Origin: an uncultured Pelagibacteraceae bacterium
GTDB lineage: Bacteria; Pseudomonadota; Alphaproteobacteria; Pelagibacterales; Pelagibacteraceae
Length of the DNA: 64,000 bases
Direction of reading: 5' to 3'
Assembly: GCA_902558225.1 (NCBI GenBank)
Contig: CACEDG010000001.1
Coordinates: 47,222-111,221, forward strand
Numbering within the stretch: position 1 is the stretch's first letter; every line of letters starts with the position of its first letter. Shown piece after piece: positions 1-64,000 of the stretch. The notes beneath the pieces were generated by a model, which saw only the letters and a program-made list of their open reading frames with translations, was not told where the DNA came from and did not search any database. The position numbers and the translations under genes are program-made.

Positions 1-1049
<1,049 letters not shown>

Positions 1050-1051
1050 TA

Positions 1052-2320
1052 ATGAAGTTTTTTGAGACTTCTAAATATTATACTCTTAAAAAATCTACTT
1101 ATATAACTCTTCGATGGATTGGAATAATTGGCCAATTAGTTTCTATTAATCTTGTTTATTTTTATTTTGGTTTTGATTTTGATTTTATTTACTCTATTTT
1201 AATTGTTTGTATTGGTATTATAAGTAATTTATATTTAATTTTCATTTATCAAAAAACTCAGCTCTCTGACAGATCTGCATTGCTTTTTTTATTAATTGAT
1301 ATTTTTCAATTAGGGTTCTTGATTTATTTGACAGGTGGGGTTGTTAATCCTTTTGTAATTTTTTTGATAATACCAAGTGTTTTTGCATCGTCAAATTTGG
1401 GGTTAAGAACAAATTTATTACTAGTTTCTACAACGACGATTGTGATTATATTTTTAACTTTTTTTTCTAAAGAGCTACCAAAACCTTTGAGTGATCATTT
1501 TCATGTTGATCAATATTATTATTATTCAATACCAGTGGCCCTAATTATTGCGCTGATATTTCTAAATTATTTTGCAATTATTTTCGGTTCAGAATCTCGA
1601 TTAAGAAAAGAAGCTCTTAACAAAATGGAGGAAGTAATGGCAAAAGAACACGAGATGCTATCACTAGGTGGTCAAGCGGCAGCGGCAGCTCATTCATTAG
1701 GCACACCTCTTTCAACTATAAAAATCATATCTCAAGAACTCAAATATCAGCTAAAGGATCAAAAAGAGGTTATTCAGGATATTGAATTATTATCTAGCCA
1801 AGTCGAAAGATGTAATCAAATTCTAAAAAGATTATCATTAAACCCCAATGAAGAAGACGATTTCATAGATGAAGATTTGACGATGAAGGATTATCTAAAA
1901 GAAATTGTGTCTAATTTTAAAGAAACAAGTAACAAAAACTTTGTTTTAAATTTTGATCAAGATTCAAATCCAAAAAAAATTACCAAATCGATAGAGATAG
2001 TTTATGGGTTAAGAAATTTTATTGGAAATGCAAATAAATATTGCTCAAAAAATATATTCATTAATTTAAAAAGTGACAATGAAATTACGGAAATTACAAT
2101 TGAAGATGATGGTGATGGTTATCCAAGTGATATTTTATCAAAAATTGGAGAGCCTTACTTAAAATCATCTGATAAAAAAAGTGGATTAGGTTTAGGATTA
2201 TTTATAGGAAAGACTTTACTAGAAAAAAATTTTGCTACAGTTAATTGTTGGAATTCTCAAACAAGAAGTGGTGCCGAGGTGACTATAAGATGGAAAAATA
2301 AGGATTTGTTTAATCTTTAA
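1052..2320 (+). CDS. regB: Sensor histidine kinase, RegB/PrrB-like (multi-TM N-terminus)
   Basis: H-box [17 protein letters not shown] and ATPase motifs [21 protein letters not shown]. Confidence 0.8.
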
Positions 2321-4119
2321 TGTAAATTTTTTTTATTCTTAAAAAGATTACTTAATTGAGAAATCATAACATCACCTAAATCATTAACATCAGTAATTTT
2401 AATAGCTCGATTATAGTATCTGGAAACATCATGACCAATACCAATAGCTAAAATTTCAGTTTCTGTCTTATCCTCAATAAATTTAACTGTCCTTTTAAGG
2501 TGTTTTTCCAAAAAATCTCCAGAATTTACAGATAATGTTGAGTCATCAACTGGCGCACCATCAGAAATTACCATAAGAATTTTTCGCTCCTCTTTCCTTC
2601 TTTTCAATCTACTGAACGCCCAGGATATGGCTTCTCCATCGATATTTTCTTTTAATAATCCTTCTTTAAGCATTAAACCCAAATTATTTTTTGCTTGTCT
2701 CCAATGAGTATCAGCACTCTTATAAATAATATGTCTTAAATCATTAAGTCTACCTGGATTTTTAGGCTTACTTTTTTTGCTCCAAAATTCTCTACTTTGA
2801 CCACCCTTCCAATTTTTTGTAGTAAAACCTAATATTTCAACTTTAACTGAGCATCTCTCAAGAGTTCTAGATAAAATATCAGCACAAATTGCTGCAATCG
2901 TGATTGGTCTACCTCTCATAGAACCTGAGTTGTCAATTAATAAAGTTACAATGGTATCTTTAAATTCTAAATCTTTTTCTCTTTTAAAAGACAAAGAGTT
3001 ATAAGGGTCCATTATAATTCTTGGTAATTTTGAACTATCTAATAAACCTTCCTCCAAATCAAATTCCCATGCCCTGTTTTGCTTTGCCAATAATTGTCTT
3101 TGAAGTTTATTCGCTAGTTTTGTGATAACATCTTGAAAACCAACTAATTGTTGATCCAATGTTTTTCTTAATTTTGAAGCTTCATCAGAATTTTCTAAAT
3201 TTTCAGCTTTAGTAATCTCATCAAATTGATTTGTAAAGATTTTATACTCCAAATCTAAATTTTCTAAATTTTGCTTTTGAATTATTTGATCATTTGTTAG
3301 GTTTTCAGAATCAGCATCAATGAGTTGTTCATCAAGTTTATATTCATCTATATCATAGTCCGATTCCATCGTAGCTTCAGTTTGATCCTGTAAATGCTGA
3401 TCTTTATCGTCATCGTTTTCGCTATTTTGATCGTCATTTGATGGATTATCTTGGCCTTGTTTACTATTCTCTTCTTTACTTTCATCAGCCTCATCAGTTT
3501 GAAATATATCCATTTCTTGAAGTATTTCTGAAAATTTAGATGAATATTTTTGTTGATATTCTAAATTCTCCTTTAAAAAATCAAAATGTTCATCAATTGC
3601 TTGATCAAAATCTTTTTCCCAAAAATTAAGCATATTAGCTGTTAATGAATTTAGTTTGATATTATGAAATTTTTTAAGCATGTATAATTCAAAGGCCTCT
3701 GTTATGGGAACATCATCTTTACTTTTAATTTGGTCTTTTCTTTTTGAATTGATCATTTGATAGTAATTTTCATCCATATTTTTTGCTATTCCTTTAAGCA
3801 TTTTTCTTCCCAATAATTCATATCTAATTTTTTCTGCAATAGAGTAAAGTGACCTACAGGATGTTTTTAAAGGTAAGTTTTGATTAAAAACTTTTTCATC
3901 AGAAAACTTTTTTTTTAATGCTGACGCATCTGACTCTGCTCTAGCCTTGATAAAATCATTTTTAGAATTTAAATCATTAATTTCAAAAGATTGAGAGCTT
4001 TTTTCTTTTTTGTTATTTTCTTTATGATCATTGATTTTAATGTCATCAGAAATCACTTTAATTGTTGAGGTTAAAGCTTGTTTAAGTTTTTCTTTGAAAT
4101 TGGTTTCCTTATTATTCAT
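2317..4119 (-). CDS. cobT: CobT-like cobaltochelatase subunit with vWA domain
   Basis: MIDAS-like [14 protein letters not shown], acidic linker, adjacent to cobS-like ATPase. Confidence 0.88.
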
Positions 4120-5094
4120 TTAGATTTGAATATTTGCAAGAGACTCAGGTAATTCTTCTCCAAAACATCTTTGGTAATATTCAGCAATTATATTTTTTTC
4201 AATATCATCACATTTATTCAAAAATGTTACTCTAAATGCATAACCTGTATCTTTAAATATTTCTGTGTTTTCAGCCCAATGCAAAACAGTTCTTGGACTC
4301 ATCACTGTGGATATATCTCCAGCTATAAATCCTTTTCTAGTTAATGTTGCGACCTTAATCATATTAGAAACTTTTTCTTTGCCTTTTGTATTATTCAACT
4401 CTTTATTTTTTGCTAAAATAATCTCCATTTCTTTTTCTAGGCTAAGATAGTTTAAAGTTGTAACAATATTCCATCTATCCATTTGGGCTTGATTTATTTG
4501 TTGTGTGCCATGATAAAGTCCTGTTGTATCGCCTAATCCTACAGTATTTGAAGTAGCAAATAGTCTAAAAAATTTATTTTGTTTAATTACTTTATTTTTA
4601 TCAAGTAGTGTAAAATTTCCTTCAGCTTCTAACACTTTTTGTATTACAAACATCACATCTGGACGCCCGGCGTCGAGCTCGTCAAAAATTAATGCCACAG
4701 GATTTTGAAGAGACCACGGTAAAATACCTTCATTAAATTGAGTAACTTGTTTTCCATCCTTTAATACTATCGCATCTTTTCCAATCAAATCTATTCTACT
4801 TATGTGACTGTCTAAATTTACCCGTATACAAGGCCAATTTAATCTTGCAGCAATTTGTTCTATGTGGGTAGATTTTCCTGTGCCGTGATAACCTTGAACT
4901 AAAACTCTTTTATTAAAAGCAAAACCTGAGATAATTGCCAAAGTAGTATCTCGATCAAATTTATAATTTTTATCTATTTCTGGCACATACTCACTTTTTT
5001 TTGAAAAAGCACCTACTTCCATATCAGAATCGATCCCAAAAGTATTTTTGAGTGATACCTTTATATCCGGTTGAATATTTAGATTAGGTGTCAA
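4120..5094 (-). CDS. cobS: CobS-like AAA+ ATPase
   Basis: Walker [23 protein letters not shown], Walker [20 protein letters not shown]. Confidence 0.9.
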
Positions 5095-5611
5095 TTTTTT
5101 TCCTATAAGTGTTTTTTAGTTGAGTGTAAGCCAAAGTTATTAATTTTAGTTTTTCTTCATATTTTTTATTTCCAGAATTCATATCAGGGTGAAATTTTTT
5201 GACAAGTACTTTGAATTTTTCTTGAATTTTTTGCCATTTTAAACCAACTGTAATACCCAGAATACTAAAAGCTTTAATATCATTATTATCAAATTTAAAT
5301 TGACGCATATGATTAAATTCACTTTTAAATTTCTCATTATCTAATTCATCTTTTAAAGTATTGTTCCATAAAACTTTGAAAAAGTTATCTGAGGAGCTAA
5401 AACTTTGAGTTGGTTTATGCCAAATCATGTCTGACTTTAAAAAATTCATAACTTGCTCGTCATTCATACCAGAAAAATAATTCCAATTTTTATTGAATTC
5501 TTTCACATGCTTTAAACATAACATTCTATATTTTTTACTATTATCTTTCTCTACAGGTGCTTTATATTCACCAATTTCTGCACAATTGTTCCAATCACAT
5601 ATATTTTTCAT
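5084..5611 (-). CDS. J-domain (DnaJ-like) protein
   Basis: C-terminal J-domain with [32 protein letters not shown]. Confidence 0.8.
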
Positions 5612-5632
5612 GATATAATATAGTCTTTATAT

Positions 5633-5893
5633 ATGAATATTAATGAACTAATTGCAATTGTTAAAAAAAAACTTTGTGAGAAAATTATCATAGAAAAAAT
5701 TAACATTGAAGATAAGTCTTTTTTACATAAAAATCATAGAGGAAACGAGATTGGTAAATTTCATTTAAAAATACATATTCAATCTAAAGAATTAAAAAAA
5801 ATGAGTAAAATTGATAGTAACAAAAAAATTTATAAAACGTTAGATTATGAAATTAAAAATTATATTCATTCCTTACAATTACTAATTGATTAG
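5633..5893 (+). CDS. BolA family protein
   Basis: Small BolA-like sequence, HRGNEIGKFHLKIHIQSKEL. Confidence 0.65.
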   Translation: MNINELIAIVKKKLCEKIIIEKINIEDKSFLHKNHRGNEIGKFHLKIHIQSKELKKMSKIDSNKKIYKTLDYEIKNYIHSLQLLID

Positions 5894-6988
5894 CTCTTCT
5901 TTGAGAAAACTTTTAAGTTTATCTTTTTTAAATTTTTTATCTATAATTGGCAAACCAATTCTTTTTAGTAAAATCAAATTAATTTTTTCAGAACTGTTTT
6001 TTTTATCTTTAAGCATGAATGATATAATTTTATCTAGATGTTTAATTGAAAAGTATTTTTTTAAATTATTTGGGAGTTTTGAAGTAATCATATGATTTAA
6101 TATTGATGAATAGTCATTATTATTTACATAATTATTTTTTTTACTAAATTTTAGAGCAGTATTCATTCCTAGAAGGACTGCTTCTCCATGATTTAATTTA
6201 TTTGAGTAGCCCATTGTTGCTTCATATGCATGGGCGAAAGTATGTCCAAAATTCAGAACTTTTCTTAAATTTTTTTCTTTTTCATCCTTCTCAACTACTT
6301 TTTTTTTTATTTTACAACTTTCAAATATTGCTTTTTCAATATATGGAGATTGTAATCTTAAAATTTTTGATAGGTTTTTTGTTAAAAAATTATAAAAAAT
6401 TTTGTTTGAAATTAGTGAATGTTTTAATATTTCTGCATAGCCACATATAATCTCTCTTTTAGGTAACGATTTCAAAAAATTTTTTTCACTTATAACTAAT
6501 TCAGGCTGATAAAAACTTCCAATTAAATTTTTTCCGTAATGAGTGTTTATTCCTGTTTTTCCTCCAATTGAAGAGTCTACTTGTGATAATAGTGTGGTAG
6601 GTATGTTGATGAATTTCATTCCACGTTTAAAAAGGCTCGCTACAAATCCAACTATATCACCCGTGATACCTCCTCCAATAGCAATCAAACAATCTTGTCG
6701 TGTAAAATTATTTTTTAATAAAACTTCTAAAATATAATCAACTGTTTTTTGGCTCTTATTTTTTTCATTTGCATTTATAAATAAAAAAAATTTACCTTTT
6801 TTTTTTAAGACTTTTCTTAATATAGAAATTTGTTTTTTCGGAACATTTTTATCAATCACAAATAAACATTTTTTGAAATTAATTGAGTTCGCTTTTAATA
6901 TTGTGTCTATTTTAGAAATTAAATTTTGGCCAATTAATATGGAATACTTATTTTGACCTGTGTTTATTTTAAGATTTATTGTCTTCAT
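5882..6988 (-). CDS. aroB: 3-dehydroquinate synthase
   Basis: AIGGGITGDIVGFVAS, INIPTTLLSQVDSSIGGKTGIN, LNFGHTFAHAYE. Confidence 0.95.
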   Translation of the reverse strand: MKTINLKINTGQNKYSILIGQNLISKIDTILKANSINFKKCLFVIDKNVPKKQISILRKVLKKKGKFFLFINANEKNKSQKTVDYILEVLLKNNFTRQDCLIAIGGGITGDIVGFVASLFKRGMKFINIPTTLLSQVDSSIGGKTGINTHYGKNLIGSFYQPELVISEKNFLKSLPKREIICGYAEILKHSLISNKIFYNFLTKNLSKILRLQSPYIEKAIFESCKIKKKVVEKDEKEKNLRKVLNFGHTFAHAYEATMGYSNKLNHGEAVLLGMNTALKFSKKNNYVNNNDYSSILNHMITSKLPNNLKKYFSIKHLDKIISFMLKDKKNSSEKINLILLKRIGLPIIDKKFKKDKLKSFLKEELIN

Positions 6989-7550
6989 ATATTTTTATAA
7001 TTTTGTTAATTATCTCACTTTTGGTTAAATTATCACAATCTATTTTATATAATGCTTTTGAATAAATATTAGATCGTTTTTTAATCAAGTCTAACAATTC
7101 CTCTTTTGTAGAATTTATAGCCATTGGTCTTTTAACACTATTTTTTATTCTTTGAATTAAGACTTTATTGTTTAACTTTAACCAAAAAGAAATATGATTT
7201 TCTAAAACTTCTTTTCTGATATTCTTATTTATAAATGCCCCACCACCTAGAGCCAATACTATTCCTTTTTTTTTTAAGAGATTTAGGGTTGTTTTTTCCT
7301 CTAACTCTCTAAAGTATTTCTCACCTTCTTTTTCAAATATTTTTGATATTCTCATACCAGTGTTTTTTTCTATTTGTTCATCTGTATCAAAAAAATTTAG
7401 ATTTTGTTTTTTTGAAAGTAATTTACCAATAGTGGTCTTGCCGGAGCCCATCATACCTAAAAAAACAATATTTCCTTTTGATTCCATAAGTTTCTTTATT
7501 GAAAAAACACAAATATGTCTTAATTTGAAACTAACTAAAACTATATGCAA
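6969..7550 (-). CDS. aroK: Shikimate kinase
   Basis: FLGMMGSGKTTIGKLLSKK, FFDTDEQIE, LALGGGAF; adjacent to aroB. The true start is probably internal (MESKGNIVF). Confidence 0.92.
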   Translation of the reverse strand: MHIVLVSFKLRHICVFSIKKLMESKGNIVFLGMMGSGKTTIGKLLSKKQNLNFFDTDEQIEKNTGMRISKIFEKEGEKYFRELEEKTTLNLLKKKGIVLALGGGAFINKNIRKEVLENHISFWLKLNNKVLIQRIKNSVKRPMAINSTKEELLDLIKKRSNIYSKALYKIDCDNLTKSEIINKIIKIYEDNKS

Positions 7551-7724
7551 TTTATTAAAAAAACAAGTTCAACAAGAAGTTTTGTGGGCCTTATCATAAA
7601 ATTACTTGTTGCTTCATTCATAGTTTTAGGAATTGTTTTTTTTCTAAATAAAATCGATTTTCCAGCACCAAAAAAAGATATAGAAAAAATAATTCCAAAT
7701 GAAAATTTTAAAATCGTTAAATAA
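7545..7724 (+). CDS. Short single-TM hypothetical protein (59 aa)
   Basis: Read by eye: MQFIKKTSSTRSFVGLIIKLLVASFIVLGIVFFLNKIDFPAPKKDIEKIIPNENFKIVK; overlaps the start of the next ORF. Confidence 0.55.
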   Translation: MQFIKKTSSTRSFVGLIIKLLVASFIVLGIVFFLNKIDFPAPKKDIEKIIPNENFKIVK

Positions 7725-9477
7725 AAATTTTTTTCTAACTATCTTTATATTTTTCCTGTGTTTCAATTCTTATGCTGAGGAAAAACCTGTAGATATATGG
7801 AATACAGAAAATAATGAAAACCAAATTGAAAATAATAGTTCGTTTTCAATTGAAGAAGAAACTAATCAGACAGAAAATAAAACTGAGCAAGATATTTTTA
7901 AGATGCAAAACCTAAAAAAAGACGATCAGATAAAATTAGTCGAAAATATTTTCAGTAAAGAGGTTGAGATACTGGGGTTATATGATCCTGAAGACAACAG
8001 TTTGGATATAGATATGTGGTCAAATTCTGATGGTGATCAACTTAAAAGTATTTTTTCGAAGATAGGAAAAATAAACTTATCAAATGATGCAAAAGATATA
8101 ATGAGAATTTCATTGTTAACTAACTCATATCCTCCCCAAAAAAATATTTCAGAAGAGGAATTTCTAAAATTTAAAAATGAGTGGTTAATTAAAAACTCAA
8201 ATTTAGAGTTAATCGAGGAATATCTCGTAAAAAATCAAGTTTTTAACAAACAAGCAGAGTTGACTAAATTTTTATTGGATGAATATTTGTCTTCATCTAA
8301 AATCGATAAGGTATGTGAAATTTTATCAAAAAATACAAAACCTTTAAATGATGAATATCTTTTTAAATTCAATATTTATTGTTTGATCATAAATAATAAA
8401 AGTGAGGAGGCACAACTTATTTTAGATTTAAAAAAAGAATTAGGTTTTAAGGATTCATATTTTGAAAATAAGATTAGTCAATTATTAGGTTTCAATTCAA
8501 AAATTGATGACTCAATTTCAGAAAAAACAATTCTTTCTTTCCATTTAGCTCATAAAACCAATTCTAAGTTTGTTTTTGAACCAAATAATGGAACCAAAAA
8601 GATAATATGGAAATATTTGAGTAGCTCAAATTTATTAGAATCATTTCAAGAAATAGATATTTTAGACATTCAAAAAATTTCAACCATAGAAAAAGCGGTA
8701 AATAATAAAAATTATCCTGAAAAAGATTTGTTCGAAATATATAAAAAGTTTCAGTTTAATATAAATCAATTACTTAATGCAGATAAGTCTTATAAATCTC
8801 TTGAAAAAATTGAGGCTAGAGCATTAATTTATCAAAAAATATTATTAGAGTCTGATACAACATCAAAATTGAAATTTTTAAAAATTTTAAAAAAACTTTT
8901 TAAAGATGAAAATTTAGATGATGCTTTTGATGTGGAATTAAAAAAATTTCTACAAGAATTTGATCCCAAAGATATACCAGATAATCTAACAAGTTTTTAT
9001 TATACAAATATTCAGATAAATGATGCCGATGTTTTAAATAAAAATGTTAAATTTAATAATGATATTTTGCATCAATCTAAACTTTTGAATTATTTTAATG
9101 GTGACTATTCAAAATCAAAAATTGAAAAGGATGTTAATAATTTTTTAAAAAAAATAAAAAAGAATAAAAAATATTTTTTTTCTAAAAAAGACCAGATCTT
9201 CTTGGAGGCGTTACGATCCGATGGTGTTGAAATATCCAAGAAATACGATGATCTTTACGAGATAAATGAGTCTGAAATTCCAACTGATATTCAAGTTATG
9301 ATTAATAATAATGAAAAAGGAGCCACTCTTTTAAGAATAGTTGAGGTTATTGGTCAAGACAAATTGGAAAGAATTGATGAAGATACAATTTATTTTATTA
9401 TAAGTGCTTTAAATCAGTTGAATATTGATTTGTTAAGAAATAAAATTTTAATGAAAGTTCTTCCTTTAAAAGTTTAA
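7699..9477 (+). CDS. Exported hypothetical protein (592 aa)
   Basis: Long ORF with signal-peptide-like N-terminus; no motif recognised. Confidence 0.7.
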   Translation: MKILKSLNKNFFLTIFIFFLCFNSYAEEKPVDIWNTENNENQIENNSSFSIEEETNQTENKTEQDIFKMQNLKKDDQIKLVENIFSKEVEILGLYDPEDNSLDIDMWSNSDGDQLKSIFSKIGKINLSNDAKDIMRISLLTNSYPPQKNISEEEFLKFKNEWLIKNSNLELIEEYLVKNQVFNKQAELTKFLLDEYLSSSKIDKVCEILSKNTKPLNDEYLFKFNIYCLIINNKSEEAQLILDLKKELGFKDSYFENKISQLLGFNSKIDDSISEKTILSFHLAHKTNSKFVFEPNNGTKKIIWKYLSSSNLLESFQEIDILDIQKISTIEKAVNNKNYPEKDLFEIYKKFQFNINQLLNADKSYKSLEKIEARALIYQKILLESDTTSKLKFLKILKKLFKDENLDDAFDVELKKFLQEFDPKDIPDNLTSFYYTNIQINDADVLNKNVKFNNDILHQSKLLNYFNGDYSKSKIEKDVNNFLKKIKKNKKYFFSKKDQIFLEALRSDGVEISKKYDDLYEINESEIPTDIQVMINNNEKGATLLRIVEVIGQDKLERIDEDTIYFIISALNQLNIDLLRNKILMKVLPLKV

Positions 9478-9500
9478 AAAATAGTTTATTTATTTATCCG

Positions 9501-10025
9501 ATGAGTGTTAAAGATATTATAACTGTTCCTAATGATATTCTAAAAAAAATTTCTGAACCTATCGTAAATGTTGGTATTAATGAGAAAAAGTTGATTAATG
9601 ACTTATTTGAAACAATGTATAATTCTAATGGAATAGGGTTAGCAGCTGTTCAAGTGGGCATTCTCAAAAGAGTTGTGGTTATTGATGTTTCAAGTAAAGA
9701 CGAAAAAAAAAATCCTATGAGTTTTATTAATCCGGTGATTAAAAATTTAAGTGATGAAACTTCAGTTTATGAGGAGGGCTGTTTATCTATACCTGAAACA
9801 TTTATAGAAATTGAAAGACCCAAAGTTTGTGAGGTTGAATACATAGATTTAGATGGAAAAAAAAAAATGATTAAATGTGAAGGTCTTCTATCGACTTGTT
9901 TACAACATGAGATTAATCATTTGGACGGTAAATTAATAATTGATCATTTATCAAAATTAAAAAGAGACATCATTATAAAAAAAATTTCAAAAACAAAAAA
10001 AAATCCTGATAGAGTAATAGTTTAA
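9501..10025 (+). CDS. def: Peptide deformylase
   Basis: GIGLAAVQVG, EEGCLSIP, CLQHEINHLDGKL. Confidence 0.95.
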   Translation: MSVKDIITVPNDILKKISEPIVNVGINEKKLINDLFETMYNSNGIGLAAVQVGILKRVVVIDVSSKDEKKNPMSFINPVIKNLSDETSVYEEGCLSIPETFIEIERPKVCEVEYIDLDGKKKMIKCEGLLSTCLQHEINHLDGKLIIDHLSKLKRDIIIKKISKTKKNPDRVIV

Positions 10026-10958
10026 ATGGCTAAAAAGATTATTTTTATGGGTACACCAATGTTTTCTGTACCAATTTTAAAATCTTTGTATCAAAATGGA
10101 TTTCCAATTGAATTAGTATATACCCAGCCACCTCAAAAATCCCATAGAGGTCAAAAAATTAATAAATCACCAATTCAGGGCATATCAGAAACTTTAAATA
10201 TAAATTTCAGAAGCCCAGAAAATTTAAAAGACAATCCAAGAGAATATGAATTTTTTAAGTCAATTAGTGCTGATCTTGCTATTGTAGTAGCTTATGGGAA
10301 AATAATACCTAAAGAATTTTTAAATTTAACAAAAAAGGGATTTATAAATATCCATGCATCTATCCTCCCAAAATGGAGAGGTGCTGCACCCATACAAAGA
10401 TCAATAATGAATTTAGATACAGAAACTGGGATAAGTATTATGAAAATAAATGAAGAATTAGATAGTGGACCAATAAGCAATATTTATAAGATGAAGCTTG
10501 ATCAAAATATTAATGCCCAAGAGGTTTCAGAAAAACTTTCTTTATTAGCTGCAGATAAAATATTAGATGTGGTTGATAATATTTTTGAGGGTAAATCAAA
10601 GTTTGTTGATCAAGACCACTCAAAAGCAACTTATGCAAAAAAAATTAGTAAGAGAGAGGGGCAAATTAATTGGAATGAGGAAGCCCCCAAAATCATTGCT
10701 AAAATTAATGGGTTATTTCCCTCACCAGGAGCTTTTTTTAATTATAGTGGACAAAGATATAAAATTTTAAAAGCTAAAATTGGAAGTGGTATTGGAAAAA
10801 GTGGTGAAGTTATCTCAGATAATCTTGAAATAGCATGTGCTAACAATAAATCTATAAAAATTCTTGAAATTCAAAGAGAGGGAAAAAAAATTCAAAAAGT
10901 TGAGGAATTTATGCTTGGATCAGTTATTAAAAAGGGTTCGGTAATTTTGAATGTTTAA
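10026..10958 (+). CDS. fmt: Methionyl-tRNA formyltransferase
   Basis: IIFMGTPMFSVPIL, NIHASILPKWRGAAPIQRSI; follows def. Confidence 0.95.
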   Translation: MAKKIIFMGTPMFSVPILKSLYQNGFPIELVYTQPPQKSHRGQKINKSPIQGISETLNINFRSPENLKDNPREYEFFKSISADLAIVVAYGKIIPKEFLNLTKKGFINIHASILPKWRGAAPIQRSIMNLDTETGISIMKINEELDSGPISNIYKMKLDQNINAQEVSEKLSLLAADKILDVVDNIFEGKSKFVDQDHSKATYAKKISKREGQINWNEEAPKIIAKINGLFPSPGAFFNYSGQRYKILKAKIGSGIGKSGEVISDNLEIACANNKSIKILEIQREGKKIQKVEEFMLGSVIKKGSVILNV

Positions 10959-11691
10959 ATATCAGATATTAGTTGAATACGTTGGGACTAATTTTAGAGG
11001 TTGGCAAGTTCAAAAAAAGGGCAAAACAATTCAAGGTTTAATCCAAAAAAAAATCTCTAAAATATTAAATGAAAAAATTCTTTTAATAGGCTCAGGTAGA
11101 ACTGATACAGGAGTTCATGCAATTGAACAATCTGCCCATTTTGAGTGTAAAAATCCAATAAAAGATTTTAATAAGTTTTTAAAATCTACAAATTATTTTT
11201 TAAATAAAAATTTAGTAACTGTTCTAAAGATTCGAAGACGAAATAAAAGTTTCCATTCAAGATTTTCCGCGAAGATGAGAATTTATAAATATATAATTAT
11301 TAACCAATTAGGTGGACCTGTTTTAGATCGGAAAAGATGTTGGCATATTATCAATGCTCTTGATTTGAATGCGATGAAAAAAGCCGCAATAAAATTAGTT
11401 GGCACAAAGGATTTTTCCACTTTTAGAGCTTCAAGCTGCAGAGCTAAAAGTCCAATTAAAACCTTGAGATCTGTGAAGATAAAAACAAAAAAAAATAAAA
11501 TAGAAATAGAATTTCAATCTCAATCTTTTTTACAGCAACAAGTGAGATCAATGGTTGGTTGTTTAAAATATGTGGGTGAAAAGAAGTGGACTTTAAAAAA
11601 ATTCAATTTTATTATGAACTCAAAAAAAAGGATTTTGTGTGCACCACCAGCTCCACCTGAAGGACTCTATTTAGTAAGAATTATTTATTAA
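10951..11691 (+). CDS. truA: tRNA pseudouridine synthase A
   Basis: YVGTNFRGWQVQ, GSGRTDTGVHA, FLQQQVRSMVG. Confidence 0.95.
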   Translation: MFKYQILVEYVGTNFRGWQVQKKGKTIQGLIQKKISKILNEKILLIGSGRTDTGVHAIEQSAHFECKNPIKDFNKFLKSTNYFLNKNLVTVLKIRRRNKSFHSRFSAKMRIYKYIIINQLGGPVLDRKRCWHIINALDLNAMKKAAIKLVGTKDFSTFRASSCRAKSPIKTLRSVKIKTKKNKIEIEFQSQSFLQQQVRSMVGCLKYVGEKKWTLKKFNFIMNSKKRILCAPPAPPEGLYLVRIIY

Positions 11692-12165
11692 TTTTTTTTT
11701 ATTGCTCATTGCAAATTTGCGATCAAGTCTCCACCGACTTTCTTCACGTATAATCCAACCACAACAATTTTTTGATTTACATTTACAAGGAAATTGTTTG
11801 TAATCGTATTTATCAAAACTAAAACCATAATCGCAAGTTATCTCTTCACCTTTCTTAATATCTCTATCAGCTGTTATCCAAATCTTTAAACCCTTCCCAT
11901 CATAGCGCGCGTTCGCGTCACAACTATGATTTACTAATCCAGCCACGTTAAACGAAAAATCCCCATCAAGTGAATATCTTTTATTTAAAGTGAATAAGTA
12001 AATAGGTTTTTTATTGTCATATTTATCAGATTCATCCACTTCTTTATTTGTAATAATTTTTCCTAAGTAATTGATGATTTTTGTACCCTCTTTGATATCT
12101 TTAGTAGCATAAAGCCCACGTCCTTTATTATCAATTTGTGATTTTTTGATTTTATATAATTTCAT
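11671..12165 (-). CDS. SET-domain protein (putative lysine methyltransferase)
   Basis: GLVNHSCDANARYDGKGLKIWITADRDIKKGEEITCDYGFSFD plus post-SET Cys motif FPCKCKSKNCCGW. Confidence 0.88.
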   Translation of the reverse strand: MKLYKIKKSQIDNKGRGLYATKDIKEGTKIINYLGKIITNKEVDESDKYDNKKPIYLFTLNKRYSLDGDFSFNVAGLVNHSCDANARYDGKGLKIWITADRDIKKGEEITCDYGFSFDKYDYKQFPCKCKSKNCCGWIIREESRWRLDRKFAMSNKKKLINNSY

Positions 12166-12195
12166 AATGTTGATTTATTATTTAATATAATATTA

Positions 12196-13163
12196 TCAAT
12201 TGAATTCTAATAGTGCGTTAACATGTTCATTAGAACAATCAGCTAAAGCATTTAAATCATAACCACCCTCTAAAATAGATACAACTCTTCCCTTGGTAAA
12301 TTCGTTTGTTGCTATAATAGCTCTTTTAGTAATTTCATAAAAATCTCTTGGTAATAATTTGAAATTTGCAAGGGGGTCTCGCTCTTCTGCATCAAAACCC
12401 ATACTTATAAGCAAAAATTCTGGCTGAAATTTTATCAATTTATCTAAAACTCTATCAAAGGCGTTAAAATATTCTCTAGAGCCAGTTCCAGCGGGCAAAG
12501 GGACATTAAAAATATTGTCATAATTTCCTTTTTCTTTTTCACTACCAGTTCCAGGATAAAATGGATATTGATGAGTTGATAAACACAAAACTTTTGCATT
12601 GTCGTAAAAAATGTCACTCGTGCCATTGAAATGATGTACGTCTGGGTCGAGTATTGCTATTCTTTTGTATTTATATTTATCAATGAGATAGTGTGCACCA
12701 ACTGCTACATTGTTGTATATGCAAAAACCCATAGCTTTATCTTTTTCTGCGTGATGTCCAAATTAAGACCAGTGCCCCCTAATTAAAGAGGGCACTAGCC
12801 CCCAGGCGGTCTTACGACGCAAAAAGCGTTTTTATATTTTTTTTGTTCGACAGAGTCTATTGCCTTTAAAATAGAACCTACCGCTTCTTTTGTTGCTTTT
12901 TCACTACCTGGTGAAATTACAGTATCTCCATCTAAGAATTTTAAACCCTCTTTTGGAAAGCTTTTTTGAACCATATCAATATATTTTTCGTCATGCGCTT
13001 TCTTTAAAATATTTAAATCAAATTTTTTAGGTTTATCCCAAATTAAATCATTCCTTTTTTTTAATTTTTCAATTATTGCAACAACTCTTGCGGGTCGCTC
13101 AGGATGTCCATCACCAGTCAGATGGTTTGCTGATGTGTCTGAAGTTATAATTGCAGTACTCAA
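12196..13163 (-). CDS. Histone deacetylase-family protein, interrupted by a 44-nt hairpin element (fragments 13163..12801 and 12756..12196)
   Basis: N-part ends ...NAFCVVRPPG, C-part begins HHAEKDKAMGFCIYNNVAVGA...DPDVHHFNGT; together a contiguous HDAC domain of 307 aa. Confidence 0.88.
12757..12803 (-). other. Bypass-like or intervening hairpin element in the HDAC-family gene, including flanking GGG and GGA codons
   Basis: Minus strand: CCT GGG GGC TAG TGCCCTCTTTAATTAGGGGGCACTGGTCTTAATTT GGA CAT CAC; stem GTGCCCTCT/AGGGGGCAC; in-frame TAG. Confidence 0.8.
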
Positions 13164-14299
13164 TAAAAATAATTTTGTAAAATTTGATTATATATTCTTG
13201 TTAACTTTTTTAAATCTGACACAGAGGTCTTTTCATCAATTTGATGTATAGTATTATTTCTCAAGCCCAATTCTAATCTAGGTATTTTGCCAAGAAAACG
13301 GCTGTCACTCGTGCCTCCTCTACAATTTAATTTTGGTGAGTTACCAGTAATTTTTTTGACAATTTTTTTAACCATTAAGATATTTTTATTAGGCTGAGTA
13401 TAAAAAGCCTCTCCACTAACTCTGTATTCTATTTTTACTCGACATTTATCTTTTTTAGCAATTGAACTGATAATTTGATTTAATTTTTTCTTCAAAGAAG
13501 ATGATTTATATTTAGTGTTAAATCTAACGTTAAATTTTGCACTAGCTGACTGTGGCACAACATTTTCAGACAAATTATCAACATTCATTTTAGTAAACTC
13601 TAGATTAGAAGGTGGCATAAATTTTGTGCCGTTATCTAAAGATGAACTTTTTAATTTTGATATTATTTTTGCCAATGTAGTACATGGGTTAATGAAATTT
13701 TTAAAAGCCGCATGACCACTTTTGCCATAAACTGTGATTATTCCATTCATAGATCCACGTCTTCCAATTCTAATTTCATCACCAATTGATTTATTTGATG
13801 TTGGCTCTCCAACAATAGAAAAATCAATTTTTTCATTTCTTTTTCTCAAATACTTCATAACAGCAGGAGTCCCTAATCCAGTTGTCTCTTCATCTGCAGC
13901 AATAATTATTGAAATAGATCCTTTAAATTTTTTATTAGCCACAAATTTACTCATTGCACTGATGAAGCAGGCAATTCCACCCTTCATATCTTGAGCTCCT
14001 CTACCATGTAGAAAGCCATTTTTCACAAGACCTTTAAATGGAGGTATTTGCCAACCATTTAAGTTTGCTACCACATCCGTATGTCCTAAATAATTGAAGT
14101 GAGGTTTTTGATTACCAATTCTAGCATATAAATTTAATGCAGGTTTAACACCAGTTCCTTTTGATTTAATTATTCTGCATTTAAAACCAATAGAAGAGAG
14201 CTTTTTTGATAAAAACTTCATTAGACCCTTATCTTCAGTGAGAGTACTTTTAAAGCGTATTAGCTCTTGGGCTAATTTTAATTCATTAAAAGCTTTCAT
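13160..14299 (-). CDS. dapE: Succinyl-diaminopimelate desuccinylase
   Basis: LGHTDVVANLNGWQIPPF, GRGAQDMKGGIACF, AADEETTGLGT; next to dapD. Confidence 0.94.
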   Translation of the reverse strand: MKAFNELKLAQELIRFKSTLTEDKGLMKFLSKKLSSIGFKCRIIKSKGTGVKPALNLYARIGNQKPHFNYLGHTDVVANLNGWQIPPFKGLVKNGFLHGRGAQDMKGGIACFISAMSKFVANKKFKGSISIIIAADEETTGLGTPAVMKYLRKRNEKIDFSIVGEPTSNKSIGDEIRIGRRGSMNGIITVYGKSGHAAFKNFINPCTTLAKIISKLKSSSLDNGTKFMPPSNLEFTKMNVDNLSENVVPQSASAKFNVRFNTKYKSSSLKKKLNQIISSIAKKDKCRVKIEYRVSGEAFYTQPNKNILMVKKIVKKITGNSPKLNCRGGTSDSRFLGKIPRLELGLRNNTIHQIDEKTSVSDLKKLTRIYNQILQNYFY

Positions 14300-15120
14300 T
14301 ATTTGTCTCTTAGAAGGTCGTTTATCGAGGTTTTAGATCTTGTTTTCTCATCAACCTGTTTGACGATCACTGCACAGTATAGACTAGGGCCACCAGGTTT
14401 TTTGGATGGAAGAGACCCTGGAACAACAACACTTCCTTCAGGTACCTCACCAGTCATTATCTCATTTGTTTCACGATTTATTATACGCGTAGAAGCAGTT
14501 AGAAATACTCCTGTAGCTAAGACACTATTTTTTCTAACGATTACTCCTTCGGCCACCTCGGCGCGTGCACCAATAAAGCAGTTATCTTCTATAATAGTCG
14601 GTGATGCTTGAACGGGTTCTAAAACGCCACCAATTCCTACTCCACCTGACAAATGTACATTCTTTCCAATTTGAGCCCCTGACCCCACCGTGCTCCACGT
14701 ATCGACCATCGTACCGCTGTCAACAAATCCTCCAATATTTATAAAACATGGCATCAAGATAACTCCAGGAGCAATATAACACCCTTTCCTGGTCATTCCG
14801 TTAGGTACATAGCGAAATCCAGCTTTTTTGTGATCTTCTTCAGTCCATCCAGCCGTCTTAAAGCCAACTTTATCATACCATACTGAATATGGACCCGCCG
14901 TGGTAATCATTTTATTGGTTCTAAATGAAAGAAGTATTGCTTTTTTTGCTACTTGATTAGTTTCCCATTTTCCATCAGGATGACGATTAGCCACTCGAAC
15001 TTTACCTTGATCCAATAATTCTATTGTTTCATTAATAGCATCTAAAATACTTTTGTCAGAGTCAGGAGATATATCTTTTCTATTGTCCCAAGCATCATTT
15101 ATAATTTTTTCTATAGACAT
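14299..15120 (-). CDS. dapD: 2,3,4,5-tetrahydropyridine-2,6-dicarboxylate N-succinyltransferase
   Basis: Hexapeptide repeat protein: [47 protein letters not shown]. Confidence 0.96.
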
Positions 15121-15123
15121 AAT

Positions 15124-15813
15124 TTACTGACTTTTTAATAACCTTATTTCTTTAAGAAATAAAGATAGATTTTCAATTTTGTGTGAAATAAAATCTTTAT
15201 CGGCATCCATTTTTCCGAAATGTTCATCATTAATTAACCAAACGGTTGTACACCCTCGTTCGTGACCTATACTTAAATTTTTAGCTATATCCTCAATGTA
15301 AACAGTCTCTTTTGGATTTATACCAAATTTTTTTATCATTAAGTCGAAGGTTTCTGCCTCTGGTTTAGGTACATAACCAGCATCTTTAATATCAAAAACC
15401 TTATCTCTTCCAAATAAATCATACACACCTAAGTGAGTTAAAATATTAGCAGCATGTTCAGCACTACCATTAGTGAAGATAAATTTTTCCATATCTAATT
15501 GTTCAAGCTCATTTCTCATAATTTTATCTTCCTTCATAAAAGATAAATCAATTTCATGTACGTAAGATAAAAATTCATCTGGTGATATTCCATTATGGAT
15601 CATTAATCCTTTAAGTGATGTATTATATTTATAGAAATAATTTGTTTGTAATTCCTTAGCTTTGTCTTTATCGATTTTAAGTTTTTCGGATATGAATTGT
15701 GTCATTCTTTTTGAAACTTGACCAAACACACGTTCTAAAGAGTAATTGTTAAAACGGTTATAACATGTTCCATCCAAATCCAGCAGTAGATATTTTTTAT
15801 CTTTTAAATTCAT
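15124..15813 (-). CDS. HAD-superfamily pyrimidine 5'-nucleotidase-like hydrolase
   Basis: LLLDLDGTCYNR, FTNGSAEHA, YIEDIAKN. Confidence 0.82.
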   Translation of the reverse strand: MNLKDKKYLLLDLDGTCYNRFNNYSLERVFGQVSKRMTQFISEKLKIDKDKAKELQTNYFYKYNTSLKGLMIHNGISPDEFLSYVHEIDLSFMKEDKIMRNELEQLDMEKFIFTNGSAEHAANILTHLGVYDLFGRDKVFDIKDAGYVPKPEAETFDLMIKKFGINPKETVYIEDIAKNLSIGHERGCTTVWLINDEHFGKMDADKDFISHKIENLSLFLKEIRLLKSQ

Positions 15814-16670
15814 TTTCTAATTAATGTGCCTGAGCCTTTATCAGAAAATAACTCAAAGAGTATCGAGTGTTTTGGTCTTGCATCAATTATTCCTACAGCA
15901 GTAACCCCATTATTAATAGATTCTAGCCCCATATTAATCTTAGGAATCATGCCGCCAGTAATAGTTTCATTTTTAATCATTTCTAAAATCTCAGAAGAAG
16001 ATATTTCCTCAATTAGTTTTTTATTTTTATCTAAAACACCTTCCACATTAGTCATCAAAAGTAGTCTTCGACATTTAAGTGACTGTGCGATTTTACCAGC
16101 CGCCACATCTCCATTGATATTATAAGTTTGATTTTCTTGAAGACCCAAGGGAGATATAATAGGGATTTTATCATCTTTAATAATATTTAATATTATTTCA
16201 TTATTTATTTTGTTTGGAGTTCCGACAAAACCTAATTCAGGTGCGTCTCTTAAAACTTCAATAACATTATTTTTTTTAGTATGGATCCCAATTGCTTTTG
16301 TACCCATTTTTTCTAATGAACTTACTATATCATGATTAAAATCAATAAGTACATTCTCAACAATATCTATTATTTTTTCATCTGTTACTCTAAGTCCTCT
16401 TATAAATTTAGATTGTATGTTGGATTTTTCTAATTCTTTTTGAATTCTTGGACCCCCACCATGGATGACACAAATCTTTATTCCTAATTTATTTAGAATA
16501 CTTAGATCTTCAATGAAATTGTTAAAGATCTCACGACTTAAAAAGACATTGCCTGAATATTTTAAGCAAATTAAATCTTCTTTATATTTTTCAATATATT
16601 TAGAAACTTCATTTATTGGGGGACCACTCTTAGGAATAATATTTTCTAATTCCTCTTTTGTTAAGCTCAT
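15810..16670 (-). CDS. argB: Acetylglutamate kinase
   Basis: IKICVIHGGGPRIQKEL, NVEGVLDKNKKLI, TGGMIPKINMGLESI. Confidence 0.95.
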   Translation of the reverse strand: MSLTKEELENIIPKSGPPINEVSKYIEKYKEDLICLKYSGNVFLSREIFNNFIEDLSILNKLGIKICVIHGGGPRIQKELEKSNIQSKFIRGLRVTDEKIIDIVENVLIDFNHDIVSSLEKMGTKAIGIHTKKNNVIEVLRDAPELGFVGTPNKINNEIILNIIKDDKIPIISPLGLQENQTYNINGDVAAGKIAQSLKCRRLLLMTNVEGVLDKNKKLIEEISSSEILEMIKNETITGGMIPKINMGLESINNGVTAVGIIDARPKHSILFELFSDKGSGTLIRK

Positions 16671-16671
16671 A

Positions 16672-18354
16672 TTACTTAACTTTGATTGTTTTATTTAAAT
16701 ACCACTGTTGCAGAATAGTGGCCAAATTTGTAGCCGTCCAATAGAGAACCAAGCCGCTAGCAAAACCAGCTAATATTATAGTAATTATTAAAGGGAAAAA
16801 TTTAAACATAGTTCTTTGAATTTTTTCTGCCTCACTATTACCTGTAGCTTGAGGAGATAAACGCATTTGTAACCACATGCTAGCGCCCATCAAGACGGGT
16901 AAAAGTCCAATTTCTAGAAAGCTAGGAACCTGATACGGTAGTAATCCAAATAGATTAAATATGCTTAATGGGTCCTTACTCGCTAAATCTTGCCAAATCC
17001 ATATAAAAGGTGCGTGATACATAGCAACATCAAGCATCAAGAGTTTATACAGAGAAAAAAAAATCGGAATTTGTATTAGAATAGGGAGACACGAGGCGGC
17101 GGGATTTACATTATTCAAACGGTATAATTTCATAATTTCTTTTTGCTGTTGCTGCTTATCTGATTTAAATTTATCTTTGATTAAATTCATTTGAGGTGTC
17201 AACGCCTTAATGGCCGCCATCGATTTCATAGAAAATTGGTTTAAAGGAAAGAAAACCAACCTAATTAAAATTGTTAGAAGTATTATTGAATATCCATAAT
17301 TACTTGTATATTTAAATAAGTAATCTAATACTATCCAAAGAGGTCGAACAACCCAATACATTACACCGTAATTTACTATGAGATCTAGCCTTTCCATTTG
17401 CAATTCTTCAGCATATTTATCAATCAAAGATATTTCTTTTGCTCCAATTAAAGATTGAACATTATGATTTATTGATGAATTAGGTGCCAATTCGTAACCT
17501 GAAGTATCTATATATGAGGTTCTATATTTTGTAGTGTAATCAAAATCTAATCTAAATTTCCTACCTTGTGGTGGAATAAAACTTGTCATCCAATATTTAT
17601 CTCCAATTAGATAAAAACCAGAGTTCGCTTCTTTAGAATATTTTTTTTCTTTAATTTCCGAGTAATCAATTTCCTCGATTTCATCCTGCAGAATCACACT
17701 TAATCCCTCATGTAAAATATAAAAATCAGTTAAATCTTTTGGTAAATTATTTCGATGAATTATGCCATAAGGATACATTTTAAAGCTGTTACTTGAATTA
17801 TTTATTACTTTTTGATTGATGTTAAAAAGATAGTTATCATCAATACTAATCGTTCTCTCAAAAGTAATACCTTGATTGTTTTCATAATATATTTTCACAG
17901 GGTTATCAGGAGTCAGTTTAGTATTAGACTCTATTTTCCAATTTGTATTAGGTCCGGGTACATCAATGTTATCATTCGTGGTCCATCCAGTATTTAAAAA
18001 ATATCCATTTTTAACGTTGGCAGGATTTAGCAATACAATTTTTTCTTCACTATTTAGCTCTTTGTTATATTTTTTAAATTTAAAATCATCTATTGCGCCA
18101 CCATTGGTTAATGAGATTGAACCAATTATATTATTATTTTCAAAAATTATTCTCTCCGTTGAGTTAATAGACTCTTCTCTTGATATTTCTTTTATTGTTT
18201 CAGTTTTTTCAATTTTTGGTGTTTCTGTTTTCTCTAACTCCTCCTTTTTGATTTGAGCTTCTTCTTTTTTTGGTTCAAAAAAAAATAGACTGTAAAGAAC
18301 CAAAACCGCAGATGATAGGGCTATAGCAGCTATTAAATTTTTGACATTATCCAC
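16672..18354 (-). CDS. yidC: Membrane protein insertase YidC
   Basis: Periplasmic domain plus C-terminal YGYSIILLTILIRLVFFPLNQFSMKSMAAIKALTPQM; next to yidD-rnpA-rpmH. Confidence 0.96.
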   Translation of the reverse strand: MDNVKNLIAAIALSSAVLVLYSLFFFEPKKEEAQIKKEELEKTETPKIEKTETIKEISREESINSTERIIFENNNIIGSISLTNGGAIDDFKFKKYNKELNSEEKIVLLNPANVKNGYFLNTGWTTNDNIDVPGPNTNWKIESNTKLTPDNPVKIYYENNQGITFERTISIDDNYLFNINQKVINNSSNSFKMYPYGIIHRNNLPKDLTDFYILHEGLSVILQDEIEEIDYSEIKEKKYSKEANSGFYLIGDKYWMTSFIPPQGRKFRLDFDYTTKYRTSYIDTSGYELAPNSSINHNVQSLIGAKEISLIDKYAEELQMERLDLIVNYGVMYWVVRPLWIVLDYLFKYTSNYGYSIILLTILIRLVFFPLNQFSMKSMAAIKALTPQMNLIKDKFKSDKQQQQKEIMKLYRLNNVNPAASCLPILIQIPIFFSLYKLLMLDVAMYHAPFIWIWQDLASKDPLSIFNLFGLLPYQVPSFLEIGLLPVLMGASMWLQMRLSPQATGNSEAEKIQRTMFKFFPLIITIILAGFASGLVLYWTATNLATILQQWYLNKTIKVK

Positions 18355-18356
18355 GA

Positions 18357-18593
18357 TTAAACTCCATCCTTTTTTTCAACTGGATCATGTCCTCCATGTC
18401 CAAACCAAGGGTTACATCTTAATATTCTTAAAGTTGATTTAAATATTGCTTTTACAAAATTATATTTTTCAAAACATTCTAAACAATAACTGCTACAAGA
18501 TGGCTCAAATTTACAAGAATTATAGAAGAATGGACTTAGAAAAAATTTATATAATTTGATTGGGATTATAAAAATTTGATTAATTATTTTCAT
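18357..18593 (-). CDS. yidD: Membrane protein insertion efficiency factor YidD
   Basis: SPFFYNSCKFEPSCSSYCLECFEKY...LRCNPWFGHGGHDPV. Confidence 0.95.
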   Translation of the reverse strand: MKIINQIFIIPIKLYKFFLSPFFYNSCKFEPSCSSYCLECFEKYNFVKAIFKSTLRILRCNPWFGHGGHDPVEKKDGV

Positions 18594-18934
18594 TATATTA
18601 TTTTGTTTAAATCTTGAAATATTGTTTTTTTTATATTTTCAAAATCATTTTTTAGCATAGCTGAATGAGAAATAACAAGATAAGAATTTTTTAGATTAAT
18701 TGAATTTTGTTTAACCGCCTCATTAAAAATTGAACGCAATCTACGTTTAACTTTATTACGCCCCACAGCATTAGCTATTTTCTTTTTAACTGAGAAAGAA
18801 ATATTTAGTTTTTTTGTATTTTTGTTTGGCAATTGACCAAAAAAAATACTTACATATTTGTTCGATACCTTTTTTCTGTTGAGAAGCTTTGTAAATTCCT
18901 CATTTCGAGAAAGAGCAACAATTTTGCTTTTCAT
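18593..18934 (-). CDS. rnpA: Ribonuclease P protein component
   Basis: FSVKKKIANAVGRNKVKRRLRSIF. Confidence 0.93.
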   Translation of the reverse strand: MKSKIVALSRNEEFTKLLNRKKVSNKYVSIFFGQLPNKNTKKLNISFSVKKKIANAVGRNKVKRRLRSIFNEAVKQNSINLKNSYLVISHSAMLKNDFENIKKTIFQDLNKII

Positions 18935-18944
18935 CAGATATAAT

Positions 18945-19100
18945 TTATCTTTTTTTTCTAATTACTTTTGGTGTAAGAGCTTTTCTTCCACGTTTTCTAC
19001 GTCTAGCTAAAGTTTTTCTTCCACCTTTTGTTTTCATTTTTGCACGGAACCCCGTTGCGCGAGCTCGCTTGATTTTGCTGGGGGAATAGGTTCTTTTCAT
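18945..19100 (-). CDS. rpmH: 50S ribosomal protein L34
   Basis: Read by eye: [51 protein letters not shown]. Confidence 0.94.
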
Positions 19101-19192
19101 AATAAGATTTGATATTGTTTTTAATAATTCTGCACCTTTATATTAGTAATAATTAAAATAGCAAATAGAAGATTTTACAAATAATATAATCA

Positions 19193-19915
19193 TTGATGGA
19201 AAAAACAAAAAAAATTAAAATATTTCTTGGTTTATTCTATATAATCTCAGTTGGATTATTCTTATATCTGATATTTTCAAAATTTAGCATTAGTGAGATC
19301 ACAACATATTCGTTTATAAAAAATAACCGAGATTATTTTTCTGAGTTAAGAAGTTCAAATTTATTTTTTTTAGGATCAATATTTATTTTATTTACAATTA
19401 TTTGGATATTAGCTTTGGGATTTTTATCACCCTTAGGTTTATTTGCTGGATTTATATTTGGAAAAATCTATGGTGTTATTTTTTTAATTTTTGGCACGAC
19501 AATAGGAGCAACTCTTTTATATTTATTTGCTAATTATTTTGTTAAAGACATTATAAAGGATAAGTTTTTAAGTAAATTTCAAAATTTAGAGTCAAAATTC
19601 AAAAAATCTGAATTTATATATTTATTAATTTTTAGATTTGTTGGGGGTACACCATTTAATCTTCAAAATTTATTACCTTGTATTTTTAATGTAAAAGTGT
19701 CTAATTTTTTTTGGGCAACATTAATAGGCATTTTCCCTCAAACATTTTTGATCGTCTCAATAGGTAGTGGGCTAGAAAAAGTAATTGAAAAAAATTCTAA
19801 AGTTCCGGGTATTACTGATATAATTTTTACACCAGATGTTTATATTCCAATATTGGCTTTTTTTGGATTGATTATCATAACTATATTTTTAAGAAAGTTT
19901 TTCTATAAAAATTAA
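19193..19915 (+). CDS. TVP38/TMEM64 (VTT/DedA-like) family membrane protein
   Basis: Multi-TM; FAGFIFGKIYGVIFLIFGTTIGATLLYLFANYF and FRFVGGTPFNLQNLLPCIF. Confidence 0.8.
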   Translation: MMEKTKKIKIFLGLFYIISVGLFLYLIFSKFSISEITTYSFIKNNRDYFSELRSSNLFFLGSIFILFTIIWILALGFLSPLGLFAGFIFGKIYGVIFLIFGTTIGATLLYLFANYFVKDIIKDKFLSKFQNLESKFKKSEFIYLLIFRFVGGTPFNLQNLLPCIFNVKVSNFFWATLIGIFPQTFLIVSIGSGLEKVIEKNSKVPGITDIIFTPDVYIPILAFFGLIIITIFLRKFFYKN

Positions 19916-20054
19916 TTATGCCCAATTATGGATTTGACAATTATCAATCGCTTGTTTTGTCATTAAAAACTATTTGGGCAGTAAAACGATAAATTTAAAA
20001 GAGCTTATTATTGCCATATTAATTTATTAGTTTATATATAACATCATTAACATT

Positions 20055-20342
20055 ATGAAAATTTTTACAAAAATAATTTTAGACAAAAATAACCGAGTTT
20101 TAAAAGAAGAATTCTATGAATATTCGGGACCTTTGGCGTTAGCAGGAATACATCACACCTACGGGGCATACAAAAGTGCTAAACTAATGGAAAAGCAGGC
20201 AAAAAAGGAAAAGCGTCTTGCGGAAAAACGTGCTAAAAAACAAAAAAAATCTGGTTCAAAAAAAGAGGATAACAAAAAATCAGAGTTAGATCCAAACGAA
20301 GCTCTGTCACTCGAATTTATAACAAATCCAAATAAGGAATGA
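20055..20342 (+). CDS. Small conserved-looking hypothetical protein with Lys-rich C-terminus
   Basis: ORF MKIFTKIILDKNNRVLKEEFYEYSGPLALA... Confidence 0.6.
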   Translation: MKIFTKIILDKNNRVLKEEFYEYSGPLALAGIHHTYGAYKSAKLMEKQAKKEKRLAEKRAKKQKKSGSKKEDNKKSELDPNEALSLEFITNPNKE

Positions 20343-20449
20343 ATTCAAAAGATAAAAGTGAGCGTTTAAGTTTTGCGCTAAAAAAAAATTTAAAAAAAAG
20401 AAAGCTTTTTCAAAAAAAGAATAAAAAGAAAAATGATACTAAACGATAA
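20339..20449 (+). CDS. Very short Lys/Arg-rich ORF (36 aa)
   Basis: ATGA overlap with the preceding ORF, overlaps the dcd start: MNSKDKSERLSFALKKNLKKRKLFQKKNKKKNDTKR. Confidence 0.4.
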   Translation: MNSKDKSERLSFALKKNLKKRKLFQKKNKKKNDTKR

Positions 20450-20987
20450 GCAAATAAAAAAATTAGCTGAGCAAGATGGAATGATCACACCTTTTGTGGA
20501 TAAATCAGTGCAAGACGGAGTAAGTTACGGTTTACAGACTTTTGGCTATGACCTTCGTGTCGGCTCCGAATTTAAACTTTTTACAAATATAAAAGGAAAT
20601 GTTATTGCAGATCCAAAAAATTTCTCTGAGGATAATTTTGTTACTGTTAAAGATGAAAAATCAGTTTTAATTCCTCCCAACTCGTTCGCATTAGCAAACT
20701 CACTTGAAACATTTTGCCTTCCCAGAAACATTACTGGACTAGTAACATCCAAAAGTAGCTATGCTAGAGTGGGTTTAGGGAACCCACCAACAGTTTTAGA
20801 AGCTGGGTGGAGAGGTGTCTTAGTGCTCGAGCTAATTAATCACACGAGCAATAGCATTAGGGTTCATTCTAATAGTGGAATAAGTCAAATATTATTTTTT
20901 CAAGGTGAAGATCCAAACATATCTTATGCCGATAAAGAGGGCAAATATATGGACCAGGTAGGAATCACTTTAGCAAAATCAAAGTAA
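20433..20987 (+). CDS. dcd: dCTP deaminase
   Basis: SYGLQTFGYDLRVG, TSKSSYARVGLGNPPTVLEAGWRGVLVLELINHT. Confidence 0.95.
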   Translation: MILNDKQIKKLAEQDGMITPFVDKSVQDGVSYGLQTFGYDLRVGSEFKLFTNIKGNVIADPKNFSEDNFVTVKDEKSVLIPPNSFALANSLETFCLPRNITGLVTSKSSYARVGLGNPPTVLEAGWRGVLVLELINHTSNSIRVHSNSGISQILFFQGEDPNISYADKEGKYMDQVGITLAKSK

Positions 20988-20992
20988 GCTAA

Positions 20993-22258
20993 ATGGATAA
21001 ATTTTTGATAACAGGTCCCTGTCAAATTAAAGGGAAGGTTACAATTGCACCAAGTAAGAACGCGGCCATTCCAATTCTAGCCGCAACACTTCTATTTGAT
21101 AAGCCGGTCGTAATTTCAAATTTACCCAAAGTACGGGACGTGGATACGATGATTTCATTATTAAGATCTCTTGGATCAAAAATAATTTTATCAAAAGATA
21201 GTAGAACTGCAAAAATAATTAACAAAAAAAAAATGAATACTGTGGCGAAATATTCCATCGTAAAAAAAATGAGAGGATCTTTTTTGGTTTTAGGTCCATT
21301 AATCGCAAAACAAAACAATGCGAAGTGTAGTTTGCCTGGAGGTTGTTCTTTTGGAGGTACTAGACCTGTGAATTATCATTTAGAGGGTTTAAAAAAATTA
21401 GGTATGACTTTCCGATTAAAAGATGGATACATATTGGGAAACTCAAAAGGTAAACTAAAAGGAACCTCATTTAAATTTCCTAAAATCACTGTAGGCGGAA
21501 GCCAAAACCTAATTATCGCCGCCTGCTTAGCGAGGGGAACTACGACCTTGAGAAATGTGTGTTTAGAACCGGAGACAAAAGATCTAACTAAATTTTTAAA
21601 TTCAGCAGGGGCGAAAATTAAATGGTCAGGAAGAACTTGTACGATTGAAGGAGTTAATTCCCTAAATCAAACCGAGTATTCCATAATGCCAGATAGAATA
21701 ATGGCAGGAACTTTTTGTATAGCCGCATGCTTAAATAAAGGGGAATTAGAAATAGATAACATAAATCCTGAAATAATTAAAACTGAATTAAATTTATTAA
21801 AAAAAGTTGGAGCTTATATTAAAACTTCAAATAAAAAAATTATAATTAAAGGACCAAGAAAAATAAAAAGGATTAAAAATATTATTACTAAAGAGTATCC
21901 TGGTGTAGCAACTGATTTGCAAAGTCAATTAATGGTTCTTATGTGCAAAGCTAATGGTAAAAGCACTATCACTGAAAATATTTTCTCAAACAGGTTTTCT
22001 CACGCAGCTGAGCTCAGGAGGCTAGGAGCAAAAATTTATATCCAAAATAATAAAGCATTTATTGAAGGAGTGAAAAAGCTTGTTGCGGCTCCATTAATCA
22101 GTAGTGACTTACGTGGATCAATAGCTCTTGTACTTGCTGCAACAGCAGCTGAAGGTGTTTCTAAAGTAGATCGTGTGTATCATGCTTATCGAGGAGCAGA
22201 AAATTTTGTCAATAAATTAAAAAAGATTGGTGTAAAAATTAAAGTGTTAAAAAAATGA
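20993..22258 (+). CDS. murA: UDP-N-acetylglucosamine 1-carboxyvinyltransferase
   Basis: GKVTIAPSKNAAIPILAATLL, SLPGGCSFGGTRPVNYHLEGLKKLG. Confidence 0.95.
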   Translation: MDKFLITGPCQIKGKVTIAPSKNAAIPILAATLLFDKPVVISNLPKVRDVDTMISLLRSLGSKIILSKDSRTAKIINKKKMNTVAKYSIVKKMRGSFLVLGPLIAKQNNAKCSLPGGCSFGGTRPVNYHLEGLKKLGMTFRLKDGYILGNSKGKLKGTSFKFPKITVGGSQNLIIAACLARGTTTLRNVCLEPETKDLTKFLNSAGAKIKWSGRTCTIEGVNSLNQTEYSIMPDRIMAGTFCIAACLNKGELEIDNINPEIIKTELNLLKKVGAYIKTSNKKIIIKGPRKIKRIKNIITKEYPGVATDLQSQLMVLMCKANGKSTITENIFSNRFSHAAELRRLGAKIYIQNNKAFIEGVKKLVAAPLISSDLRGSIALVLAATAAEGVSKVDRVYHAYRGAENFVNKLKKIGVKIKVLKK

Positions 22259-22641
22259 ATAAATATTCGGCACGAATAATAGCGGTAGATAAAGAAGGAC
22301 TTTCAACTATTTCAGCTATTGTCTCAGGAGCAAAAGTATTAATTACTGATATTAAATACCTTTCATCTAATAAGGTTTTTTTATTATCTATAGAAAGAAC
22401 AAAAGTTGAGTCTGAACAAAAAGATAAAAAAATTAATAGTATTATTCGTCTCGATTTTGTTCAAAAAGTACGATCAAAAAATATTGATCAATCAAACAAA
22501 GATTTAGTTTTAGAATTAATTGCAATTGATTATTTGAAAAATAATCAAGATTATGAAATAAATCTTATTTTTAATAATAATGCTTACATCGCTTTGACTA
22601 CTGAGACTATTGAAGCAAGGCTTGAGGACCAGACTGAATAA
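22255..22641 (+). CDS. DUF2948-like protein
   Basis: Position between murA and hisD typical in alphaproteobacteria; IEARLEDQTE C-terminus. Confidence 0.65.
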   Translation: MNKYSARIIAVDKEGLSTISAIVSGAKVLITDIKYLSSNKVFLLSIERTKVESEQKDKKINSIIRLDFVQKVRSKNIDQSNKDLVLELIAIDYLKNNQDYEINLIFNNNAYIALTTETIEARLEDQTE

Positions 22642-22647
22642 AAAAAT

Positions 22648-23925
22648 ATGAAAATATTAAGTAGTAATAATAAAAATTTTTATAATGAACTTGATAAAAT
22701 TCTTAATAGAAGAAAAGTAATTGATAGAACCACTCTTAGAACTGTTGAAAAAATAATAGACGATGTCCGTAAAAATAAAGATAAAGCATTAATTAAATAC
22801 GAAAAACGTTTTAATGCCAATACTAGAATTATTCCAAGAAATGAAGATATATCAAAAGCTATAAAATCAATTCAACCACAAATAAAAAGAGCTATTGATG
22901 AGACCTGTAAAAGAGTAAAAGATTGGCATTTAAAGCAAAAACCTAAAGATATTTTTTATAAGGATAAATTTAATAATAAGTTTTATTATAAGAATAAAAG
23001 TATTGAGAGCGTTGCGTGTTACGTCCCTGGAAATTTACCTAGTACTTTGATTATGTGTGCAACGCCTGCAATCATTTCAGGAGTAAATAGAATTGTTTTA
23101 TGTACTCCTGCTCTAAACGGGAAACTTAATGGTGCAGTTTATTATGCAGCAAAGAAACTTGGTATAAAAGAATATTATAGTTTAAGTGGAGCATCTGCGA
23201 TTATGGCATTAGCAATGGGTACTAAACAAGTAAAAGCAGTGAATAAAATTGTGGGACCAGGTTCGAAATGGGTCGCTCTGAGTAAAAAATATGTGTTTCT
23301 AGAGGGTTTGTGTGGGATTGAGTCAGCTAATTATGGTCCAAGTGAGATACTTTGCATAGGAGATAATTCATCTTCACCAGAAACTACAGCATCAAGTATG
23401 ATTGCTCAGAGTGAACATGATGCTGATGCTATGGCTATCTTATTGTCAAAAAGTAAAGAATTGATAGAGAGAACTAAATATTCAATTAATAAACAACTTA
23501 AAAATCTCCCTAGAAAAAAAATAGCAAGTGCAAGTTTAAAAAAAAATGGACTTTTAATCTATGTTCCAACAGATAAAAAAATTATCAATCTTACAAATTA
23601 TATAGCTCCAGAGCATATTGAGGTTACATTAAAAAATTTTAAAAAATATTTAAGCAAAAAAATAATTGCAGGTAGTATTTGTATTGGACCTTATAGCAGT
23701 ATGGGACTTAGCGATTATGGTCCAACTCAGCACTCCCTTCCGACGATAGGAAGTGCAAAATTTTCCTCTGGTTTAGGTGTAAAAGATTTTTTAACTCAAA
23801 CAAGTTATAATGAATTGAGTAAAAAAGGAGTTGAAAAGCTTGGAAAGAGTGGCATATTGTTGAGCAAAACAGAAAGTTTAATAGGTCATACTAGATCTAT
23901 AAAAAAAAGAATGGAGAAAAACTAA
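22648..23925 (+). CDS. hisD: Histidinol dehydrogenase
   Basis: [51 protein letters not shown]. Confidence 0.95.
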
Positions 23926-23926
23926 A

Positions 23927-24145
23927 TTGCCAAAAGAACATAACATTCTAACATTTTCGGGTGTTGTAACTGAACTTTTAAAAAATGCAATGTTTAAGGT
24001 GACTCTTGAAAACGGTGCCGAAGTCATCGCACATGCCAGCGGCAAGCTTCGCAAAAATAGGATAAGGGTTCTTCAAGGCGACAAAGTTACTGTCGACGTC
24101 TCGGCGTACGATTTGAAAAAAGGAAGAATAACAAGGCGTGGATAG
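23927..24145 (+). CDS. infA: Translation initiation factor IF-1 (TTG start)
   Basis: [34 protein letters not shown]. Confidence 0.96.
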
Positions 24146-24164
24146 AAATTTTATTTTTTGGCAC

Positions 24165-24239
24165 GGTCTCGTAGCTCAGTAGTAGAGCAGTACCCTGAAA
24201 AGGTATGTGTCGTTAGTGCGATTCTAACCGAGACCACCA
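24165..24239 (+). tRNA. tRNA-Phe (GAA), CCA encoded
   Basis: Acceptor GGTCTCG/CGAGACC, anticodon arm GTACC-CTGAAAA-GGTAT, T arm GTTAG-TGCGATT-CTAAC, ACCA end. Confidence 0.92.
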
Positions 24240-24446
24240 CTCAAAACGTTGGCATAATTGCTTTTTTTACAATACTTGCAATTTCTTTCTTCTTAATCTT
24301 AAATTTTGATTTATCTTATTTTATATTAAATTTTCCTTTAAAATTGTTTCATCTAAAAACAAATAGATCATTTTTTCATCTTGTATTTGAGACAAAAGGA
24401 AAATAACTTAAAATATGTAAAACAATAACATAAGGATAAGTATAAG

Positions 24447-24668
24447 ATGAGTACAAAACTTGAAGGCAAAATTAAATGGTATAATCAAAAGAAAGGCTAT
24501 GGATTTATTGAGAGGCAAGACGGAGAGAAGGATTGCTTTGTACATGCGAGCGCTTTGAAAGCCGCTGGTATGAGGTACTTAGAGGAAGGCCATCCCCTAT
24601 CTTTCGACCTTGAAGACGGTCCTAAAGGCCCATCAGCTGTTAACTTGGTATCTAAAAAAGAAGGTTAA
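24447..24668 (+). CDS. Cold-shock domain protein
   Basis: GKIKWYNQKKGYGFIERQDGEKDCFVHASAL. Confidence 0.95.
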   Translation: MSTKLEGKIKWYNQKKGYGFIERQDGEKDCFVHASALKAAGMRYLEEGHPLSFDLEDGPKGPSAVNLVSKKEG

Positions 24669-24690
24669 CAATCTATTTATCAAAATTTTA

Positions 24691-24727
24691 AAGGACGTTT
24701 TATCTATAATGGATAAACGTCCTTTTA
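24691..24727 (+). terminator. Rho-independent terminator after the cold-shock gene
   Basis: AAAGGACGTTTTATC tataat GGATAAACGTCCTTTTATTT: long stem then T-rich tail. Confidence 0.85.
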
Positions 24728-24902
24728 TTTAAAGTATTGCATATTTATTATTTTTGTTTAAAAGACTGCTTATGAATATAAATATTACATATAGTAAAAG
24801 TTTAAGAAGTACTCATAGAAACTGTTACCATAGCCAGTAGTTGGCTATTTATTTATATTATAATTTTAATTCCACATAAAATAAGATAAAATGTTTAAGG
24901 AT

Positions 24903-24977
24903 GCCGACGTCGTCTAGTGATTAAGGCCCCCGGTTGTGGTCCGGGTAACGTAAGTTTGATTCTTACCGTCGGTACCA
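24903..24977 (+). tRNA. tRNA-His (GTG), CCA encoded, discriminator A73, no encoded G-1
   Basis: Acceptor GCCGACG/CGTCGGT, anticodon arm CCCGG-TTGTGGT-CCGGG, T arm GTAAG-TTTGATT-CTTAC, ACCA end; preceded by T. Confidence 0.92.
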
Positions 24978-24999
24978 AACGTCTTGGAGGACGTAAAAA

Positions 25000-26406
25000 A
25001 TGAGTACTAAAAATAAAATCAAACCTGTTTTAGGTGCAGGTTTTAGAGATTTAAGTGGTGATTTTTTAGCGACTAAAAAAAGAATTATCAAAATAATCGA
25101 GGAAAATTATATTAAATATGGCTATCAAGAAATTAGCCAACCATCATTAGAGGTTTCATCTCAAATAGGATCATATTTATCTGAAGATGCATCTAATCCG
25201 ATGAGTGATGTCTTTTTATTTGAAAATAGCAAAGAGTCATTAATGCTTCGTTATGATCTTACATCTCAAATGACGAGATATGTAGCATCTAATTATAGAG
25301 ACTTACCAAGTATTTTTAAAAATTATAGGATGGGTAATGTATGGAGGCAGGAAAAACCTAGTCCAAATATGCGTTTAAGAGAATTCTTTCAAGCAGATTT
25401 TGATATATTGGGAAATTCTAATCAATCACAAATAGATGCTGAAGTTTGTAATTTAATTGCTGATATTTTTTGTCAAATAGGTTTTAAAAAAAATGAATTT
25501 AAATTGAACATAACAAATTTAAAAATAATACAAGGATTGTTAATTAATAATTTAAAAATTACTGATCCAAAAAAAATTCAACAAATTTCAAGATCAATAG
25601 ATAAAAAATCAAGACTAGGTATTAAAGCGGTCAAAGAATTATTAGGCAAAGGCCGTACTGATAATTCAGGAGCCTATACTAAAGGTTGTGAGCTTTCAGA
25701 CGGGCAAATTGATGAAATTATTAATTTTTTAAAAATTAGCGATTTAAATGAACTTAAATCACTTTCAAAAAATCCACTTTCGGTGGAGGGCATAGACGAA
25801 ACCTCTAAACTTTTAGATCAATTATCTTATGGTAATTTCTTTGATTTTATTGAGCTATCAATGGATATACAAAGGGGACTTTCCTATTATACTTCTTTCG
25901 CAATAGAAACAAATATTCAAAATTTGAAACTAAGTGATGATAAAGGAAAAAAAATAGATATGTCAGCAATTAGTTTAGCGAGTGGCGGAAGATACTCGAA
26001 ACTTACATCAAGATTTGGAGTGGATATTGATGGATCTGGAGCATCGATAGGATGTGATAGAGTTGCTTTTATTGTTAATCAATTAAAAAATAAAGCTCCA
26101 TATCAAAATCAAAAGCCCGTAGTTATTTTGGTTTTAGATGAAAAATTTTACCCAAAATATTATGAAATATTAAAAATCTTAAGAGATAATAAGATCAATT
26201 CTGAAATTTATCCAGGGGGCAATGCTAAATTACAAAAACAGTTTCAATATTGTGATAAAAATTCAAATCCAATAGCCATAATGATTGGTCAAGAAGAAGT
26301 AGATAAGAATCTAACAAAATTTAAAGTAATTCAAGGCGAGAAAGATAAAAATGAATTTTTAGTTACGAAAGAAAAACTAATCGATGAAATCAGAAAATTT
26401 ATCTAA
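25000..26406 (+). CDS. hisS: Histidyl-tRNA synthetase (HisRS family)
   Basis: LMLRYDLTSQMTRYVA, YRMGNVWRQEKPSPNMRLREFFQADFDILG, GGRYSKL; next to tRNA-His and hisZ-hisG. Confidence 0.88.
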   Translation: MSTKNKIKPVLGAGFRDLSGDFLATKKRIIKIIEENYIKYGYQEISQPSLEVSSQIGSYLSEDASNPMSDVFLFENSKESLMLRYDLTSQMTRYVASNYRDLPSIFKNYRMGNVWRQEKPSPNMRLREFFQADFDILGNSNQSQIDAEVCNLIADIFCQIGFKKNEFKLNITNLKIIQGLLINNLKITDPKKIQQISRSIDKKSRLGIKAVKELLGKGRTDNSGAYTKGCELSDGQIDEIINFLKISDLNELKSLSKNPLSVEGIDETSKLLDQLSYGNFFDFIELSMDIQRGLSYYTSFAIETNIQNLKLSDDKGKKIDMSAISLASGGRYSKLTSRFGVDIDGSGASIGCDRVAFIVNQLKNKAPYQNQKPVVILVLDEKFYPKYYEILKILRDNKINSEIYPGGNAKLQKQFQYCDKNSNPIAIMIGQEEVDKNLTKFKVIQGEKDKNEFLVTKEKLIDEIRKFI

Positions 26407-27427
26407 AATTCTTAAATCTAGAGGTTTTAAGAATATTGAACTTGATAGTATTATTGAAACTAAGCACATTCTCAAAAGATCAGGTGGTAATTTTAGACAA
26501 TATCTTTTTTCTTTTTACGATCAGAATAACACCGAATATTCGTTAAGGAGTGACCTATCTATAGCCAGTGTATTAAAATTAATAAAGGACAAAACTCAAA
26601 ATAAAATAAAATGGTCCTATAGTGGTGAAGTTTACCGAAAACAAAACAACAATAAATCTCCCATAATTAAACAGACGGGCTATGAAATATTTAATTCAAA
26701 AAATAAGGAAAAAGATGATTATGAGATTATTAAAACTTCTTTAGATATATTTAAAAAATCTAAATTTAAGAGATGTGAATTAAGTCTAAGTAATATTGAG
26801 ATTTTCAATCTTTTAGTAAGTAAACTCACACCACTTCCTTTAAGATGGAGAGAAAAAATTCAACGTCATTTTTCAAGAGAAATTTATTTTGATCAATTAC
26901 TAAGAAAGCTTTCTGATAATAAGGATATTAATCCTAAATTAGTTGAACAGGATAAACTATTAGCTGAAAAACTAAAAAAAAAAGATTTAACAAAAAACTA
27001 TTCTGGAAGATCTTTGAGAGAAATTTTAGAAAGATTTGATCTGAAAAATTACCAAGATCCTAGAAATATTTCGAATAAAAAAAGTGTTAAAATTATAAAA
27101 GATTATCTGAGAATTTCTTGCCCTATAGAAAAAGCCCCAAAAATTTTAAATAGTTTTTTCCAAAAAAATAATCTTAATATATTTATAAGTGATGATTATT
27201 TTCCTATAAAAAAAAATAATATTAAGAACGTTAAAGTTAATTTTAATCCAAATATAAACAGACAAATAAGCTATTACACTGGAATGACTTTTAACATTAA
27301 AGTTAATTTTAATAATAAAAAAGAAATTTTTTTAAGTGGTGGACGATTTGATAATTTAATTAAAGATCTTGGAAATAAGAAAGACTTAAACGCCGTTGGT
27401 GCAGCAATTAATAGAGCTATTATCTGA
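26384..27427 (+). CDS. hisZ: ATP phosphoribosyltransferase regulatory subunit
   Basis: HisRS-like paralogue, YSLRSDLSIASVL, WSYSGEVYR; directly upstream of short-form hisG. Confidence 0.85.
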   Translation: MKSENLSKILKSRGFKNIELDSIIETKHILKRSGGNFRQYLFSFYDQNNTEYSLRSDLSIASVLKLIKDKTQNKIKWSYSGEVYRKQNNNKSPIIKQTGYEIFNSKNKEKDDYEIIKTSLDIFKKSKFKRCELSLSNIEIFNLLVSKLTPLPLRWREKIQRHFSREIYFDQLLRKLSDNKDINPKLVEQDKLLAEKLKKKDLTKNYSGRSLREILERFDLKNYQDPRNISNKKSVKIIKDYLRISCPIEKAPKILNSFFQKNNLNIFISDDYFPIKKNNIKNVKVNFNPNINRQISYYTGMTFNIKVNFNNKKEIFLSGGRFDNLIKDLGNKKDLNAVGAAINRAII

Positions 27428-28101
27428 TGAAAGAGACAATAACTATTTTAACTTTATCTAAAGGACGCATGAAAGCTGAAGCAGAAAAAGTTTTTAAAAA
27501 AAAAAAATTAAAAATAATACGGGAAAGTGAACGATCCTTGATTGGGTCTATTAAAGGATATCCTAATATTCGTGTGCTTTATATGAATGCTACAGAAATT
27601 GTAGAAGCATTAGGAAAAGAAATTGGAGATATTGGTATTAGTGGAAAAGATTTGTGGCTTGAAAGTGATCAAAGTATCCAATCTAACATTGCGCTTGCAA
27701 AACAATATAATTGGGGAAAATCTGACTTAATCGTTGCGGTAGACACAATGTGGATAGACTGTGTCAATCCCACAGACTTAGAGGATATTTCCTACGAATT
27801 TTATCAAAAAAAGAAAAGATTAATGCGTTGTGCAACCAAATTTAAAAACCTTGCTCATAGTTGGTTTAATTCTAAAGGAATTACCCAATATGAATTGATT
27901 TCTTCACTCGGCGCCACAGAAGCTGCAAATAAATTAACTGCAGACTTAATAGTAGATTTGAGTACAACTGGGGAGACATTAAGACAAAATAATTTAAAAG
28001 TCATTGATACAATCCTAAGTTCTTCTGCTTGTTTATTTTATGCTAAAAAATCTATCAAAAAAAAAGGTGTAAAAAAAATACTTAAATTACTTTCTAAATA
28101 G
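27427..28101 (+). CDS. hisG: ATP phosphoribosyltransferase, short form
   Basis: LSKGRMKAEAE, DIGISGKDLWLE, DLIVDLSTTGETLRQNNLKVI. Confidence 0.92.
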   Translation: MKETITILTLSKGRMKAEAEKVFKKKKLKIIRESERSLIGSIKGYPNIRVLYMNATEIVEALGKEIGDIGISGKDLWLESDQSIQSNIALAKQYNWGKSDLIVAVDTMWIDCVNPTDLEDISYEFYQKKKRLMRCATKFKNLAHSWFNSKGITQYELISSLGATEAANKLTADLIVDLSTTGETLRQNNLKVIDTILSSSACLFYAKKSIKKKGVKKILKLLSK

Positions 28102-28218
28102 TAAATCAAACCAATAACGAAGTATAATTTTAGCAATATCTAAGTTTCTAATTAAAGCATAGAAAGCAACAAATGTTCCAAGAATAAGTATAATTTTAAA
28201 TAAAAATAATAAATCCAT
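28087..28218 (-). CDS. Very short single-TM hypothetical ORF (43 aa)
   Basis: Read by eye: MDLLFLFKIILILGTFVAFYALIRNLDIAKIILRYWFDLLFRK. Confidence 0.45.
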   Translation of the reverse strand: MDLLFLFKIILILGTFVAFYALIRNLDIAKIILRYWFDLLFRK

Positions 28219-28220
28219 AA

Positions 28221-28688
28221 TTATTTTAAATCCTTTTGTTGATCATACCATTTTTTTTGTCTTTTTCTTTTGGCATCTAATTTTTCTTTGTTATTTTTTA
28301 TGGAAGCATATATTTTTTTGTCATAAATTTTACGCTGATTTTTAGACATTTTATTTCTCCATTTAATAGTTGAGGATCTGTTCTTAAGTGTTTCAAAATC
28401 TATTTCACCTTTTCGATATTCTTCAACGCTTTCCTCAGTAGAATGATTAAAATGATCTTTTAAATTTCTTACATATGTTCTTCCGGTTTTATAAAATTTA
28501 AGAGTTTTTCTATCAGTTTCCTTTCTGGTCATAAGTTTCTTTTGATTTAATTTACCTTCACCTAAAAAGTCTTTTTTTGTCCAACTCCGGGGCTTACTAT
28601 CAATTATAGCTTGAAGCTCTTTGTCAGTTCTTAATTTCCATTGATTTGTGCCTTTTGGGTTTCTGTTATAATAGTCTTTATTGTTCAT
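28221..28688 (-). CDS. Hypothetical basic protein (155 aa)
   Basis: ORF only. Confidence 0.6.
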   Translation of the reverse strand: MNNKDYYNRNPKGTNQWKLRTDKELQAIIDSKPRSWTKKDFLGEGKLNQKKLMTRKETDRKTLKFYKTGRTYVRNLKDHFNHSTEESVEEYRKGEIDFETLKNRSSTIKWRNKMSKNQRKIYDKKIYASIKNNKEKLDAKRKRQKKWYDQQKDLK

Positions 28689-28712
28689 TCTAATTAATTA
28701 TACTTATTTAAT

Positions 28713-28850
28713 ATGGAAAAAAAAGATCGTAATCAATGGACTAAAAAATTTAGAGAGCTTGGAAGAAAAAAAGGATCTAATAAAGATTTTGCAAAACTTT
28801 ATAAAGAAATGAAAACCTTTATGGAAAATAACAAAAAAGAAAAAAAATAA
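28713..28850 (+). CDS. Short basic hypothetical ORF (45 aa)
   Basis: Read by eye: MEKKDRNQWTKKFRELGRKKGSNKDFAKLYKEMKTFMENNKKEKK. Confidence 0.4.
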   Translation: MEKKDRNQWTKKFRELGRKKGSNKDFAKLYKEMKTFMENNKKEKK

Positions 28851-28863
28851 TTTTTTTTAATTT

Positions 28864-30309
28864 TTAAGAGGCAAATTTAAGCTTCATTTCTTCAAGGTAC
28901 CTATCTAAGCTATCTAGTTGTTCCATTTTCTCTTGATCCTCATTTTTTTCTGCTACAATTTTAAGAGTATCCAATCTAGCTTGTTGTGCAGGAATTTTTA
29001 TAAATGGACTTGGTTTGTCAGACATATCTAAAATATTTTTAGCTATTCTTTTTTTCACTCTTTTAAAATCTCTCTTTGATAATATTTGACAAAATCCATC
29101 CTCTTCACCATCATAGTCATCAAACAATTTCATTTCTGCTAAAACTTTAATATCATTTCTTTTGAAAAGACTAAAAATTCTCTTTTTTTCTTTAGGAGAG
29201 TTGTTTTGATTAAATTGGTTCATTAAATTTCGTTCTTCATTACTTATTTCACCAGTCAACGAATATATTTTTTCTTCTGGTTGTAATTCTTCTTGATTGA
29301 ATTCTTGTCTCTCCTCGTATTGTTCTTGAACAATAGCTCTTATTTTTGCTGCCAACTCTTCTTTATTTTTTTTTAGTAAATTATATCTTTTTTTAATTTC
29401 ACTCATACCTAGGGCTTTATATTCGTCATCTAATAATGCAAATTCACTATTCATTATTATTGGTGCACGGTTACTTTTACACGTACGGATATATTTTGGA
29501 CTACTTTTCAAACTTTCTTTTAAACCATCTCTATCTAACTTTAACACGTCTTCAGGATTTTTTCGTAAATCATACAAATAATACCAACCAGGAAAAATAG
29601 TATTACCCAAGTACATCCCACAATATATTTTTGCTTTAAAGTAAGCTTCATGCCAACAAAATATCCCTTCTTTAATTTTAGGAAGCACATCTGCTTTTTT
29701 TCTTAATGCTATTGATGCATTAAATACCTCGGGAGCTTTTTCAAAAAGTTTTTTTGCAAGATCTTTTGTTGCAATCGTATCATATAAACTATCATGGGCG
29801 CCTTTAGTTTCTATACCATTTGCGGATAGCATTGATTGTAAACGAAATGAAGTATTACCTTTTTCATTAAGCTCATAATTAAGCGCACTAGGTGTGAATA
29901 CACTAGCAGCCCTAATTGCGGGAAGTAGATCAAATTGTTCTTTATTAGTTATATAAGGCCATTTAAGATTGGTATATAAGCTATTTTGAAGAAGTATGTT
30001 GTCATAATTCATTGAATTATATCCAACAAAGATAGTTCCTCTTTCGGCTAGAGCTTTGAATCTTTTTTCCCATTCATCTACGAGTTCACTATTAGATAAT
30101 TTTTCGTTTGCAATTACGTCAACTGGAATATTGTGAGCAAGCATCGCATCAACTTCAAATGCGCGAGATGCTCTAAATCTAGAATTTATCTTCCATTGGT
30201 CTACAATTTTAAAATTTTCATCAACTGTTACAGCGGCTACAGAAAGACAAGTTGCTTTTTGTGCAGCACCAGCATCACTTTCACAATCAAAATAAGTAAA
30301 TAGTGCCAT
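28864..30309 (-). CDS. sbcB: Exonuclease I-like DEDD exonuclease
   Basis: FTYFDCESDAGAAQ (DxE), FVGYNSMNYDNILLQNSLY, AHDSLYDTIATKDLAKKL. Confidence 0.8.
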   Translation of the reverse strand: MALFTYFDCESDAGAAQKATCLSVAAVTVDENFKIVDQWKINSRFRASRAFEVDAMLAHNIPVDVIANEKLSNSELVDEWEKRFKALAERGTIFVGYNSMNYDNILLQNSLYTNLKWPYITNKEQFDLLPAIRAASVFTPSALNYELNEKGNTSFRLQSMLSANGIETKGAHDSLYDTIATKDLAKKLFEKAPEVFNASIALRKKADVLPKIKEGIFCWHEAYFKAKIYCGMYLGNTIFPGWYYLYDLRKNPEDVLKLDRDGLKESLKSSPKYIRTCKSNRAPIIMNSEFALLDDEYKALGMSEIKKRYNLLKKNKEELAAKIRAIVQEQYEERQEFNQEELQPEEKIYSLTGEISNEERNLMNQFNQNNSPKEKKRIFSLFKRNDIKVLAEMKLFDDYDGEEDGFCQILSKRDFKRVKKRIAKNILDMSDKPSPFIKIPAQQARLDTLKIVAEKNEDQEKMEQLDSLDRYLEEMKLKFAS

Positions 30310-30313
30310 AATT

Positions 30314-31717
30314 TTAAGCTAATTTTTTTTCTTCTTTGTCCAGTATTAAGTTTTTATAATTATCTTCTTTGAATAATTTCAAACCTGCAATGTTATTAAT
30401 AAAATCTCTTGTTTCCTCTGAATTCCCATATCTATTTATGAACTGATCTATGTCAAATAAACTAATATTTTTTCCTTTTTTTAATAATTTTCTCATTTCT
30501 AGAAGTTGTTCTTCACGCTCTTTTAAAAATTTTTTTTGGAACTCTTCAGTAAAATAAGAATTATTACTTTCTGCTATTAGTTTATCATTGCTAGCTAATT
30601 CTTTCCATTTTTTTAATTGTTCTTCTTGTTTTTTCAAGAACCCTGGCACTTCATAATCATCACTCACTTTATTATTCTCTTTGTAGTAAGTTTCATCGAT
30701 CGTTTTAGAAATTTTTTTAAAATTTTCTTTATTTTGTTGTTCTACATTTTTTTTAGTTTCGCTAATAATTTTCTCTTTCTCTTTTTCTATTTCTGCAACA
30801 AGAGCCATTTGTTTTTCATACTCTCTTTTAATTTCATCTATTTCTTTTAGTATTTTTTCATCATCTTCTTTTACTTTTTCTTTTCTGCCGAAGAACCATC
30901 TGCTTTTTTGTTTTTTTTCAGCTTCAAAATTAAATTTTCCTGATTTCCAAACTATTTGTCCTCCAATTGTATTATTGTTTTTGAGTTGATTAATTTCTTT
31001 ACGTCTAATTAAGAATGCACCTTTATTAAAATAATCCATTTTTATTATTTTATAGTCTGTAGGGGAGTAAAATGATGGAATAATTTTAGTTCTTAAATTT
31101 TCGCAAATATAAAAAAAATTATTTACTGAATCCATTTGATTTTCAAAATCTGAGAAATCGTTTAGCGAATCTAGTTCTTCTGAGGATAAAATTTCTAAAG
31201 TATCTTGATGTTCCTGTTCATATATTTGTTGAACATTAGATATATTTTTTAGCCCTGTTCTATGATAATCTATTTTTTTTAGGAAGTTTTTATAATTTTC
31301 AAATTTTTCTGGATAAATTTCTTGAATATAGTTTTCAATTATTAGTTCATCATTTTTTTCAAATACATCAGCGTTAATATTAATTATTGCAAGCGCGTGT
31401 CTCTCCAAAGCTGGAATTAACAATTTTTTATTGATATTTAAATCTAATATTTTTTGATCATTAATTATTTCATCAAATCTTTCTGTAGCTCTTTTTCGAG
31501 TGTCCCTTAATACAAAATGGTAAATGCTTGATAAAAATTTATATGAGAAGTCTCTAGAGAATTTTAATGGGGATCTATAAATAAAGTTTGTTAAAAAGGC
31601 ATCATTTTCACCCATATTTATTGCACATAGTCTTTGGCTAATGTTGGCTTTCTCCAAGATACTAGAGAGTAATTCACCATTTTTTTGAGTTTCCGGTCTA
31701 TTATTCTGCATATTCAT
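30314..31717 (-). CDS. Hypothetical coiled-coil protein (467 aa)
   Basis: Long charged ORF immediately upstream of the exonuclease I-like gene. Confidence 0.6.
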   Translation of the reverse strand: MNMQNNRPETQKNGELLSSILEKANISQRLCAINMGENDAFLTNFIYRSPLKFSRDFSYKFLSSIYHFVLRDTRKRATERFDEIINDQKILDLNINKKLLIPALERHALAIININADVFEKNDELIIENYIQEIYPEKFENYKNFLKKIDYHRTGLKNISNVQQIYEQEHQDTLEILSSEELDSLNDFSDFENQMDSVNNFFYICENLRTKIIPSFYSPTDYKIIKMDYFNKGAFLIRRKEINQLKNNNTIGGQIVWKSGKFNFEAEKKQKSRWFFGRKEKVKEDDEKILKEIDEIKREYEKQMALVAEIEKEKEKIISETKKNVEQQNKENFKKISKTIDETYYKENNKVSDDYEVPGFLKKQEEQLKKWKELASNDKLIAESNNSYFTEEFQKKFLKEREEQLLEMRKLLKKGKNISLFDIDQFINRYGNSEETRDFINNIAGLKLFKEDNYKNLILDKEEKKLA

Positions 31718-31798
31718 AAATTATTTTGTCACGATTCATTTTTTATACTTTATATATAGTAAAATGATAATAAAACAAGATATTTTTAATAAAAAACT

Positions 31799-32254
31799 TT
31801 GTCAAATGATAAAAAAATTGTTGACTTTCTATTTTTAGCCTGTTATAAGGCTTTTATGAGCGATTTTAAAGATAAAAAAACGAGGAAAAATAAAAGCAAG
31901 ATTTTAGAGTTCAAAACCAAGTCATTAAAAGAACAAAAAATAGAAACTAACCAAGATATTTGGAACAAAATGGATTCTTACGCCAAAGAACTTGTTGAGG
32001 CGTTTGATGAAAAAACAAATCGAGAAAATATCGACAGGGATCATTGCTTATATTTGTTTCATTACAGGTTAATGCAAAAAATGATGTACAGAATGAGCTA
32101 CCCAGCTTTTAAATATTATACAAGATCAGTTTCGAGACAATTATTAGAACAGCATAAAGAATTTATGAATTCATTAGATGAATGGACGTCTGATGATGGA
32201 CAAGACGACTTCGGAAGAAGAATAGAGGCAGATAAAAGTAAAACATTAAACTAA
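31799..32254 (+). CDS. Hypothetical protein (true start may be 31856)
   Basis: ORF MSDFKDKKTRKNKSKILEFK... Confidence 0.5.
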   Translation: MSNDKKIVDFLFLACYKAFMSDFKDKKTRKNKSKILEFKTKSLKEQKIETNQDIWNKMDSYAKELVEAFDEKTNRENIDRDHCLYLFHYRLMQKMMYRMSYPAFKYYTRSVSRQLLEQHKEFMNSLDEWTSDDGQDDFGRRIEADKSKTLN

Positions 32255-32268
32255 AGGAAAGTAAAAAT

Positions 32269-32577
32269 ATGAGACATTTTAAATATATTTTGGAGGAGAG
32301 ATTACGGTATATGCTTACTTGGCAAAAAGAGTGTTTAGAATATTTTAAGCACCAACAAATTCAAGAAAAAGCAAAATTAAAATACTATCAGCATAGAAGA
32401 CTAGAGAGCTTATTTTGTGATATTTACTATTTTCCAACTAATGTTTTAAAATTTTTGAAAAGGCAAAGACAAAAAAGAACATTTATCAAAGGATGTACTG
32501 AAATAGAAGTTCTAAGAGAGGAAATTGACAAGATTGATAATATTAAAAAAATAGGAGGAAATAATGGAAAATATTAA
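32269..32577 (+). CDS. Hypothetical protein
   Basis: ORF, overlaps start of next gene. Confidence 0.5.
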   Translation: MRHFKYILEERLRYMLTWQKECLEYFKHQQIQEKAKLKYYQHRRLESLFCDIYYFPTNVLKFLKRQRQKRTFIKGCTEIEVLREEIDKIDNIKKIGGNNGKY

Positions 32578-34156
32578 AAAGTTAAAAGACATAATCTTAG
32601 AATTAAATGAGGTGACAGAAGCAGAACATATTAAATCAATAACTTCATCAGTAACAACTTCCTGGGGTGAAGAAATCTGGGATCATGAAAAGATATCTAG
32701 AGATATTTTACAAAACGCTAGGGACGGAGTTGTTTCGGCAAAAATGGATATAAATCAAATTAAGATTTCAACAGATGATGATCAAATCAAGGTTTATGCG
32801 CCAAACGAATATTGTTTAGAAAAATTATATTATATTGGTTCATCGAAGACTGAACAAGATAATATGATAGGTGCGCATGGGGAAGGTGTAAAAAAATGCC
32901 TATCTGATATGGCAAGGATGGGAATTACAAACCCAATAATGATTTCTGGAGACCAATGTCTAATAGTTTCTGTTGGTAAAGAGGTGCCAGGCACAGATGG
33001 TCTTAGAGCTTTGGTTTATAATTATTTTAAAATTAATAAGTTAAAAGGTAATTACTTTATTATTAACACATTAGATAAAAAACTTAAAAAAGCATTTCAA
33101 TTTGGATTAAGAAACTTTTTTTATTCTTCAAATCCATTAATTGGTGAGGTGTTACACTCATATAATGATATAACAATTTACAAATCAAAAACGAAAGATG
33201 GGTTTGGTTTTTATAAAGGTTTAAAGAGAGTTGATATTAAAGGAATTCCAGTAATAATCTCTATCGATAAAAAATATGCAGCATTAGAAAAAAAAGTAAA
33301 AATAGATCGCGATCGGCAAGCATTTGATGCAAAATTACAAAGTACTTTTTATTCGATATTTGCAAGGAGCGGATTTTATTATGCTGCATTAAGGCACAAC
33401 CCAGCTGTTCGATATATTTTAGAAAGTTCAAAAGAAATTTGGCCTAAAGGTCATTTGCTTTTAAGTGCCTTGGCCTCAGCTACTTATGGTCGGTTAAAGG
33501 ATGACAAATCTTTAAAAGATTTGTTTGGCAACAAATATTTAAGTGAAAGTAGATATAATTACTCACGGGAAATTTCTTACGAAGATTGGTTCTCTACGAA
33601 GACCCAAAACTTCATTAGAAGTCGTGATAACAAAATGAAAAAAAATAATAAGATAATGCTCCCAAGTTACTTTAATAATTTTGGGGTTATGAGCTCATTA
33701 GAGAGCTTTATTAGATCAAAAGCCAATGCAGAAAAAAGAATAAAAAATAAAAAGACTGCTGACTTAACATCTAAAGAACAAGAAGCTATTAATTTTTGTT
33801 TTGAGGCAGCCAAAGGAGTAAGTCCCGCTTTTGCAAAACTTTTTAATAATGAAAATGATGAAGATGAATCTTTATATAATTTAAAGTTCAAAAAAATATT
33901 TTGTAAAGAATTATTGGGACAAATTAAAAATGATTATGATTATAATTCTAAGATAGTATATTTGCATGCAGATTTATTTAAGCAAAGTTTTGGAAAGATG
34001 TTCTCTGTATTTTTGCATGAGCTTAGCCACGCTACAGGTAATGATGATGGTTCCAGAGAATTTTCTGACTGCTTAACTTATCTCATATCAGCTTGTATTG
34101 ATAATAATGCCGTTGTCAGTAAATATTCTAAACAATGGAATAAATTTATTAATTAG
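32564..34156 (+). CDS. Putative GHKL-type ATPase with C-terminal zinc-peptidase motif
   Basis: N-box-like EKISRDILQNARDGV, G-rich MIGAHGEGVKKCL, C-terminal FSVFLHELSHATGN (HExxH-like HELSH). Confidence 0.6.
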   Translation: MENIKKLKDIILELNEVTEAEHIKSITSSVTTSWGEEIWDHEKISRDILQNARDGVVSAKMDINQIKISTDDDQIKVYAPNEYCLEKLYYIGSSKTEQDNMIGAHGEGVKKCLSDMARMGITNPIMISGDQCLIVSVGKEVPGTDGLRALVYNYFKINKLKGNYFIINTLDKKLKKAFQFGLRNFFYSSNPLIGEVLHSYNDITIYKSKTKDGFGFYKGLKRVDIKGIPVIISIDKKYAALEKKVKIDRDRQAFDAKLQSTFYSIFARSGFYYAALRHNPAVRYILESSKEIWPKGHLLLSALASATYGRLKDDKSLKDLFGNKYLSESRYNYSREISYEDWFSTKTQNFIRSRDNKMKKNNKIMLPSYFNNFGVMSSLESFIRSKANAEKRIKNKKTADLTSKEQEAINFCFEAAKGVSPAFAKLFNNENDEDESLYNLKFKKIFCKELLGQIKNDYDYNSKIVYLHADLFKQSFGKMFSVFLHELSHATGNDDGSREFSDCLTYLISACIDNNAVVSKYSKQWNKFIN

Positions 34157-34170
34157 GATATAAATATTTT

Positions 34171-35304
34171 ATGATAATTTCACTTATAATCTCTGTCATT
34201 GTATTATCTTTAATTATCGCGGCATTATTGTTGTATTTTTATTATTCTCTTAAAAAAAAAAATACTATTGATCCTAACAATCCTGAAATATTAAATCTAA
34301 AAAACGAAAATGATAAGTTACTAGATAAAATTACTATTACCGAAAAATATTTATCTGATTTAAAAAAAGATAAGGAGCAATTAGCATTAAACAAAAAAAG
34401 CGTGGAGGATTTTAAAGATCAAAGCAATCTCATACTTAATGAACATAAAAACCAGCATTCAATTTTTAAAAATTTTCATGAAAAATTAGTTGGCGACGCT
34501 AAATATCAAGGAAGATTTAATGAAAAGAAACTTCGAAGCTTGCTAGAAAAAAATGGTTTAAGTGAAGAAGATGGTGATTTTGACGAAAGAAAAGGGCATA
34601 CACTTACTGATCTAGAGACTGGAAATAAAAAAACTGTTAATCCAGATTTTATTATAAATATAAAGGGACCTGTCGCCGATCATATCGTAATTGACTGCAA
34701 GGTTTCTTTGAAGAGTTTTCAGGACTTTACAAATGCCAAAGATGAAGCCTCAAGAGAGCTACATTTAAAAAAACATATAGAGTCAGTGAAAACACATATT
34801 GAGCAACTCTCTAACAAAGATTATTTAAAAATTCATAATTTAAATTCATTTCAATATGTAGTTTTATTTTTACCATTCGACAGTTGCTATTTGAGTATTC
34901 TTGAAAAGTCGGATGATATCTTAGACTTATGCTTTGAAAAAAATATAATGTTAGCTGGGCCAATAAGCATAATGAGTTTAATTTCAACTATTACATCTAT
35001 TAAAAATCAAGAAAAACAAATATCCCAAATAGACACAATTATTGGAAAAGCTGAAGATATTTTTAATAAATATAATACTCTAAAAAAAAGTTTAAAAACA
35101 TTAATATCAAGTCATAATACTCATGCAAAATCTTTAACAGAGGTAGTTCGTACCAGCTATGGCTCAAGTCAAGGTTTAGAATCTAAAATTATAAAATTAA
35201 AAGATGATCATGGTTTAGATGTAAATCAGATGGTTAAAACCGATGATAAAGATAAGATGGTTAATTTTGTTGAAGATCCTGAAGATATTAATAAACCCAA
35301 TTGA
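34171..35304 (+). CDS. rmuC: DNA recombination protein RmuC family
   Basis: TM plus coiled coil, then NPDFIINIKGPVADHIVIDCKVSLKSFQDF nuclease-like core. Confidence 0.75.
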   Translation: MIISLIISVIVLSLIIAALLLYFYYSLKKKNTIDPNNPEILNLKNENDKLLDKITITEKYLSDLKKDKEQLALNKKSVEDFKDQSNLILNEHKNQHSIFKNFHEKLVGDAKYQGRFNEKKLRSLLEKNGLSEEDGDFDERKGHTLTDLETGNKKTVNPDFIINIKGPVADHIVIDCKVSLKSFQDFTNAKDEASRELHLKKHIESVKTHIEQLSNKDYLKIHNLNSFQYVVLFLPFDSCYLSILEKSDDILDLCFEKNIMLAGPISIMSLISTITSIKNQEKQISQIDTIIGKAEDIFNKYNTLKKSLKTLISSHNTHAKSLTEVVRTSYGSSQGLESKIIKLKDDHGLDVNQMVKTDDKDKMVNFVEDPEDINKPN

Positions 35305-35319
35305 AATTAAGGAGGTTAA

Positions 35320-35898
35320 ATGAATCAAAAAAATAGTAATCCATATGATTTAAAAACTAAAAAAGACGAGGGCTATTTATATGAGGAAAAGCCTAGTGGT
35401 TATTTAGATTCTGATGAATTGATTAATTTTCTTAATAGAAGAAAAATTTTAATTGATAGGACAGATAACCTCCCAAGATTTGCAAATAATAATAATATTA
35501 TTATGGCAAAATTAAAAAGAGTTGGGAAAGAAGGTTCAACGCCAACGATATATAAAATTCCTACAGACACTAAAATTGAAGAAATATTATTGTCGATGAA
35601 AAATAATAATAACTCATTATTAGGTAGGAAAATTTTAGAACAAAAAAAAGAAAAAATATTAGAAATTTTTGATAAAGCACCAAGTGCAGCAGAATATCAA
35701 AAAAGGATAGAAGCAGCCGTGGGCGAGAAAGATAAGTCAAAAATAAGAGATGAAAAAAATAGCAAATGTGAAACTAAAACTAGTATTGCAAGAAAAGTTG
35801 CACAGTCATTAGGTGTCAATTGTAATCGAAAATTAGTTCAAAGTGTATTAACTAATAGGCGATCTTCTAAACTAGATAAATTAAACAAGATTGGTTAA
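35320..35898 (+). CDS. Hypothetical protein
   Basis: ORF only. Confidence 0.55.
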   Translation: MNQKNSNPYDLKTKKDEGYLYEEKPSGYLDSDELINFLNRRKILIDRTDNLPRFANNNNIIMAKLKRVGKEGSTPTIYKIPTDTKIEEILLSMKNNNNSLLGRKILEQKKEKILEIFDKAPSAAEYQKRIEAAVGEKDKSKIRDEKNSKCETKTSIARKVAQSLGVNCNRKLVQSVLTNRRSSKLDKLNKIG

Positions 35899-35914
35899 AG
35901 CAAAACAATAAATT

Positions 35915-36691
35915 TTAATTTTTCTTTTTAATAAATTCAAAAAACTTATGCATATATTTGCAAAGTTCACAATTATTTGTGGCTGCTGGAATTTTATTGG
36001 TTTCTAAAAAGTTTTTGATTTCTATAATAGTATCTTCGACCCAATTGTAGTCTCTCATTTCATAGGGAATTAATGCATACTCAAAGTCTAGTTTATTATT
36101 GAATGTTTCTTGATCTAAAGTAGCATTTACATATAAAAAATAACTTGTTTGATGAATATCGAGACTTAACTTAGATAAAATCCAGGCATAAATTTCAGCC
36201 TGTCTTTTATAACCAATCAAATATGGTGCATCAAAATTCTTTAATCTTTCAAAATTTTCGGTATGTGTTGATTTATAATCAACTATATGAATTTTCTTAC
36301 TTTGATTATCTTGCCATAGATCATCTACAGAACCAGCTACTACTATGTTTGTTTCTTTATGATGATACCTTGCAGCCTTAAAAGGTTCTCTCCATACATC
36401 TAATTCCGGATGACTATAAGGAATAGCATCTATATTACATTCTTCTAAATATTTAGTTTTTTCCTTCTTTTCTCGAGCAATATCGTGTTCAACTTTTAGT
36501 AAGTAATCAATACGAGAATTTAAATTATAAGGGAAAGGTTTTGGGCCTTTAATCCCCAGTCGCATATCTAGATAGGCACATCTTTTACACTTTAAATAAA
36601 GGTCTATTTTAGAACGAGACATAATAAATGGTTTGTCAGTTTCAGGGTTGTAATTAGACGACCAGGGAAAATTTTTATCCGCAATAAACAT
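35915..36691 (-). CDS. PD-(D/E)XK nuclease-superfamily protein (RecB/Cas4-like)
   Basis: MSRSKIDLYLKCKRCAYLD, GSVDDLWQ...IHIVDYKSTH, late cysteines CELCKYM. Confidence 0.75.
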   Translation of the reverse strand: MFIADKNFPWSSNYNPETDKPFIMSRSKIDLYLKCKRCAYLDMRLGIKGPKPFPYNLNSRIDYLLKVEHDIAREKKEKTKYLEECNIDAIPYSHPELDVWREPFKAARYHHKETNIVVAGSVDDLWQDNQSKKIHIVDYKSTHTENFERLKNFDAPYLIGYKRQAEIYAWILSKLSLDIHQTSYFLYVNATLDQETFNNKLDFEYALIPYEMRDYNWVEDTIIEIKNFLETNKIPAATNNCELCKYMHKFFEFIKKKN

Positions 36692-36810
36692 ATTAAATAC
36701 TTATATCAAAAATGAAATAACAATCGACAACTATAAAATGTTATAAAATAATTTTGAAATAAATAATTATCTTAATTGACAAATTAAGTTTATAAATTTA
36801 ATAGATAAAT

Positions 36811-37134
36811 ATGATTCATCAGTTTCAAGATTCAGATTGGAAAGACAAAATATCAAAAGAAGAAATTGTTTGTGTCCAATTCTCAGCGTCTTGGTGCGCA
36901 CCTTGTAAACAACTATCTCCTGTTTTAGAGCAATTGAGTGGAAATTATCCAACTTGCAAATTTTTTTACGGAGACATTGAAGAGGGCGCCATAAACACCG
37001 GTAGTGAATTGGGTATACGTGGGGTGCCAAGTACTATTATTTTTCGAAGAGGCGTGGAGGTCGATAGACTAGTTGGTTTCCCTGGTCCAGCTAAAGTAAA
37101 AGAATTTTTAGATAACTCAATTTCTAGTAATTGA
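36811..37134 (+). CDS. Thioredoxin
   Basis: VQFSASWCAPCKQLSPVLEQL, IRGVPSTIIFRRG. Confidence 0.93.
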   Translation: MIHQFQDSDWKDKISKEEIVCVQFSASWCAPCKQLSPVLEQLSGNYPTCKFFYGDIEEGAINTGSELGIRGVPSTIIFRRGVEVDRLVGFPGPAKVKEFLDNSISSN

Positions 37135-37214
37135 TTTATAGCTGATATTAAATAGAAAGAATTTTATTTCAGTAAATCTTAAAACATTTAAAATCAATTA
37201 ATAAAAAAAAAAAA

Positions 37215-40200
37215 GTGAACAAGAATTTTTACTCACCAACAATGCTTACAAAGTTTGTTAATTGTAGGCATATCATTACAAATGAATTTAATGAAAAAAC
37301 ATTAAATTTAAAGAAAACTGAAAAAACAAATTCTGACAAATTAAGATTAGAAAAAGGTTTAATTCATGAATTAAGCTATTTTAAAGAACTAAGTAAAAAA
37401 TATAAAAAAATAAAAAATATTAAGGATTTGAAGAGCTTATCTAAAAAAGACAAAATCAAAGAAACTATTAAAGCTTTAAAACAAGGATATGAATTAATTT
37501 ATGGAGGATGGTTAGAGTCTGGAAAATGGAGCGGAGAATTAGATTTTTTAGAAATTAATAAAGATTTAAAATCAAATTTAGGCAATTGGAGTTATGAAGT
37601 TACGGATACTAAAAATTCCGCAAGTATAAAAGGGAGTCATATTTATCAAGTAGGTCTATATTGCTTTTTATTGAAAGAGACCCAAGGAATATTACCAAAT
37701 AATTTTTATATTTTATTAAAAGACAAAAGTAAGCAAGTAATTAAACTTAGAGAAGTTTATGATACTTTTTTATTACATAAAAATTCTTATGAAAACTTTA
37801 TTTCAAATGAATTGAATAAAACTAAATCTGAAAAATGTGGATTTTGTACGCTGTGTGATTGGGAGCAAGTTTGTTCAGAAGAGTGGATTAAGAATAGACA
37901 TCTGAATCAAGTTTTAGGAAATAATAAAAAAAATACTAAGAAACTTAAAAAAATGGGTGTCAATAATTATGATGACCTGGCAAAATTAGATCCAAAAACA
38001 AAAATAGAAGGATTAAGAGAAGAAGCAAAAGTTAAAATTATAAATCAAGCTAAATTACAAATAGAGGCAGAGAAAAAAGGTTATCCAATATTTAAAATTA
38101 ATGAAGAAAATCGACATTTAAAAAAAGGGTTTAATTTATTACCTCAACCCTCAGAATGCGACCTGTTCTTTGATATAGAGTCGGTTCAAGACCATGTATT
38201 TTCTGGAAAGCTAGAATACCTCTTTGGAGTATTTTATGAGGAGAATGGAAAGAAAATATTCAAACCTTTTTGGGCTCATAATAAAAATGAGGAAAAGCAA
38301 AGTGTGATAGATTTTTTTTCATTTACCAATAATCATTTTAAAAAATATCCTAATGCTAAAATTTATCATTACGCCGCTTATGAAATTACAGCGCTTGAGC
38401 GCTTGACATCTTTACATAAAGTTCACGGGATTGATTATGATCATTACTTGCATTTAGAGAGATTTGTTGATTTATTTAAGGTGGTAAAACAAGCTATATT
38501 TGTTTCTCAAAAAAGTTATTCAATCAAAGAAATAGAAAAATATTATGGGTTTGAAAGAAGCGGAGACATTAAAAAAGGTGATGTTTCAGAGGAGTATTAT
38601 ATTCAATGGATGGAGACAAAAGATAAAAAACTTTTAAACGAAATTGAAGAATATAATAAACAAGACTGTATTAGCACATTTAAGTTAAGAAACTGGTTAT
38701 TAAAAATAAAGCCAGAAGATACCAAATTCCATGTCCCTCAAAAGGAACATATCGAGCTCAGACCATTTGAAGAAACATTGTTGGAATACCAAAAAAAATT
38801 TAATGAATCAAAATTTAAAGATAAACCAATATTAAAATTACTTTCAGATGTGATAGGTTACTATGGACGCGAACAAAAACCCTCCTGGAGATTATTTTTT
38901 GACAGGAAAGATTTGTCTGATGAAGAATTAATTGATGATAGAGAATGTATTGGAAACATGAAATTAGTATCTCAATTTGAAGATAAGCGGTCGATTGAAT
39001 ACAAGTACCTTTTCCCTGCACAGGAATATAAGCTCAAAAAGGGAAGAAGTGTTATCATTGCAAATAATAATGATCCAGATAGAGCAGATCATGCGGGTAC
39101 TATCAAAGAGCTCGACCAAATAAATAGATCTTTGGTGTTAAGGAAAGGTTTTTCTAAAGAAAAAAAACAACTCCCGAGAACATTATCTATAGGCGAAAAG
39201 GTTATGGAGCATTCACGTTTTGAGAATCTAAACAAAAATATTTATAATTTTTGTGATAATCTTTTGGAAAATAAAAAAGGTTATGATGCTTTAAAAAGTT
39301 TCCTTAAAAGGGATATACCAAATATAAAAGGCATCAAATCGGGTGATAAAATTATTAAGTCAGAAAATTTTCATAAAGAGATACCAAATATAATTTCAAA
39401 GTTAAATTCGTCATATATTTTTTTGCAAGGGGGCCCTGGCGCTGGTAAAACATTTCATACTGCTAATGCAATAGTAGAGTTAATAAGAAAGAATAAGAAA
39501 ATAGCTGTTACAGCAAACTCTCATAAAGTAATACACAATTTATTGGAGAGAATAGAGAGTATAGCGACCGAGCAAGATTTTGACTTTAAAGGCCTTAAAA
39601 AAGGAAATCCCAATGATGTTGATAGTTTTTACGATGGAAAATTTATTAAAACAGAGAACAATGAAAAGAAATATATTGATGGATTAAAAGACAATAAGAT
39701 TTTACTTTATGGAGGAACCAAATATCATTTAGCCTCTTGGTTTTATAGAAGTAAAATTGATTTTCTTTTCATAGAAGAGGCATCCCAATTTTCGTTAGCT
39801 GATTGTATCTCGTTAGGTGGGATTGCAACAAATATTGTTTTGGTAGGTGATCAACAACAACTTGGACAACCCACGCAAGCAAGTCATCCTAATTTATCTG
39901 GAAGTTCAGTTTTAGAGTATTTACTTGAAGGAAAAGACACAGTACCTCCTGACAGAGGTATATTTTTAACTAGAACTCATCGAATGCACCCCAATATTAA
40001 TAATTTTATATCTGAAAATTTTTATGAAAATAAACTTTTAACTGATATTTCAGCTAAAAGTAGAAAAGTAAATTATCCAAAAAATTTTTATATAAATAAT
40101 GATGGTATTCATACTGTTTTAATGAATCATGCAGACTGTAGTCAAACGAGTGAAGAAGAATTTAAAAAAATAGATGAAATTATAAAAAAACTATCAGGTC

Positions 40201-40577
40201 AAAAATTTATAGACTCAGATAAGACCGAAAGACCTTTATCGATATCAGATTTTTTAATTATTTCTCCGTATAATGCTCAAGTAAATTTTTTATTAGAAAG
40301 ACTTCCAAACGGCACGCGCTGCGGTACAATTGATAGGTTTCAAGGACAGCAAGCACCAATTACAATAATTAGTATGACAAGTAGTGACGTAGAAAATTTA
40401 CCAAGAGATAAATCTTTCTTTTTTAATAGAAATAGGTTGAATGTAGCAATTAGTAGAGCTCAGTGCTCAAGTATTGTTTTACTTAATCCTAGATTATTAG
40501 AAACACCACCTAAAACATTAGAAGAATTTAAGCTGATAAATAATTTTAATAAATTATTAAAATATACAATTAAATGA
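37215..40577 (+). CDS. TM0106-like RecB-family nuclease fused to superfamily 1 helicase
   Basis: Cys cluster CGFCTLCDWEQVC, DLFFDIES RNase H-like, Walker A GGPGAGKTFHTANAI, IEEASQFSL, C-terminal NRNRLNVAISRAQ; GTG start. Confidence 0.83.
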   Translation: MNKNFYSPTMLTKFVNCRHIITNEFNEKTLNLKKTEKTNSDKLRLEKGLIHELSYFKELSKKYKKIKNIKDLKSLSKKDKIKETIKALKQGYELIYGGWLESGKWSGELDFLEINKDLKSNLGNWSYEVTDTKNSASIKGSHIYQVGLYCFLLKETQGILPNNFYILLKDKSKQVIKLREVYDTFLLHKNSYENFISNELNKTKSEKCGFCTLCDWEQVCSEEWIKNRHLNQVLGNNKKNTKKLKKMGVNNYDDLAKLDPKTKIEGLREEAKVKIINQAKLQIEAEKKGYPIFKINEENRHLKKGFNLLPQPSECDLFFDIESVQDHVFSGKLEYLFGVFYEENGKKIFKPFWAHNKNEEKQSVIDFFSFTNNHFKKYPNAKIYHYAAYEITALERLTSLHKVHGIDYDHYLHLERFVDLFKVVKQAIFVSQKSYSIKEIEKYYGFERSGDIKKGDVSEEYYIQWMETKDKKLLNEIEEYNKQDCISTFKLRNWLLKIKPEDTKFHVPQKEHIELRPFEETLLEYQKKFNESKFKDKPILKLLSDVIGYYGREQKPSWRLFFDRKDLSDEELIDDRECIGNMKLVSQFEDKRSIEYKYLFPAQEYKLKKGRSVIIANNNDPDRADHAGTIKELDQINRSLVLRKGFSKEKKQLPRTLSIGEKVMEHSRFENLNKNIYNFCDNLLENKKGYDALKSFLKRDIPNIKGIKSGDKIIKSENFHKEIPNIISKLNSSYIFLQGGPGAGKTFHTANAIVELIRKNKKIAVTANSHKVIHNLLERIESIATEQDFDFKGLKKGNPNDVDSFYDGKFIKTENNEKKYIDGLKDNKILLYGGTKYHLASWFYRSKIDFLFIEEASQFSLADCISLGGIATNIVLVGDQQQLGQPTQASHPNLSGSSVLEYLLEGKDTVPPDRGIFLTRTHRMHPNINNFISENFYENKLLTDISAKSRKVNYPKNFYINNDGIHTVLMNHADCSQTSEEEFKKIDEIIKKLSGQKFIDSDKTERPLSISDFLIISPYNAQVNFLLERLPNGTRCGTIDRFQGQQAPITIISMTSSDVENLPRDKSFFFNRNRLNVAISRAQCSSIVLLNPRLLETPPKTLEEFKLINNFNKLLKYTIK

Positions 40578-40604
40578 AACTAAAATTTGATAAGTTTAAA
40601 ACTT

Positions 40605-41861
40605 TTAATTTTCTTTTAGAACTGACCCACACCAGTATAAACTACCCATTACAACAATTATTTTTTTTTCTTTTGAAGTAATACTTTTAAGAGCTTCCTT
40701 TATTCCAATAGCAGTTTCAACCTTATAATCCTGTTTAATGGCGATAGACTTTAATTCATCAGCTGTGCAAGAATTTGGTTCATCTGGAATTTTTACAGTA
40801 ACAATTTTTTTAAATATCCCTTTAAATTCTTTTAAAAATTCTTTCGGGAATTTATTTTTTTGCATCCCCCACACACAATAAATTGGTAAATTTAATGTTT
40901 TAAGATAGTTGTATAAATTTTTACCTGAAACATTGGAATGTGCACCATCTAAAAGAATCTTTTCTTTTTTGTTTACAAATTTTCTTAATTTACCTTTAGT
41001 TAAATATTGCAATCTACCTTCAAAATAGACCTTAGGAATAGTTTTTTGAATAACAGTTGGTTTGATATTTAAATCCAAGGCTATTTTTATAGATAGACCT
41101 AAGTTATCTATTAATCCTTTGCTGTGAATGTAGTTAGACTTAATGGGAATTTTATGTTTGTTATCTTTGTAGAAAATATTTTTTCCTTTATGAATAATTC
41201 TCCATTTTGAAGGATAAGTAATATTACTCTCATTTTTTTTTAATATTCCTTTTATTATTCTCAAAGTTTTAGGTTTTTGTTTCCCTATATAGATATTTGT
41301 TTGATTACTTAAATATCCTACTTTTTGTCTACAAATTTCATTGATAGTTTTTGGTGATATCCATTCAACATGTTGAAGATTTATATTTGTAGCTGCTTGA
41401 ACCAAAGGCTTATCAAATAATCGAGTCGAGTCTCCAAAAAACATTAATCCTGCCTCCAAAATATTGTAATCTATCTTTCTTTTTGAGGCAGCTAATACAT
41501 ATATAAGAGTTAAGACTTCAAATAAACTTAAGGTAACATTTAGTTTACTGATCTGTCTTTCATGTTTTTTAATTTCATTTAATGAAATAAATCTATTTTT
41601 TAAACATATTCGAGATCGTAGATCAAAAAGGTGTGGGGAAACAAAAGTTGATGTGGATTGTTTATTTGCCTCAATAAAATATTTAAGTGAAGTTAAGCAG
41701 CTGAATTTGCCATCAGAGCCAATAATATTTATTGGCCTTTTTAATTTTTTTTCTGGGTTTCCTAAGAGTTTTAAGGCTTTTTTTATTCTTGATAATCCTA
41801 AGGTTATTCTACGGCTATATTTTTTTTGGAGGTTTTTATAATAAATTTCTGAACTAATCAT
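40605..41861 (-). CDS. folC: Folylpolyglutamate synthase/dihydrofolate synthase
   Basis: PINIIGSDGKFS, LDGAHSNVSGKNL; accD neighbourhood. Confidence 0.85.
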   Translation of the reverse strand: MISSEIYYKNLQKKYSRRITLGLSRIKKALKLLGNPEKKLKRPINIIGSDGKFSCLTSLKYFIEANKQSTSTFVSPHLFDLRSRICLKNRFISLNEIKKHERQISKLNVTLSLFEVLTLIYVLAASKRKIDYNILEAGLMFFGDSTRLFDKPLVQAATNINLQHVEWISPKTINEICRQKVGYLSNQTNIYIGKQKPKTLRIIKGILKKNESNITYPSKWRIIHKGKNIFYKDNKHKIPIKSNYIHSKGLIDNLGLSIKIALDLNIKPTVIQKTIPKVYFEGRLQYLTKGKLRKFVNKKEKILLDGAHSNVSGKNLYNYLKTLNLPIYCVWGMQKNKFPKEFLKEFKGIFKKIVTVKIPDEPNSCTADELKSIAIKQDYKVETAIGIKEALKSITSKEKKIIVVMGSLYWCGSVLKEN

Positions 41862-41881
41862 TTTAGATTAGGCTTAAGAAC

Positions 41882-42814
41882 TTAAGAAGCTTGTTGAGAT
41901 CGTGCTGTAAGTGTTGAAGACTCATTATCTTCATTTTCTACAATTTTATTTGTATCTTTTTTTAACAATATAGATAACAAAGTCTCTAAAGTTTTTGCTA
42001 TATCTTTTCTTTCAACCACAAGATCAACTGCCCCCGTCTTGTCTCTCAAATATTCAGAGGTCTGAAATCCAGTCGGTAAAGCTTCTTTAATGGTTCCTTC
42101 TATAACTTTTTTACCAGCAAACGCCACGGTAGCCCGAGGTTCTGCCAAGTTCAGGTCTCCAAGCATTGCATAACTGGCCGTTATGCCGCCTGCAGTTGGA
42201 TCAGTTAAAACAACAATATATGGTAGCTTCTTCTTTTTTAGTTCATTAATGGCCAATACAGTTCGAGGCATTTGATTTAATGAGATCATTCCTTCTTGCA
42301 TGCGCATGCCACCACCCGCCGTAAATACCACTAGAGGATTATTATTTTCTATTGCATGTTGTGCCGCCGCTAAGAAGGCCTCTCCTTCCGCACTGGCTAT
42401 TGATGCCCCTAAGAACGAGAAGTCAGATGCTATAGTGGTTATCCTTATTGATCCTAGCGTACCTGTAGCAACAACCATACTAGAATCTAAACCTGTTTTT
42501 TTACGAGCACTTTTTAATCTTTCTTTATATGGTTTTGTATCAACAAATCCCAGCCTATCGTCCTTTGGCACAGGTGTACTAATTATTTCATACTTATCTC
42601 CAAATAGAATTTTAAATCTTTGTTTGGGTGAAATTCGCATTGGTTTTTGACAAGTAGGGCAAACAAAAAGATTACGCTCTAATTCTGATTTCAATGAGGG
42701 ACCTACACAACACGAATACCATGGGCTATTTTCAATATCAGTTTTTTTCAGCCTCTCTTTTATGGCAGTTTTGATCTTTTCACCCGATCGTATAACTTTA
42801 TTTAACCAATTCAT
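41882..42814 (-). CDS. accD: Acetyl-CoA carboxylase carboxyltransferase subunit beta
   Basis: FVCPTCQKPMRISP, FTAGGGMRMQEGMISLNQMPRT, VLTDPTAGGITASYAMLGD. Confidence 0.96.
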   Translation of the reverse strand: MNWLNKVIRSGEKIKTAIKERLKKTDIENSPWYSCCVGPSLKSELERNLFVCPTCQKPMRISPKQRFKILFGDKYEIISTPVPKDDRLGFVDTKPYKERLKSARKKTGLDSSMVVATGTLGSIRITTIASDFSFLGASIASAEGEAFLAAAQHAIENNNPLVVFTAGGGMRMQEGMISLNQMPRTVLAINELKKKKLPYIVVLTDPTAGGITASYAMLGDLNLAEPRATVAFAGKKVIEGTIKEALPTGFQTSEYLRDKTGAVDLVVERKDIAKTLETLLSILLKKDTNKIVENEDNESSTLTARSQQAS

Positions 42815-42818
42815 GCAT

Positions 42819-43616
42819 TTAAATTTTTGATTTTAAAACTTTTAACATAATATTTAAATTTTTGGCAGGATTTTGTCTTTTTTTTATTGCATTTGATATT
42901 ACTTTACAACATGCAGAGCCCACAACTAACCCATTTGTGGCCTTAAAATTTCCTATTGTGTCTTTTGTTATACCGAAACCAATAATTACGTGTTTTTTAG
43001 GATTTATACTTTTTATAGTTTTATAGTTATTTAAGATTGTCCTTGCTGTTGATTTTAATTTACCACCAGTGATATTAACATTAGAAACCTGATAGATTAG
43101 TTGGTGGCTATCTTTCACTATTAATTTCATTCTTTTTTTCGTAGTTGTTGGTGCAATTAATTGCACAAAACATATAGAATTTTTTTTACATAATTTTGCA
43201 AAACTCTTATTATCAGGCCAAGGTAAGTCCACTACAATTAAGCCAGCAACACCAACATTTTTACATTTTTTTATAAATTTTTTTTCACCATAATTATAGA
43301 TTAATTGATAATAGCCCATAAGTATTAATGGTTTTGAATTTTTTAATTTTTTATACTTTTTGATTAGAGAAAAAGTACTATCAAGTGTTATTCCGTTCTT
43401 AATTGCTCTGTAAGAACTATTTTGTATTTCTGGTCCATCTGCTCCTGGGCAATTAAATGCAATTCCCCATTCTGCTATATCTACCGTGTTTGAAATAGAT
43501 TTTAAAATTTCAAAAGATTTTTTCTTCGTATTATCACCAGCAACAGTAAAAGAGATTAATGCAGGTCTCTTTTCTTTTTTTGTTATTTCAAAAGCTTTAT
43601 CTATTTCATTTTTCAT
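42819..43616 (-). CDS. trpA: Tryptophan synthase alpha chain
   Basis: FNCPGADGPEIQNSSYRAI, LIVVDLPWPD, VIIGFGI. Confidence 0.93.
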   Translation of the reverse strand: MKNEIDKAFEITKKEKRPALISFTVAGDNTKKKSFEILKSISNTVDIAEWGIAFNCPGADGPEIQNSSYRAIKNGITLDSTFSLIKKYKKLKNSKPLILMGYYQLIYNYGEKKFIKKCKNVGVAGLIVVDLPWPDNKSFAKLCKKNSICFVQLIAPTTTKKRMKLIVKDSHQLIYQVSNVNITGGKLKSTARTILNNYKTIKSINPKKHVIIGFGITKDTIGNFKATNGLVVGSACCKVISNAIKKRQNPAKNLNIMLKVLKSKI

Positions 43617-44824
43617 TTTGGATAATATCCTATTTTACTCTTAATTATCCTAGCGTCTTTAGCACCAGAACCACAATTATTTACAATAATAACTTCATCT
43701 TTTTTTAATTTTGGGGCAATTTTTATACATTCTGCCCATGCATGAGCCGGCTCAAGTGACGGTCTTAAGTTTTCATATTTCCAAATTAATTTTAATGCAT
43801 TTAAGGCTTCTTCATCTGAGCAAGAAGTATATCTTGCTCTTTTTGTATCTTTAAGCATACAATGGAGAGGAGAGACGCCTGGATAATCTAATCCCGCACT
43901 GATTGAATGAGTATCCGCAATCTGTCCATTTTTGTTTTGTAAACAGTATTGTGCAGCTCCATGTAAAATAGCAATTTTTGCGTTTGTTGTTAAAGGGGCT
44001 GCATATTTTGCCTCAATACCAGTCAGCTTTATATGATTTTTGTTATAGTGGATAAATTCATTCCAAAAACCAATTGCCGAACTTCCCCCACCGACTACAT
44101 TTAAAAGATGAAGTTTTGGAATTTTTCCAAACTCTTTTATCACTTGTGATTTTAACTCTCTTGATATCTGTGATGTCGACCAGGCGCATATTTTTAAAAA
44201 GACGTTTGCGCCTATCGCAGATCCAACTGCTAAATGTGTGGTTTGGCAGTTACTTACGTAAAATCTCATGCACTCAGAAACAGCATCAACAAGAGTACGT
44301 GAACCAGTGTCAACAGGGACAACTTCCGCTCCAGCCTTCTTCATAAACGAGACGTTCAAGGCTTGGCGTGATATGTCCTTAGTTCCCATAAAAATTTTAG
44401 CTTTCAATTTCATTTCTTTAGCAGCCATTGCTAAATTTTTACCAAACATCCCTGCGCCCGTGTCCCCTGCCAAAAATTTTTTGCCTGACTCTTTACAAAT
44501 AAGAGCATTAACTGTTGCATGATAGGCCTTATGCGCATCGCCATTTATTGCAGAAACATCTTTGCACCAAATTTCTGCTCCTCCAAGATATTTTGTTAAG
44601 TTCTCTAATTTGAAAAAAGGTGTTTGACCCCCAAGGTAATATTTAAAGTATTTATCTCTTTTCTTTAAAAATTTTTTATTTTTTCTTAATTTTTCAAACA
44701 ATTTAGATAAATCTTCGATAGGTTTAATCGCTGTTTCAGCAACAAAATTTCCACCAAACTTATTTAGATAAAATCCTCTGTTATTATGTTGATCAATAAG
44801 TTGAATATTTTTTTTAAGTTTCAT
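43613..44824 (-). CDS. trpB: Tryptophan synthase beta chain
   Basis: INGDAHKAYHATVNAL, VVGGGSSAIGFWNEF, ISAGLDYPGVSP. Confidence 0.95.
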   Translation of the reverse strand: MKLKKNIQLIDQHNNRGFYLNKFGGNFVAETAIKPIEDLSKLFEKLRKNKKFLKKRDKYFKYYLGGQTPFFKLENLTKYLGGAEIWCKDVSAINGDAHKAYHATVNALICKESGKKFLAGDTGAGMFGKNLAMAAKEMKLKAKIFMGTKDISRQALNVSFMKKAGAEVVPVDTGSRTLVDAVSECMRFYVSNCQTTHLAVGSAIGANVFLKICAWSTSQISRELKSQVIKEFGKIPKLHLLNVVGGGSSAIGFWNEFIHYNKNHIKLTGIEAKYAAPLTTNAKIAILHGAAQYCLQNKNGQIADTHSISAGLDYPGVSPLHCMLKDTKRARYTSCSDEEALNALKLIWKYENLRPSLEPAHAWAECIKIAPKLKKDEVIIVNNCGSGAKDARIIKSKIGYYPK

Positions 44825-45443
44825 AATTTATTTGTTTAATATTATTTAAAAAAAAATCTATTTTAGAAATATCTTTTAACCCAGAGCTTTCTAACCCACC
44901 AGAAATATCAATAATATCTGCTATTTTTGAGAATTTTTCAAGATTATCATCAAAACTAATATTTCCTGCTAGCATTACCTCTTTATCAAAGTGAATATTT
45001 TCTATTAGCGAGTGATCAAATGACATGCTTTTTTCATAACCTTTGCTATCAAATAAATAAATATCACTTATATCTTTGAATAATTCATATCGATAAATAT
45101 CTTTCTTATTTTCAATAGTAAATGCTGTAATAATTTTTTTGTTATATTCTTTCTTTATAAATTTTACTCTGTCAGGACTACAGTCATAAAGTTGATAATA
45201 ATCAAAAGGTAAATTTTTTATTTCTTCAAGTATTTTATGATTAGGATTTACTAGTACAGCCACATAAAAAGATTTTTTTTTGGGAATTCTTAATAATTCT
45301 TTAATCTTTTTTAAATCAACATATCTTTTAGATTTAGGATAATTGACTATAAATCCAATAAATTGTGGTGAGTTAATATGGTTTATTATATAACTTAATG
45401 TTTTGGAATCTGAGACCCCACAAATCTTTGATTTAAGAATCAT
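44814..45443 (-). CDS. trpF: Phosphoribosylanthranilate isomerase-like
   Basis: LKSKICGVSDSKTL, FIGFIVNYPKSKRYVD, IIDISGGLESSGLKDISKI; adjacent to trpB. Confidence 0.85.
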   Translation of the reverse strand: MILKSKICGVSDSKTLSYIINHINSPQFIGFIVNYPKSKRYVDLKKIKELLRIPKKKSFYVAVLVNPNHKILEEIKNLPFDYYQLYDCSPDRVKFIKKEYNKKIITAFTIENKKDIYRYELFKDISDIYLFDSKGYEKSMSFDHSLIENIHFDKEVMLAGNISFDDNLEKFSKIADIIDISGGLESSGLKDISKIDFFLNNIKQINYET

Positions 45444-46129
45444 TGTTTTAAATGATCAATCAATTTAATTATATTTTTTTTTATGTTTCCCTGGCCAGTT
45501 ATGCTTCGTCCAATCACTAACCAGTCCGCACCATTTTTGAAGGCTTGTTTAGGAGTTAAAACTCTTTTTTGATCATTAGTTTTTGACTCTAATCTTATTC
45601 CAGGAGTAATAATTTCTTTCTTAAATACTTTTTTAACTATTTTTACTTCTTGTGCACTACACACTATTGCATCTAACTTAGCTTTTTTTGCTAGCCTTGC
45701 TTGATGTAGAACCAATTTTTTTACATCTTTATTAAATCCAATTTCCTTCAATCCTTGATTATCTAAAGAGGTGAGGATGCTCACGCCCACTAGTCGTATT
45801 GAACCTGAAACTTTTTTTGCAGCTTTAAGTGCTTCTAAACCTGCACTAATATGAATAGTCAAATAATTTATATTCAAATCTTTCACTGCTTTCACTGCTG
45901 ATGCACACGTGTTTGGAATATCATGAAGTTTTAAGTCTGCAAAAACTATCTTATTCTTTAATTTTGATAAGAATTTTCTTCCGTATTTTGAATTTAAAAA
46001 CTCTAACCCGAACTTATATCCAATCTTTAACTTTGTATTTTGTGTTTCTTTTATTATTTTTTTAATTTTAGCAATATTTCTACTATCACAAGCAATAAAT
46101 ATCTTATTTATTTTATTCTTCTTCATCAT
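45440..46129 (-). CDS. pyrF: Orotidine 5'-phosphate decarboxylase
   Basis: VFADLKLHDIPNTCASAV, ITPGIRLE, WLVIGRSITG. Confidence 0.94.
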   Translation of the reverse strand: MMKKNKINKIFIACDSRNIAKIKKIIKETQNTKLKIGYKFGLEFLNSKYGRKFLSKLKNKIVFADLKLHDIPNTCASAVKAVKDLNINYLTIHISAGLEALKAAKKVSGSIRLVGVSILTSLDNQGLKEIGFNKDVKKLVLHQARLAKKAKLDAIVCSAQEVKIVKKVFKKEIITPGIRLESKTNDQKRVLTPKQAFKNGADWLVIGRSITGQGNIKKNIIKLIDHLKQ

Positions 46130-46406
46130 TTATTTTTTTAAATAAGTCTTTAGAGCACTTCCACACGATTACTTTTTTCTCTGGCGTATTCACTTTCTGA
46201 TTTGTACGTGGATTTCTAGAGATCCTAGCCTTTTGAGTTTTGGCAAAAAAAACCCCGAACGACCTCAGCTCGACCCGTTCATTTCTTTTGAGAGTTTTTT
46301 TAATTTCCTCTATTATAATATTTATTAGTTTTTCGTGGTCTTTTTGAAAAATGTTGGGATAACTTTTTGAGAGTTGTTTTATAAGCTTTGATTTTACTGT
46401 AGCCAA
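46113..46406 (-). CDS. ihfB: Integration host factor beta / HU-family protein
   Basis: RVELRSFGVFFAKTQKARISRNPRTNQKV; next to rpsA. Confidence 0.92.
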   Translation of the reverse strand: MATVKSKLIKQLSKSYPNIFQKDHEKLINIIIEEIKKTLKRNERVELRSFGVFFAKTQKARISRNPRTNQKVNTPEKKVIVWKCSKDLFKKINDEEE

Positions 46407-46419
46407 GTTTGTTTACTTA

Positions 46420-48233
46420 TTATTCTTTCTTATTTTTATTTTTTTTATCTCCTAATTTTTCAGTCAAAGATGAAAATTTTTCAGACAAAGATTTAAAAGG
46501 AAGATTCTTTCCACTCAAAGGACTTGAAAATTTAGTCACAGCTTCCTTATTTTGTAATTCCTCTAATAATTTAATACTTAAACTTACTTTTCTTTTCTCC
46601 AATGATATATCAGCAATGCAACAATCTATACGATCCCCATCAACGAAACGTGAAACACGACAATCAGCTGGGTTTATAGCAATCTGGGATTTTTTGATAA
46701 ATAAATTGATTTCACAACCTCCCTCTGGTCTGACAGTTAGTCCTTTATTATCTTTGCTCACTATTTTTACGGTTAGAACTTGATTAATTTTTTTATCCTT
46801 AAACCAGTCATATGGGTCAGCCTTAGTTTCACGATGACCGCAACGAATCTTCTGTTCTGAAGAATTTACCTCTAATACCTTAACCAAGATCTTATCATTT
46901 TTTTTATACTTATTTAATTCCTCTTCGCCGTTATTTAAATACGATAAATTATTGGCATGGAGAAACATTTGAGCCTCTGTGTCTTTGAATTTTACAAATA
47001 ATGCATATTCATTTTTACTTATGACTTCAGCTTCATCGATAGTGCCAATAGGATATTTAGATTCGAAGACATCATAAGGGCTATCAAAAGTTTTTTTATA
47101 GCTTATCGCAATTTTCCTATTTTCCTTATCTATATTTGTAATTATACAGAAAATCTTTTGGCCCACCTTAAACATTTTTTTTGCAGACGCATTTTTATTT
47201 GTGTGTGAGAGCTCCGTGTTATGCAACAAAGAAATCAACCCTGGTTTTAATGAGCAAAACGCACCAAATTCAGTGATCTTATCTATCGTTACTTCGTGTT
47301 TTGAATTTATTTGATAGTTGTCGATATCGTCAAACGGATCTGGGAACATTTTTTTACGCGACACCCCGATCTGGAGTTTGTCAATGTCAACGCTAATCAC
47401 CTTCACATCGTATAACTTTCCAACTTCAAATACCTCATCAACATGATTTATCCTCGAGTAGCTTGCCTCATGAATATGACAGAGAACATCTAGCTCGCCG
47501 TTGACAGTTAAAAAAGCACCAAAGGAATTTAAACTTTTACATTCTGCATTTTTTATGATCATTCCTTCTTTGTATTTGGATATTAATTTTGATCTGTCTT
47601 CTTTTTTAAAGGAAGAGATTATTTCTTTTCTTGATACGCATGCATTTCCAAATCGGCGACCACCCCCCAGCCGTTTTAAAGGCCGGGGGGCGCCGCCCCA
47701 CGCAATTTATCCAATTTTATGATTGCAAATTTTTGTGGAACATTCATAAGTTTTGAAATGTCCTTAATCGGTGAAATGTCCACCTGTGAACCCGGCAAGA
47801 AGGCCAGACTTCCAGTCTCTACATGCTCGACAATAAAACCGCCTTTCACACGCTGTTTTATGATACCGTTAATTGGCTCATTTTTTTCATAGTGAGAAAC
47901 GATAGAGTCCCACCCTTTTATTTTTTGTGCTTTGGTTGCGCTTACAACTATCTCGCCCGTTTTAGGATGCTCAATCTTCTCTAGCAGTACCGGAATTATT
48001 TCACCCAACTTAATTTTTTCACCTAAACCTAAGGATTGTAATTCCCTAATGTCTAAAACTGGTTCAGATTTTAATTCTGGACAATGCAAAAATACATATT
48101 TGTCTGTTATTTTGTTTATTTTGCCTTCTATAATTTTACCCTCTTCTATTTTTGTTTTGGAAAGCTGGCTTTTCAACAATTCATGAAACTCTTTTGACGC
48201 TGGAGTTGATAGGTCTTCCTTATAAATTTCCAT
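46420..48233 (-). CDS. rpsA: 30S ribosomal protein S1, interrupted by a 50-nt hairpin element (fragments 48233..47697 and 47646..46420)
   Basis: N-part ends ...FAIIKLDKLRG, C-part begins NACVSRKEIISSFKKEDRSKLISKYKEGMIIKNAECKSLNSFGAFL; multiple S1 domains; predicted joined length 587 aa. Confidence 0.92.
47647..47699 (-). other. Bypass-like or intervening hairpin element in rpsA, including flanking GGG and GGA codons
   Basis: Minus strand: CGT GGG GCGGCGCCCCCCGGCCTTTAAAACGGCTGGGGGGTGGTCGCCGATTT GGA AAT GCA; near-perfect GC-rich stem; in-frame TAA. Confidence 0.85.
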
Positions 48234-48888
48234 ATTTTTTTTTAATTCTTTCTTTTACTAAATTAATAAGTTTTTTCTCCATTTGTTTAATTGTTAATTT
48301 AGTGGTGTCGACTAATACAGCATTTTTAAGCTTTATCAAGGGACTTATTTTTCTATTTCTGTCATCTTTATCTCTTAGATAAAGAGCTTTTTCGACTTGA
48401 TTTAAGGTAATTTTTTTGTTTTGAGCCTTGAATTCTTTAAATCGCCTTCTTGCCTTCGCTTTAGGAGAACAAGTAAAAAAAAGCTTAAGATCTGCTTTAG
48501 ACCCTAAAATTTTAGATCCAATATCTCGTCCTTCAATTATCAATAAATTGGAATTTTTTATAAAGTTTTTTTGAAAACTCATTAGTGCTTTTCTTACAAA
48601 AGGTTTTTTTGCGATAATTGATGAAAGTTTCGTTACTTTAGGACTGTAAAGTTTTTTATTATTTAAATTGTTTAATTTTATAGTTTTAGCAATTTTATTT
48701 ACAAATTTTACATTATACTTACATTTATTTTCTAATATTTTTAAAGCACAAAATCTGTATAAAGCTCCGCTTGAAAGAAATTTCATTTTAAATTTTTTAG
48801 CGATTAATTTTCCTCCTGTAGTTTTCCCTGATGCACTACTTCCATCAGCAGCAATTTTAAATTCAATATTGTTTTTTAATTTTCTCAA
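48220..48888 (-). CDS. cmk: Cytidylate kinase
   Basis: KIAADGSSASGKTTGGKLIAKKF, FLSSGALYR, IIEGRDIGSKI. Confidence 0.93.
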   Translation of the reverse strand: MRKLKNNIEFKIAADGSSASGKTTGGKLIAKKFKMKFLSSGALYRFCALKILENKCKYNVKFVNKIAKTIKLNNLNNKKLYSPKVTKLSSIIAKKPFVRKALMSFQKNFIKNSNLLIIEGRDIGSKILGSKADLKLFFTCSPKAKARRRFKEFKAQNKKITLNQVEKALYLRDKDDRNRKISPLIKLKNAVLVDTTKLTIKQMEKKLINLVKERIKKKYGNL

Positions 48889-50213
48889 TTTATTTTTGCC
48901 CCTACTTTTTTTAATATTTTTAGAAAATTTGGAAAAGAACTATTAATACTTTCTTTATCTTTTATGGCCCAGGATCCTCCAAATGACAAAGCTGCTATTA
49001 CACTTGTCATAAAAACTCTATGGTCTTTTAAAAAATCTTTCATTACAATCTTTTTATTTATATTTAGGTTTGGATTACCAAAAATCTTAATAGAGTCTTT
49101 CGTAATAATAGTTTTAACACCCATTTTGTTTAAAATTTTTGAACCTAATTTAAGTCTTGGACTTTCCTTTTTATCTAATTCTCCTAGGTTCTTGAAATAG
49201 GATACACCCGAAGCTTTCGCAGCATAAACAAATAGCAGAAGAAACTCATCTATTGTAGAGCTATTAAGCCTTGAAGGACAATTTATTGGTTTAATTGTTT
49301 GAGAACTTTTAACAAAAATATCTGCAATCTTTTCCCCTTTATAGATTTTTCGATTCTTAAAAAAAATCTTTGCACCCATTTTTTTAAGTATAGTAATCAT
49401 ACCAGTTCTAGAAGGATTTATATTTACATTCTTGATAAGTAATGACGAATTTTTTGTTAAAGATGTAAGTATTATAAAAAAAGCACAAGAACTTAAATCA
49501 GACGGAATTTCGTAATTTAATGGATCAATTTTCTTTATTTTACTTATCTCAATAAAATCAAAATTTTTCTTACGTTTTAATTTAATCGGTAATTTAAGGT
49601 GTTTAAATAAAAGCTCGGTATGATCTCGACTTCGATTAGCCCTTAATATTGTTTTACCATTTATTTTAGAACCTGCAAAAATAATTGCGCTTTTTACTTG
49701 TGCACTTCCTCGGTCTTCAAAATATTTAATAGGTTTTAAATTATTAGAACCAGTAATAGTAAGGGGAAGACTAAAATTATTTTTTAGTTTTAAGCTTGCC
49801 CCAAATTCCCTCAAAGGTTTTGCAATTCTTTCAAAGTCTCTTTTAGACAAGCTTCTATCCCCAATAATTTTTATTGGAAATGGCGTGTCCACTAAAAGAC
49901 CAGATATTAATCTTCCAAGAGTACCACTATTTGCAGCATCGATTATGATTCCTTTTCTATATTTATATCCATTAACACCAACTCCGTATATTTTACAAAA
50001 ATTTTTTTTTATTTTTACTTTTACTCCAAGTTTTTTTACTGCTTTTATAGCTGCAATGACATCGTCTGATAAAAGCAAGTTTTTTGCTGTAGAAATACCA
50101 TTTGCAAGAGATGAGATTAGAACCCATCTTATACTAATACTTTTATCACCTGGAATATTTACTTGTTTATTAAATTTTTTAATTTTTTTTTTTATTATAG
50201 TAACTTGAGACAT
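48885..50213 (-). CDS. aroA: 3-phosphoshikimate 1-carboxyvinyltransferase
   Basis: NIPGDKSISIRWVL, AANSGTLGRLISGLL, GDRSLSKRDFERIAKPLREFGA. Confidence 0.94.
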   Translation of the reverse strand: MSQVTIIKKKIKKFNKQVNIPGDKSISIRWVLISSLANGISTAKNLLLSDDVIAAIKAVKKLGVKVKIKKNFCKIYGVGVNGYKYRKGIIIDAANSGTLGRLISGLLVDTPFPIKIIGDRSLSKRDFERIAKPLREFGASLKLKNNFSLPLTITGSNNLKPIKYFEDRGSAQVKSAIIFAGSKINGKTILRANRSRDHTELLFKHLKLPIKLKRKKNFDFIEISKIKKIDPLNYEIPSDLSSCAFFIILTSLTKNSSLLIKNVNINPSRTGMITILKKMGAKIFFKNRKIYKGEKIADIFVKSSQTIKPINCPSRLNSSTIDEFLLLFVYAAKASGVSYFKNLGELDKKESPRLKLGSKILNKMGVKTIITKDSIKIFGNPNLNINKKIVMKDFLKDHRVFMTSVIAALSFGGSWAIKDKESINSSFPNFLKILKKVGAKIN

Positions 50214-50225
50214 TTTTTAAAAAAT

Positions 50226-51002
50226 TTAATTAAACTTAAAGCTTGAACCAAAATATGCATTTTTGGCTTCTATGTTGTGTACCAAATTTGATGGGGTGTC
50301 TTGTGCTACTATTTTTCCATTACTCAATATCATTGCAGAATCCACACAAGCTAAGAGTGCATGAGCTTGATGATCTGAAATTATTATAGTTATTTGATTC
50401 TCTTGTTGCAATGTAACAATTATTTCTTGCAGCATTTGAATAGTGAGAACGTCAAGAGCAGCAAATGGCTCATCGAGGAGTAAAACTTTTGGTTGGCTTA
50501 ATAAAGCTAAACCGAGGACCAACTTACGTTTTTGCCCGCCAGACAATTGTTTAGCCTTTATATCTCTTAAGTTATCAAGTTCAAATCTTGATATGACGTA
50601 ATCTATTCTTTCCGATCTAAGATTTTTGTCATTAATCGTAATCTCACTTATTGCCCTAAGATTATCAATTAAAGATAAATCATTTAGGAATCCGCCCCAC
50701 TGAGGGCAAAACCCACATCTAAATTTTTTAGTTCTTAAATAGACGGGAATATTATTTACTTCTGTATTGTTAATTTTTATAATACCTGAATTTGGGGAAA
50801 TTAAACCTGTTAATAAATTAAAAATAGTTGATTTCCCAACGCCATTGGGGCCAAGCATTCCAAATATTTGTCCTTCATTAACTTTAAAGCTTATATTATC
50901 TAAAATAAGTCTACTACTGTATGAAAGTGAAACATTTTGAAATTCGATAATTGAATTAGTTTGTTTAAAAGACTTAATTCGAAATTTTTTGATTACTGCC
51001 AT
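50226..51002 (-). CDS. lptB: LPS export ABC transporter ATP-binding protein
   Basis: GMLGPNGVGKSTIFNLLTG, QLSGGQKRKLVLGLAL, LLLDEPFAALD; adjacent to lptC-like gene. Confidence 0.88.
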   Translation of the reverse strand: MAVIKKFRIKSFKQTNSIIEFQNVSLSYSSRLILDNISFKVNEGQIFGMLGPNGVGKSTIFNLLTGLISPNSGIIKINNTEVNNIPVYLRTKKFRCGFCPQWGGFLNDLSLIDNLRAISEITINDKNLRSERIDYVISRFELDNLRDIKAKQLSGGQKRKLVLGLALLSQPKVLLLDEPFAALDVLTIQMLQEIIVTLQQENQITIIISDHQAHALLACVDSAMILSNGKIVAQDTPSNLVHNIEAKNAYFGSSFKFN

Positions 51003-51003
51003 A

Positions 51004-51573
51004 CTACTCTTTACTTTTAATATTTATTTTTTTTAAACCATCATGCATATAAATTTTAGTATTTTTAGTTTCAATATCCATTTCTATTACATCAGCCAAT
51101 AGAGTGTTCTTAGAGTTAGAATACTTAACATTTTTTGTTATTATCATAGAATTTCTTGAAATTGAAAAGTCCAAATATTCTCCAATAATTTCATTTTCTA
51201 AATAATTAATTATTACATTTTTTGAAAAAATAGTATCAAAATTATTGGTATTATATTTGCCAAAATTAGAGCTTATTAAAACGGAGTCTCCGTCAACTAG
51301 TTTAATTGTTGCGTTAACTTTTGTTAAAAAGATAACATTACTGTCTGATGCATCTATTTCACCTTTTTTAGCGATAATTATATATTCATTTCCATTAACA
51401 TCCTTGGATGAATAGCTCACATTTTCAATGATATTAAGAGAATAGGAACTTTCTTGATTTTCTTCTTTGATCAGAGGTTCTTCAATTTTACTTCCGTCTT
51501 TAAAAAAAAAATAAAGAATAATAAAAAAGAAAAAAATAACAATAAAACCCACCACTAAATTTTTTTTTTTCAT
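51004..51573 (-). CDS. lptC: LptC-like LPS export periplasmic protein
   Basis: Single N-terminal TM, LptC-like beta region, location between lptB and kdsD. Confidence 0.65.
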   Translation of the reverse strand: MKKKNLVVGFIVIFFFFIILYFFFKDGSKIEEPLIKEENQESSYSLNIIENVSYSSKDVNGNEYIIIAKKGEIDASDSNVIFLTKVNATIKLVDGDSVLISSNFGKYNTNNFDTIFSKNVIINYLENEIIGEYLDFSISRNSMIITKNVKYSNSKNTLLADVIEMDIETKNTKIYMHDGLKKINIKSKE

Positions 51574-52541
51574 TAAGAAATATTTGATTGTAATATGGTG
51601 TGGATATGAATTACCCCAATTGTCTTTAATTTATTTTTTTTGTTATAGACACATAATGAAGTGATTTTTTTAGCATTCATAATTGATAATGCTTTAACCG
51701 CTAACTCATTTTTATCAATTCCGATGGGATTTTTTGTCATTATATCTTTTACTGATATGTTGTTAAGATTATGATTTTTCTGACTTAGTCTTCTAATATC
51801 TCCATCTGATAAAAAACCTTTAGTAAGTTTTTTTTTATCTCTTACTATTAAGAAACCCAATTTTTTAGAACTTAAAACTTTTAATGCATCTTTTATATTT
51901 AAATTTTCATTTACAAAAGGAATTGCATTATCTTTTAGCATAATATCCTCAACTGTTTTTAGTTGTGTGCCTAAACTTCCAGCTGGATGAATTTTTTTAA
52001 AGTCTTTTTTGTTAAACTTTCTTTGCTTCATTGTTGCAATAGCCAAAGCGTCACCTAAAGCTAACTGAGAGGTTGTGCTAGAAGTTGGAATAATGTTTGC
52101 CGCTTCGATTGCATTAGGTATCAAAAGTTTTATATCCGCCGATCTATAAAGAAGAGAGTTTTTTTTTGAGACTATTCCTATAAGTAAAATTTTATTTCTG
52201 TTAGCAAATTGAATTATATTTTTTAATTCATTTGTTTCTCCTGAATTACTTATTAGAATTAAAATATCTTTCTTTGAAATACTACCCAAGTCACCATGCG
52301 ATGAGTCGCTTGCTGAAAGATAAAAAGAGGGAGTACCAACAGATGACAAAGTTGAAGCAACTTTATTTGCAATTAAACCGCTTTTTCCAACACCACATAA
52401 AATAACTTTTGACTGACATCTCAATATTTGTTCAACTGCTGAATTGAATGATTCATTGATATTATTTTTTAATTTAGTAAGTGCTTTGATTTCTAAATCA
52501 ATTACTTCTTTAGCAATTTTAATGTATTTTTTCTTTTTCAT
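51573..52541 (-). CDS. kdsD: Arabinose-5-phosphate isomerase (KpsF/GutQ family)
   Basis: SIS domain VILCGVGKSGLIANKVASTLSSVGTPSFYLSASDSSHGDLG plus two CBS domains. Confidence 0.92.
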   Translation of the reverse strand: MKKKKYIKIAKEVIDLEIKALTKLKNNINESFNSAVEQILRCQSKVILCGVGKSGLIANKVASTLSSVGTPSFYLSASDSSHGDLGSISKKDILILISNSGETNELKNIIQFANRNKILLIGIVSKKNSLLYRSADIKLLIPNAIEAANIIPTSSTTSQLALGDALAIATMKQRKFNKKDFKKIHPAGSLGTQLKTVEDIMLKDNAIPFVNENLNIKDALKVLSSKKLGFLIVRDKKKLTKGFLSDGDIRRLSQKNHNLNNISVKDIMTKNPIGIDKNELAVKALSIMNAKKITSLCVYNKKNKLKTIGVIHIHTILQSNIS

Positions 52542-53156
52542 TTAATGAGAAAATATATCGTCCTTAAACTCCTTCAAATCAAGTTCTATTCTAGTGTATA
52601 GGAATTTTATACATTCTTGATATAAATCCATTCTTTTCTCTCTTTCTAAAATTTTATCTAATTCAGAGTGAATTTTATGGAGGTAAATTACATCATTCGC
52701 GCAATATCTTAGTTGACCTTGAGAAAGGTCCCCACCAAAGTCGGATGTTTGAAATTGTTTACTAACATCTACATTAGCAAATTCTTTTATTAATGTTTTT
52801 AATGAATGGCTATCTGAAAAAGTACGTGCAAGTTTAGATTTTATTTTGGAACACGCAATATTATTCACATCTGTTTTGAGATAATATTTAATGTGGGCTA
52901 AATCGCTCCGAGCAAAGTGAAAAAGTTTTTTAATATTTTTATCAGCTAGAACTTTAACTAAATTTGGAGCATTATAGCTATCCCTGTCCAACTGAACAAT
53001 GTGAGCATCAGAATTTCCAGATGAAACTTGTATTAAACACAGAGGATCACGTCTGACATTTAGACCCATAAATTCACAATCAACTGCTAGTGTTGTATTT
53101 TCGATATTTATATTCTCTGGCAAATCGCCTTTATGCAACTCAATCTTTGTATTCAT
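52542..53156 (-). CDS. Ribonuclease D-like 3'-5' exonuclease
   Basis: LAVDCEFMGLNVRRDPLCLIQVS, CANDVIYLHKIHSEL. Confidence 0.88.
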   Translation of the reverse strand: MNTKIELHKGDLPENINIENTTLAVDCEFMGLNVRRDPLCLIQVSSGNSDAHIVQLDRDSYNAPNLVKVLADKNIKKLFHFARSDLAHIKYYLKTDVNNIACSKIKSKLARTFSDSHSLKTLIKEFANVDVSKQFQTSDFGGDLSQGQLRYCANDVIYLHKIHSELDKILEREKRMDLYQECIKFLYTRIELDLKEFKDDIFSH

Positions 53157-53183
53157 TTTTAATTCATATATAACAGAAAAAAA

Positions 53184-54125
53184 ATGAAAGCAAAAAATGT
53201 TTTAATTTGGGGAGGTTCTGGCCAAATAGGAAGACATCTTATAAGAAAGTTAACAAAAAATCAGTACAGAGTCACCGTAGTTACGCGAAATATTCATCAA
53301 AAGGGCCTATTAATTAAAAGTCAAGGCAATCAGGGCTGGATTAATATTGTAGAGGCAAATATTTTTGATGAAAAAAAAATTAGAGCTCTTTTTAAAGAAG
53401 CAGATATTTGCGTTAATTTGATAGGTATTTTATATGAAAAAAAAGGAAGCTCATTTCAAAATATTCATAGTTTATTTCCATCAATATTATCTAAATTAGC
53501 AAAGGAATATGGTCTAAAAAAATTTGTACATTTATCTGCTCTAGGAATTGATCAAGCAATAGACTCCAAATATGCCACAAGTAAATTAGAGGGTGAGATA
53601 AATATTTTGAAAAATTTTTCAAATGCAACTATCTTAAGACCCTCAATTGTTTATAGTTCATCAGATCAATTTTCATGTAACCTAATGACTTTGCTAAGTA
53701 GATTGCCACTGTTCCCACTTTATTATTCTGGTAAGACAAAATTTATGCCAATTCATTGTTCGGATCTCACTGACATAATTTGTGAGATCATTTTTAAAAA
53801 TCAGAATTTAAATGTAATTGAGTGTGTAGGTCCAGAAACTATGAGTTTTAAAGAAATATTGGAAAAATTGCTCACTTTAATTGATAAAAAAAGATTGTTA
53901 TTACCCTTTCCTTTACCCATAGCTATTTTCACTGCCAAAATTTTTCAATTACTCCCAAACCCTCTTTTAACCCATGATCAGCTTAAATTACTAAAGTATG
54001 ACAACATTGTTTCTGGAAAATATAAAACCAATTTTGATATTGGTGTACCAAGTACAAAATTTTTTGATGAAGAAGTTAAAAAATACTGTCATATGTGGAA
54101 GGATGGTGGTCAATTTTCTAAATAA
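53184..54125 (+). CDS. NAD(P)-binding SDR, complex I NDUFA9-like
   Basis: LIWGGSGQIGRHLIRKL, FVHLSALGID, ATILRPSIVYSSSDQF. Confidence 0.82.
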   Translation: MKAKNVLIWGGSGQIGRHLIRKLTKNQYRVTVVTRNIHQKGLLIKSQGNQGWINIVEANIFDEKKIRALFKEADICVNLIGILYEKKGSSFQNIHSLFPSILSKLAKEYGLKKFVHLSALGIDQAIDSKYATSKLEGEINILKNFSNATILRPSIVYSSSDQFSCNLMTLLSRLPLFPLYYSGKTKFMPIHCSDLTDIICEIIFKNQNLNVIECVGPETMSFKEILEKLLTLIDKKRLLLPFPLPIAIFTAKIFQLLPNPLLTHDQLKLLKYDNIVSGKYKTNFDIGVPSTKFFDEEVKKYCHMWKDGGQFSK

Positions 54126-54159
54126 TAAAAAAAATCTTGTTCAGATTTTATATATATGA

Positions 54160-54711
54160 TTAAGCTGAGCCAATTTTTTTTCCTATAAATTCTGGTACTT
54201 CATCTTTTTCAGTAATTTCGTCTTTTTTAACTTTAGAGTCACGACTTTGATACGAGTATAAAAGATGCAATTTACAATAGCTGAAATCTTTTAATGAAGT
54301 TCTTCCACAAAAATAAAAACCTTTTTCATTGGGATGTCCTATTGGATATTTGCAATCGTTATCTGTTAACTCCTCTAATTGTTTTGGATTTTCAGGCTCA
54401 AAGTCTTTATCAATTAATAATGATTTAAATCTACTCCTTCTTCCTTTTATTAATTTATTATCTTTATTTCCCACTGAATTATTAAAATTTTCATTAGATG
54501 TCACTTTTCGAGCTTTGATTTTTGCTGAGAGATTTAGTCTATGAGCTTTTCCTTTTGTTTGCGCTATGCCCCTCTAAAGTTAGAGGGGCAAAATGCGCCC
54601 AATGACGGCATTACGCGAGATGCCGCCAATAATCTCCGCTATTTGAGAGGCTGTGTTTCCTTTGCCCCATAATTCTTTTAATTTTGCAACTTTTTCTTCA
54701 GTCCAACTCAT
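54160..54711 (-). CDS. gcrA: GcrA-family cell-cycle regulator, interrupted by a 48-nt hairpin element (fragments 54711..54598 and 54549..54160)
   Basis: N-part MSWTEEKVAKLKELWGKGNTASQIAEIIGGISRNAVIG; C-part KAHRLNLSAKIKARKV...KYPIGHPNEKGFYFCGR; joined length 167 aa. Confidence 0.9.
54550..54600 (-). other. Bypass-like or intervening hairpin element in gcrA, including flanking GGG and GGA codons
   Basis: Minus strand: ATT GGG CGCATTTTGCCCCTCTAACTTTAGAGGGGCATAGCGCAAACAAAA GGA AAA GCT; stem TGCCCCTCTA/TAGAGGGGCA with GCGC/GCGC outer pairing; in-frame TAA. Confidence 0.85.
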
Positions 54712-54763
54712 TTTAATTCTATATAATGTGTTATAAATAATTTTTAACACAATATAATGATAA

Positions 54764-54886
54764 ATGTTTTATATAAACAAGTGGTTATTTGGAGTTATCA
54801 ACATCAATTTAGTAGAAAGTATTGCAGAGATGTTCAATCCTGACTTGTATAAAATATTTTTATTTATACAAGGTTTTAAAGAATAA
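54764..54886 (+). CDS. Possible short ORF upstream of argD (40 aa)
   Basis: Read by eye: MFYINKWLFGVININLVESIAEMFNPDLYKIFLFIQGFKE; low certainty. Confidence 0.3.
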   Translation: MFYINKWLFGVININLVESIAEMFNPDLYKIFLFIQGFKE

Positions 54887-54891
54887 AAAAT

Positions 54892-56058
54892 ATGAGCTAT
54901 TTAGCAAAAAATTATAACAGAAAAAAAATTTCCTTTGTAAGAGGTAAGGGGTCATATCTTTATTCAACTGATGGAAAAAAATATCTCGACCTCGTCGCTG
55001 GTATAGCCGTTTGCTCCTTGGGTCATGCTCATCCAAAATTGATTCAAACAATTAAGGATCAATCAAAGAAATTATGGCATGTTTCAAATGCTTTTCAAAT
55101 CCCAGAGGGAGAAAAATTAGCTAAAAAGTTATGCCAAAAAACATTTGCAGATTATGTAATGTATGTTAACTCAGGAGCGGAAGCCACTGAGGCCGCCATT
55201 AAGGTCGCTAGAAGATATTTTTACTCAATAGGGAAACCTCAAAAGAATAGAATTCTTTGTGTAAAAAATTCGTTTCATGGAAGAACCATTGCTGCAATTT
55301 TTGCGAGTGGATCAAAAAAAATGACAGAGGGTTTTGGACCTAAAGTTCCTGGATTTGACCATTTTTCATTCGGAGACCATAAATCTTTAAAAAGAAAAAT
55401 TACTAAAAACACAGCAGCCATAATGGTTGAACCAATCATGGGGGAAGGTGGCATTAACGTGATACCTGACTTTTGCTTAAGAGAATTAAGAAAATTATGT
55501 AACAAGAAAAAAATATTACTTATTTTAGATGAAGTGCAATGTGGAATTTCTCGATCAGGTGATTTTTTCGCGTTTGAGCAATCAAAAGTAAAACCTGATA
55601 TAGTTCCAATTGCTAAAGGTATTGGAGGTGGATTTCCAATTGGAGCAGTTCTTATGAACAAAAAAGTTGCTGCAGCCATGACACCGGGCACACATGGCTC
55701 CACTTTTGGAGGAAACCCTTTGGCAATGGCAATTGGAAACACTGTAATGGATATAGTTTCTACTAAGCAATTTTTAAATAATGTAAAAAAATCTTCTAAA
55801 TATTTTTTTTCTAATTTGCATAAACTAAAAGATAAATACCCTAAAATTATTAAAGAAATAAGAGGAAGAGGATTATTAATTGGAATTCAACTTTATAAAG
55901 ATCAATCTAATTTTATCAAAAAATTGATGGATAATAAATTATTAACAATAAGAGCGGCTGATCAAGTTGTACGTATTTTACCTCCACTAAATGTTAAAAA
56001 AAAAGAAATAGATCAAGCACTTAAGATTATCAATAAAGTTTGTGCAGAACTTAAATAG
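54892..56058 (+). CDS. argD: Acetylornithine aminotransferase
   Basis: VNSGAEATEAAIKVARRY, LILDEVQCGISRSGDFFAFE, GTHGSTFGGNPLAMAI. Confidence 0.95.
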   Translation: MSYLAKNYNRKKISFVRGKGSYLYSTDGKKYLDLVAGIAVCSLGHAHPKLIQTIKDQSKKLWHVSNAFQIPEGEKLAKKLCQKTFADYVMYVNSGAEATEAAIKVARRYFYSIGKPQKNRILCVKNSFHGRTIAAIFASGSKKMTEGFGPKVPGFDHFSFGDHKSLKRKITKNTAAIMVEPIMGEGGINVIPDFCLRELRKLCNKKKILLILDEVQCGISRSGDFFAFEQSKVKPDIVPIAKGIGGGFPIGAVLMNKKVAAAMTPGTHGSTFGGNPLAMAIGNTVMDIVSTKQFLNNVKKSSKYFFSNLHKLKDKYPKIIKEIRGRGLLIGIQLYKDQSNFIKKLMDNKLLTIRAADQVVRILPPLNVKKKEIDQALKIINKVCAELK

Positions 56059-56986
56059 AATGAGACATTTTATTAATTTAAAAGATATTCCAGCAAAAGA
56101 TCTTAGAAGAATTTTAATTGACGCAAAAAAAAGAAAAAAAGCAAGAAAGAAACTTAATAATCTTGACCCTGATAAAGGTTCACCTTTAAAAGGAAAATTA
56201 TTGATACAAATGTTTGAAAAATCGAGTTTAAGAACTCGATTATCCTTTTTTTTAGCTATCTCTCAACTCTCAGGAAGAACTTTAACATTGAGACCAGATG
56301 AACTGCATTTATCTAAAGGAGGTGAAAGTATTGAAGATACCGCTAAAATATTGTCAAGTTTTGGTGATGCTTTCATGTTAAGAACCGATAATGATAAAAA
56401 GTTGGAGGAATTTAAAAAACACTTAACAATTCCAATTATTAATGGATTAAGTCCGTCCTCTCACCCAACACAAATCTTATCAGATGTATTTACAGTTGAG
56501 GAAATTAAAAAAAAACCAATATCTAAATTAAATATTAGTTGGATTGGAGACTCAAATAATGTTTTAAATTCTTTAATTGCTGCCTCAATTAAATTCTCTT
56601 TTGAATTAAAAGTTGGTTGTCCAAAAAAATATCAACCTAATAAAAGCACAATGAATTACATCAAAAAAAATAAAAATAAAATAACGATTTATAATGATCC
56701 AAAAAAAGCAGTTGAAGGAGCTGATGTAATTTTTTCAGACAAAGTAATATCAATGAATGATAAAGTTAATAAAAAAAGAAAATTAAGAGATTTTAAAAAC
56801 TTTAAGATTAGTAAAAATCTTCTGAAAAAATGTCCAAGAGCTATATTTTTGCACTGTCTTCCCAGAGGCAGTGAGGTTGATGAAAATGTTTTTAAGAGCA
56901 AACAGTCAAGAGTTTGGTTACAGGCTCTAAATAGAATTCACGTACAAAAATCAATACTACTTTATTGTCTTGGAAAATTAAGGTAA
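56042..56986 (+). CDS. argF: Ornithine carbamoyltransferase (start probably 56060, MRHFINLKD)
   Basis: MFEKSSLRTRLSF, NGLSPSSHPTQILSDVFT, FLHCLPRGSEVDENVF. Confidence 0.94.
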   Translation: MQNLNRMRHFINLKDIPAKDLRRILIDAKKRKKARKKLNNLDPDKGSPLKGKLLIQMFEKSSLRTRLSFFLAISQLSGRTLTLRPDELHLSKGGESIEDTAKILSSFGDAFMLRTDNDKKLEEFKKHLTIPIINGLSPSSHPTQILSDVFTVEEIKKKPISKLNISWIGDSNNVLNSLIAASIKFSFELKVGCPKKYQPNKSTMNYIKKNKNKITIYNDPKKAVEGADVIFSDKVISMNDKVNKKRKLRDFKNFKISKNLLKKCPRAIFLHCLPRGSEVDENVFKSKQSRVWLQALNRIHVQKSILLYCLGKLR

Positions 56987-57589
56987 AGGTAGCGGGTTAT
57001 CAGAGTTCTGGTTTAAGTATAAAATAACAGATGCTCTGTCTCTCTCTTTTCTTAAACCTGCGAATGACATTTTTGTGCCTTTAATCCATTTTGCTGGTTT
57101 TATTAAATAGCCATTTAATTCTTCAAAAGTCCATTCTTTTTCGTAAGCTGAGAGAGCTTTTGAATATTTATAATCATCTATAGCACCAACTTTTCTTCCT
57201 ACCACATTATAAAGTGCTGGACCGATATTATTCTTTCCACCTTTTACGATTGAGTGACAAGCAGCACATTTCTTAAAAACTTTCTCACCATGAGCAAGAT
57301 CTCCTAAAGCCATTAACGAGGAAATATCAATTTTATCCTCTGTTGTCTCTGAACTAGATTTTGTGCTTGTATTTACAGCACTATCTACTTCAACTGCATA
57401 ACCAGGTGCTTTAGGCTTTTCAACATAAAATATGATGTCAGAAAGCTTTCCAATACCAATTATAAGAAGTGCCACCATTAAAATAGCAGCAACTATTTTG
57501 TTTATTTCGAAAGAATCCATATTTATAAAAAATTTATTTGAACGTATAACACTATAAATTTGAAATTGCTCATATATTTTGATGTACAA
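56978..57589 (-). CDS. Membrane-anchored class I cytochrome c
   Basis: GEKVFKKCAACHSIVKGGKNNIGPALYNVVGRK, GTKMSFAGL. Confidence 0.92.
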   Translation of the reverse strand: MYIKIYEQFQIYSVIRSNKFFINMDSFEINKIVAAILMVALLIIGIGKLSDIIFYVEKPKAPGYAVEVDSAVNTSTKSSSETTEDKIDISSLMALGDLAHGEKVFKKCAACHSIVKGGKNNIGPALYNVVGRKVGAIDDYKYSKALSAYEKEWTFEELNGYLIKPAKWIKGTKMSFAGLRKERDRASVILYLNQNSDNPLPLP

Positions 57590-57630
57590 TTTTGCCTCTG
57601 TTTATATTGTGATCATAGTAAAAAAAAATA

Positions 57631-58365
57631 ATGAAAACTTTGGTAATAATTCCTTCTAGATTGTCTGCCCAGAGATTGCCCGGTAAACCCTTAATCAAAA
57701 TTAAAGGATTATCAATTATTTCACACGTTTTTAAAAAGGCAGAGGAAGCAAATATTGGAGAGGTAATAGTTGCAGCAGAAGATCAAGAGATAGTAGATGA
57801 TGTTAAACAAAATGGTGGACAGGCAATTTTAACAAAAAATGACCATAAAACTGGTACTGACAGGATTTATGAGGTGTTTCAAAAAACCAATTCCTCAAAT
57901 ATTGATTTAGTAATGAATCTTCAAGGTGATGAACCCTTAATGAGTATAGATGATATTAGAAACTTGAATAATAAGATGATTGAAAGTTCCTCAAAATTAG
58001 GAACTTTAGCTTCTAAAATTCAAAACAAAACTGTTTTGCAAAACTCTAATGTAGTAAAGGTTTTGACTAAAGAAAATTTGAATGAAGCAAATTTTCCAGA
58101 AGCATTAAATTTTATGAGAAATATTACTGAAGAAAAAAAAAATATTTATCATCATTTAGGCATATATTCTTATAACAAAGATACTCTTGAGAAATTTGTT
58201 TCTTTAAATCAATCTACTAATGAGATCAAAAATAAGCTTGAGCAACTTAGAGCGTTAGATAATAATATAAAAATTAATGTTGCTTTTGCAAAGTTTGCCC
58301 CTATAGGTGTAGATACAAAAGAGGATTTGGAAGAAGTAAAAAAAATAATGGAATATAAGTCTTAA
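57631..58365 (+). CDS. kdsB: 3-deoxy-manno-octulosonate cytidylyltransferase
   Basis: VIIPSRLSAQRLPGKPL, DHKTGTDRIYEV, NLQGDEPL. Confidence 0.94.
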   Translation: MKTLVIIPSRLSAQRLPGKPLIKIKGLSIISHVFKKAEEANIGEVIVAAEDQEIVDDVKQNGGQAILTKNDHKTGTDRIYEVFQKTNSSNIDLVMNLQGDEPLMSIDDIRNLNNKMIESSSKLGTLASKIQNKTVLQNSNVVKVLTKENLNEANFPEALNFMRNITEEKKNIYHHLGIYSYNKDTLEKFVSLNQSTNEIKNKLEQLRALDNNIKINVAFAKFAPIGVDTKEDLEEVKKIMEYKS

Positions 58366-59195
58366 TGAGTAAAATTTATTTTCAAGGTACATTTGGAGCC
58401 TATTCACATTTAGCAGCATTATCAATTTTTAAAAATGCTGAAATTATTCCATGTAAAACTTTTGATGAATGTTTTTTAAAAGCTTCAAATGATGATAATT
58501 CAAAAATCATTATTCCAGAGTCAAATAGAATTACGGGTAATATAGGAATTGAATATTTAATCTTTAAATATAGACTAAATATTTATTCTGAATATTTTCA
58601 AAAAATTGAACATAATTTATTAGGTTTACCCGGAACAAAAATTTCAGACATAAAGCATGTTTACTCCCATGGACAAGCACTTTCTCAATGTTCTAAATTT
58701 ATTAAATCAAATAGCTTAATTGAACACGTGAGAGCTGATACAGCTGGTTCAGCAGAGATGGTCTCAAAAGAAAAAGATAAATCAAAAGCCGCAATAGCAT
58801 CATCATTAAGTGCTAAGACTTATAATTTAGAAATAATAAAAAAAAATGTTGAAAATGAGAAAGGTAATCTCACAAGGTTTTTAGTTATGGGAAAGAAAAT
58901 TTCTCAACCAGAATTTATCAATAAAAAATATGTCACATCTTTTTTATTCAAATTAAAAAATAAAAAAGCCGCTTTATATTCTGCTCTAGGGGGTTTTGCT
59001 ATTAACGGAGTTAATTTAACAAAATTGCAAAGTTATCCAGAAAAAAATACATTCGATTCTTTCTTTTTTCTGTGTGATTTAGATGGACATATTGAGGATA
59101 CAAAAGTTCAAAAATCTTTAGAGGAATTAGGTCTGCATTGTCAAGATTTTCACGTTCTAGGTGTTTTTGAAGCCGACAAGCATAGAGAAAAATAA
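58365..59195 (+). CDS. pheA: Prephenate dehydratase
   Basis: FQGTFGAYSHLAAL, ADTAGSAEMV, LTKLQSYPEKNTFDSFFFLCDLDGH. Confidence 0.93.
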   Translation: MSKIYFQGTFGAYSHLAALSIFKNAEIIPCKTFDECFLKASNDDNSKIIIPESNRITGNIGIEYLIFKYRLNIYSEYFQKIEHNLLGLPGTKISDIKHVYSHGQALSQCSKFIKSNSLIEHVRADTAGSAEMVSKEKDKSKAAIASSLSAKTYNLEIIKKNVENEKGNLTRFLVMGKKISQPEFINKKYVTSFLFKLKNKKAALYSALGGFAINGVNLTKLQSYPEKNTFDSFFFLCDLDGHIEDTKVQKSLEELGLHCQDFHVLGVFEADKHREK

Positions 59196-59245
59196 TTGAT
59201 AAACTTTTCTTGTGGAATAGAAATTTTTACTGCTATAATAGTTAC

Positions 59246-59329
59246 GGAGGCTAGAGGTGGGTGCTGCTTTAACCCGATCAGATCTTAACGGAAGCAGTCG
59301 TAGAGACAGTTATTCAGGTTCTAGTCTCC
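59246..59329 (+). ncRNA. ffs: Bacterial small (4.5S) SRP RNA
   Basis: Conserved SRP apical core GATCAGATCTTAACGGAAGCAGTCG; closing stem GGAGgCTAGA/TCTAGtCTCC; directly upstream of dnaX. Confidence 0.88.
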
Positions 59330-59339
59330 TGTAAATTGT

Positions 59340-61007
59340 ATGAATAATAATAAAAAAGTATTAGCTTTAAAATATAGACCTCAAAATTTTGAAGATCTTA
59401 TAGGTCAAGAAATTGTGGCTGAAACTATTAAGAACTCAATTAAATCTAATAAAATTCCTAACGCCTACTTGTTTACTGGGATAAGAGGAGTTGGAAAAAC
59501 TACAATTGCTAGAATAGTAGCTAAATCTCTTAATTGTTTAAACGGTTTTGAAAACAATTGTAAAGCTAGGTGCGAAAATTGTGATGCCATCACAAACTCA
59601 AGCCATATTGATGTTTTGGAGATGGACGCGGCTAGTAAAACAAGTATTGATGACGTAAGGGAATTGATTGAATTTTCAAGATATGGACCAACTTCATCTA
59701 AATATAAGATATTTATAATAGATGAGGTGCATATGTTAAGCAAACAAGCCTTTAATGGCTTATTAAAAACATTGGAAGAGCCTCCGGAATACTTAAAATT
59801 TATTTTTGCTACAACAGAAATTAAGAAAATTCCGATTACAGTAGTATCGAGATGTCAGCGATTTGACTTATCAAGAGTCAAATCATTTGAACTTTTTCAA
59901 TTTATAAAAAAAATTAAAGACAAAGAGATGGGTAAAATAAATGATGATGCATTGAAATTAATCGTTAAATTATCTGAAGGCTCTGTAAGAGATGCCCTAT
60001 CGTTATTGGATAGAGCTTTATTAAGTTTAGATAAAGATACTGAAATGGATCTAAAAAAAGCTCAAAAAATTTTCGGGTATTTTGAAAAGTCACAATTAAT
60101 AGATCTCTTTGAACTAATATTGAAAGGAGAAGAAGATAAGGTTGTGCAAATTTATAGAAAAATTTATGACCAAGGTGTTGAACCCAAGGTTTTCATAAAT
60201 GATTTTTTAGAAATTATTTATTATTTCAAAAATATTAAATCGCTAACTTTAGAAAGCACAAATTTTTCACTTAATAGTGATGAGTTTAATAGAATACAAG
60301 AAATATCAACTAGCGTTGATAATAAAAGTTTAATATTGATTTGGCAATTCACCATAAAAACTTTAGAGGAAATAGATATTGTTTCTAATCAAAATTTATC
60401 AATTGAGATGTTCTTAATAAGATTAATGTATTTAAGAAGTGTTAATGAAAATGATTATTTCCCTAATAAAGAAATATCAAAAGAAATTGAAGAGAAGAAT
60501 CAACAAAAAGATGAAAAAAAAATAAAATTCCATAATAACGAAAGTAATGATTTAGTAAATCAAATTAAAAGTGTCACTCAGGAAAAGAATACTAATCCAA
60601 TTAGAGAGGCAGAAATAAAAACGGAAAAAAAGGACTCGATTATCTCTTTTGATCAACTGATAAAAATATGTAGTGAAAAAAAAGAGGTGAAGTTAAAATA
60701 TGAATTAGAAAAAAACGTAAATTTGGTTGGTTTCTATAAGAATAGAATGGATATATCTTTCAATGATAATTTGGATAAAAATTTTGTAAAAGATTTGTCA
60801 CTCAAGTTATTTGAATGGACAGGCGAAAGATGGATAATTTCTTTTAGTAAAAATAAAGGTGAATTATCGGTAAAAGAAAAAAAACAAAAAAAGAAATTTG
60901 AATTAATTGATAATGCAAAAAAAACAAAATTATATGAAGAAGTTTTAAAAAATTTCCCTGATGCAAAACTAAAAGATGTTATTACAAATGAGGAGGAGAA
61001 TTATTAA
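59340..61007 (+). CDS. dnaX: DNA polymerase III subunit tau/gamma
   Basis: LALKYRPQNFEDLIGQE, GIRGVGKTTIARI, IIDEVHMLSKQAFNGLLKTLEEPP. Confidence 0.96.
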   Translation: MNNNKKVLALKYRPQNFEDLIGQEIVAETIKNSIKSNKIPNAYLFTGIRGVGKTTIARIVAKSLNCLNGFENNCKARCENCDAITNSSHIDVLEMDAASKTSIDDVRELIEFSRYGPTSSKYKIFIIDEVHMLSKQAFNGLLKTLEEPPEYLKFIFATTEIKKIPITVVSRCQRFDLSRVKSFELFQFIKKIKDKEMGKINDDALKLIVKLSEGSVRDALSLLDRALLSLDKDTEMDLKKAQKIFGYFEKSQLIDLFELILKGEEDKVVQIYRKIYDQGVEPKVFINDFLEIIYYFKNIKSLTLESTNFSLNSDEFNRIQEISTSVDNKSLILIWQFTIKTLEEIDIVSNQNLSIEMFLIRLMYLRSVNENDYFPNKEISKEIEEKNQQKDEKKIKFHNNESNDLVNQIKSVTQEKNTNPIREAEIKTEKKDSIISFDQLIKICSEKKEVKLKYELEKNVNLVGFYKNRMDISFNDNLDKNFVKDLSLKLFEWTGERWIISFSKNKGELSVKEKKQKKKFELIDNAKKTKLYEEVLKNFPDAKLKDVITNEEENY

Positions 61008-61327
61008 TGACTGATTTTAATAAAATTTTGACTAAAGCAAAAGAACTTGAAGCAAAAATGAAGGAGAGCCAAGAGAATATAAAAAAATTAAGAGTGGAAG
61101 GTGTATCAGGAGCAAATTCGGTGAAAGTTATTTTAGATGGTGAGGGTATTGTGCAAAAAATAGAAATTTCAGATGAAATTTTAAAAGAAAATAAATCCAT
61201 TTTAGAAGATTTAATTATTGCTGCATTAAATCAAGCAAAAACTAAATTGAGGGATAAAACAACAGAAGAAATTTCTAAAACAGCTGGGGGATTTGGAATT
61301 CCCGGCGGCTTTAAGTGGCCACTATAA
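61007..61327 (+). CDS. YbaB/EbfC family nucleoid-associated protein
   Basis: Between dnaX and recR; KILTKAKELEAKMKESQENIKKL, GGFGIPGGFKWPL. Confidence 0.9.
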   Translation: MTDFNKILTKAKELEAKMKESQENIKKLRVEGVSGANSVKVILDGEGIVQKIEISDEILKENKSILEDLIIAALNQAKTKLRDKTTEEISKTAGGFGIPGGFKWPL

Positions 61328-61939
61328 ATGCAGAATATTAGTGAAATTGATGATTTAATAAAACTGATTTCAAAACTTCCTGGATTAGGTCCAAAATCTG
61401 CAAAGAGAATTGTTTTAAAATTAATTAACAATAAAGCAGAGCTTGTAAAACCTTTAGCTAACACTTTAGCTCAAGTTTACAAAAGTGTTACGAGGTGCAA
61501 ATCTTGTGGTTCATTAAAATCAAATGTAAGTGGATGTAATAATTGTGAAAATGTAAAAGAAAAATTTGATAAGATTTGTGTTGTTGAGGATATAGCTGAT
61601 CAATGGTCTATTGAAAATTCTAACATTTTTAAAGGTTACTTTCATATTTTGGGGGGCACAATATCTTCTATTGGTCAAAAAAGAGAAGATCTATTAATTA
61701 ATTCTTTAGTAGAAAGAGTAAAAAAAGACGAAATTTCAGAGGTAATATTAGCAACTAGTGCAACTGTTGAAGGTCAGACAACTGCTTATTATATTCAGGA
61801 TAGTTTAAAGTTTTTAGACGTTAAAATAACTAAATTAGCCCAAGGATTACCAGTTGGTGGCGAAATTGAAACTTTGGATGATGGTACTTTGTTTTCTGCT
61901 TTTAAAAATAGATCAGAATTAAATTCTAATTCAGGCTAG
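61328..61939 (+). CDS. recR: Recombination protein RecR
   Basis: [34 protein letters not shown] zinc motif, [10 protein letters not shown]. Confidence 0.95.
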
Positions 61940-64000
61940 TCTTTTTTTTTAGTCTGTTTAAGTGCAGAAGGGGCTCTGTATATCCAGAGGGCTGATCTTT
62001 TCCTTTAAAAATCAAATCACATGCAGCTTTAAAAGCAATAGAGTTATCAAAATCGTCACTCATATTAACATAATTCTTATCCCCCTCGTTTTGTTTATCA
62101 ACTACCTTCGCCATCTCCTTCATTATTTCAATAACTTGAATTTTTGTAGTAACTCCATGATGTAACCAATTTGCGATATGTTGAGATGAGATTCTAAGTG
62201 TAGCACGATCCTCCATTAAAAAAGTATTACTCCTGTCAGGCACTTTTGAGCAACCAACTCCTTGGTCAATCCATCTAACAACATAGCCCAATAAAGTTTG
62301 AGCAGAATTAGAAATTTCAGTATTAATCTCATCGACTGACCAGTTGGGTCTGTTTGCAACTGGTATAGTTAGAAGATCATCTAATTTTGCAGAAGGTCTT
62401 GAAGCTATATTTTTTTGAACATCAAAAACATTTACTTGATGATAATGTAGAGCGTGCAAGGATGCAGCAGTTGGTGATGGTACCCACGCACAATTAGCAC
62501 CTGCTTTAAGATGTCCTATTTTCTCATTTAACATTTTTTTCATCTCATCTGGAGCAGCCCACATGCCCTTTCCCACAGCAGCTATTCCAGAAAACCCGCA
62601 TTTTAAACCTATATCAACATTATTATTTTCATAGGCCTCAATCCATTTTGAAGACTTCATATCACCTTTTTTAATCATTGGACCGGCTTCCATCGAGGTA
62701 TGCATTTCATCTCCAGTTCTATCAAGAAAACCTGTATTTATAAAAAATACTCTATTTTTTAATGCTCTAATGCACTCTTTTAAATTTGCCGATGTTCTCC
62801 GCTCCTCGTCCATTATACCACATTTAATATCGTATTTATTTAATCCTAAAATTTCTTCAACCTTTGAAAAAATTAAATCTGTAAAAGCACATTCATCTGG
62901 ACCATGCATTTTTGGTTTAACAATATAAATAGAACCTGCACGAGAATTTCTTCTTTTTTTTAAATCATGAAGAGCGGCAGCAGAGGTTATAAAAGCATCC
63001 ATAATTCCTTCTGGTACTTCAGTTCCATCTTTCAAAAGTATTGAAGGATTAGTCATTAGGTGCCCAACATTTCTAACTAACAGTAGACTTCTTCCGTGAA
63101 GCTTGAGGCCTTTACCATCTCGGGAGATATAACTTCTATCAGGATTTAATTTTCTTTCTAAATTTTTACCATTTTTCTCAAATTGAATTTTTAAATCTCC
63201 TTTCATTAATCCTAACCAGTTTCTATAACAAATAATTTTATCCTCAGCGTCAACAGCAGCAACACTATCTTCATTATCACAAATTGTTGAAACAGCAGAC
63301 TCGGCTATTACATCACTAATTCCAGCGATATCATGTGCCGCGCTGAAAGCTTTTGGATTGATTATTATTTCAAAATGAAGATTGTTATTCTTTAATATAA
63401 TTGCAGAAGGTTTATTTATATCTCCTCTATGTCCAATAAATTTATTTTGATCCTTTAGTTTGTACTCGTTATCATCTTTTAAAATAATAAGATTTGACTC
63501 AAATATTTTTAAACCAGATATATTCTTCCAACTTGTACCATTTATAGGAAAGTGTATATCAAAAAATTCTCTTACATATTTTATAACTTCTTGACCTCGG
63601 TTTGGATCATATCTTTCTCCTCCACCTTCTTCAGACTCTATTATGTCAGTTCCATATAAACTATCATACAAGCTTACCCATCTTGCATTTGCAGCGTTTA
63701 GAGCATATCTAGCATTCATTATTGGAACAACTAGTTGTGGTCCTGCTATTGAACTTATTTCTTCGTCTACATTTGAAGTTTCAATCTTAAAATCTGGTCC
63801 AACATCTCTAAGATAACCAATCTCTTTTAAAAACTTTTTATATTCCTCAATTTTAATTTCATTTCCTTTATTTTTTATATGCCACTTGTCAATTTTTTTT
63901 TGTATGTCTTCTCTAATCTTAATTAACTCTTTATTCTTGGGAGATAACTCATGAACGCATTTATCAAATCCTAACCAAAATTTTTCGGGTTTTATATCTG
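61926..64000 (-). CDS. glcB: Malate synthase G (5' end beyond the window)
   Basis: [81 protein letters not shown]; frame stays open past 63719. Confidence 0.95.

Follow-up and report, generated by a model that had tools for sequence, protein, structure and literature searches.

Hairpin inserts between glycine codons of three SAR11 chromosomal genes are likely skipped by programmed ribosome bypassing

How could a SAR11 bacterium produce ribosomal protein S1 from an rpsA gene whose reading frame is broken by a 50-nt hairpin? The gene lies in the 64,000-nt stretch of DNA analysed here (the window; 29% GC), which belongs to the genome of a SAR11 (Pelagibacter-like) bacterium, a draft of 42 contigs that totals 871 kb and is 74% complete (G000). 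The gene stands where it normally does, flanked by cmk and an IHF-type gene, in the order aroA-cmk-rpsA-ihfB-like-pyrF, and its closest named relatives are Pelagibacter and Pelagibacteraceae records. The relevant features are:

46420..48233, minus strand: rpsA (ribosomal protein S1), 587 aa with the insert skipped, with S1 domain matches
47697..47699, minus strand: rpsA take-off codon GGG (Gly); the hairpin has its 5' base at the last G of this codon
47647..47696, minus strand: rpsA insert, 50 nt including the landing GGA (47649-47647), made up of a 17-bp stem and then an 8-nt tail ending in GGA

Read straight through, rpsA gave a 185-aa open reading frame ending at TAA. When the 50 nt were left out, which changes the frame by +2, a complete 587-aa S1 protein was obtained with the junction LDKLRG^NACVSRKEII, and the RG^NACVSR part of this junction agreed with almost all of the aligned intact relatives (more than 100), none of which carried an insert at this site. 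No other 40- to 60-nt stretch of the window was as GC-rich as the insert, and the predicted fold of the insert (-37.4 kcal/mol, z -4.3) was not equalled by any of 200 shuffled sequences. A first-pass annotation had described the insert with its coordinates, its GGG and GGA boundaries, the truncated reading and the restored S1, all of which held in full, as did its remark that a GC-rich palindrome stands out in an AT-rich region. Its description of the two glycine codons as matched held only in part, as they are identical in their first two bases.

No family in Rfam reached the gathering score at the rpsA insert, which was present as a single copy in its own genome and was found neither in 60 same-genus genomes nor in IMG/VR. 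A second intact rpsA, which the annotation had named as a refutation, was not found in the 74% complete assembly; the other S1-domain matches there belong to other genes. Given that the genome is incomplete, it remains possible that a second rpsA or further inserts are missing from it.

Among 217 same-genus genomes with rpsA, the gene was in two pieces only in G000, G089 and G242. The G089 split was due to a +1 indel at a distance from the insert site rather than to a bypass insert, and the G242 split reflected a gene spread over two contigs; a split in G084 was likewise a +1 indel. The indels in G089 (G089:C6:9388-11095) and G084 (G084:C11:15292-17008), at query residues ~427 and 465, may be errors or real frameshifts. 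As a separate observation, rpsA and cmk (window 46420-48888) were unusually divergent from the complete relative G012, whereas the neighbours aroA and pyrF were not. Identity between G000 and G012 was ~57-70% for rpsA (median of other genomes, 81%) and 41% for cmk (72% in other genomes), which leaves room for possible relaxed selection on both genes.

Two further inserts, both overlooked by the first-pass annotation, were identified in the window. One, in gcrA, was found through a GC-hairpin pattern search of the source genome, in which no other GC hairpin proved to be an insert. The other, in a histone-deacetylase-family (HDAC) gene, surfaced from a comparison of 790 genes common to the source genome and G012. 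Their features are:

54160..54711, minus strand: gcrA (GcrA cell-cycle regulator), 167 aa with the insert skipped; the end was computed from the protein and the insert length
54598..54600, minus strand: gcrA take-off codon GGG (Gly)
54550..54597, minus strand: gcrA insert, 48 nt including the landing GGA (54552-54550), with in-frame TAA and TAG inside
12196..13163, minus strand: histone-deacetylase-family gene (Hist_deacetyl), ~307 aa with the insert skipped; its exact start is undetermined
12801..12803, minus strand: HDAC take-off codon GGG (Gly of RPPG)
12757..12800, minus strand: HDAC insert, 44 nt including the landing GGA (12759-12757), with TAG two codons past the take-off codon

In gcrA, ISRNAVIG ends with GGG and is followed by the 48 nt with the landing GGA and then by KAHRLNLS; the joined protein (NAVIG^KAHR) scored 122 bits against Pfam GcrA. 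In the HDAC gene, RPPG ends with GGG and is followed by the 44 nt with the landing GGA and then by HHAEKDKAMGFC; the joined protein (RPPG^HHAE) scored 292 bits against Hist_deacetyl. The predicted folds of the gcrA insert (-25.5 kcal/mol, z -6.3) and the HDAC insert (-27.9 kcal/mol, z -6.4) were each as good in 0 of 200 shuffles.

The three loci also emerged when the whole 871-kb genome was scanned blind. The scan sought GGN..GGN gaps of 36-65 nt with 35 open codons before, 30 open codons after and the zero frame closed, and ranked them by gap folding energy. The top three loci were the rpsA, gcrA and HDAC inserts, and the next independent locus stood at -18. As a control, a scan of this type was applied to 5 kb of T4, where the gene 60 gap came out on top. 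In the 1.2 Mb of G012, the best match (-22.3) was a terminator-type hairpin by its look, although it was not examined in detail, and no coding case was established; protein comparison also revealed no hairpin insert in G012. A wider scan with other codon pairs gave no convincing extra case. Split genes in G012 and at other SAR11 loci were mostly explained by 1-nt indels and start-site effects, with no hairpin insert recognised among them. An epimerase-like gene in the source genome (L168, G000:C13, 15184-15187) changes frame by one base at a T7 run, for which a sequence error or simple indel is the probable cause.

We also observed that all three inserts of the 871-kb genome fall within 42 kb of a single contig (window 12757-54600), for which we have no explanation. 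Many genes in this stretch are less similar to G012 (medians of 47-70% per 10 kb) than those on most other contigs (mostly 70-85%).

The three inserts share one build: a take-off GGG glycine codon, a strong hairpin, a short tail and a landing GGA glycine codon. In all three, the last one or two G of the take-off codon begin the predicted stem, which covers most of the gap. Skipping restores a conserved protein at every junction, and each of the three gaps contains an in-frame stop, so none of them can be read through. The net frame change is +2 in rpsA, 0 in gcrA and +2 in the HDAC gene, and the insert lengths modulo 3 are 2, 0, 2 and 1 for rpsA, gcrA, the 44-nt HDAC form and a 46-nt HDAC form found in another genome (see below). 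Thus what is kept between inserts is the glycine-to-glycine layout, whereas the frame change is not conserved. Sequence kinship among the elements is not claimed: a covariance model of the HDAC element found the other two only at noise level.

The take-off codon was GGG in 3/3 cases even though this triplet makes up only 1147 of 15821 Gly codons (7%), and intact relatives at the rpsA and gcrA positions, the two sites with many aligned sequences, mostly have GGT or GGA. The third G is therefore probably part of the element. The placement of the inserts in in-frame sense glycine codons is weaker evidence, since 42% of the GGA triplets within coding DNA are of this kind and three of three would be expected by chance at ~7%.

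Since a single genome out of 217 had the rpsA insert and two out of 74 had the gcrA insert, conservation evidence comes from the HDAC gene alone. The second gcrA case is known from coordinates only (G083:C5:27825-28371), where gcrA is split at the position seen in the window by ~46-49 nt with a TAA; the HDAC gene is intact in G083, and the gcrA site is empty in G091. The HDAC gene was present in 223 of the 260 same-genus genomes searched and was in two pieces only in G000, G009, G017, G091 and G095 (5/223). Judged from coordinates, all five genomes have the insert between residues 121 and 122, and it is 44 nt long in all but G095, where it is 46 nt; the second piece opens with residue 121, the landing glycine, in 5/5. 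The 44-nt and 46-nt forms shift the frame differently, and ordinary frameshifting is therefore disfavoured.

BLASTN alignments spanned the HDAC insert in G091 (97% of 181 nt), G017 (77% of 170) and G009 (77% of 160), with equal lengths on both sides; the insert region was gap-free in the G009 and G017 alignments. The DNA of intact genomes matched one side of the insert only. When neutral drift to 77% identity was simulated, ~5 stops arose upstream and ~7 downstream in the HDAC halves (~12 in all), and a stop-free outcome was obtained in 0 of 2000 simulations. In contrast, no stops were observed in the coding halves at 77% identity, indicating that selection acted on both halves while the insert was in place. 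In G017, a TAG was present where the upstream match continues beyond the take-off codon. The halves were also open in G009, G017 and G095 at 58-76% protein identity. The same-site inserts in four other genomes and the long upkeep of both halves are direct results, and the interrupted gene is thus old and maintained. The G095 gene (G095:C15:25121-26084) is ~60% identical and carries its 46-nt insert at the common codon, and an old insert, transfer and independent insertion at the same site are all possible for it. No HDAC relatives were found in viral contigs.

We consider programmed ribosome bypassing of hairpins in bacterial chromosomal genes to be the likely and best explanation of these inserts, as the first-pass annotation had proposed for rpsA by analogy with T4 gene 60; no RNA or protein data are available, and translation is inferred. 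The two additional genes and the HDAC conservation strengthen this proposal. By its features the class fits, expression being inferred: in 3/3 genes a non-coding gap separates two open reading frames that jointly encode one conserved protein, the take-off and landing codons are GGG and GGA and thus readable by one tRNA, and the take-off codon lies at the base of a predicted mRNA stem-loop, as in the T4 control. It is generally known that tRNA-Gly(UCC) reads both GGG and GGA, and a gene for this tRNA is present in the genome.

In the proposed mechanism, the elements are short hairpins inserted inside glycine codons and skipped during translation. The ribosome would arrive at the take-off GGG with peptidyl-tRNA-Gly in the P site, and the stem starting at the last G of this codon would block the A site. 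The peptidyl-tRNA, probably with anticodon UCC, would then release GGG, the 44-50 nt of hairpin and tail would slide past the ribosome, and the tRNA would re-pair at the landing GGA so that decoding restarts at the next codon. Release and re-pairing of peptidyl-tRNA-Gly fits because reading would have to stop at one glycine codon and restart after another in any frame. The retention of the insert in mRNA, the ribosome jump, the hairpin as its trigger, the efficiency, the production of the fused protein and the origin of the elements are inferred only.

The resemblance to T4 gene 60 is partial. The likenesses are the 50-nt gap (in rpsA), glycine take-off and landing codons and stops in the gap (PMC5009743, PMC11194080), together with a stem whose 5' arm includes the take-off codon and a landing GGA at a distance of 50 nt (T4 record). 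The SAR11 gaps of 44-50 nt are within the limit of T4 bypassing, in which a stem-loop in the A site helps to start sliding and processivity is high up to 56 nt (PMC11194080). However, T4 gene 60 is a single phage gene with GGA/GGA, whereas three chromosomal genes with GGG/GGA are found here. In T4 a stop directly follows the take-off codon, while rpsA has GGG GCG, gcrA GGG CGC and the HDAC gene GGG GGC TAG; as no stop directly adjoins take-off, the SAR11 inserts do not belong to the T4 subtype, and in this respect the likeness that the first-pass annotation saw for rpsA is incomplete. The T4 take-off stem is weak, unlike the one very strong hairpin over most of each SAR11 gap. Finally, a KKYK nascent peptide (~30 residues upstream) and a 5' stem-loop are important in T4, but a need for a nascent peptide has not been shown here. 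We noticed no KKYK at the T4 distance in rpsA or gcrA. The HDAC gene does have a KKYK some twelve residues ahead of its take-off codon (window 12803-12850), but this was not accepted as a T4-like signal, since the motif also occurs in the intact G012 gene, which lacks the insert.

The SAR11 pattern is nearer to that of Magnusiomyces capitatus mitochondria, in which 81 bypassing inserts occur in 12 of 15 genes (PMC5009743). Both have short inserts in several genes, tolerated by translation and with imperfect codon matches (PMC5009743), but the yeast system uses mitochondrial ribosomes with relaxed decoding, whereas here a free-living bacterium has 3 inserts found, all from GGG to GGA. Discontinuous decoding has been proposed in bacteria for a Prevotella loescheii adhesin (29 nt) and the Streptomyces phage Hau3 terminase (PMC5009743); these are single, unconfirmed genes without a recurring element architecture. 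No confirmed bypass in a bacterial chromosome was reported in the bearing sections of the review PMC5009743, and none was found in the open-access literature searched, although its absence is not thereby proven.

Of the rival explanations, recent insertion of palindromic mobile elements (MITE- or REP-like) with GG duplication, leaving the genes inactivated or giving two separate polypeptides, is the least improbable but still unlikely. It is favoured by ends that resemble a 2-bp duplication (GG..GG), by the ~7% chance of hitting sense glycine codons three times out of three and by patchy occupancy between genomes. However, the HDAC gene is open on both sides in three diverged genomes, rpsA is the only copy found and sits in its native place, and the three elements cannot be recognised as copies of a single sequence; a split into two polypeptides would break an S1 domain, the PPGHH motif and the conserved N-terminal part of GcrA. 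The shared sequence expected of a MITE family was not seen, given the single-copy rpsA insert and the noise-level matches of the HDAC model. As a precedent, Rickettsia palindromic elements and other palindromic MITEs are short palindromes that sit within the coding genes of an alphaproteobacterium. Rickettsia elements are known to be in-frame, stop-free and residue-adding, whereas the SAR11 inserts have stops or shift the frame, must be skipped and lack a common sequence. An in-frame peptide insertion of the Rickettsia kind was ruled out by lengths of 50, 48 and 44 nt with in-frame stops.

Excision of the hairpin from the mRNA and joining of its ends, so that the ribosome never meets the insert, appears very unlikely. 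The hairpin form and the exact restoration fit it as well as they fit bypass, and the GG repeat at both ends would give ambiguous but usable junctions. Yet group I and II introns are longer than these 44-50 nt inserts, nothing in Rfam attained its gathering score at the rpsA site, bacteria are not known to splice bare hairpins out of mRNA, and the GGG/GGA glycine pair in each case is accounted for by tRNA re-pairing but not by splicing. An assembly or amplification artefact, which the first-pass annotation had listed as a possible refutation, can be all but excluded. The assembly is a 42-contig draft without reads to check, but three different, unrelated GC-rich hairpins with one architecture and one codon register speak against it, as does the presence of the HDAC insert in four other assemblies, in two of which insert and gene have diverged together.

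Bypassing remains the preferred reading, with several points weighing against it: the rpsA and gcrA inserts are known from one and two genomes, the codons match in only two of three bases, the stems are far stronger than those of T4, no T4-like nascent-peptide signal has been shown, and the rpsA/cmk divergence could mean relaxed selection. A bolder reading, towards which we lean by a narrow margin, is that these inserts represent a class of intron-like, ribosome-skipped elements in SAR11 chromosomal housekeeping genes, gained and lost between related genomes and sited in every case within a glycine codon that tRNA-Gly(UCC) reads, with ordinary host ribosomes bypassing strong hairpins without a gene-specific nascent peptide.

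So far, one phage gene and one group of yeast mitochondria are the only established cases of efficient bypassing. The 44-50 nt elements offer compact natural material for asking what ribosome jumps require. If the bypassing interpretation is correct, gene callers would split such genes unnoticed, bacterial ribosomes would be able to use bypassing for housekeeping genes, and one of Earth's most abundant bacterial groups would carry a recurring, evolutionarily maintained set of bypassed inserts in its chromosomal genes, including that for S1.
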